Below, one piece after another: positions 1 to 37,728 of a DNA stretch of 37,728 nucleotides (positions are counted from its first letter, which is position 1; every line of letters begins with the position of its first letter). The notes beneath the pieces are model-generated. The model made no database searches, was not told where the DNA came from, and saw only the letters and a list, made by a program, of their open reading frames with translations. The stretch comes from Alphaproteobacteria bacterium PA4 (lineage in GTDB: Bacteria; Pseudomonadota; Alphaproteobacteria; Sphingomonadales; Sphingomonadaceae), in the NCBI GenBank assembly GCA_002256005.1, contig NKIQ01000027.1, forward strand, positions 1 to 37,728, in the 5' to 3' direction. The translations under genes were made by a program, and so were the position numbers.

Positions 1-1
1 C

Positions 2-1624
2 CCTGGCCACATCACCCTGGCCCAAATGCGCCAGTTGCACACCACGCCCACCCAAGTGGCCCTCGACCCTGCCGCCCTGCCCGGCATTGCTGCTAGCGCG
101 GCCCTGGTGCTAAAGGCCGCGCAAGGAGGCGACGCTGTGTACGGTGTCAACACTGGCTTTGGCAAGCTGGCCAACCAGCGCATTGCGCAGGCCGACCTGG
201 AAACCCTGCAACTGAACCTGCTGCGCTCGCACGCCGTGGGCGTGGGCGAGCCCATGGCCGCGCCCGTGGTGCGCCTGATTCTGCTGACCAAGGCGGCCAG
301 CCTGGCGCGCGGTTACTCCGGCATTCGCCAGGTCGTCATCGACCGCCTGTTTGCGTTTTACAACTTGGGGCTAACGCCCGTCATCCCCTGCCAAGGCTCG
401 GTCGGCGCATCGGGTGATTTGGCGCCCTTGTCCCACTTGTGCCTGCCTTTGATTGGCGAAGGCGAAGTGTTCTTCCAAGGCACGCGCATGCCCGCCGCCC
501 AGGCTTTGCAGCAAGCCGGTCTGGAGGCTATTCGCCTGTCGGCCAAAGAAGGCCTGGCGCTGATCAATGGCACGCAGGTGTCCACCGCGCTGGCCATCCA
601 CGCATTGCTGGGCACCGAGCGTTTGTTTGAAGCGGCGGTGATTGCCGGTGCCGTAACACTGGACGCCGCCCGCGGCAGCGATGGCCCGTTTGATGCGCGC
701 ATCCACGCAGTGCGCGGCCAGCCCGGCCAGATCGATTGCGCAGCAGCCTACCGCGGCCTGACCGCCGGAAGCGAAATTCGCCTGTCGCATCTGGAGGGCG
801 ACGACCGCGTGCAAGACCCCTACTGCTTGCGCTGCCAGCCCCAGGTCATGGGCGCATGCCTGGACCAGATGCGCTACGCCACCCAGGTGCTGGTGCGCGA
901 AGCCAATGCGGTGACCGACAACCCCCTCGTTTTTGCGTCCTCACGCGCAGATGGCTTTTCCAGTGACACCGTGGAACCGGCTTTGCCGGGCCACTGGAGT
1001 CGCCCCCTTGAGTGGGAGGTGGCCACCGGCCACTTCGGGGGGGAGCTTGTTTCAGGTGGCAACTTCCACGCCGAGCCCGTGGCCTTGGTGGCCGACGCAT
1101 TGGCCGTGGTGATTGCCGAGATTGGCGCCATCAGCGAGCGTCGCGTGGCCATGCTGGTGGATACCGTGGTGTCGCGCTTGCCCGCGTTTTTGACGCCCGA
1201 GCCCGGCCTCAATTCCGGCTTCATGATCGTGCACGTGACGGCCGCCGCGCTGGCGTCCGAAAACAAATCGCTGGCCCACCCCGCCAGCGTGGACAGCCTG
1301 CCCACGTCGGCCAACCAGGAAGACCATGTGAGCATGGCGACCTTTGCCGCCCGGCGCCTGCAGAACATGCTGCGCAACACCGAATACATCATCGCCATCG
1401 AACTGCTCGCCGCGGCGCAGGGCATTGAATTTTTGCGTCCCTTGAAAAGCTCCAACGTGCTCGAGGGCGTGCTGCAACTGGTGCGTTCGGTATCTGCGGC
1501 CATGATGCAGGACCGCAGCCTGGCCCCCGACATGGAGGCGGTGCGCGATCTGATTGCGCAAGGCCAGGTGGCGCTGGCGGGAGAGTCACAGGTCGCGGCC
1601 TTGTCCGCCTTGCGATTGGCATAG
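2..1624 (+). CDS. hutH: Histidine ammonia-lyase, 5'-truncated
   Basis: Converts L-histidine to trans-urocanate and ammonia, the first step of histidine degradation, in the cytosol. The Ala-Ser-Gly triad that cyclises to the MIO electrophile is at 407-415, inside [11 protein letters not shown]. Other family blocks are [11 protein letters not shown] near the N-terminus, SGGNFHAEP, and [17 protein letters not shown]. The frame is open to the window edge and reads PGHITLAQ before the first in-window ATG at 26. Family members have about ten residues there, so the true start probably lies upstream and the gene is partial. About 35 extra residues sit between DNPLVFA and SGGNFHAEP (about 937-1050) compared with the usual form of about 510 residues. 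No other hut gene is in the window; the next gene is convergent. Base composition is less GC-rich than the DNA beyond 3.7 kb. The identification is firm; the start is uncertain. Confidence 0.95.
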
Positions 1625-1635
1625 CCCCCTTCCCA

Positions 1636-3597
1636 TCAGCTGGCGGCACAGACCCTGTTACGCCCTTCCTGCTTGGCTCGGTACAGTGCGCCATCCGCCC
1701 GGGCTACCAAGTCCTGGGGCCTTTTGTCGTCAGTCGGCAGGCAGCTCGCCACACCGAGGCTTAGCGTGATCACCGGTAGGACCGGGGAGGCAGGGTGCGT
1801 GATCGCCAAGGCCTGACACGCCTTGCGCAAGGCTTCTGCCAAAGTCAAAGCCGCCTCGGAGCCGGCGCCCGGCACCAGCACAACAAACTCCTCACCTCCA
1901 TAGCGCGCGGCCAGATCGCCGGCACGCCCCACCGCCTGCAGAAAGACCGCGGCCACCGCAGCTAGGCACCGATCGCCCTCGGGGTGGCCCAGCATGTCGT
2001 TGTAAAGCTTGAAGCCGTCGATGTCGGCAATGATGACGGCCAATGGCGTTTGGGCGCGGCTGGCGCGCCGCCATTCAGCCTCCAGCGCCTCGTCAAACCG
2101 GCGGCGATTGGCAAGGCCCGTCAGCGCATCCACATAGGACAAGCGGGAGAGGTGTTCATTGGCCAGGCGCAACTCTTCCGTGCGCTGGGCCACCAGGCTC
2201 TCCATCTGCAAGTGCCGTGCACGCAGGTGGTGGGTCCGCAAGCGGTACAACGCCACGACACCGGCCAGTGACGCCAATACCACCAAGGCCGTGAACCACG
2301 CGGTTTGGTAAAAATAGGGGCGCACGGTGATGGGCAAGGCTTTTTCTGCTTCGCTCCAGACCTTTCCATCGACGGACGCTGCAACTCTGAACAGGTATTT
2401 GCCATGGGGCAAGGCGGGGAAGGATGCCTCCCGGCTTTGGCCTGCGTCCACCCAGCCGTGCATCATGCCGTCCATCTGGTAGCGAAAACGCACCCGGTCC
2501 GCGTTTTGCAGGGTCATCGCCGTATAGCGTATGGACAGCGGCACCGATCCGGGCGGCAGCACGATACCGTGGTCTTCTGCGGGCGTGCTGACGCCATCCA
2601 CCACTGCGTTTTCGAGCCGCACCGCAGGCGGCTTCCCTGTGCGGGGAAGTCGCTGCGGGTCCACGATGACGAGACCATTGGCCGATGGCAGCCATAAATG
2701 CCCTTGTGCATCCTTGGCGCTGGCAGGCTGCAAACCGCCCGCAAAAGTAGTACCACGCAGCGCGTCGCCGGGACCATAGCCGGTGGACTGGAGCTTGGTG
2801 ATCTGGCCCTGCGCAAAAGCGTTCAACTCAGCGCGTGCCACTTTGTAGAAGCCACGGTTGCAGGTCATCCAGAGGTCGCCATTTTCATCCTCCAGGATGC
2901 TGAGCGACATTCCATCCCACAAGCCATCAGCAGGCCTAAATGCCACCAAGCGGTCGTCCTTCAGCCGGTTCATGCCTTCGCCATTGGTCCCGACCCAGAG
3001 GGTGGCATCTGCGTCCTCGTACAGCGCCATGACCCAGTTGGACACGAGACCGTCCGCTTTGGTGAGCGTAGTGAAGTTGCCACTGCGGTAACGCACCAGT
3101 CCGTCACCGGTGGTGCCAAACCAGAGTGTGCCCTGCCTGTCTTCCAGAATGGCTGCTACGCCCTCCCTGGGCGCCCCTGGTTCACGCACCGCCACAAAAC
3201 TTCGGCCATTAAAGCGGGCAAGACCCGACTGTGTACCCGCCCACAGTGTGCCGCTGCGGTCTTCAAATAGCACCCGCACTTCGACATTGGGCAAGCCCTG
3301 GGCCAGGCCGAAGCTTTCCAAGCGCCCCTGGTCCAGGCGCACCACCCCTGCCGTATAGGTTCCAATCCAAAGTGCCCCCGACCTATCTTCGTGGAGACTC
3401 GAAATCTCGTCGGTGGGCAAGCCGTGTTTGCGCGTCCAGCGCGTGATGTGCCCTGCTTCGATCCGGTCCACCCCTCCGCCTGCGGTGGACACCCAAGTCA
3501 CGCCATTGCGCCCATGCAATACAGCACGTGTGTTGTCATGGGAGAGCCCCTCCGGAGTACCCAGCACCACAAAGCTGCGGTCACGCAAGCGGTTGAG
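1636..3597 (-). CDS. Beta-propeller sensor diguanylate cyclase, 5' end lost at the junction
   Basis: Predicted membrane enzyme making cyclic di-GMP from two GTP in response to a periplasmic signal. In order from the broken N-terminus come repeated two-component-regulator propeller blades (recurring LWxGT-type motifs such as GALWIGT, GTLWAGT and TLWVGTNG), a Y_Y_Y-type immunoglobulin-like domain, one membrane helix (FTALVVLASLAGVVALY), a short coiled linker, and a GGDEF domain. The active-site loop is GGEEF (about 1885-1899), and an RAGD inhibitory I-site lies just upstream of it, so the enzyme should be active and product-inhibited. Complete proteins of this architecture usually have a signal peptide and more blades, often about 1000 residues. 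Here the reading frame runs into a C-rich tract, so an apparent ATG near 3627 encodes only tract sequence and is not a believable start. The stop lies 11 bases from the hutH stop; the two genes converge. Confidence 0.85.
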   Translation of the reverse strand, partial: LNRLRDRSFVVLGTPEGLSHDNTRAVLHGRNGVTWVSTAGGGVDRIEAGHITRWTRKHGLPTDEISSLHEDRSGALWIGTYTAGVVRLDQGRLESFGLAQGLPNVEVRVLFEDRSGTLWAGTQSGLARFNGRSFVAVREPGAPREGVAAILEDRQGTLWFGTTGDGLVRYRSGNFTTLTKADGLVSNWVMALYEDADATLWVGTNGEGMNRLKDDRLVAFRPADGLWDGMSLSILEDENGDLWMTCNRGFYKVARAELNAFAQGQITKLQSTGYGPGDALRGTTFAGGLQPASAKDAQGHLWLPSANGLVIVDPQRLPRTGKPPAVRLENAVVDGVSTPAEDHGIVLPPGSVPLSIRYTAMTLQNADRVRFRYQMDGMMHGWVDAGQSREASFPALPHGKYLFRVAASVDGKVWSEAEKALPITVRPYFYQTAWFTALVVLASLAGVVALYRLRTHHLRARHLQMESLVAQRTEELRLANEHLSRLSYVDALTGLANRRRFDEALEAEWRRASRAQTPLAVIIADIDGFKLYNDMLGHPEGDRCLAAVAAVFLQAVGRAGDLAARYGGEEFVVLVPGAGSEAALTLAEALRKACQALAITHPASPVLPVITLSLGVASCLPTDDKRPQDLVARADGALYRAKQEGRNRVCAAS

Positions 3598-3665
3598 CCC
3601 CCCCCCCCCCGGAACCCCCCACACCATGCCCGCGCGGGCCCCCCGCCCCCCCCCGCCGGAGGCTC
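3598..3665. other. Low-complexity C-rich junction between two unrelated genomes
   Basis: This stretch holds a run of 13 C (3598-3610), a run of 6 C (3615-3620), another of 6 (3639-3644) and one of 9 (3646-3654). To its left is betaproteobacterium-like DNA and a sensor gene cut in mid-propeller. To its right is alphaproteobacterial DNA. The right end reads CCGCCGGAGGCTCTC, which matches the outer edge of the dispersed palindromic repeat found elsewhere only in the right-hand part. The simplest reading is that a degraded or miscalled repeat copy was used to join two contigs. Confidence 0.8.
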
Positions 3666-3673
3666 TCTTTTGC

Positions 3674-5776
3674 TTAAAACTTCGTCCGCAGCGTCAGCCG
3701 CGCCGCGCGTGGCCCGCCGGTGGTGATGTTGTTGTCGGTATGGGCGGTGGGGAAATAGCCGGTGTTGAACAGATTTTCGATGTTGATCTGGGCGTCGATG
3801 CCCTTGGTCAGTGACGCATAGAGGCCGGCATCGACGCGGGTATAGGCCGGCAGGCGCACGGCGTTGCTGATGGTTGTGAAGCTGCTGGCCTGGTGGACGA
3901 TGCCGGCCGAAAAGCCGAAGCGATCGCTGACATCATAGCGGCTCCACAGCGACGCCTGGGTGTGCGGCACCAGTGGGACCTTGCGGCCGGCGGGGGCGGC
4001 GGTGGTGGTCGAACGGATCTCGGCATCCTGCACGGCAAAGCCGGCGCTGACCTGCCAGCGCTTGCTGATCTGGCCATTGGCGGCGAGTTCCAGGCCCTGG
4101 CTGCGCTGTTCGCCGGTCAGCACGATGGTGCCCGGCGTCGGGCCGGCGGCGCGGGTGTTGTCGCGGGTCAGGCGATAGACGGCGGCGGTCAGGTTCAGCA
4201 TGGGCAGCACGTCCCATTTGCCGCCGACCTCGTAATTCTCGAACTTTTCGGGCGCCAGCGCGGCGGTCGTCGCGTCGAGGCTGCTGAACTGGTCGCCCGA
4301 TTGCGGCAGATAGGAGCGGCTGTAGCTGGCATAGAGCGAGGCGCTGGCGACGGGCTTGAGGATCAGGCCGACACGCGGTGACCAGAGCGAATCGGTGCGC
4401 TGGAAGCGGCTGCCGTCGAGAAGGTTGGTGAAATCTAGCGAGAAACGGTCGTGGCGCAGGCCGGCGACGATCTCGACATGCTCGCCGATGGCGATCTGGT
4501 CCTGCACGAACGCCGCGGCGATATCGGCGCGGGTGCGATAATCGCGGGTGCCGGTGCTGCCGGGGCGGAAGATCGGCAGCGGCGCGCTGAACGGATCGGC
4601 GAGCGGCACGGTCGCCCGCACCGTATCGGCGGTGGCGCTGAAATAGCCCTGCAACCGCTGGCCGCGCGTCGTCTGGCGGCCGAGCTCGATGCCGGCCAGC
4701 ACGGTATGGCCGATGCCGCCGGTTTTCACCTTCCACACCAGATCGGTCTGGCTGATGAGGTTCTGGCGCTGCACCGCGTCGGAATAGGCCTCCACCCCGA
4801 ACTGGCCGTTGCTGACGGCGGTGGCCGGGTAGAGGTTGCGATAGAGCTTGTCATAATCGCCATAGCGGGCGCGCTGGCGCAGCGTCAGCGTATCGGTCAG
4901 CGCATAATCGGCGGACAGGCTGGCGATATCGGCGTTGAACAGCGCGCGGTTGACATCGGCGCGGCCGAAGAAGGTGTCGCGATAGCCGGTCAACGGCGCG
5001 CCATTCAGCGACGGCACACCGCGATCGACGACGCGATTGTCATCGGCATGTTCATAGCCGATGACGAGATTGCCCTTGCCGCCGAGATCGAACCCCAAAG
5101 TCGGGTTCACCGCCCAGCGCTGCAAGTCATAGATCTGGCGGTGGTTGGCGCCATCCTCATAGACCGCGTTCAGCCGGGCATTGACGCCGGCGGCGACCGG
5201 CTGGTTGATGTCGGCGCCCAGCCGCCAGGCGCCGAATGTGTCGACCGCGGCATCGCCGGCGATGAAGCCGGTGGCGCGCGGCAGTTTCGACACGCGGTTG
5301 ATGACACCGCCACCACCGCCGCGGCCGAAAATCATGGCATTGGGACCCTTCAGGATCTCCAGCTGCTCGATGTTGTAGAAATCGCGGTAGAATTGCACAT
5401 CGTCGCGCAGGCCATCGACGAAGAAATCCGCCGTGCTGTTGTTGCCGCGCAGCACGATCTGGTCGCGATGCCCCTCGCCCTGACCGAAGGCGGCGCCGGG
5501 CACATAGCGCAGCGCATCGGCGATGCTGAGCAGCGCCTGATCGTCCAGCCGTTCCCGCGACAGCACCGTCACCGATTGCGGCACGTCGAGCAGCGGCGTG
5601 TCGGTGCGCATCGCGCTGCTGTTGCTGTGGACGATATAGCCCTGGTCGCGCGTGCCGGTGACGACGATGACATCGGCGGTATCGGCGGCGGCATCCGTCA
5701 CCTCCTCCGCCCGGACGGCGCTGCCCAGTGCCATGGCGGTGGCGAGCAGCAGGGCGGAACGGGTGGTGGTACGCAT
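3674..5776 (-). CDS. TonB-dependent siderophore receptor
   Basis: Outer-membrane receptor that imports ferric siderophores using TonB/ExbBD energy. The 700-residue product starts with a signal peptide (MRTTTRSALLLATAMALGSA, cut near AVRAEE). Next comes a TonB box-like VIVVTGTR, then a plug domain (about residues 50-165) with the family signatures LLDVPQSVTVLSRE, IVLRGNNSTADFFVDGLRDD and LEILKGPNAMIFGRGGGGGVIN, then a 22-strand-type barrel ending in phenylalanine (LTLRTKF). Length and motifs fit the FhuE/Fiu-like siderophore group. I chose the ATG at 5776 because it begins the signal peptide; the in-frame start 15 bases upstream would put residues before it. A Fur-box-like palindrome lies just upstream, supporting iron repression. 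The 3' end lies about ten bases from the junction, and no siderophore synthesis genes are nearby. The ligand cannot be told from sequence. Confidence 0.93.
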   Translation of the reverse strand: MRTTTRSALLLATAMALGSAVRAEEVTDAAADTADVIVVTGTRDQGYIVHSNSSAMRTDTPLLDVPQSVTVLSRERLDDQALLSIADALRYVPGAAFGQGEGHRDQIVLRGNNSTADFFVDGLRDDVQFYRDFYNIEQLEILKGPNAMIFGRGGGGGVINRVSKLPRATGFIAGDAAVDTFGAWRLGADINQPVAAGVNARLNAVYEDGANHRQIYDLQRWAVNPTLGFDLGGKGNLVIGYEHADDNRVVDRGVPSLNGAPLTGYRDTFFGRADVNRALFNADIASLSADYALTDTLTLRQRARYGDYDKLYRNLYPATAVSNGQFGVEAYSDAVQRQNLISQTDLVWKVKTGGIGHTVLAGIELGRQTTRGQRLQGYFSATADTVRATVPLADPFSAPLPIFRPGSTGTRDYRTRADIAAAFVQDQIAIGEHVEIVAGLRHDRFSLDFTNLLDGSRFQRTDSLWSPRVGLILKPVASASLYASYSRSYLPQSGDQFSSLDATTAALAPEKFENYEVGGKWDVLPMLNLTAAVYRLTRDNTRAAGPTPGTIVLTGEQRSQGLELAANGQISKRWQVSAGFAVQDAEIRSTTTAAPAGRKVPLVPHTQASLWSRYDVSDRFGFSAGIVHQASSFTTISNAVRLPAYTRVDAGLYASLTKGIDAQINIENLFNTGYFPTAHTDNNITTGGPRAARLTLRTKF

Positions 5777-5789
5777 GACGAATCCTGAC

Positions 5790-5824
5790 AATGATTATCA
5801 ATAGCGGCGTTATTGATAATCATT
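5790..5824 (-). promoter_or_regulatory. Fur-box-like operator of the siderophore receptor
   Basis: AATGATTATCAAT and ATTGATAATCATT form a perfect 13-base inverted repeat separated by 9 bases, ending 13 bases upstream of the receptor ATG. Each arm carries the GATAATCATT core typical of Fur-family iron operators. The position would block ribosome access or transcription start of the receptor gene. Fur binding is inferred. Confidence 0.7.
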
Positions 5825-5866
5825 CGCAGAACTGTCAACTGCGGAGATTGCGTAAGGAAAAGATTG

Positions 5867-5986
5867 CCGCCGGCGGCTGGGGCCGTAGGCCCCAGACCCC
5901 AGTTGTTTGATTTCAAGCGTTTGTGTCGAAGTGTGGGACGATCAATCGAATGGGGTCTGGGGCCGATGGCCCCAGCCGCCGGAGGC
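5867..5986. repeat. Paired palindromic repeat, copy A
   Basis: Two 32-base arms face each other: left 5870-5901 and right 5951-5982, reverse complements except within the 3-base loop. A 49-base spacer separates them. Each arm also contains its own small hairpin, GGGGCC-N3-GGCCCC, so the element can fold as two small hairpins or one long one. It lies 4 bases past the stop of the MFS gene and upstream of the receptor promoter, so it could act as the MFS 3' terminator or transcript stabiliser. It belongs to the same family as the copies near 12.8, 29.5 and 36.5 kb. Confidence 0.85.
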
Positions 5987-5990
5987 CATT

Positions 5991-7256
5991 TCAATCCGCG
6001 GCGCGGGGTCGCAGCAGCAGCAACGCCAGCAGGCTCGCCGAAGCCGCGGCGGCGAGATAGGCCCCCACCCAGGCCAACCCGCCCCGATCGGCCAGCGCCT
6101 GGGCCAGCACCGGGGCCAGGCCGCCGCCGAGGATGCCGCCGAGATTGAAGGCCATGGAGGCGCCGGTGTAGCGGACGCGGGCCGGGAACAGGCCGGGCAG
6201 CCAGGCGCCGAGCGGGCCATAGACAAAGCCCATGACGAACAGGGCAAGGCCGAGGAACAGCCCGACCCGCAGCAGCGAGCCGCTGCCGAGCAGGGGCGCC
6301 AGCAGCGCGCCGGTGGCGATGGCGGCGGCGCAGCCGGCGATCAGCACGGCGCGCGGCGAGAAACGATCCGACAGCCAGCCCGACAGCAGGATGCCGAGCG
6401 CCAGGGCGAGGATGGCGACCAGCTGCACGCCAAGGAAGGTCTCGCGGGCATAACCCAATTTGGTGGTGCCGAAACCGAGCGCAAAGGCCGTCGAGAGATA
6501 GAACAGCGCGAAACAGGCGATGACGGCAAAGGTGCCGCCCAGCGTTTCGCGCCAATGGCCGCGCAGCAGTTCGGCGATCGGCACTGCCGGCGGCGGGGCG
6601 TGCGCGACGGCGGCGGCAAAGGCCGGGGTCTCGGTCAGCTTCAGCCGCACCCACAGCCCGACCCCCACCAGCAGCGCACTGGCGAGGAACGGCAGCCGCC
6701 AGCCCCAGGCGCGGAAATCGGCGTCCGACAGCCACAGGCCGAGCAGCAGGAACAGGCCATTGGCGGCGATGAAGCCGACCGGCGCCCCCAATTGCGGAAA
6801 CATGCCATAGCGGCCGCGCCAGCCCGGCGGGGCATTTTCCACCGCCAGCAGCGCCGCGCCGCCCCATTCGCCGCCAAGGCCGAAACCCTGGCCGAAGCGC
6901 AACAGACAGAGCAGCAGCGGCGCCAGCCAGCCGGCCATGGCAAAGGTCGGCAGGAAGGCGATGGCCAGCGTCGAGCCGCCCATCACCAGCAGGCTGGCGA
7001 CCAACGTCGATTTGCGCCCGATGCGATCGCCATAATGGCCAAAGACCAGCGCGCCGATCGGCCGGGCGATGAAGGCGACGGCGAAACTGGCATAGGCCGA
7101 GAGCAGCTGCGCCGAGGGATTGTCGGAGGGGAAGAACAGCGGCCCGAACACCAGCGAGGCGGCGGTCGCATAGATGTAGAAATCATAGAATTCGACCGCG
7201 GTGCCGACGAGGCTGGCGCCGAGGATGCGGCGGGTGGATGCTGGCTGGGTCCCCAT
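5991..7256 (-). CDS. MFS transporter of the metabolite:H+ symporter (MHS) type
   Basis: Predicted 12-helix inner-membrane proton symporter for an organic acid or zwitterion, related to ShiA/ProP/KgtP-type carriers. The 421-residue length is typical. Family markers are the first helix with GTAVEFYDFYIYATAASLVF, the loop 2-3 signature GHYGDRIGRKSTLV (the MFS G-x-x-x-D-R-x-G-R-K motif), RFGQGFGLGGEWGGAALLAVE in helix 4, and a second R-F-S-P-R motif near the middle. The substrate cannot be assigned. The start ATG at 7256 has only a weak ribosome site. The next upstream gene on this strand, the DUF748 protein, ends 42 bases away, so they may be co-transcribed. Repeat copy A follows the stop immediately. 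Confidence 0.88.
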   Translation of the reverse strand: MGTQPASTRRILGASLVGTAVEFYDFYIYATAASLVFGPLFFPSDNPSAQLLSAYASFAVAFIARPIGALVFGHYGDRIGRKSTLVASLLVMGGSTLAIAFLPTFAMAGWLAPLLLCLLRFGQGFGLGGEWGGAALLAVENAPPGWRGRYGMFPQLGAPVGFIAANGLFLLLGLWLSDADFRAWGWRLPFLASALLVGVGLWVRLKLTETPAFAAAVAHAPPPAVPIAELLRGHWRETLGGTFAVIACFALFYLSTAFALGFGTTKLGYARETFLGVQLVAILALALGILLSGWLSDRFSPRAVLIAGCAAAIATGALLAPLLGSGSLLRVGLFLGLALFVMGFVYGPLGAWLPGLFPARVRYTGASMAFNLGGILGGGLAPVLAQALADRGGLAWVGAYLAAAASASLLALLLLRPRAAD

Positions 7257-7298
7257 GGGTCCGGGTTGCGACGCGGCGGCGCCGGCGTCAAGCTGCGC

Positions 7299-10200
7299 CT
7301 ATTTGACCTTCAGCTCCATTTCGATGGTCGCGTCCTTCGCCTTGACGCCCAGCGCCGTCGACACGAACACCCGCGCCGGATCAAGGCCATCATCGCCGAG
7401 CAGTGCCTGTTTCACCGCATCGGCGCGGGCCTGGCCGAGCGCCGCCAGCTCGGCATCGCTTGGCGCGAACTTCGGCCGCAGGGCGGATTCCAGCCAGGTG
7501 ATTTCGGCGGTGCGCGCCGCCGCCTTGGCCTCGCCGCCGGCCAGCATGCCGGCTCTCGGCAGGTCGTCGGGGAATTTCGGGCCCTTGCCGAACTTCGCCT
7601 TGTAGAGCGATTTCAACTGATCGGCCTTTTTGTCCGCCGCCAGCGTCGCATAATCCGCCGCAATCGGTCCCTTCCTGCCGGCCAATGCTGCCGCCTGCAG
7701 GCGCGTGGTGGTCATCGCTTCGGCATCTTCGCGCAGGCCGGGACCGGCGGGAATATCGAGATTGACCTCCGGCCGCTCGGCCAGGCCCTTGGCCAGCGCC
7801 TTGAGCGACGCATCGGCCTCCGGCGGCAACTGCGCCGAGCCGGGGGCGAAAGCGACGAACTGCGCCTTGTCGCCGCCACCGAACAGCGAGCCGATGAGGG
7901 CGAAGGGCGCGGTGATCAGCTTGGTAAAGACATTGCCGACGATCTGCCAGACCACCGGCCAGATGCGGAACTTCGGATCATCGAGCGTGCCGCCGACCGG
8001 CAGGTCGAGGTTGATGACACCGTTGCGATCCTTCAGCAGCGAGGTGGCCAGCCGGATCGGCAGCGACACCTTGTCCTTGGACTCGGTCGCCTGCCCCCAG
8101 GTCAACTGGTCGAACACGACATTGTGCTCGGCCTGCAACCCGCGGTTGACGATGCGATAGTGGATGGTCGTCGACAGCTTGCCCTTGGCGATCGCATAGC
8201 CGGCGAAGCGGCCCGAATAGGGATTGAACACCGGCAGCTCGATGTTCTTGAAGCTGGCGGTCAGGTCGGTATCGGCATCATAGGCAAAGACATTGGCGCG
8301 CCCGGTGATGCTGACCGGGGCAAAACGGTCGACGACATAGCCCTTCAGATTGAAGCGCGCCTGGCTGCCGCGGTCGGTCGACAGGCCGGTGACACTGCCG
8401 CTGAAACCCTGGATGCTGGCGGCGAAGTTCGGCTCGATCGAGAAATCCTCGAAGCCGATGATGCTGTTGGTGATGCGGACCTCGCCGATGCGGATCGGGA
8501 ACAATTGCCCGGCGGCGTCGAGGCTGTTGCTGACCGGGGCGACGACCTTGATCCGGGTGGTGGTTTCGGCCGGCGGCGCGTCCGGTGCGGCCAGGCTGGG
8601 CGTTTCGGCGCCGGCGACGGTGGCGAGGTTCAATTTCGATTCGCGCGTCAGGATGACATGCGAATTCGCACGATCGAAGCTGGCGCGGACGATGCTGAGC
8701 CGCTGCGGGCGGGCGGTGTAGCGGATGCCGCTGACATCGAGCCGCTTCCAGCCGACGAGCGCGCTGCCGTCGGCGCGCTGCACCAGATCGAGATCGGCAA
8801 CGGCGAGGCTGCCGGCGAAATCCGGCGCCGGCCCGGCGCGGCCATTGGCGATGCGCAGCCGGCCCTTCACGTCGAGCGTGCCGGCCTTCAACTGCACCGC
8901 GGCGGGTGGCGCCAGCGCGGCCAGATCGGCGAGCGGTAGCCGGCTTATGTCGAGCGCCAGGTCGGCGGTCGCCGTTCCCGGATCGGCGCTGCCGCTGACC
9001 TTCAGCCGTGCCTTGCCGTTCAGGCGCGTCGCGGCCGCGATGGTCACCGGCTGGTCGAGCGTGCCGGCCACCGGCCCGACGCGAACGGCCAGATCGGCAA
9101 GATCGAAGGTCGCGCCCTGGGCCGGGCGCGGCCGTGCCACGGTCACGCGCACCGCGGCGTCCTGCAATGCGAAGCCGGCGAGCGCCGGCTGCCAGGCCGG
9201 ACCAGCGCCCGGCGCCGCGGCCGGCAGCGCCATCGGGTAGAGGCCCGGAATGCTGATGCTGTTGTCGGCGCCGATGCGCGCGCCAAGTCGCAAACCGCTG
9301 GCGCTGATCGCGCCGATGGCGGCCGTGCGCGGCGTCGTGTCGATCCGGCTCGGCGCCACGGCCAGCGCCGCCAGCGCGACGGTTTCGGCGCCCTTGCCGC
9401 GCCCGGTGAGGCTGAGGCCCTGCAGGCCCGCCGCGCCGATCTCGGCAACGCCCGACGACAGCGTGTAGCGGCTGGCGGCGAGGGTCAGTCCGGCGAGCGC
9501 CGCGCGTTCGCCGCTGGCGCGCGCCACGGTCACGCCCGCGATGGCGACAGCGCCCAGCGCCAGCCGGTCCCCGGCCGTGGACAATTGCGTCGGGGCCAGT
9601 GCCAGCCGGCGGAGGCCGATACGGTCACCGCCGACGCTGGCGGCGACATCGGTCAGGGTCAGCGCTTCCAGATCCGCGGTGACCTGCGGGGCAGGCGCCG
9701 CCGCGCCCTTCATTGCCGCCGGCAGTGCCGCCTGATAGCGGCCGGCAAGATCGACGCGGCCGCCGGTCAGCGCCACCGGCAGCAGATCGCCGGCAAAGCG
9801 GCCGATCGTCGCCAGTTGCAGCGCGGTGATGCGGAAGCGGCCGGTGGAGGCCAGCGGCGCCATCGCCAGCGTGCCGTCCCAGGCAAAGCCTTCCCCGGCG
9901 TCGCTGGTCGCCGTCAGGCGGAAGCCGCCGCCTGCCGCTGCGCGCGTCGCAAAGTCGTGAAGCGTGAAATGGACCGGCGCCAGCGTCCTGACATGCGCCG
10001 CTGCCCGCCGCGCATCGGTGAAGCGCAGCGTGCCGGCGCTGCCCGCCAGGTCGCCGATCCACACTTCGGGCGTCGGCGTGCCGTCATCGACCGGCACCAG
10101 CTCGGCAAGGTTGCGCGAGCCATCGCGGCGCAGCACGGCATCGACCATCGGTGTGGTGACCGTCACGGCATCGCGCCGGGCATAGCCGTTCCACAGGGAC

Positions 10201-10484
10201 GAGAGGCTGGCATCGACCGTCAGCGCCTTGATCGCCACCAGCGGCGCCTGCGGGGCCCTCGCATCGGCGATGGCGATATCGGCGATGCTGAGCGTCAGCG
10301 TCCAGGGATCGAAGGCGATGGCGCCGAGTGTCAGCTGCTTGCCGGGCAGATTGGTTTCCACCCAGGCCTGCCCCTTGGACCGCACCAGCCCCGGCAACAG
10401 CGTATAGCCGGCCAGCACCGCGCCGCCGAACAGCAGCACCAGCAGTGCCGGCACCCACAGCCATGATCGACGCCGCCCCCGCAT
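7299..10484 (-). CDS. DUF748 (AsmA-like) envelope protein
   Basis: A 1061-residue protein with one N-terminal membrane helix (about residues 8-28, LWVPALLVLLFGGAVLAGY) and a long periplasmic part. It belongs to the DUF748/AsmA-like superfamily of repetitive beta-rich proteins thought to help lipid or protein traffic across the envelope. The diagnostic block is in the C-terminal third: NVVFDQLTWG, then SLPIRLATSLLKDRNGVINL and DLPVGGTLDDPKFRIW. The last 200 residues resemble a degenerate OmpA-like fold (FAPGSAQLPPEADASLKALA, later LGQARADAVKQAL), as is usual for DUF748 proteins. The ATG at 10484 is preceded by a strong AAGGGGGGAGC ribosome site. No molecular function is demonstrated for the family, and the neighbours do not narrow it. 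Confidence 0.85.
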   Translation of the reverse strand: MRGRRRSWLWVPALLVLLFGGAVLAGYTLLPGLVRSKGQAWVETNLPGKQLTLGAIAFDPWTLTLSIADIAIADARAPQAPLVAIKALTVDASLSSLWNGYARRDAVTVTTPMVDAVLRRDGSRNLAELVPVDDGTPTPEVWIGDLAGSAGTLRFTDARRAAAHVRTLAPVHFTLHDFATRAAAGGGFRLTATSDAGEGFAWDGTLAMAPLASTGRFRITALQLATIGRFAGDLLPVALTGGRVDLAGRYQAALPAAMKGAAAPAPQVTADLEALTLTDVAASVGGDRIGLRRLALAPTQLSTAGDRLALGAVAIAGVTVARASGERAALAGLTLAASRYTLSSGVAEIGAAGLQGLSLTGRGKGAETVALAALAVAPSRIDTTPRTAAIGAISASGLRLGARIGADNSISIPGLYPMALPAAAPGAGPAWQPALAGFALQDAAVRVTVARPRPAQGATFDLADLAVRVGPVAGTLDQPVTIAAATRLNGKARLKVSGSADPGTATADLALDISRLPLADLAALAPPAAVQLKAGTLDVKGRLRIANGRAGPAPDFAGSLAVADLDLVQRADGSALVGWKRLDVSGIRYTARPQRLSIVRASFDRANSHVILTRESKLNLATVAGAETPSLAAPDAPPAETTTRIKVVAPVSNSLDAAGQLFPIRIGEVRITNSIIGFEDFSIEPNFAASIQGFSGSVTGLSTDRGSQARFNLKGYVVDRFAPVSITGRANVFAYDADTDLTASFKNIELPVFNPYSGRFAGYAIAKGKLSTTIHYRIVNRGLQAEHNVVFDQLTWGQATESKDKVSLPIRLATSLLKDRNGVINLDLPVGGTLDDPKFRIWPVVWQIVGNVFTKLITAPFALIGSLFGGGDKAQFVAFAPGSAQLPPEADASLKALAKGLAERPEVNLDIPAGPGLREDAEAMTTTRLQAAALAGRKGPIAADYATLAADKKADQLKSLYKAKFGKGPKFPDDLPRAGMLAGGEAKAAARTAEITWLESALRPKFAPSDAELAALGQARADAVKQALLGDDGLDPARVFVSTALGVKAKDATIEMELKVK

Positions 10485-10504
10485 GCTCCCCCCTTATGTG
10501 GTCA

Positions 10505-10532
10505 ATCCTAACCGCGATTCATGTGCTTACAA
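10505..10532 (-). promoter_or_regulatory. Possible promoter of the DUF748 gene
   Basis: On the minus strand TTGTAA (10532-10527) and TAGGAT (10510-10505) are separated by 16 bases and end 20 bases before the ATG. They resemble housekeeping -35 and -10 boxes. Weak matches of this kind are common, so support is modest. Confidence 0.3.
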
Positions 10533-10562
10533 GGTTGGCGGCCAGCGATGGTCCGATTCCGG

Positions 10563-11246
10563 TCATTCCGCGGCGAGGCGTGGCGGCATGACCGGAAAGC
10601 GCAGCAGATGCGCGCCTTCGCGCACATAGGCCAGCGCCGCGCCGCCGAGCACCGCCGCCAGCGCCGGATCATCGACCCACAGCCCGCCGGTGAAGGCGCC
10701 ATATGCCGGCAGGATGATCTTGGTCGCGGTCACCGCAAAGCAGCGGCGGACGATGCGGCGGCCGCGCGCCTCGACCTGCACCTTGGGGTGAAAATGCCCG
10801 GACAGTTCGGGCTCCGTCGCGCCCGGCACCGCCTCGTGGCGCAATGTCAGCGGCCCCAGTTGCGCCTCCGCCATCACCCGGCCGCCCAGCGCCGCCGCCG
10901 CGGCATCATCGTGATTGCCGGTGATCCACAGCCAGTCGAGGCTGGCGGTGAGCGCCTGCAAGGCGGCGCGCGCCCCCTCCGGCAGCCGCGCCGGGCCGCC
11001 GGCATCGTGGAAGGAATCGCCGAGGCAGACAACCCGGCGCGCCCCGGTCACCTCCAGCGCGTCGATCAGCGCGGCGATCGTGTCGGCGCTGTCATAGGGC
11101 GGCAGCAGGCGGCCGCGCCGGGCAAAGGCGCTGGCCTTTTCGAAATGCAGGTCGGCGACGAACAAAGTCGCCTGCGCCGGCCAGTGCAGCGCGCCACAGG
11201 CCAGCGGCTCCAGCGCCTCGCCGGCGAACGAAAGGGAAACAGCCAT
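10563..11246 (-). CDS. pdeM: Ligase-associated DNA damage response phosphoesterase PdeM
   Basis: Calcineurin-like metallophosphoesterase of the PdeM family, which travels with ATP-dependent DNA ligase, exonuclease and DEXH helicase in a proposed DNA repair set. The 227-residue product shows the metal-binding blocks in order: FVADLHFEK (D-x-H), CLGDSFHD (GDxxHD), WITGNHDD (GNHD) and SGHFHPK (GHxHP). Size and motif spacing are typical. I chose the ATG at 11246, which begins MAVSLSFAGE; an in-frame ATG 36 bases upstream adds a tail unlike the family. The DEXH helicase partner lies further upstream on the same strand but a peptide transporter gene sits between them, and neither ligase nor exonuclease is in the window. 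It acts on phosphodiesters, probably DNA ends, but this is family knowledge. Confidence 0.88.
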   Translation of the reverse strand: MAVSLSFAGEALEPLACGALHWPAQATLFVADLHFEKASAFARRGRLLPPYDSADTIAALIDALEVTGARRVVCLGDSFHDAGGPARLPEGARAALQALTASLDWLWITGNHDDAAAAALGGRVMAEAQLGPLTLRHEAVPGATEPELSGHFHPKVQVEARGRRIVRRCFAVTATKIILPAYGAFTGGLWVDDPALAAVLGGAALAYVREGAHLLRFPVMPPRLAAE

Positions 11247-11302
11247 GCCCGCGTCTTGCCCGAACTGCCGGGGTGACGGCAAGCACCGTTCAACGCCATG
11301 GT

Positions 11303-12685
11303 TCAGAACGCGGTTGTCGCCGCCACCGCCTGCTGGCCTTCGGCATGGTCATCGAGCAGACCGGCGATGACCGGCCGCAGCAGCAGCGCCGCCACGCCGC
11401 CGGCCGCCGCGATGCCGGCATGCAACCACCAGAAATTCGCCGGTCCCAGCGTTTCATAAAAGCGCCCCAGCCAGCCGACGGTCAGGAAGGGAATCCCGCT
11501 GACCATCATCAGATTGATGCTCATCAGCGTCGTCGTCACCGCCGCCGGCGAAAAGCGCGCGACAAAGGCATTGGTCGGCGGATCGAGCCAGCCGAACGAG
11601 ACGTCGAACAATGTGAAAAACAGCGCGACCACCGCCAGCGGCACCAGCGGCCACAGCGTCGCGCCCATGGCCAGCACCGCATAGGCCAGCGTCGTCAGCA
11701 ACGCGGCGATGCCGATCTTATGGAGCGTATCGGGCTCGCGTCGCCGCGCCGCCAGCCAGCGCCAGACCGGAAAGGTGATGAGGATGCCGACGATGGTCAT
11801 CGCACCATCAAGACTGAGCAGCCAGGTCACCGGCATGGTCAGGCCGAACATGCGGCGATCCATGGCGCCTTCGGCCCAGACGATGACGAGATTATAGGCC
11901 TGGTTGCAGGCGGTGAGGATCAGCAGCGGCGGCACCAGCATCAGCAGCACCGCGGCAATCGCCCGCCATTCGTCGCGATGCAGCGGCGGCTTCGGCCCGG
12001 GCTGGCGCCGGGCGTGGATGCGATCGGGCGGCAGGTAGCGCCAGCCGGCAACATAGATGCCGACCCCGACGATCATGCCAAGACCGGCAGCGCCGAAGCC
12101 ATAATGCCAGCCATAAACCTCCCCCAATGTCCCGCACACCAGCGGCGCCGCCAGTGCACCCGTATTGAGCGCCATCAGGAAGATGCTGAACGCCGGCGTC
12201 CGCCGCCGGTCGCCGGCGCCATAGAGATTGCCGACCTGGGCATACATATTGCCCTTCAGGCAGCCGGCGCCGAGGATCAGCAGCGCCAGCGCCGGCAGGA
12301 ACGCCGCTTCGAATGCCATCAGCAGATGCCCCGCCGCCATCAGCAGCAGGCCGAGGATGGAGGTGGCACGCTGGCCGAGCACGCGATCGCCGAGCCAGGC
12401 GCCGAGCAGGGGCGTCAGGCTGACAAAGCCGGTGTAGAGGCCGAAGATCTGCGAGGCGAGCGCAAGATTGCTCAGCGGCCCGAACACGCCTTCGACCGCG
12501 CTGCGAAAGCCGGCAAAGCCCAGCACCTGCTCGACATGGCCGGGCAGCAGCAGCTGGTGCACCATGTACAGCGTCAGCAGCGCCTGCATGCCGTAAAAGG
12601 AAAACCGCTCCCACACCTGGGTGAAGGCCAGATAGGCCAACCCGCGCGGATGCCCGAAAAAGGCCGTGTCGTCCGATGCCGTCAC
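11303..12685 (-). CDS. POT-family proton-dependent oligopeptide transporter
   Basis: Inner-membrane MFS carrier of the POT/PTR group that takes up di- and tripeptides with protons. The proton-coupling motif of helix 1, E-x-x-E-R-F, appears here as QVWERFSFYGM, with Q instead of the first E. Other POT signatures are GLYTGFVSLTPLLGAWLGDR, GAGCLKGN (normally GxGxxKPN) and the FSIFLMALNTGAL block. About 460 residues and many helices fit the family. The start is a GTG at 12685 preceded by AGGGGGGC; the reading frame stays open for 38 more codons, but these run into the repeat. It lies between the two ligase-associated repair genes, 56 bases upstream of pdeM on the same strand. The Q for E change in the proton motif could alter coupling. 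Confidence 0.82.
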   Translation of the reverse strand: MTASDDTAFFGHPRGLAYLAFTQVWERFSFYGMQALLTLYMVHQLLLPGHVEQVLGFAGFRSAVEGVFGPLSNLALASQIFGLYTGFVSLTPLLGAWLGDRVLGQRATSILGLLLMAAGHLLMAFEAAFLPALALLILGAGCLKGNMYAQVGNLYGAGDRRRTPAFSIFLMALNTGALAAPLVCGTLGEVYGWHYGFGAAGLGMIVGVGIYVAGWRYLPPDRIHARRQPGPKPPLHRDEWRAIAAVLLMLVPPLLILTACNQAYNLVIVWAEGAMDRRMFGLTMPVTWLLSLDGAMTIVGILITFPVWRWLAARRREPDTLHKIGIAALLTTLAYAVLAMGATLWPLVPLAVVALFFTLFDVSFGWLDPPTNAFVARFSPAAVTTTLMSINLMMVSGIPFLTVGWLGRFYETLGPANFWWLHAGIAAAGGVAALLLRPVIAGLLDDHAEGQQAVAATTAF

Positions 12686-12763
12686 GGCGTGCCCCCCTGA
12701 TTGTCGGATAAAGTGGCACGCAGCGTGCCATGCGGCAAGGCGTTGTTGGCGGAGAAGAAAGCG

Positions 12764-12887
12764 GCCTCCGGCGGCTGGGGCCTTGGCCCCAGACCCCAAT
12801 CGACTTTGCGTCGAAGAAACATATGGTTGCGACCGAGCCGAGCCAACAAATGGGGTCTGGGGCCTGAGGCCCCAGCCGCCGGAGGCC
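12764..12887. repeat. Paired palindromic repeat, copy B
   Basis: Left arm core 12768-12798, right arm 12851-12887. Outer edges read GGCCTCCGGCGGC and GCCGCCGGAGGCC, inner edges AGACCCCA and TGGGGTCT. Each arm has its own GGGGCC/GGCCCC hairpin. The roughly 50-base spacer shares only short words with copy A, such as GCGTCGAAG against GTGTCGAAG. It begins 26 bases past the helicase stop and ends about 80 bases before the POT start, so it separates two same-strand genes. Confidence 0.85.
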
Positions 12888-12913
12888 CCTCAAAACCTCA
12901 ATATCGATAAAGC

Positions 12914-15313
12914 CTACCCCATCGCCTCCGCTGCCAGCGCGTCCGCCTCCAGCAGCAGCGCCGAATCCGCGGCGCCCGGCACCGATTCCTTGCCGATTTC
13001 GAGCAGCACTGGCACCGCCAGCGGCGAGACGCGGTCGAGCGGCATCAGCACCATGGCGCGCTGCGCCTGTTCGAGCAGGGCGGCGAGGCGGGCGATGTCG
13101 GTCAGCTTGGCACGGGCATCGGCCCAGGCGGCGGTGAGCAGCAGATGGTCGGGTTCGTGGCGGCGCAGCACGTCATAGATCAGGTCGCTCGACACGCTCA
13201 GCTGCTTGCCGGTCTTGTGCTGGCCGGGGATCTGGCGGTCGATGAGGCCGCCGATGATGGCGACCTCGCGGAAGGCGCGGCGGAGGAAGGGGGAGGCGGC
13301 CATCCAGTCGGCCAGTTCCGCCTCGAAGACATCGGGGCTGAACAGCGGTCGCGGGTCGGTGACCGGCTGCAGGCTCCACACCGCCACCATATAATCGCTG
13401 CCGACAAAGCCCAAGGGCTGCAACCCTGCCGCCTCCATGCGCTGGGTGAGCAGCATGCCCAGCGTCTGGTGGGCGTTGCGGCCGGCAAAGCCATAGGCGA
13501 CCATGAACCAGCGATCATCGCGCGGGAAGGTTTCGATGAGCAGGTCGTCCCGCCCCGGCAGGCGCGACACGCGCTGCTGCACCTCCAGCCATTCGCGCAC
13601 GTCATCGGGCATGTCGGTCCAGCGCGCCGGGGCGTTGAGCAGGCCCTTCACCCGCGCTGCCAGATGCGTCGACAGCGGCAGCCGGCCGCCCTGATAGCTG
13701 GGGATCTTCGGCACGCCGCGGCCCAGCTTCACATGGATGTCGGGGCCATCGAAGCCGGTGACTTCCAGCACCTGGCCGGCAAAGCCGAAACTGTCGCCCA
13801 CCCGCAATTGCGCGCCGAAATATTCCTCGACCTGGCCCAGCCGTCGCCCGCGTCGGCCCCAGGTGACATTCATCGTCACCGCCTCGACGATGGTGCCGGC
13901 GTTGAGCCGGTGCTGGGCGGCAAGTTTCGGATGCGTCAGCCGCCAGCGGCCGTCCTTCTGCCGGGTCAGCCGGTGGTAGCGGTCATAGGCCTTCAGCGCA
14001 TAGCCGCCGGTGGCGACGAAGTTCAGCACCGCATCGAACTGCGCCCGCGCCAGCCCGGCATAGGGCGCACTGCCGCGCACTTCGGCATAAAGCGCATCGG
14101 CGTCAAAGGCTTCGGCGGCGGCCAGGCCGAAGATATGCTGGGCCAGCACATCGAGCCCGCCGGGGCGGAAGTCATCGTCATCGAGCTCGCCGGCCAGCAC
14201 CGCGTCGCGCGCCGCCAGCGCCTCCAGATATTCGAAGCGATTGCCCGGCACGATGATGGCGTGGCTGGCCTCGTCCATGCGGTGATTGGCGCGGCCGGTG
14301 CGCTGCATCAGGCGCGAGGCCCCCTTGGGCGCGCCCATCTGGATGACCAGATCGACATCGCCCCAGTCGATGCCGAGATCGAGGCTGGCGGTGGCGACGA
14401 TGGCGCGCAGCCGGCCGCTGGCCATCGCCGCCTCGACCTTGTGCCGGGCCTCGGCGCTCAGGCTGCCATGGTGGATGCCGATCGGCAGCGCCTGGTCGTT
14501 TTCGGTCCACAGGTCGCGGAAGATGATCTCGGCGATGGCGCGGGTGTTGACGAAGACGATGGCCAGCCGCGCCTGCTCGATCTGGCGCATCACCGCCCGC
14601 GCTGCCCAGCGGCCATTGTGCCCGGCCCAGGGGATGCGATCCTCGGGGATCAGGATATCGACGCGCGGTGCGGCGCCCGGCTCGCTGGTCACCAGCGTCA
14701 CCGCCGACGCATCGGCATCGGGCGCCAGCCAGCCCTGATAGGCCTCCGGATCGGCGATGGTGGCGGACAGGCCGACGCGGCGCAGGCCGGGCGACAGCGT
14801 CTGCAGGCGGCTGAGCGCCAGGTTGAGCTGGTCGCCACGCTTCGTCGTCGCAAAGGCATGGATTTCGTCGATGATGACGCATTTCACCCCGGCCAGCATC
14901 GTCGCCGCCTCGGGGTAGGACAGCAGCAGCGCCAGCGATTCGGGCGTCGTCAGCAGGATCTGCGGCGGGTCCTCGCGCTGGCGCTTCTTGCGATCGGAGG
15001 AGGTGTCGCCGGTGCGCGTCTCGACGCGGATGGCAAGGCCGATTTCGGTGACCGGCGTCAGCAAATTGCGCTGCACATCGGCGGCCAGTGCCTTCAGCGG
15101 GCTGACATAGATGGTGTGCAGGCCTTCGCCGGGCTGCTCGGCCAGTTCGGCCAGCGTCGCCAGAAACCCGGCCAGCGTCTTGCCCGCCCCGGTCGGCGCC
15201 ACCAGCAGGGCGTGGCGGTCGGCGCGCGCCGCCGCCACCATCGCCAGCTGGTGCGCACGCGGCGCCCAGCCGCGCGCGGCGAACCAGTCGGCAATCGGGG
15301 TGGGAAGGGTCAC
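12914..15313 (-). CDS. Ligase-associated DNA damage response DEXH-box helicase (Lhr-type)
   Basis: Superfamily 2 ATP-dependent DNA helicase of the bacterial Lhr-like group, the partner of PdeM and an ATP-dependent ligase in a predicted repair pathway. About 799 residues. Motifs in order are APTGAGKT (Walker A, about residues 39-46), YVSPLKALA (Ia), TTPESLA (Ic), DEIH (Walker B, in VIIDEIHAFA), SATIADPE (III), and QRTGRANHR (VI). A large C-terminal region with WGRRGRRLG and an Lhr-type domain follows. I take the GTG at 15313 (VTLPTPIADWFAARGW), which aligns with the usual N-terminus; a TTG 39 bases upstream is the alternative and neither has a clear ribosome site. The gene follows ygfZ and mscS on the same strand by about 80 bases. 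Confidence 0.9.
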   Translation of the reverse strand: MTLPTPIADWFAARGWAPRAHQLAMVAAARADRHALLVAPTGAGKTLAGFLATLAELAEQPGEGLHTIYVSPLKALAADVQRNLLTPVTEIGLAIRVETRTGDTSSDRKKRQREDPPQILLTTPESLALLLSYPEAATMLAGVKCVIIDEIHAFATTKRGDQLNLALSRLQTLSPGLRRVGLSATIADPEAYQGWLAPDADASAVTLVTSEPGAAPRVDILIPEDRIPWAGHNGRWAARAVMRQIEQARLAIVFVNTRAIAEIIFRDLWTENDQALPIGIHHGSLSAEARHKVEAAMASGRLRAIVATASLDLGIDWGDVDLVIQMGAPKGASRLMQRTGRANHRMDEASHAIIVPGNRFEYLEALAARDAVLAGELDDDDFRPGGLDVLAQHIFGLAAAEAFDADALYAEVRGSAPYAGLARAQFDAVLNFVATGGYALKAYDRYHRLTRQKDGRWRLTHPKLAAQHRLNAGTIVEAVTMNVTWGRRGRRLGQVEEYFGAQLRVGDSFGFAGQVLEVTGFDGPDIHVKLGRGVPKIPSYQGGRLPLSTHLAARVKGLLNAPARWTDMPDDVREWLEVQQRVSRLPGRDDLLIETFPRDDRWFMVAYGFAGRNAHQTLGMLLTQRMEAAGLQPLGFVGSDYMVAVWSLQPVTDPRPLFSPDVFEAELADWMAASPFLRRAFREVAIIGGLIDRQIPGQHKTGKQLSVSSDLIYDVLRRHEPDHLLLTAAWADARAKLTDIARLAALLEQAQRAMVLMPLDRVSPLAVPVLLEIGKESVPGAADSALLLEADALAAEAMG

Positions 15314-15393
15314 CGGGTTGCTATAGGGCCGATCGGATCGCGATAGAAGCAAGCCGCGCCGGTCGCTGTCGTCCTCACCGCCCCAACCTCCGG

Positions 15394-16479
15394 TCAGGCG
15401 ATCTTCCCATTCGCGTCGGCCAGCTTCAGCCCCAGCGCCGCAAAGCCGTCGAGCACGCCGAGCAGCACCATCTGCTTGGTATCGAGCAGGGTGATCAGTG
15501 CCGCATCGGCAACGGTGAATTCGGTTTCGACATCGATGGCGGTGGCGGTGACGGCGGTGACATGGGCGCGCCGGAAGCTGACGTGCGGCAGCGGTTTCAG
15601 CACGGTCGCCACCATGGCGGGCACCTGTTGCAGGGCCGCGGTCGGCGAAGCGAGCGACAGATGGAAGGTCATCACCGTCGTGCGCGCCTCGATCCGGCGC
15701 AGGTTGCGGATCTGCAGGTCGAGCAGCTTGGTGTTGGAAACGATCACCTGTTCGCCGGTGGTGGCGCGGATGCGGGTGGTCTTCAGGCCGATGGCTTCGA
15801 CGCTGCCGGTGATATCGCCGAAGCGGATGGTGTCGCCGACGCGGAACGGCCGGTCGAACAGGATCGACAGCGCGGCGAACAGGTCGGAAAAGATGCCCTG
15901 GGCGGCCAGGCCGATGGCGATGCCACCGACGCCAAGGCCGGCGACCAGCGCGGTGACATTGACGCCCAGATTGTCGAGCACGAGGATGACGGCGAGCACC
16001 CAGACCACGACATTCACCAGCACGGTGATGATGTTCATCGCGTCCTTCAGCGCCTCATGATCCTCGGTTTCGCCGGCGCGGCGTTCGACAAGCGCCAGGA
16101 TGATCTCGCGCAGCCAGAGCGCGCCCTGGATGGCGAAGGCGACGGTGAAGACAAAACCGATGGCGCGGGTCAGCGGCCCCGGCGCGTCGATGCTGTTGCT
16201 GACCAGCCAGGCGGCGAGCGCCGCGATGAACAGGCTGCGGGTGCGGCGGATGATGCGGCGGGCAAAGCCGCGCCAGCTGGTGATCGGATAGCCCTCGCCG
16301 AGCAGGCGGACGGCGCCCCAGCGCAGGCCCCAGAACAGCGCATAGAGCGCCACGGCGATCCCGACGGCGAGCAGCGCCTGATCGAGATCGGTGCGCAGCC
16401 AGTGGAAGGTGTCGAGCGTCACCGCCTCGACATGATCGGGCAGGCCACGCAGGCCGATGGGGGCCGGGGCGGCGGCCAT
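15394..16479 (-). CDS. MscS-family mechanosensitive ion channel
   Basis: Inner-membrane channel that opens under membrane tension to release solutes during osmotic downshock. The 361-residue protein has four or five predicted helices: two before a charged cytoplasmic loop (about residues 30-115) and two after it. The last is the pore-lining helix with the Gly/Ala-rich pattern ALVAGLGVGGIAIGLAAQGIFSDLFAALSILFDRPFRVGD that defines MscS channels (residues shown here in two blocks: ALVAGLGVGGIAIGLAAQ, then GIFSDLFAALSILFDRPF). A beta domain and C-terminal alpha/beta cage follow (IGLKTTRIRATTGEQVIVSN). The start ATG at 16479 shares one base with the ygfZ stop (TGATG), so the two are translationally coupled. 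Confidence 0.9.
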   Translation of the reverse strand: MAAAPAPIGLRGLPDHVEAVTLDTFHWLRTDLDQALLAVGIAVALYALFWGLRWGAVRLLGEGYPITSWRGFARRIIRRTRSLFIAALAAWLVSNSIDAPGPLTRAIGFVFTVAFAIQGALWLREIILALVERRAGETEDHEALKDAMNIITVLVNVVVWVLAVILVLDNLGVNVTALVAGLGVGGIAIGLAAQGIFSDLFAALSILFDRPFRVGDTIRFGDITGSVEAIGLKTTRIRATTGEQVIVSNTKLLDLQIRNLRRIEARTTVMTFHLSLASPTAALQQVPAMVATVLKPLPHVSFRRAHVTAVTATAIDVETEFTVADAALITLLDTKQMVLLGVLDGFAALGLKLADANGKIA

Positions 16480-17264
16480 CAGGCGGCGAAGGCCGGTGCC
16501 AGCCAGGCCGGCCGTGCGACGGTGACGGCGGCGGTGCCAAGGAATAGCGGGCCCTCGGCCGCCTCCAGCCGCAGATGCGCAAAGCCCCGGCCGTCGCGGT
16601 GGCTGCGCAGCGTGCCGACCTGGCGGGCGGCGCCGTCGCGAAGGATGCCGTCGCCGGGTTCGCCGGCAAAGGCGATGGGCACCAGCCGGCGCCGCACCTT
16701 GTCGCGGTGGTGCATGCGCGCGGTGTTTTCCTGGCCGACATAGCAGCCCTTGGTGAAGCTGACGCCGTTCAGCAGGTCGGCGCCGGTTTCCAGCCAGAGC
16801 AGTTCATCCGTGCCGATATCGGCCGAATCGGGGACGCCGATGGCGAGGCGATGGCGATCATAGGCGATGGCATCGGCGGGGCCGCCGGCTTCGCCCAGCC
16901 AGCGCCCGCCAAGGCCTGCGAATCGCGGATCGGGCGTCTGGCCGCGCTCGCCGCCATTCCAGCCGGCGAAGACGACGAGCGGGCTGGGCGTGATCGCCAC
17001 GGCCTTGCGCATGCGATAGAGCGTCAGCCGCCTCGCGAGGGCCTCGGCACGATCGGCGGCGACATCGATCAGCACGCCGTCACAGCCCTGGAACAGCAGC
17101 ATGTCGAACAGCGCCTTGCCCTGCGGGCTGAGCAGCCCGGCATGGAGCGGCCGGTCGGGCGCGAGCAGCGCCATATCCTGGGTGAGCAGACCTTGCAGGA
17201 ACGGCACCGCATCGGCGCCGGCGACGCGCAGCACGGCGCGATTGTCGAGATGGACGATGGTCAT
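16479..17264 (-). CDS. ygfZ: YgfZ/GcvT-like folate-binding protein
   Basis: Folate-dependent protein related to GcvT that supports assembly or repair of certain iron-sulfur enzymes. The 261-residue product carries the family signature KGCYVGQE (about residues 171-178), with its conserved cysteine, and the N-terminal QGLLTQD and SPQGKALFDM blocks. I chose the ATG at 17264 (MTIVHLDNRAVLRVAG); the frame is open 71 codons further upstream, but that extension would run over the divergent rpmG start and has no family similarity. Overlap with mscS by TGATG means both are made from one transcript. Divergent from rpmG, with 163 bases between for both promoters. Confidence 0.88.
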   Translation of the reverse strand: MTIVHLDNRAVLRVAGADAVPFLQGLLTQDMALLAPDRPLHAGLLSPQGKALFDMLLFQGCDGVLIDVAADRAEALARRLTLYRMRKAVAITPSPLVVFAGWNGGERGQTPDPRFAGLGGRWLGEAGGPADAIAYDRHRLAIGVPDSADIGTDELLWLETGADLLNGVSFTKGCYVGQENTARMHHRDKVRRRLVPIAFAGEPGDGILRDGAARQVGTLRSHRDGRGFAHLRLEAAEGPLFLGTAAVTVARPAWLAPAFAA

Positions 17265-17427
17265 GGGCCCGAGATAGGGTGTTGCACGGCCAATGCCAAT
17301 CGATGGGACGGCGAAGGGTTCCGCGCGGCTGTCGGGCTTGACTTTTCGGGGGCGCCCCGCCATTGGACGCGGCTTCCCGTGCCTGGCCCCGCCGTGCGCG
17401 TAACACAAGCCTTCTTCAGGACCCGAC

Positions 17428-17595
17428 ATGGCCAAGCCGACAACCATCAAGATCAAGCTCGTGTCGACCGCCGACACCGGCTATTATTATGTCACCAAGA
17501 AGAACCCGCGCACCCAGACGGAAAAGCTGAATTTCCGCAAATATGACCCGGTGGTGCGCAAGCACGTCGAGTTCAAGGAAGCGAAGATCAAGTAA
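17428..17595 (+). CDS. rpmG: Large ribosomal subunit protein L33
   Basis: A 55-residue basic protein of the 50S subunit. The translation begins [18 protein letters not shown] and continues [20 protein letters not shown] to end in [10 protein letters not shown], which is the full-length L33 of alphaproteobacteria. It is the cysteine-free form, so it binds no zinc. The ribosome site is CAGGA seven bases before the ATG. A TTGACT at 17338-17343 in the divergent spacer could be a -35 box, but the -10 is poor. It is followed after about 100 bases by a strong intrinsic terminator and then by the convergent PleD-like cyclase gene, a common alphaproteobacterial neighbour. Confidence 0.97.
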
Positions 17596-17694
17596 GGCGC
17601 AGCGCGGCCGAGCGCAGCGCAAGCTGCGCGCGGACTCGCGCCAGCCCGGCCAGCGGGGCGCTCGCCCCTTCGGCGACCGAACCCGTCTGACGTC

Positions 17695-17731
17695 AGCCGC
17701 GGCTTTGCCGCGGCTCTCTTTTTGTCTTTTT
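17695..17731 (+). terminator. Intrinsic terminator after rpmG
   Basis: AGCCGCGGC and GCCGCGGCT pair as a 9-base stem with a TTT loop (17695-17715), followed directly by CTCTTTTTGTCTTTTT. This is the clearest rho-independent terminator in the window. Two weaker hairpins lie between it and the rpmG stop, for example GGGGCG-CT-CGCCCC near 17655-17668. The convergent cyclase gene ends 24 bases further on. Confidence 0.85.
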
Positions 17732-17754
17732 CGGCAGACCGCTGCGGCCTCGCC

Positions 17755-18669
17755 TCAAGCCGCCACCGCGACCTGATTCCGCCCCGACCGCTTCGCCGCA
17801 TAAAGTGCCATGTCGGCGCGCGTCAGCAACGCCTCCGCAGCATCGCCGTCCGGCAGCAGCATGGCGAGGCCGACGCTCACCGTCACGCCGGCGCGGCTGC
17901 CATCGGGCCGCGCCACCCGCATGTCGGCCACCAGATCGACGAGGCGTGCCGACAGGGTGCGCGCGGTTTCGGCGTCGCATTCCGGCATGATGATGACGAT
18001 TTCGTCGCCGCCATAGCGCGCCACCGTATCGCCGATGCGGACATGGGCCTGCAGTGTTTCGGCAAGGCTGCGCAGCAGGATGTCGCCGGCGCCATGACCC
18101 CAGCGGTCATTATAGGGCTTCAGCCCGTCGACATCGAGCATCATCAGCGCCAGTGGCTGCCGCGTGATGCGGGCGCTGTCGATGGTGGCCGGCAGGATCG
18201 TATCGAGATGCTGGCGATTGTAGAGGCCGGTGACCGGATCGGTAACGGCAATCTTCCAGGCCTTGCGCGTGTCGGCGGCCCGGGCAAAGGCGACCTGGCG
18301 GCGCCGCACCAGCGCAGCCAGCCGGGCGCGCACTTCATGCGGATCGAGCGGCAGGCCGGCGACATCGGCCACCCGCATGTCAAAGGCGGTGACCAGCGCG
18401 GCCGGATCGTCACGCGGCACCAGGCCGAACACCGCCAAGGGTCGATTGACACCAACCGCGTGCAGTTCGAGCAGCATGCGCAGCCCTTCACGCCACTGCG
18501 GACTATCGACCGCAACAATCAGCACGGTCAGCTCGCCATTCGAAACCAGCGTTGTCGCCTGGGTGATGCTGAGGATCTCATAGCTGCAATCGGGCGGGAT
18601 GAGCGGACGCACCGATTCACCCAGGGGGGAATCGGGCAGACATCCGACAAATCCGATACGCACGGTCAT
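17755..18669 (-). CDS. PleD-like diguanylate cyclase with degenerate receiver domain
   Basis: Predicted soluble 304-residue diguanylate cyclase making cyclic di-GMP. Residues 1-125 look like one receiver-type domain that lacks the N-terminal acidic pair and the conserved lysine ([20 protein letters not shown] where TKPF is usual), so phosphorylation is doubtful; Asp55 is the only candidate site. The GGDEF domain starts with AVTDPVTGLYNRQHL, binds metal through Asp179 (LMMLDVDG), has GGDE at 220-223, and has the RIGD inhibitory I-site at 211-214. Caulobacter PleD has two receivers, so this is a shortened relative. The frame stays open far upstream, but the ATG at 18669 begins the recognisable domain. 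Divergent from the DUF3572 gene. Confidence 0.85.
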   Translation of the reverse strand: MTVRIGFVGCLPDSPLGESVRPLIPPDCSYEILSITQATTLVSNGELTVLIVAVDSPQWREGLRMLLELHAVGVNRPLAVFGLVPRDDPAALVTAFDMRVADVAGLPLDPHEVRARLAALVRRRQVAFARAADTRKAWKIAVTDPVTGLYNRQHLDTILPATIDSARITRQPLALMMLDVDGLKPYNDRWGHGAGDILLRSLAETLQAHVRIGDTVARYGGDEIVIIMPECDAETARTLSARLVDLVADMRVARPDGSRAGVTVSVGLAMLLPDGDAAEALLTRADMALYAAKRSGRNQVAVAA

Positions 18670-18841
18670 GAAATCGTTACGAACCCATATCCATGAAAGT
18701 CGTGGCGGTTCCCCAACCGACACCCTTTCGCAACCCCCCAAGGTCTGACGCCCATTGATGCTGCCCGACACCCTCAAGCTTGGCAAGTCGGCCCCATCCA
18801 TCCTAGGGAAGAACGCGGCCGCCGTGGCACAGGATATAATC

Positions 18842-19126
18842 GTGAGTGGCAACAAAATGGTTAACGCGCCGCCGCCCGCGGTGCTGGCGCTGCAGGCGCT
18901 GGCGCATGTCGCCGGCGATGCCGATCTGGGGCCGCGATTCCTGGCCCTGTCCGGCCTCGATGCCGATGGTTTGCGCGCCGCCGCCGGTGATCCGGCCCTG
19001 CTGGCGGCGCTGATCGAATTCCTCGCCGGGCGCGAGACGGACCTGATCGCCTGTGCCGAAGCCATCGGCGTTCCGCCGGCGGTGCTGGCCGCCGCGGGCA
19101 CGGCGCTGGCGCGGGGGCCGGCATGA
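18842..19126 (+). CDS. DUF3572 family protein
   Basis: A 94-residue, mostly helical, acidic cytoplasmic protein of unknown function found across alphaproteobacteria. The family pattern is ALQALAHVAGDADLGPRFLA then LSGLDADGLRAAAGDPALLA, ending CAEAIGVPPAVLAAA. I chose a GTG at 18842, because AGGA ends eight bases before it; the ATG at 18857 (MVNAPPPAVLALQ) is an equally family-like start, and the frame is open to 18755. A TATAAT at 18835-18840 overlaps the ribosome site and has no partner -35 box. The stop overlaps the next start by four bases (ATGA), so this is the first gene of a four-gene coupled run. Confidence 0.8.
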   Translation: MSGNKMVNAPPPAVLALQALAHVAGDADLGPRFLALSGLDADGLRAAAGDPALLAALIEFLAGRETDLIACAEAIGVPPAVLAAAGTALARGPA

Positions 19127-19737
19127 CACGACCGCTGATCATTTCCGATTGCGATGGCGTGCTGCTGGAGTTCATCGCGCCGTTCATCGCCTATCTCGAC
19201 AGCCAGCACGGCCTGACGCTGACGCTCGACAGCTTCGCGCTGACCGGCAATGTCCGCCGCGCCGATGGCACCGCCATCGATGCCATGGAATTCCCGCCGC
19301 TGCTCGACGGCTTCTTCACCACGCACATGACAACCCAGCAGCCGGTGCCCGGCGCCGTCGCCGCGCTGGCGACGCTGGCGCGCGATTGCGACATCGTCGT
19401 CCTCACCAACATCGCCGATCATCACGCCGTGACGCGCACCAGCGAGCTCGCCCGGCTCGGCATGCCGTTCCGCGTCATCGGCAACAATGGCCCCAAGGGC
19501 GCGCCGATTCGCGCCCTGCTCGACGAATTCCAGCCCAGCACCGCGGTGTTCATCGACGATCTGCCGCCACACCACAGCTCGGCGAAGAAGCATGTGCCGC
19601 AAGTCCACCGCCTGCACATGGTGGCGGAACCGCCGCTCAGGCACCTGATTCCCGCCGCGCCCGACGCCGATGCCCGCATCGACGATTGGGACGATGCCCT
19701 CACCCATATCCAGACCATTTTGGGAGCCGCCAAATGA
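19123..19737 (+). CDS. HAD-superfamily hydrolase
   Basis: A 204-residue cytoplasmic phosphatase-like protein. The four HAD motifs are visible: DCDGVLL (nucleophile and acid/base Asp, residues 9-15), VVLTNI (motif II Thr), the GNNGPKGAPI lysine (motif III) and VFIDDLPPHH (motif IV acidic pair). The substrate is unknown; HADs of this length act on small phosphorylated metabolites. It overlaps both neighbours by four bases (ATGA), so it is translated with the DUF3572 and RidA-like proteins. The pairing with a RidA-like protein suggests metabolite repair or housecleaning, which is inference. Confidence 0.87.
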   Translation: MTRPLIISDCDGVLLEFIAPFIAYLDSQHGLTLTLDSFALTGNVRRADGTAIDAMEFPPLLDGFFTTHMTTQQPVPGAVAALATLARDCDIVVLTNIADHHAVTRTSELARLGMPFRVIGNNGPKGAPIRALLDEFQPSTAVFIDDLPPHHSSAKKHVPQVHRLHMVAEPPLRHLIPAAPDADARIDDWDDALTHIQTILGAAK

Positions 19738-20201
19738 CCGACACCCCCGCCGCCCGCCTCGCCGCGCTGGGCATCACCCTGCCGAACGCCGCGCCGCCGG
19801 CCGCCAATTATGTGCCGGCGGTGGCCATCGACGGCCTGCTCCACATTTCGGGGCAAATCCCCTTTGCCGAGGATGGCAGCCTGGTGAAGGGCCGGCTCGG
19901 CGAGACGATGGATGCCGCCGCCGGGGCCGACGCCGCCCGGCGCTGCGCCATCGGGCTGATCGCCCAGATGCAGGCGGCGCTCGGCGATCTGGGCCGGGTG
20001 CGGCGGGTGGTCAAGCTCGGCGTGTTCGTCGCCTCCACGGCGGATTTCACCGACCAGCCCGAGGTCGGCAATGGCGCGTCCAACCTGATGGTCGAGGTGT
20101 TCGGCGATGCCGGCCGCCATGCCCGTTCCGCCGTCGGCGTCTATGCCCTGCCGCGCGGTGTCGCAGTGGAAGTCGATGCGATCGTCGCCATAACGGATTG
20201 A
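19734..20201 (+). CDS. RidA-like (YjgF/UK114 family) protein
   Basis: A 155-residue protein of the RidA superfamily, whose archetype hydrolyses reactive enamine/imine intermediates made by PLP enzymes. The length and the N-terminal ARLAALGITLPNAAPPAANY block match the larger YjgF-like subgroup rather than the 128-residue RidA. The substrate-binding arginine is kept in HARSAVGVYALPRGVAVEVD. Cytosolic, probably a trimer by family rule. The start ATG at 19734 overlaps the HAD stop by four bases, and its own stop shares a base with the next start (TGATG). True deaminase activity is not certain in this subgroup. Confidence 0.9.
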   Translation: MTDTPAARLAALGITLPNAAPPAANYVPAVAIDGLLHISGQIPFAEDGSLVKGRLGETMDAAAGADAARRCAIGLIAQMQAALGDLGRVRRVVKLGVFVASTADFTDQPEVGNGASNLMVEVFGDAGRHARSAVGVYALPRGVAVEVDAIVAITD

Positions 20202-21334
20202 TGAGTGAGATTCGCGCCCGCATCCTGAAAAGCGCCGCCGATATGCCGGCGGCGCACTGGGATGCCTGTGCCGGGCGCGACAATCCCTTTGTCGCCCATG
20301 CCTTTTTCACGGCGCTGGAGGATTCGGGCAGCGCCACGGCGCGCACCGGCTGGCGGCCGGCGCATATCGTTGTCGACGATGCTGACGGCGTGCCGGCGGC
20401 GATCCTGCCGGCCTATCTGAAATCCCACAGCCAGGGCGAATATGTCTTCGACCATGGCTGGGCCGATGCCTGGGAACGCGCCGGCGGCAGCTATTACCCC
20501 AAGCTGCAATGTTCGGTGCCGTTCACGCCGGCCACCGGCCCGCGCCTGTTGCTGCGCGATGCGGCGCTGGCCCCGCAGCTGCTGCGCGCCGCCGAAACGC
20601 TGGCCGAACAGAACAGCCTGTCCTCGGTGCACGCGACGTTCCTGACGCCGGACCAGCAGGCGCTGTTCGCCGCGCAGGGCTGGTTGCTGCGGGTGGGCGA
20701 GCAGTTCCACTGGTCCAACGCCGGCTATGGCGACTTCGGCGACTTCCTCGGTGCGCTGTCGTCGCGCAAGCGCAAGGCGATCCGCAAGGAACGCGAGGGT
20801 GCGCTGGCCAGCGGCGTCGCGATCGTCCACCTGACCGGCGCCGCCATCACCGAAGCGCATTGGGACGCCTTCTGGATGTTCTATCAGGACACCGGCATGC
20901 GCAAATGGGGGCGGCCCTACCTCACCCGCAGCTTCTTCAGCCTGCTCGGCGCGCGCATGGGCGACCGGGTGCTGCTGATGCTGGCGCTGAAGGATGGCCG
21001 GCCGGTGGCGGGCGCGCTCAACCTCATCGGCGCGACCTGCCTCTATGGCCGCTATTGGGGCAGTATCGAGGACATCCCCTTCCTGCATTTCGAGCTTTGC
21101 TATTATCAGGCCATCGAATGGGCGATCGCGCACGGGCTGGAGCGTGTCGAGGCCGGGGCGCAGGGCCAGCACAAGCTGGCGCGCGGCTATCGCCCGGTGG
21201 CGACGGTGTCGGCGCATTACATCCCCAACGCCGGCTTTCGCGCCGCCGTCGCCGATTTCGTGGCGCGCGAGGGCGAAATGGTCGCCGCCGACATCGAGGC
21301 GCTGGATATGGCCACGCCGTTCAGGCGCGGCTAA
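20201..21334 (+). CDS. FemAB-like GNAT acyltransferase (PF04339 type)
   Basis: A 377-residue cytoplasmic protein of the peptidogalycan-biosynthesis/FemAB-like group, built from two GNAT-fold halves. Recognisable blocks are NPFVAHAFFTALEDSGSA, LPAYLKSHSQGEYVFDHGWADA (in two blocks: LPAYLKSHSQGEYVF, DHGWADA), FLGALSSRKRKAIRKERE, MFYQDTGMRKWGRPYLTRSFF and GAQGQHKLARGYRP. No biochemical role is established for the bacterial family. The start ATG at 20201 shares a base with the RidA-like stop, making it the fourth coupled gene. It is followed by a separate small exported protein gene after 24 bases. Confidence 0.87.
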   Translation: MSEIRARILKSAADMPAAHWDACAGRDNPFVAHAFFTALEDSGSATARTGWRPAHIVVDDADGVPAAILPAYLKSHSQGEYVFDHGWADAWERAGGSYYPKLQCSVPFTPATGPRLLLRDAALAPQLLRAAETLAEQNSLSSVHATFLTPDQQALFAAQGWLLRVGEQFHWSNAGYGDFGDFLGALSSRKRKAIRKEREGALASGVAIVHLTGAAITEAHWDAFWMFYQDTGMRKWGRPYLTRSFFSLLGARMGDRVLLMLALKDGRPVAGALNLIGATCLYGRYWGSIEDIPFLHFELCYYQAIEWAIAHGLERVEAGAQGQHKLARGYRPVATVSAHYIPNAGFRAAVADFVAREGEMVAADIEALDMATPFRRG

Positions 21335-21358
21335 GCTGGCGGTCTGCAAGGAAACCCG

Positions 21359-21748
21359 ATGCGCCATCTGCTTCTCGCCGCCGCCCTGATCGCCCAGCCC
21401 GTGCTGGCGGAGGAGGTGTATCGCCTGTCACCGGCCGAAGTGCAGAAGACCCTCGACGCCGCCTCGCGCCGCCCCGATGCCGACAATCCGGCGCTGCTGC
21501 CGGCGCCGCAAAACGATGGCAAGCCGCATGGCGAAGTCGGCTTCATGGTCGGCACCGGCGGCGCCCGCGGCCTGTACGGCACCGTCGCCTTCCCGCTCGG
21601 CCAGAATGGCACCGCGATCATCAGCGTCAACACCGTGCGCCTGCCCGGCGCCTATGGTTACGGCTATGGCTATGGCGGCCCGCTGTTCGATCGCGGCTTC
21701 GACGGGCCGCTCGGCCATGTCGGCGGGCTGCGTCGCCCCGGCTGGTGA
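21359..21748 (+). CDS. Small exported protein, Gly/Tyr-rich C-terminus, unknown
   Basis: I do not recognise this 129-residue protein. It starts with a clear signal peptide (MRHLLLAAALIAQPVLA, cut before EEVYRL), then a polar stretch, a GEVGFMVGTGGARGLYGTVA block, and a C-terminal glycine/tyrosine-rich tail (GAYGYGYGYGGPLFDRGF). The ribosome site AAGGA lies seven bases before the ATG. It would be periplasmic or outer-membrane-associated. It is in the same orientation as the FemAB-like gene, 24 bases after it, and is followed by a hairpin shared with convergent nadE. The repeated GYG tail resembles low-complexity secreted proteins; no function is implied. Confidence 0.75.
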   Translation: MRHLLLAAALIAQPVLAEEVYRLSPAEVQKTLDAASRRPDADNPALLPAPQNDGKPHGEVGFMVGTGGARGLYGTVAFPLGQNGTAIISVNTVRLPGAYGYGYGYGGPLFDRGFDGPLGHVGGLRRPGW

Positions 21749-21809
21749 CACGCCGCTGTGGCGAGCGCCCCGTGGCCTCGCCTTCGGTGGTTCTGGCGCC
21801 TGATACCGC

Positions 21810-21836
21810 CCCTATCGGCGCGGATCGCCGACAGGG
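21810..21836. terminator. Hairpin between convergent genes
   Basis: CCCTATCGGCG and CGCCGACAGGG pair over 11 bases with one G-T wobble and a 5-base loop. It is centred between the exported-protein stop (21748) and the nadE stop (21846). No T tract follows on either side, so it may act as a 3' end stabiliser or a weak bidirectional terminator. Confidence 0.5.
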
Positions 21837-21845
21837 CCGCGCTGG

Positions 21846-23498
21846 CTACGCCGTCCGGAACGCGTTGCTGATCGGATAGCGCCGGTCGCGGCCGAAGTTG
21901 CGGCCGCCGATCTTGACGCCGGGGGGCGCCTGGCGGCGCTTGTATTCGGCGATGTAGAGCAGGCGTTCGATGCGGGTGACGGTGGCGGCGTCGATGCCGG
22001 CGGCGACCAGTTCGGCGGCGCTCTGTTCCTGTTCGACAAGGCCCATCAGGATGCGATCGAGCAGGTCATAGGGCGGCAGGCTGTCCTGGTCGGTCTGGTT
22101 GTCGCGCAGTTCGGCGGTCGGCGGCTTGTCGATCACCCGCTGCGGCATCACCGGGCCGGCGGGGCCCAGGCCGAGCCGCGGGCGCTGGCGGTTGCGCCAT
22201 TCCGACAGTTTGAACACCGTCGTCTTGTAGACATCCTTCAGCACCGAATAGCCGCCGGCCATGTCGCCATAGATGGTGGCATAGCCGACGCTCATCTCGC
22301 TCTTGTTGCCGGTGGTCAGCAGCATCGGCCCGAACTTGTTGCTGATCGCCATCAGGCTGAGGCCGCGGATGCGCGACTGGATATTCTCCTCGGTGGTGTC
22401 GGCGGCGCGACCGGCGAACATCGGCGCCAGCATGCTGCGGAACGCCTCCATCGCCGGGCCGATGCCAACGGTATCGAGCCGGCAGCCGAGCATCCGGGCG
22501 CAGGCGGCGGCATCCTCCAGGCTGTCGGCGCTGGTGTAGGGCGATGGCATCATCACGCACCACACCCGGTCGGCGCCGAGCGCATCGACGGCGACGGCCG
22601 CCGACAGTGCCGAATCGATGCCGCCCGACAGCCCCAGCACGACGCCGGGAAAGCCGTTGCGGTTCACATAGTCGCGCAGCGCCACCAGCATGGCGTGATA
22701 GACATCGGCCGGGTCCTCGTCGCGCGGCGCGATGGTGCCGGGCGCGCAGGTCCAATGGTGGCCGCTGCGGGTCCAGTGGGTGGACACGAAGGCCTCTTCC
22801 CAATCGGGCAGCTGCACGGCGAGTTTTCGATCGGCATTGATGACGAAGCTGGCGCCATCGAAGACCAGCTCGTCCTGGCCGCCGACGCGGTTGAGATAGA
22901 CGAGCGGCAGGCCGGTCTCGCTGACGCGGGACACGGCGAGGCTCAGCCGCCGGTCGTCCTTGCCGACCTCATAGGGCGAACCATTGGGCACGATGAGCAG
23001 GTCGGCACCGGTTTCGGCGAGGCATTCGGTGACCTCCGGCGTCCAGATGTCCTCGCAGATGGGGACGCCGAGCCGGGCGCCGCGAAACGCCAGCGGCCCC
23101 GGTAACGGCCCGGCGTCGAACACGCGCTTTTCATCGAAGGTGCCGTAATTGGGCAGGTCATGCTTGCGGGTGACGCCGATGATGTGGCCGCCATCGAGCA
23201 GGAAGGCGGCGTTGTAGAGCTTGCCATCCTCGGCCAGCGGCGCGCCGACCAGCAGCGCCGGGCCGCCATCCGCGGTGGCTGCCGCCAGCCGCGCAACCCG
23301 CGCTGCGGCCGCCGCGACCAGCGCCGGCTTCAGCACCAGATCTTCAGGGGGATAGCCGATCACCGACAGTTCCGGCGTGACCAGCAGGTCCGCGCCAGCG
23401 GCAGCGCTGCGCGCCGCCAGGATCGCATCGACATTGGCATCCAGCCCGCCGACGACGGCGTTCAACTGGGCAAGGGCGATGGTCAGGCTGTGGCTCAT
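21846..23498 (-). CDS. nadE: Glutamine-dependent NAD+ synthetase
   Basis: Catalyses the last step of NAD+ synthesis, amidating nicotinic acid adenine dinucleotide with ATP and glutamine-derived ammonia in the cytosol. The 550-residue protein has an N-terminal nitrilase-fold glutaminase domain with Glu43 (TPELSVIGYPPED), Lys112 (RKHDLPNYG) and Cys148 (VPICEDIW). The C-terminal synthetase domain has the PP-loop SGGIDS at 291-296, followed by TGNKSEMSVGYATIYGDM. I chose the ATG at 23498 (MSHSLTIALAQLN); the frame is open 47 codons further upstream, over the AraC gene start. Divergent from the AraC regulator, with 134 bases between. Confidence 0.95.
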   Translation of the reverse strand: MSHSLTIALAQLNAVVGGLDANVDAILAARSAAAGADLLVTPELSVIGYPPEDLVLKPALVAAAAARVARLAAATADGGPALLVGAPLAEDGKLYNAAFLLDGGHIIGVTRKHDLPNYGTFDEKRVFDAGPLPGPLAFRGARLGVPICEDIWTPEVTECLAETGADLLIVPNGSPYEVGKDDRRLSLAVSRVSETGLPLVYLNRVGGQDELVFDGASFVINADRKLAVQLPDWEEAFVSTHWTRSGHHWTCAPGTIAPRDEDPADVYHAMLVALRDYVNRNGFPGVVLGLSGGIDSALSAAVAVDALGADRVWCVMMPSPYTSADSLEDAAACARMLGCRLDTVGIGPAMEAFRSMLAPMFAGRAADTTEENIQSRIRGLSLMAISNKFGPMLLTTGNKSEMSVGYATIYGDMAGGYSVLKDVYKTTVFKLSEWRNRQRPRLGLGPAGPVMPQRVIDKPPTAELRDNQTDQDSLPPYDLLDRILMGLVEQEQSAAELVAAGIDAATVTRIERLLYIAEYKRRQAPPGVKIGGRNFGRDRRYPISNAFRTA

Positions 23499-23632
23499 GC
23501 CTTGCGGTTTAGCCGCGATTGCATCCCGACCGAAGTCCTTTTGTCGGCCGTTCTTGATCTCTGGCAGCGGGCCATTAGGCTGAAGCGCGCACCCGGCTGC
23601 GCCGTATCGAGGATTGGCGAACACCCCCCACC

Positions 23633-24502
23633 ATGGCAACCGGATCGATCTGTGAACCCCTGATCGTCGATCCGCAGCGGCTGGTGCGCGTCGAACGGAT
23701 CGTCCAGCCGGCGGGCGCGCCGGTTCCCGATCGCTTCGCGCATTTCCACGACGCCCTTGAACTGGTCTGGTTCGACAGTGTCGCGGGCGAGCTGGTCAGC
23801 GAAGACGGCCGCCATGCGCTGGGCGCCGGCACCGCCGTGCTGCTGCCGCCCATGCGTCACCATGATTTCATCCTCGCCGACACACCGCGATCCTGGATCC
23901 TGGTGCATGTCGATCCGGCGCTGGTCGGGGGCCCGGGATCGGACCCGAACGGACCGGCGCGCGATCGCTGCCGTGTCGCGCGCTTCGATGGCGAAACGCG
24001 GCGCCGGCTGGCCGACCTGTTCGCCTGGCTGCTGGCGCTCGACAGGGCCGGCGATGATGACCGGTCCCTGACCCTGCCGCTGCTGCAACTGGTCCTCCAG
24101 ATGATCCGGCGGGCGACGCCGGTGCCGCCCAGCGCCGCGGGTGACGGGGCCGGCGGCATCGCGCGCCTGCGGCCGGCGCTCGACCGGCTGGCGCGTGATC
24201 CGGCGGCGCCGCTCAGCCTCGCGGCCGCCGCATCGGCCTGCCAATTGTCGCCGCCCTATTTCTCGCGCCGGTTCAAGGCGGTGCTCGGCATGACCTTCAG
24301 CGATTATGTCCGCATGTACCGGCTGCGGCTGGCGGCGCACCGCCTGCTGGCCAGCGACGCGCGCATCGCCAGCATTGCCTATGATCTGGGCTTTGCCAGC
24401 GCCGCGCATTTCGGTGCCCGGTTTCACGAACGCTATGGTCTGTCGCCCCGCAACTATCGCCTCGCCGGCCAGGCCAGAGCGCAAGGTGACGATAGTTTTT
24501 GA
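23633..24502 (+). CDS. AraC-family transcriptional regulator
   Basis: Predicted DNA-binding activator or repressor of 289 residues. The N-terminal half is a cupin-like ligand pocket (HFHDALELVWFD, then GTAVLLPPMRHHDFIL). The C-terminal half has two helix-turn-helix motifs typical of AraC: LSLAAAASACQLSPPYFSRR then IASIAYDLGFASAAHFGARF, ending in YGLSPRNYR. The pattern fits sugar-responsive family members such as RhaR/XylS-like proteins, but the ligand is unknown. It is the first gene of a run with P450, GH13 and GH92, 60 bases before the P450 start, and is the likely local regulator of that run. Divergent from nadE. Confidence 0.88.
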   Translation: MATGSICEPLIVDPQRLVRVERIVQPAGAPVPDRFAHFHDALELVWFDSVAGELVSEDGRHALGAGTAVLLPPMRHHDFILADTPRSWILVHVDPALVGGPGSDPNGPARDRCRVARFDGETRRRLADLFAWLLALDRAGDDDRSLTLPLLQLVLQMIRRATPVPPSAAGDGAGGIARLRPALDRLARDPAAPLSLAAAASACQLSPPYFSRRFKAVLGMTFSDYVRMYRLRLAAHRLLASDARIASIAYDLGFASAAHFGARFHERYGLSPRNYRLAGQARAQGDDSF

Positions 24503-24562
24503 CCTGATTCGCAGCAATTGCGGCTGATGACGACAAGGGCGCGGTCGTGCGACTGTCGGGTG

Positions 24563-25717
24563 ATGCACGACGACATGATCCCGGATCCCTTTGCCGACGC
24601 CCGGCGCCGCGATGGCGTGCTGGTCACGCACTTCGGCAACGAGGCGATTCCGATGATCCTTAGCCATCGTGCGGTGCGGGCCGCTGCCGGCAATTGGCAG
24701 GTTTTCAGTTCCGACGCGCCCTTCCGCGTGCCGATCCCCAGCGAGGAACAGGTGCGCAGCATCCGCCAGCTGCCGATCGAGGCGGACCCGCCGCTGCACA
24801 GCCGCTTTCGGGCCCTGCTGAACCCCATCTTCCGGCGCCCGCTGCAGGCCGATTATGCCGCCCGGATCGACGCGCTGGTGGCCGGCATGATCGAGGCGGC
24901 GGCGGCACGCCCCAGCGTCGAGATTGTCCGCGACTTCGCCCTGCCGCTGCAATCACGGGCGCTGACCCTGCTGCTCGGCATGCCGGAAGCGGCCGCCGAG
25001 GAATGGATCGGCTGGGGCACCCATGTCTTTCACGATGGTGCCGACGGCACCGCGAAGGGCGCCGTGCTCGACACCTATATCCGCCACAGGGTCGCCGCCG
25101 CACACCGCTATGCCGGCGAAGACTTCTTCGGCGCCATGACCCGAATGCAGGTCGACGGCCGCGCGCTGACCGATGACGAGATGGTCGGGATCGCCAATCT
25201 GGTCTTCGCTGGCGGCCGTGACACCGTCATCAACGCCATCAGCCGCATCATCGGCCATTTCGCCGCCGACCGCGCGGCGCTGGTGGCGCTGGGCAGCGAC
25301 AGCAAGCGCATCGCCTTTGCCGTCGAGGAGTTCATCCGGGTGATCAGCCCGTTGACGCACATCGGCCGCGTCTGCCCGGCCGAAACCACCGTCGGCCCGG
25401 TCACCGTCGCCGCCGATGCGCGCGTGTCGCTGTGCTGGGCGGCGGCCAATCATGACGAGCAGGTGTTCGACGATCCGGCCACGCTTCGCCTCGACCGCTC
25501 GCCCAACCCGCATGTCGGCTTTGGCAGCGGTATCCACAATTGCCTCGGCTCGGCGCAGGCGCGCGTCATCCTGCGCAGCCTCATCCGCCAATTGGGCGCG
25601 CGCACCCGCGCGATGACGCTGCTGGCGGCCGAGAAGCAGTTTGAAACCACCCCGCAATATCGCCGCTGGGTCGGCTATGAATCCTTGCACATCCGAATCG
25701 AGGGAGCATCGGCATGA
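24563..25717 (+). CDS. Cytochrome P450
   Basis: Cytoplasmic haem monooxygenase of about 384 residues, a bacterial class I type needing a ferredoxin and reductase, neither of which is in the window. Motifs are AGGRDT in the I helix (residues 216-221, with the acid/threonine pair for oxygen activation), EFIR (ExxR, 256-259), and the haem loop FGSGIHNCLG with cysteine 327 as the iron ligand. The N-terminus has no membrane anchor. I chose the ATG at 24563; a TTG 45 bases upstream gives an unlikely Cys-rich tail. The stop overlaps the GH13 start by four bases (ATGA). Its link to two exported glycosidases points to modified sugars as substrates, for example oxidative O-demethylation, but that is inference. 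Confidence 0.92.
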   Translation: MHDDMIPDPFADARRRDGVLVTHFGNEAIPMILSHRAVRAAAGNWQVFSSDAPFRVPIPSEEQVRSIRQLPIEADPPLHSRFRALLNPIFRRPLQADYAARIDALVAGMIEAAAARPSVEIVRDFALPLQSRALTLLLGMPEAAAEEWIGWGTHVFHDGADGTAKGAVLDTYIRHRVAAAHRYAGEDFFGAMTRMQVDGRALTDDEMVGIANLVFAGGRDTVINAISRIIGHFAADRAALVALGSDSKRIAFAVEEFIRVISPLTHIGRVCPAETTVGPVTVAADARVSLCWAAANHDEQVFDDPATLRLDRSPNPHVGFGSGIHNCLGSAQARVILRSLIRQLGARTRAMTLLAAEKQFETTPQYRRWVGYESLHIRIEGASA

Positions 25718-27282
25718 AGGCCCTGCTGCAGGCGCTGGCACTGGCTGCGGCGCTCGCCGCATCGCCGCTGCCGGCCAGACCGGCGCCAGCCACCACGGCC
25801 GCTGCCGAGCGGCCCGCGCTCTTCTACCACATCTTCCTGCGCAGCTTTCGCGACAGCAATGGCGACCGCAACGGCGATTTGCGCGGCCTCATCGCCAGCC
25901 TCGATTATCTGCAGGGGCTGGGTGTCACCACCATCCTGCTGACGCCGCTCTATCCTTCCGCCTTCTACCACAATTATTTCGCCGATGATTTCGACGGGAT
26001 CGATCCCGAATATGGCGACATGGCGGATTTCAGGGCGCTGGTCGCCGATCTGCACCGGCGCGGCATGCGGATCATCCTCGATCAGGAAATCCAATATGTG
26101 ACCGGCCAGCACGACTGGTATCGGTCATCGCACGACCAGCCCAACAGCCCGGTCGCGAATTCCCTGCTCTACAAGGACAAGGGCAATCATGTGCCGGTGG
26201 CGACGCTGCTCGGCACCAATGATTTCACCATCTGGCCCAATAGCAAGCAGCAGATCTTCACCGTCAATCTCGCCGAGCCCAGGGTTCGTACCTATTTCAC
26301 CGCCTATCTGAAACGCTGGATGGACCCCGATCAGGACGGTGACCCCGGCGACGGTGTCGATGGCTTTCGCATCGATCACATGATGGACGATCTCGACAAT
26401 GCCGGCGTACTGACCGGGCTGCTCTCCGGCTTCTGGGCGCCGATGCTCGCCGATCTGCGCCGCCTCAATCCCAAGATCGAGGTCATTGCCGAACAGGCCG
26501 ATTGGGGCGATGGCGCCGCCTTTTTCGAGCAAGGCAGGGTCAATACCGTCTTCGCCTTCCCGATCTGGAAGGCCGCCAATGCGCTGGACGCCAGCGCGCT
26601 GGCCGCGGCCATCCGCCGGTCCGGCACCCTCATCGGCCCCGGCCGCGACCAGCTCGTCTTTGTCGAGAACCATGATACCGAGCGGTTCGCGGAGGGCGCC
26701 CGCAACACCCCGGCAATCCGGGCGCTTGGTGCCGCCCTCACCCTGCTGACCGGCTGGACGCCCAGCCTCTATTATGGCCAGGAACTCGGCATGGGCGGCA
26801 AGCGCGCGACCGATCCGGGCGGCAGTGTCGACACGCCGGACATTCCGTTGCGCCAGGCGTTCCGCTGGGTCGCCGACCCGCTGGCCGCGCCCAATGCCGC
26901 CTGGTACCGGCAATTTCCCGAGGCCTATCGCACGCCCGACAGCCAGGCACCGGGCGATGGCGTCTCGGTCGCCGAACAGGATGGTGATCGGGCGGCGCTG
27001 CTCAACATCTATCGCACGCTGTCGGCGCTGCGGGCACGCGAGCCATCGCTGGCGCGGGGCGATACCAGCGTTGTCGCCCAGACCGGCGATCTGCTGCTGA
27101 TCGAGCGCCGGGCCAGCAGCCACCGCACCCGCATCCTGTTCAACCTGGGGGCGGCGCCGGCGACGCTGCCCGTGCCGGACGCGGACCGGCTCGCCGACCG
27201 GCTCTATGGCGCGGCGTCACGCACCGGAACCGATCTCACCGCGCCACCCCATTCGGCGACGGTCTGGGCGATGCGGCCATGA
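25714..27282 (+). CDS. Exported alpha-amylase-family glycoside hydrolase (GH13)
   Basis: A 522-residue glycosidase with a signal peptide (residues 1-22, MKALLQALALAAALAASPLP), so periplasmic or outer. It has the (beta/alpha)8 barrel motifs of GH13: catalytic nucleophile Asp221 in GVDGFRIDHM, acid/base Glu260 in VIAEQADW, and Asp321 in VENHDTER. The usual first conserved region D-x-V-x-N-H is replaced by DQEIQY (123-128), so the histidine that normally contacts the -1 sugar is missing. A C-terminal beta domain follows (ALRAREPSLARGDTSV). Expected substrates are alpha-glucosidic bonds; hydrolase or transferase cannot be told. It overlaps the P450 stop and the GH92 start by four bases each. Confidence 0.88.
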   Translation: MKALLQALALAAALAASPLPARPAPATTAAAERPALFYHIFLRSFRDSNGDRNGDLRGLIASLDYLQGLGVTTILLTPLYPSAFYHNYFADDFDGIDPEYGDMADFRALVADLHRRGMRIILDQEIQYVTGQHDWYRSSHDQPNSPVANSLLYKDKGNHVPVATLLGTNDFTIWPNSKQQIFTVNLAEPRVRTYFTAYLKRWMDPDQDGDPGDGVDGFRIDHMMDDLDNAGVLTGLLSGFWAPMLADLRRLNPKIEVIAEQADWGDGAAFFEQGRVNTVFAFPIWKAANALDASALAAAIRRSGTLIGPGRDQLVFVENHDTERFAEGARNTPAIRALGAALTLLTGWTPSLYYGQELGMGGKRATDPGGSVDTPDIPLRQAFRWVADPLAAPNAAWYRQFPEAYRTPDSQAPGDGVSVAEQDGDRAALLNIYRTLSALRAREPSLARGDTSVVAQTGDLLLIERRASSHRTRILFNLGAAPATLPVPDADRLADRLYGAASRTGTDLTAPPHSATVWAMRP

Positions 27283-29453
27283 ACCGGCTGCGACGACTGG
27301 CGCGGGCGCTGCTGGCGCGAGCGCTGCTGGGGCTGGCCCTGCTGCCGGCCGCCGCCCATGCCGCGCGGCTCACCGACTTCGTCGATCCGTTCATCGGCAC
27401 CGATGGCACCGGCCATACCGCGCCCGCGGCCAGCCGGCCCTTTGCCATGGTGGCGCCCGGCCCCGACAATGCCGACAGTGGCTGGGACTATACCAGCGGC
27501 TATCAGTATCGCGCGCCGCGCATCATCGGCTTTTCGCAGACCCGCGCCAGCGGCACCGGCATCCCGGAGCTGGGCGACATCCTGCTGATGCCCATGCAGG
27601 CCGCGCGCGAAAGCGACTTCGGCAGCCGCTATGACAAGGCCAGCGAGGTCGCCCGGCCCGGTTATTACAGCGTCCGGCTGACCGACAATGACGTGCGCGT
27701 CGAGCTGACCAGCACGGCGCGCGTCGCCCTGCATCGCTATCGTTTCAGCCGCCCCGGCCGGGTCTGGCTGGTCGCCGATTTCCAGCACGGCCTGCGCTTC
27801 CTCACCCGCGATCGCGTCACGGCGAGCAATATCACGCCGGGGCCGAACGGCATCGCGGGCAGCGTCAGTTCCGACAATTGGACGAAGCGCACCATCGCCT
27901 TTGCCATGCAGTTCGATCATCCGGTCGTCGCGTCGCGCACGCTGCCGGCGCCGCCGGGCGAAAAGGCGCCGCGCTATCTGCTCGGCTTCGATCTGGGCAC
28001 GGGTGCCACGCTAAAGGTCAAGGTCGCGCTGGCGACCACCGATGTCGCCGGCGCGCGCGGCAACATGGCCGAGCTGCCCGGCTGGGATTTCGACGCCGTC
28101 GCCCGCGCCGCCGACGCCGAATGGGAAGGTCTGTTGCAGCGCGTCCGCATCACGGCCGACGCTCGCCAGCAGCGCATCTTCTACACGGCGCTCTATCACG
28201 CCTTTCTGCACCCCAGCGTCATTTCCGACCGCGATGGCCGCTATCGCGGCGGCGATGGCGCCATCGCCATGACCCGCGGCAAGGCCAGCTATTCGACGTT
28301 GTCGCTCTGGGACACCTTCCGCGCCGCCCAGCCGCTCTACACGCTGCTGGTGCCGGAGCGCGTCGACGATATCATGCTCAGCCTGCTCGATCATCACAAG
28401 GCGACGGGCATCCTGCCGCTGTGGCCGATCTGGGGCGGCGAGACCAACACCATGATCGGCAACCCGGCGCTGCCGGTGCTTGCCGACGCCTGGGCCAAGG
28501 GCTTTCGCGGTTTCGATGGCCGGGAAGCGCTGGCGGCGATGGTCGCCGCATCGACCCGGGATCACCCGCATTCGGACTGGTCGCTGTTCGACCGTTACGG
28601 CTATTACCCCTTCGATCTGGTCGCCAACGAGGCGGTCTCGCGCACGCTGGAAGCCGGCATCGGCGATGCCGCCACCGCCGAAATGGCGACGATGCTCGGC
28701 GATGCGGCGACGGCAGCGCGCTTCGCCGGCCGCGCCCGGGCCTGGCGCCAGCTGCTTGATCCCGAAACCGGGCTGGCGCGCGGGCGGGACAGCAAGGGCG
28801 GCTGGCGCACGCCGTTCGATCCCGGGCTGGTCACCTCGCCGCTCGGCCACCCCGGCGACTATACCGAGGCCAATGCCTGGCAATACAGCTGGACGCCGGC
28901 GCTGCACGACCCGCAGGGGCTGGTCGCGGCGATGGGCGGCAAGCCGGCCTTCACCGTCATGCTCGATCGCTTCTTCACAACCGCCGGCGCGATCGACAAA
29001 TTCCAGGGGCAGGAAGCCCTGATCGGCCAATATTCGCACGGCAACGAGCCCGGCCACCACATCCCCTGGCTCTATGCCTTCAGCACGACGCCGGCACAGG
29101 GCCCGCGGCTGGTGCGCCGCATCGCCGAGACCTTCTACCGCGACACGCCCGACGGCATCATCGGCAATGAGGATGCCGGGCAGATGAGCGCCTGGCTGGT
29201 GTTCGCCACCCTGGGCTTCTACCCGGTCGAACCGGCTGCGGGCCGCTATGTCGCCGGCCTGCCGCTGGTCGCCGGCGCCACCCTGCACGTGCCGGGCCAG
29301 CCGATGCTGCGCATCACCAGCACCGGGGCCGGCGACGGGCTGGCGGCGCTGTCGCTGAACGGGCGCCGGCTCGATCCGCTGGCCATCCCGCATGCGGCGC
29401 TCCGGCAGGGCGGCGAACTGCGCTTCGCGCGCGGTGCCGTGCCGGGCGAATGA
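27279..29453 (+). CDS. Exported GH92-family alpha-mannosidase-like glycosidase
   Basis: A 724-residue exported enzyme with a signal peptide (about residues 1-28, ending AAAHAARL). It belongs to GH92, calcium-dependent exo-alpha-mannosidases that invert configuration. Family blocks are FVDPFIGTDGTGHTAPAAS, FSQTRASGTGIPELGDI, ALYHAFLHPSVISDRDGRYRG, YSTLSLWDTFRAAQPL, GNEPGHHIPWLYAF (about residue 588) and GNEDAGQMSAWLVFATLGFYP (about 629; G-x-E/D-D-x-G-Q-M-S, carrying catalytic acids). No calcium site can be confirmed by eye. It is the last gene of the run, and repeat copy C starts about 50 bases past its stop. Released mannose or modified mannose would be the expected product. Confidence 0.93.
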   Translation: MNRLRRLARALLARALLGLALLPAAAHAARLTDFVDPFIGTDGTGHTAPAASRPFAMVAPGPDNADSGWDYTSGYQYRAPRIIGFSQTRASGTGIPELGDILLMPMQAARESDFGSRYDKASEVARPGYYSVRLTDNDVRVELTSTARVALHRYRFSRPGRVWLVADFQHGLRFLTRDRVTASNITPGPNGIAGSVSSDNWTKRTIAFAMQFDHPVVASRTLPAPPGEKAPRYLLGFDLGTGATLKVKVALATTDVAGARGNMAELPGWDFDAVARAADAEWEGLLQRVRITADARQQRIFYTALYHAFLHPSVISDRDGRYRGGDGAIAMTRGKASYSTLSLWDTFRAAQPLYTLLVPERVDDIMLSLLDHHKATGILPLWPIWGGETNTMIGNPALPVLADAWAKGFRGFDGREALAAMVAASTRDHPHSDWSLFDRYGYYPFDLVANEAVSRTLEAGIGDAATAEMATMLGDAATAARFAGRARAWRQLLDPETGLARGRDSKGGWRTPFDPGLVTSPLGHPGDYTEANAWQYSWTPALHDPQGLVAAMGGKPAFTVMLDRFFTTAGAIDKFQGQEALIGQYSHGNEPGHHIPWLYAFSTTPAQGPRLVRRIAETFYRDTPDGIIGNEDAGQMSAWLVFATLGFYPVEPAAGRYVAGLPLVAGATLHVPGQPMLRITSTGAGDGLAALSLNGRRLDPLAIPHAALRQGGELRFARGAVPGE

Positions 29454-29505
29454 GCGCGGTGGCGGCGACCGGGCCGGGATGACGCCCAAGCAGAAGGATG
29501 CAGGG

Positions 29506-29626
29506 CCGCCGGCGGCTGGGGTCGCAGACCCCAGACCCCAATCGATTCTGCCGCAGGAAACCTCGCGTTGCCCATGGGCCGCGCCAACGGCTGGGGTCTG
29601 GGGCCAAGGCCCCAGCCGCCGGAGGC
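29506..29626. repeat. Paired palindromic repeat, copy C
   Basis: Left arm 29509-29540 (CCGGCGGCTGGGG through AGACCCCA), right arm 29592-29622 plus GGAGGCC at the outer edge. The left arm's small hairpin is damaged (GGGGTCGCAGACCCC instead of GGGGCC-N3-GGCCCC). The 51-base spacer is different again. It lies between the convergent GH92 gene and amidohydrolase gene, about 50 and 36 bases from their stops, so it could serve as a bidirectional 3' end. Confidence 0.85.
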
Positions 29627-29661
29627 CCTTCCCATGGAAACAAAGTCCATGACGCCGGGAT

Positions 29662-31266
29662 TTACTGCCCCGCTTTCGCCGCCGTCACTTGCGCTTCCAC
29701 CGCCTTCAGCAGCGCCGGTGCGTCGAACACCACGCCGTCCTTGATCGTCCAGCGCACACCGCCGACCCGTTCGGTCTTTTGGGTGGCTTCGTTCAGCCGT
29801 TCGAAGCCGGTGCCGTAGAGCGTTTTGAAATTCTGCAGCGGGTTTTCCCGGGCGATGACCAGATCGGCGCGCATGCCGACGCGGACCAGGCCGAAATCCG
29901 GCACCTGGCCCTTGGGCTCCATCAGCGTCGTCGCGCCATTGGTGGTGGCGGCGGTGATCACCTCCAGCGGCGCAAAGCCGGCCTCCTGCAGCAATTCCAG
30001 TTCGAGGATATAGTTGAAGCCCCACAGCTGCCAGATGAAGCCGGGGTCGCTGCCGGTCGTCACCCGCCCGCCCATGTTCTTGTAATCGTTCACCAGCCGC
30101 ATGTAGCGGCCATAGAAATTGCGCCAGCTGACCTCGCGCGCCGTCGTCCAGTCGAAGAAATAGCTGCCGTGATTCTCGCGGTTCGATTCATAAAAGGCGG
30201 TCAGCGACGGCAGCGTGTAGCGGGCGTGCCAATCGGCGTTCTTCGCCCGCATCAGGTCGCGGCTGGCGCTGTAGATGTTGAACGTGGGGTCAAAGGTGAC
30301 GCCGGTCGCCTTTTGCGCCTGCAGATACGCCACCCATTCCGGGCCGCCGGGCTCGTGGATCTGGTTCCAGATGTCGGCGATACCGCCGAAGCGCATCTGT
30401 TCATCGTTGAAATTGTAATTGACCGGCGTGTCCTGCACCCGGCGATCCTTCAGCAGCGCTTCGAAATGGCCATAGAAATGCGTGACGGTGCCGAGGCCGG
30501 CCGCGGCGGCATCGCGGGCGTTGAATTCGGCGACATTGGGCTGGCTCAGATGCGCGACGGTGCCGAGCCCGAGCTTTTTCGCCTCGTCGAGCGCTGCCCG
30601 GTCGATGGCCGGGGTCTCGTCGCCGCGGTTGAAGATTTTGATGCCGTCGATGCCGGCCTTGGCCGCCCAGCGCACCCATTCGCGTGCCTTTTCCGGCGTC
30701 TGCACCCGGCCGCCGCTCCAGCCGGCCGACGCGCCGCTGCCCAGCGTCTGATAGACGAAGATGTGCGGCGCGGTGATGGTGCCGGCGGCACTGCGCCGCT
30801 TGTCGTCAAGGGCATGGGCGGCATCGTCGCCGAACAGCGGCACGCCGCGAATGGTGGTGACGCCATGCGCCAGCCACAGCCGATAGGGATAGCCGGGATC
30901 GGGCGCCTTGTCGGGGTCGCCGCTATGGCCGTGCATGTCGACAAAGCCGGGCATGACATACATGCCGGTCGCATCGATTTCGGTCACATCACCCTGGGGC
31001 GGGCGGCGCTCGCGCAGCGGCAGCCCCGGCGTGCCGGCGCTGCGGATCTCGGCGATGCGATTGCCCTTGATGACGATGTCGGCCGGGCCGAACGGTGGCC
31101 CGCCATTGCCGGTGATGATGGTGGCGCCGCGGATGACCAGCGTCGGATAGGGGCCGGCGCCTTCCCCAGCCGGCCGCGCCGGGGTGGGCAGCATGCCGGC
31201 GGCGAGCGCGGGCGCCGCAATCAGCGCCATTATGGCCGCAATGCCCAACTGCCGGATCCGTCGCAT
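29662..31266 (-). CDS. Exported amidohydrolase-superfamily protein
   Basis: A 534-residue metal-dependent hydrolase with a signal peptide (MRRIRQLGIAAIMALIAAPALA). Family marks are VIRGATIITGNG, FVDMHGHSGD (the HxH metal motif at the end of strand 1), IKIFNRGDETP (metal-bridging lysine region), TVAHLSQP, VTHFYGHFE, and TGSDPGF (final Asp). The C-terminal block GLVRVGMRADLVIARENPLQNF is the typical composite-domain close. The long form resembles imidazolonepropionase-like and secreted Xaa-Pro or cyclic-imide hydrolases, but the substrate is unknown. A strong AAGGGGG lies upstream of the ATG at 31266. Divergent from plsY, with 87 bases between. Confidence 0.85.
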   Translation of the reverse strand: MRRIRQLGIAAIMALIAAPALAAGMLPTPARPAGEGAGPYPTLVIRGATIITGNGGPPFGPADIVIKGNRIAEIRSAGTPGLPLRERRPPQGDVTEIDATGMYVMPGFVDMHGHSGDPDKAPDPGYPYRLWLAHGVTTIRGVPLFGDDAAHALDDKRRSAAGTITAPHIFVYQTLGSGASAGWSGGRVQTPEKAREWVRWAAKAGIDGIKIFNRGDETPAIDRAALDEAKKLGLGTVAHLSQPNVAEFNARDAAAAGLGTVTHFYGHFEALLKDRRVQDTPVNYNFNDEQMRFGGIADIWNQIHEPGGPEWVAYLQAQKATGVTFDPTFNIYSASRDLMRAKNADWHARYTLPSLTAFYESNRENHGSYFFDWTTAREVSWRNFYGRYMRLVNDYKNMGGRVTTGSDPGFIWQLWGFNYILELELLQEAGFAPLEVITAATTNGATTLMEPKGQVPDFGLVRVGMRADLVIARENPLQNFKTLYGTGFERLNEATQKTERVGGVRWTIKDGVVFDAPALLKAVEAQVTAAKAGQ

Positions 31267-31353
31267 GTTTTCGCCCCCTTGCCCCTGCCGGGGCCAGCAT
31301 AGCGGCTCTTGCCGGGCTTTCAAACGCCGGGCCTTGCCGCTAGCGTTGGCGGC

Positions 31354-31938
31354 ATGACCTCCGTCACCCTGTCATGGCTGCTTATCGGCTATCTGTTCGG
31401 CAGCATCCCGTTCGGGCTGTTGCTGACCCGCGCCATCGGCATCGACATCCGCGCTGTCGGCTCCGGCAACATCGGCACCACCAATGTGCTGCGCACCGGC
31501 AACAAGGGGCTGGCGGCGGCGACGCTGCTGCTCGATGCCGGCAAGGGCGCCGCAGCCGTGCTGCTCGCCGGCCATTTCGACGGGGCGGAGGCGGGGATGC
31601 TGGCCGGTGTCGCCGCCTTCATCGGCCATTGCTATCCGGTCTGGCTGGGCTTTCGCGGCGGCAAGGGCGTGGCGACCCTGCTTGGCGTGGCGCTGGCGGC
31701 CGTGCCGCTGGCCGGGCTGATCGCGCTCATCGCCTGGCTCGGCGGCGCGCTCGCCACCCGCTATTCCTCGGTCGGCGGGCTGACAGCGGCGGTGGCGGCG
31801 CCGGTCGCCGCCTGGGCGCTCGGCGCGCCGCATTCGGCGCTTGCGCTCGCCGTGCTGGCGGCGATCCTGTTCTGGAAGCATCGGGACAATATCGCCCGGC
31901 TGCGCGCCGGCACCGAAAGCAAGATCGGCCAGAAGTGA
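31354..31938 (+). CDS. plsY: Glycerol-3-phosphate acyltransferase PlsY
   Basis: Integral membrane enzyme that transfers an acyl group from acyl-phosphate to glycerol-3-phosphate, starting phospholipid synthesis. The 194-residue protein shows five predicted helices and the three PlsY motifs: GSGNIGTTNVLR, FIGHCYPVWLGFRGGKGVAT and KHRDNIARLRAGTE. I chose the ATG at 31354 (MTSVTLSWLLIGYLFGSIPFG), which leads straight into the first helix; earlier in-frame starts add a non-conserved tail. Its TGA overlaps the dprA start by four bases (GTGA), and the order plsY-dprA-topA is typical of alphaproteobacteria. Confidence 0.94.
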   Translation: MTSVTLSWLLIGYLFGSIPFGLLLTRAIGIDIRAVGSGNIGTTNVLRTGNKGLAAATLLLDAGKGAAAVLLAGHFDGAEAGMLAGVAAFIGHCYPVWLGFRGGKGVATLLGVALAAVPLAGLIALIAWLGGALATRYSSVGGLTAAVAAPVAAWALGAPHSALALAVLAAILFWKHRDNIARLRAGTESKIGQK

Positions 31939-33032
31939 TCCCGGCCGATGCCGTCGCCCGGCTGCGGCTGATCCGCACCGAATCGATCGGGCCGGTCACC
32001 TATCGGCAATTGCTGGCGCGTTTCGGCAGCGCCGATGCGGCGCTGGCAGCGCTGCCCGACCTCGCCCGGCGCGGCAACCGCCAGCTCGCCATCGCCAGTG
32101 CGGCGGCGGCGGAGGATGAGCTGGCGACAATCGCCGCGCTCGGCGTCACGCCGCTGTTCATCGGCACGCCGCATTATCCGGCGCTGGTTGCCGCCACCGA
32201 AGCCGCGCCGCCGCTGCTCTGCGCGCACGGCGATATCGGCCTGCTCGAACGCCCGGCGCTGGCCATTGTCGGTGCCCGCAACGCCAGCGCCGCCGGCGTG
32301 CAGTTCGCCCGGCAGCTGGCCAGTGAACTGTCCGGTGATGATCTCGTCATCGTCTCCGGCCTTGCTCGCGGCATCGACACGGCGGCGCACCAGGGCGCGC
32401 TGGAGGGCGGCACCATCGCCGTCGTCGCCGGCGGCATCGATGTGGTGTTCCCGCCCGAAAATGCCGGGCTGATGGCCGAGATCGCCGCCCGCGGCCTGGT
32501 CATCGCCGAACAGCCGCCCGGCACCCAGCCGCAGGGCTGGCACTTTCCGCGCCGCAACCGCATCATCGCCGGGCTCGCCGCCGGCACCCTGGTGGTGGAA
32601 GGCGCGCCCAAATCGGGCAGCCTGATCACCGCGCGTCTCGCCGCCGATTATGGCCGCGAGGTGATGGCGGTGCCGGGCAACCCGCTCGATCCGCGCGCCC
32701 AGGGCTGCAATTTGCTGATCCGCGAGGGCGCCACGCTGGTGCAGGGTGCCGCCGATGTGCGCGAGGCGCTGTCGGCCTTTGGCGAGGGCCCGCAGCTGGG
32801 CATGCGCTTCCGCGCCGCCGATCCCGCACCGGTCTGGGATGAAGCGCCGCTGGAAGCCGATGCCGATGACCGTTCCGCCATCGCCGCGCTGCTGTCGCGC
32901 ACCCCGGTCGCCATCGATGAACTGGTGCGCCAGTCGGCGCGCCCGGCGGCGGTGGTGGCGACCGTGCTGCTCGATCTCGAACTCGCCGGCACACTCGTCC
33001 GCCATGCCGGCGGCCGCGTCGCCGCCACCTGA
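31935..33032 (+). CDS. dprA: DNA-processing protein DprA
   Basis: Cytosolic protein that protects incoming single-stranded DNA and loads RecA during transformation. About 365 residues. The Rossmann-like core contains VGARNASAAGVQFAR, SGLARGIDTAAHQGALEGGT, GGIDVVFPPEN, FPRRNRIIAGLA, and PKSGSLITARLAADYGR. A C-terminal winged-helix (DprA_WH) region follows (TPVAIDELVRQSARPAAVVA). The start is a GTG at 31935 that overlaps the plsY stop, giving VIPADAVARLRLIRTESIGP, a normal DprA N-terminus. No other competence gene is in the window. topA follows after 109 bases. Confidence 0.94.
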   Translation: MIPADAVARLRLIRTESIGPVTYRQLLARFGSADAALAALPDLARRGNRQLAIASAAAAEDELATIAALGVTPLFIGTPHYPALVAATEAAPPLLCAHGDIGLLERPALAIVGARNASAAGVQFARQLASELSGDDLVIVSGLARGIDTAAHQGALEGGTIAVVAGGIDVVFPPENAGLMAEIAARGLVIAEQPPGTQPQGWHFPRRNRIIAGLAAGTLVVEGAPKSGSLITARLAADYGREVMAVPGNPLDPRAQGCNLLIREGATLVQGAADVREALSAFGEGPQLGMRFRAADPAPVWDEAPLEADADDRSAIAALLSRTPVAIDELVRQSARPAAVVATVLLDLELAGTLVRHAGGRVAAT

Positions 33033-33141
33033 CCGCCGCTGCGGCAAAGCGGGCGGCAAGGGGGTTGGGGCTTGCGCCACCCCCATATAAGGGCGTAGGG
33101 GCCGCGCCGCCGCCTATCGGCCAGCCAGAGTCAGGACCCGC

Positions 33142-35745
33142 ATGGACCTCGTGATCGTGGAATCGCCTGCCAAGGCCAAGACGATCAACAAATATCTGGG
33201 CTCGAACTATGAAGTTCTGGCCAGTTTCGGCCACATCCGCGACCTGCCGCCCAAGGATGGCAGCGTCGATCCCGACCATGATTTCGCCATGCTGTGGGAA
33301 GTGTCGGGCGACCGCACCAAGCAGCTCAAGGCCATCTCCGACGCCGCCAAGCGCGCCGACCATGTGATTCTGGCCACCGATCCCGATCGCGAGGGCGAGG
33401 CGATTTCCTGGCATCTGCTGGAATGGCTGAAGGCGAAGCGCGCACTGCCCAAGGGCGGGGCGCAGCGCGTCACCTTCAACGAGATCACCAAGACGGCGAT
33501 TCTGGCCGCCATGCAGCGGCCGCGCGTTCTTGATGATGCGCTGATCGATGCCTATCGGGCGCGGCGGGCGCTCGACTATCTGGTGGGCTTCACCCTGTCG
33601 CCGGTGCTGTGGCGCAAGCTGCCGGGCGCCAAGAGCGCCGGGCGCGTGCAATCGGTGGCGCTGCGCCTGATCGTCGAGCGCGAGCGCGAGATCGAAGCCC
33701 ATGTCGCCCGCGAATATTGGACCATCGAAGCGTTGATGCAGGCCGCCGGCACCAGCTTCCCGGCGCGGCTGAGCGTTTTCGAAGGCAAGAAGCTCGATCG
33801 TTTCGACCTGCCGAACGAAGCCCGCGCCATGGCCGCCAGGGCGGCGGTCGCCGCCGGCAGCTTCAAGGTCAGCGCCGTCGAAACCAAGCCGGCGACGCGC
33901 AACCCCTATGCCCCCTTCACCACCAGCACGTTGCAGCAGGAGGCAGCGCGCAAGCTCGGCTTCACCGCCAGCCACACGATGCGCGTGGCGCAGGGCCTCT
34001 ATGAGGACGGCCGCATCACCTATATGCGCACCGATGGCGTGCAGATCGCCGGCGAGGCCATCGCCGCCGTGCGCGCCGTCATCGCCGAGGATTTCGGCAG
34101 CGGCGCCGATGTGCTGCCCGAAAAGCCGCGCCACTATGCCACCAAGGCCAAGAACGCCCAGGAAGCGCATGAGGCGATCCGCCCCACCGATCTGTTCGCC
34201 CGGCCGGCGCGCGCGCCGCAGGGCGATGCCGACCGGCTCTATGCGCTGATCTGGAAGCGCACCATCGCCAGCCAGATGGCCAGCGCGCGGCTGGAGCGCA
34301 CCAGTATCGACCTGCTCGACGCCAGCGGCCAGACCGGGCTGCGCGCCACCGGCCAGGTCATCCTCAGCCCCGGTTTCCTCGCCGTCTATACCGAAACCAA
34401 TGAGGATCTGCCGTCGGACAGCGACGATGACGAAGGCCGCCGCCTGCCGCGGCTGGCGCGCGGCGATGCCTGCGCCACCGAGGATGTGACGGCCAAGCAG
34501 CATTTCACCGAGCCGCCGCCGCGCTTTTCGGAAGCCAGCCTCGTCAAGCGGCTGGAAGAGCTCGGCATCGGCCGGCCCTCGACCTATGCCGCCATCCTGC
34601 AGACGCTGCGCGACCGCGCCTATGTCCGGGTGGAAAAGAACCGCTTCCACGCCGAGGAAAAGGGCCGGCTCGTCACCGCCTTCCTCGAACGCTATTTCGA
34701 AAAATATGTCGGCTATGATTTCACCGCCGATCTCGAAACCCGGCTCGACGATGTGTCGGCGGGCAGCCTCGATTATCTGACCGTGCTGCGCGAATTCTGG
34801 GGCGATTTCGAACCGCGCACCCAGGAAATCCTGGCGCTGAAGCCATCGGACGTGACCATCGCGCTCGATGAATATCTGGCGCCGATGCTGTTTCCGCCAA
34901 AGGCCGATGGCAGCGACTCGCGGCTGTGCCCGACCTGTGGCACCGGCCGGCTGAGCCTGAAGACCGGCAAGTTCGGCGCCTTTGTCGCCTGCTCCAACTA
35001 TCCCGAATGCCGCTACACACGGCAGTTCGCCGGCGACAATGGCGGGCAGGAAAGCACGGGGCCGATCCTGCTCGGCAGCGATCCCGACAGCGGCGAGCCG
35101 GTGACGCTGCGCTCCGGCCGTTTCGGCGCCTATGTCCAGCGCGGCGACGGCGAAAAGCCGCCGCGTGCCTCCATCCCCAAGGATGCGCCGGTCAGCGGCC
35201 CCGATGATCTTGCGCGGGCGCTGCAGCTGCTGTCGCTGCCGCGCACCATCGGCGCGCACCCGGAAACCGGCGAGCCGATCACCGCCAGCATCGGCCGCTA
35301 TGGCCCCTATCTGGCGCACAGCGGCAAATATGCCCGGCTGGGCAGCACCGCCGAAGTCTTTGAAACCGGCATGAACGCCGCCGTCGTCAAGCTGGCCGAG
35401 GCCGCCGCCGCCGGCCCGCGCGCCCGCACCGCCATGGCCCCCTTGCGCGAGATCGGGCCGCATCCCGCCACCCAGGCGGTGATGAAGCTGATGGCCGGCC
35501 GGTTCGGCCAGTACATCACCGATGGCAGCACCAATGCCACCGTGCCGAAGGGCGAGGATGGCATGACGATCACGCTGGAAGCCGCCGCCGCGCTGATCGA
35601 CGCGCGCGCCGCCATGCCGCCCAAGCCGGGCAAGAAGCCGGCCAAGAAGGTGGCGGCGAAAAAGCCGGCCGCCAAGACGCCCGCGGCCAAGAAGCCCGCG
35701 GCCAAGAAACCCGCTGCGAAGAAGAAGGCCGCGCCCAAGCCCTGA
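33142..35745 (+). CDS. topA: DNA topoisomerase I
   Basis: Type IA topoisomerase that relaxes negative supercoils, 867 residues. The N-terminal Toprim domain has VIVESPAKAKTI and the Mg2+-binding acids D80, D82, E84 in TDPDREGE. The catalytic tyrosine is Y294 (codon 34021-34023) in GRITYMRTDG. One four-cysteine zinc finger (CPTC..CSNYPEC, about residues 596-623) follows, then degenerate topoisomerase-C repeats (GRFGAYVQRG, IGRYGPYLAH, AGRFGQYITD). The tail of about 40 residues is Lys/Ala/Pro-rich (KKPAAK repeats), as in other alphaproteobacteria, and probably binds DNA. The ribosome site is in TCAGGACCCGC before the ATG. Confidence 0.97.
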   Translation: MDLVIVESPAKAKTINKYLGSNYEVLASFGHIRDLPPKDGSVDPDHDFAMLWEVSGDRTKQLKAISDAAKRADHVILATDPDREGEAISWHLLEWLKAKRALPKGGAQRVTFNEITKTAILAAMQRPRVLDDALIDAYRARRALDYLVGFTLSPVLWRKLPGAKSAGRVQSVALRLIVEREREIEAHVAREYWTIEALMQAAGTSFPARLSVFEGKKLDRFDLPNEARAMAARAAVAAGSFKVSAVETKPATRNPYAPFTTSTLQQEAARKLGFTASHTMRVAQGLYEDGRITYMRTDGVQIAGEAIAAVRAVIAEDFGSGADVLPEKPRHYATKAKNAQEAHEAIRPTDLFARPARAPQGDADRLYALIWKRTIASQMASARLERTSIDLLDASGQTGLRATGQVILSPGFLAVYTETNEDLPSDSDDDEGRRLPRLARGDACATEDVTAKQHFTEPPPRFSEASLVKRLEELGIGRPSTYAAILQTLRDRAYVRVEKNRFHAEEKGRLVTAFLERYFEKYVGYDFTADLETRLDDVSAGSLDYLTVLREFWGDFEPRTQEILALKPSDVTIALDEYLAPMLFPPKADGSDSRLCPTCGTGRLSLKTGKFGAFVACSNYPECRYTRQFAGDNGGQESTGPILLGSDPDSGEPVTLRSGRFGAYVQRGDGEKPPRASIPKDAPVSGPDDLARALQLLSLPRTIGAHPETGEPITASIGRYGPYLAHSGKYARLGSTAEVFETGMNAAVVKLAEAAAAGPRARTAMAPLREIGPHPATQAVMKLMAGRFGQYITDGSTNATVPKGEDGMTITLEAAAALIDARAAMPPKPGKKPAKKVAAKKPAAKTPAAKKPAAKKPAAKKKAAPKP

Positions 35746-35769
35746 GCGGCCATGGTGCCACACCCGCTG

Positions 35770-35800
35770 CCCTGCCGCACGGGATGGGCTAAAGGCAGGG
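35770..35800 (+). other. Small inverted repeat between topA and the ABC gene
   Basis: CCCTGCC (35770-35776) and GGCAGGG (35794-35800) pair over 7 bases with a 17-base loop and end one base before the ABC ATPase start codon at 35802. It could mask translation initiation or be chance. No T tract follows, so it is not an intrinsic terminator of the usual kind. Confidence 0.3.
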
Positions 35801-35801
35801 C

Positions 35802-36473
<672 letters not shown>

Positions 36474-36480
36474 GGCATTT

Positions 36481-36616
36481 GCCTCCGGCGTCCCGGATCG
36501 GAGTCCGGGATGACGGGGCTGTTGGCCTCAGACCCCGATTGTTGGGGGCGGTCCTCCGTCACCTTGGGCAATCCATGATGGGGGTCTGGGGCCTCAGGCC
36601 CCGGCCGCCGGAGGCC
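36481..36616. repeat. Paired palindromic repeat, copy D, with a second palindrome in its left arm
   Basis: The right arm (36580-36616, GGGGTCTGGGGCC-TCA-GGCCCC.. to GCCGCCGGAGGCC) is intact. The left arm starts normally (GCCTCCGGCG, 36481-36490), is interrupted by a different palindrome, then resumes as GGGGCTGTTGGCCTCAGACCCC (36515-36535, in two blocks) with several changes. The copy starts 7 bases past the ABC ATPase stop and ends 12 bases before the permease ATG. The outer GGAGG (36610-36614) is the only Shine-Dalgarno-like sequence ahead of the permease. Confidence 0.75.
36491..36510. repeat. Nested short palindrome TCCCGGA-N6-TCCGGGA
   Basis: A 7-base perfect inverted repeat with a 6-base loop, followed by TGACG. 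It resembles a short dispersed palindrome I recall as widespread in alphaproteobacterial genomes (CATCCCGGACT...GATCCGGGA type). It sits exactly where the left arm of repeat copy D is broken, so it may have inserted there. Confidence 0.55.
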
Positions 36617-36627
36617 CTTTCTTTCGC

Positions 36628-37728
36628 ATGACCATCGCGCTCATCCCGGCGCGCTGGCTCGTCATCGGCGAATGGCGGGCGCATCCCGGCCGGCTGGCGG
36701 TGGCGGTGCTGGCGATCGCGATCGGCGTGGCGTTGGGCTTTGCCGTGCATCTGGTCAACCGCACCGCGCTGGCCAGTTTCGATGCGGCGGTGCGCAGCGT
36801 CAATGGCGCTGCCGATGTGCAGGTGCATGGCACGACGCCGGCGGGTTTTGCCGAGAGCCTCTATCCCCGCATCGCTCGCGTCGAGGGGGTGGCGGCGGTC
36901 AGTCCGGTGGTGGAGCTGGCGGCGGTCAGCGGCACGCTGGCGCCGCCGGGCACCCGCAGCGCGCCGGGCGGCGCGCGGCTGACCTTGCTCGGGCTCGATG
37001 TGCTGCGCGCCATCGCAGTGACGCCGTCGCTGGTCGGCCTGCCGGCGCGCGGCGGGCCCGGCGCCACCAGCCTCGGCGGCGATACGGTGTTCCTGTCGCG
37101 GACGGCGCTGGCGCAATTGGGCAAGCGCAGCGGCGAGGATGTGACGATCAGCGCCGGGGGCCGGGTGCGCACGCTGCGCATCGCCGGCGTGCTGGCGGGC
37201 GCCGGTGACGATCAGGCGCTGGCGGTGCTGGACATCGCCGATGCGCAATGGCGCTTCGGGCAATTGGGGCGCTTGCAGCGGCTGGATATCCGGCTGGCGG
37301 CGGGGGCCGACCGCGACGCCGTGCTGGCGCGGCTGGCGGCGCTGCTGCCCGCCGATGCCGAGCTCGGCTCGCCACAGACCGCCGCGGCGCGCAGCGACAG
37401 CCTGTCGCGCGCCTATCGCGTCAATCTCGAGATGCTGGCGATGGTGGCGCTGCTCACCGGCGGCTTCCTCGTCTATTCGGCGCAGGCGCTGGCGGTGGCG
37501 CGGCGGCGGCCGCAATTCGCGCTGCTGCGCGTGCTCGGCCTGCCGGCGCGGGCGCTGGCATTGCAGGTGGTGGCGGAAGGCGCGGTGCTCGGCGTCATCG
37601 GCGCCGCGCTGGGCCTGGCGCTGGGCCATGGCCTTGCCGATCTGGTGGTGACGCGGCTGGGCGGCGATCTCGGCGGTGGTTATGTCCGCGATGGCGGCGT
37701 GGTGCTGCATTTCGATGCGCTGGCGGCG
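36628..37728 (+). CDS. FtsX-like ABC transporter permease, 3'-truncated by the window end
   Basis: The frame is open from the ATG at 36628 to the last base, 367 codons without a stop. It matches the YbbP/FtsX-like permease group: a first membrane helix ([20 protein letters not shown]), then a large periplasmic MacB-type domain (about residues 50-265; for example [48 protein letters not shown]). Two more helices follow near residues 270-345 ([36 protein letters not shown]). It should work with the ABC ATPase gene just upstream, moving lipid, lipoprotein or a toxic compound. Complete proteins of this group are about 800 residues, so more than half lies beyond the window. Confidence 0.87.

Follow-up and report, generated by a model that had tools for sequence, protein, structure and literature searches.

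A very probable artificial join between Comamonadaceae-like and sphingomonad DNA at a GC-rich inverted repeat

We conclude from the sequence that positions 1 to ~3638 of the window are, with little room for doubt, a Comamonadaceae-like betaproteobacterial fragment artificially fused to a sphingomonad contig that starts at ~3638. The window, the whole 37,728-nucleotide stretch of DNA that was analysed, is contig C52 of a genome (G000) of 2,997,121 bases in 53 contigs, with a completeness of 96.41 and a contamination of 0.01. A preliminary description of this DNA had proposed a chimera of betaproteobacterial and alphaproteobacterial DNA, and that proposal is borne out by lines of evidence that agree with each other: the relatives of the left-hand genes, a repeat inside hutH, tetranucleotide composition, bases resembling errors on either side of the join, and a neighbour for the right part on another contig, C50.

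Only two genes were identified in positions 1-3637, hutH and a sensor gene, and the opposite border of this left part lies outside the contig. The histidine ammonia-lyase gene hutH (2-1624, plus strand; Pfam PF00221, E 1e-183) is on the foreign, betaproteobacterial side, and its start is lost at the edge of the contig. The DNA sequences that match hutH best all fall in one family (f48), with 77-84% identity in G403 and 81% in G817 and G526, and a hutH match was found in one of 23 congeners of the sphingomonad (57% amino acid identity over the best piece). Among 398 genomes sampled from the phylum, 199 match the left part as DNA, several of them members of the sphingomonad's own family. As to the donor species, none of 399 f48 genomes matches the left part above 84% (best match 81-84%, among matches at E 1e-100). 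A plasmid search with the whole left part was no help in naming the donor, since it returned hutH in many genera.

More specific is a dispersed, Comamonadaceae-type repeat that lies in frame inside hutH (955-1050, plus strand) and recurs at 14 further places in G403. It matches four of 72,556 plasmid records, three from Variovorax and one from Diaphorobacter (both Comamonadaceae), with no annotated feature beneath the match in any of the four, and it is found nowhere else in G000. Since the plasmid records with the repeat are all from Variovorax or Diaphorobacter and it is absent from the rest of G000, the left part is classed as Comamonadaceae-like. In the hutH product the repeat makes an in-frame insertion of ~32 residues (~955-1050) directly before the conserved SGGNFHAEP stretch, and an insertion of such length at that spot is seen in none of 17 other aligned HutH genes.

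The second left-hand gene (1636-3637, minus strand), also on the foreign side, encodes the C-terminal two thirds of a propeller/Y_Y_Y/GGDEF sensor, a diguanylate cyclase (Pfam Reg_prop, Y_Y_Y and GGDEF). It had been described as cut, and indeed ~310 N-terminal residues are missing when compared with full-length relatives, the cut falling in mid-domain. The window protein begins ~310 residues into a 971-residue relative that is 67% identical and lies on a contig labelled as a Vicinamibacteria MAG, so that the type of sensor alone is no proof of a betaproteobacterium. Full-length matches occur in 13 of 299 f48 genomes (58-74% amino acid identity, open frames of ~980-1,430 codons), and at E 1e-60 the sensor was found in none of 40 relatives of G000. 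Twelve of the 13 genomes with the full-length sensor also list a hutH match, on a different contig or over 900 kb away, and hutH is absent from all 11 f48 sensor loci (16-17 kb) and from locus L002. The idea of a known betaproteobacterial hutH-sensor gene pair was dropped, as the two were never found side by side. Because hutH and the sensor are never adjacent in the 11 f48 sensor loci, no natural neighbourhood could be matched to the left piece, which may contain a second join.

A difference in composition between the left part and the rest had been claimed as well. This holds for tetranucleotides, which set the two parts clearly apart, and is weak for GC (0.62-0.66 in the left part versus 0.63-0.75 elsewhere). 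The tetranucleotide correlation between the left and right parts is r 0.786, compared with r 0.974-0.989 for nine equal-sized right-hand pieces, each compared with the remainder of the right part, and r 0.987 for the 9.7-kb end of C50. The left part is also not close to the f48 loci (r 0.761-0.913), as would be expected of distant relatives. An Rfam search of the window at the gathering threshold gave no matches.

The boundary itself contains C runs of 13, 6, 6 and 9, exactly as first described, at 3598-3610, 3615-3620, 3639-3644 and 3646-3654. Runs of at least 9 C on either strand occur at eight places in the 2,997,121 bases of the genome; two of these are in the boundary and one forms the extreme end of contig C30. 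The 13-C run is the longest in the genome, the next longest being 10, and because shuffling the window base by base produced such a run only 4 times in 200, a long C run is unusual in itself. We read the C runs as the corrupted ends of both genomes, with the crossover at ~3636-3640, because the sensor can be traced to 3637 and the repeat of the right part to 3636, both ungapped. The corrupted sensor end (3598-3637), which holds the 13-C run and the first 6-C run, aligns without a gap between 3598 and 3640 to 12 relatives (the 11 f48 loci and L002); the blastn match of the sensor reaches 3636-3637 in five of the 12 and stops at 3537-3608 in the other seven. The second 6-C run and the 9-C run fall in a corrupted REP-like repeat unit of the sphingomonad (3636-3662, minus strand), and the overlap of the sensor and repeat alignments puts the probable crossover point at 3636-3640.

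Both edges of the join are enriched in error-like bases. Where all 12 relatives share one base, the window departs from them in 6 of 21 columns within 3598-3637, compared with 19 of 395 within 2300-3597 (Fisher p 7e-4); in looser columns (9 of the 12 relatives) the contrast shrinks, with 11 of 35 versus 146 of 862 differing. Reading the repeat side from 3662 down to 3636, four of 24 fixed positions are altered, in each case to G on the minus strand. Sixteen other repeat units carry 0-3 changes, a biased comparison in that the pattern allowed at most three. The right edge of the boundary had been taken for a fragment of the repeat family found in the right part; it is a damaged unit of that family. 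All six boundary changes in the invariant columns are A/C or G/T swaps, whereas such swaps make up 7 of the 19 changes within the gene body (post hoc p 0.015), and in view of these swaps plain two-colour poly-G tailing is not favoured. On the repeat side, however, three of the four changes are C to G, so that the signature is mixed. That the C runs are meaningless filler is ruled out, as both sides align through them without gaps.

The first gene of the sphingomonad side encodes a TonB-dependent receptor (3674-5776, minus strand; Pfam Plug and TonB_dep_Rec). Matches to it of 62-69% amino acid identity were found in 12 of the 23 congeners, a number that includes two seen as partial hits only. 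Because, within the plasmid collection, the named relatives closest to it belong to Sphingobium and Sphingomonas (55-57% amino acid identity), 'sphingomonad' is a fair label for the right part. The preliminary description would have counted a related sphingomonad genome with hutH and the sensor gene in this same place as evidence against a chimera; all 12 receptor-bearing congeners lack hutH, with none near the receptor in any of the 12 loci, and a search at E 1e-60 did not find the sensor in any of them.

Instead, eight of the 12 congener loci have a GNAT acetyltransferase gene downstream of the receptor, direct and convergent in seven and 6.7 kb away in one, followed by an APH-like gene and an acyl-CoA dehydrogenase gene in those loci whose contig extends far enough. 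In the remaining four, one contig ends inside the receptor gene and three have other neighbours; these three of 11 informative loci count against the link between C50 and the receptor. When the cluster of G004 was used as a query against G000, one strong match was obtained (C50:35499-38746, 78% DNA identity) along with five weak ones. The ACAD-APH-GNAT cluster of G000 is thus near the end of C50, and C50 (39,714 bases) breaks off 19 bases into the repeat unit. From gene order in relatives and the shared multi-copy repeat, on which this adjacency rests, we infer that the sequence expected to the left of the sphingomonad part lies at the end of C50. Between the GNAT gene and the end of C50 there is one further gene (L099 8813-9670), which we take from its sequence to resemble a polysaccharide deacetylase; it has no match at E 1e-5 in the 12 congener loci plus L028, which likewise speaks against the link between C50 and the receptor. 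Overall, the window has parts from different lineages, as a chimeric contig does, and the right part has its likely true continuation elsewhere, on C50, as gene order in relatives indicates; a true continuation of the left part was not found.

The end of C50 and the start of the right part both fall in one and the same repeat, oriented as in an intact inverted pair of units at 5866-5990 (DNA fold -53.9 kcal/mol, z -11.4). This pair serves as a model of what probably fills the gap between C50 and C52. REP-like units are also present at 12763-12890, 29504-29630 and 36588-36615, and three of the four places are inverted pairs with units ~30-80 bases apart. The sphingomonad units are short, dispersed, GC-rich and palindromic, often form inverted pairs and lie at several contig breaks, in all of which they resemble REP/BIME elements, and we presume the repeat to be a REP/BIME-type intergenic palindrome by name; in this comparison the repeat is the place of the break and not the finding itself. 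A unit lies at most 80 bases from the end in 8 of 104 readable contig ends, where at most ~3.4 would be expected from the density in the window. Elsewhere in the assembly, the end of C30 (L183 361-400) overlaps the end of C43 (L196), the two contigs having been left unmerged, and the last bases of C30 deteriorate into a C9 run, with three substitutions relative to the C43 overlap, immediately ahead of a GC-rich inverted repeat recognised by eye. Further repeat-like sequences common to other contig ends of G000 (L102-L206) were noted by eye, for example GGGTGGCCGGGCGGGGGAGCGGG and TCTGGCAAATGAGCGAGCGCTCTGCC.

Taken together, the join is very probably an ordinary artefact that tells nothing of real gene neighbours, and its place is very probably a hard-to-sequence DNA hairpin. 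The C50 genes and the TonB receptor gene would be separated by a GC-rich pair of inverted repeat units that folds into a strong hairpin, and reads through it would be few and rich in miscalls. The sphingomonad assembly would then have broken at the palindrome, and the contig would have run on, across an overlap of poor quality or by way of a chimeric read, into sequence from a different organism in the same sample. The data would be Illumina reads of a mixed sample, and the false link could have come from either the library or the assembler. For Illumina sequencing of amplified DNA, one study describes coverage that is low at G tracts and GGC motifs and, with two of three amplification kits, drops as inverted repeats increase, and it reports chimeras arising at inverted repeats (PMC4060946). 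According to another, A/C and G/T swaps are the commonest Illumina substitutions, and the folding of inverted repeats is accepted as a possible cause of error clusters (PMC3334598). Chimeric contigs in metagenome-assembled genomes are defined in the GUNC paper, which gives misassembly as rarer than mis-binning and marker-gene estimates as less sensitive to contamination by chimeric contigs (PMC8201837). The window is like the contigs described there in that lineages are mixed in one contig with a marker-based contamination of only 0.01, and unlike them in that the join lies in a GC-rich palindrome and both edges are legible as corrupted sequence (PMC8201837).

Real horizontal transfer, in which DNA of betaproteobacterial origin integrated into the repeat pair that separates the C50 genes from the TonB receptor gene and the C runs are either true sequence or a local sequencing fault, is very unlikely. 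In its favour, the end of C50 and the start of the right part in the same repeat would also fit an insertion there, and a foreign composition fits a recent transfer equally well; beyond these two features nothing supports insertion at the repeat. The sensor, however, is cut in mid-domain exactly where the C-ward errors start, and the ungapped decay on both sides resembles miscalls, not mutation. Moreover, the only two genes identified in the left part, whose other border lies outside the contig, are not mobility genes, and the congeners, in none of which hutH lies at the receptor, do not share the left-hand genes at this place as close relatives might after an acquisition. We likewise give little credence to a real join in which a Comamonadaceae-like piece was inserted at the inverted repeat pair, cutting the sensor gene and leaving a C-rich, substitution-laden scar. 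Least credible of all is a left part that is native to the sphingomonad lineage and merely divergent, the C runs alone being local error: hutH is common in the order, where 12 of 16 genomes from other families have a match, but these matches (mostly 52-62% amino acid identity over the listed pieces) are far weaker than the 77-84% DNA identity in f48, the 40 relatives give no close sensor match, and the repeat within hutH is absent from the rest of the genome.

An artificial fusion of the two parts has consequences for how such genomes are used. The marker-based contamination value of 0.01 gives no hint of the chimera. A usable signature of joins of this kind would be long C or G runs that align ungapped to relatives on both sides, at a site that is a GC-rich palindrome which also breaks other contigs of the assembly. 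The preliminary description had advised distrust of any link between hutH or the sensor gene and the rest of the window. The analysis agrees with this: users of this genome should not credit hutH and the sensor to this sphingomonad.
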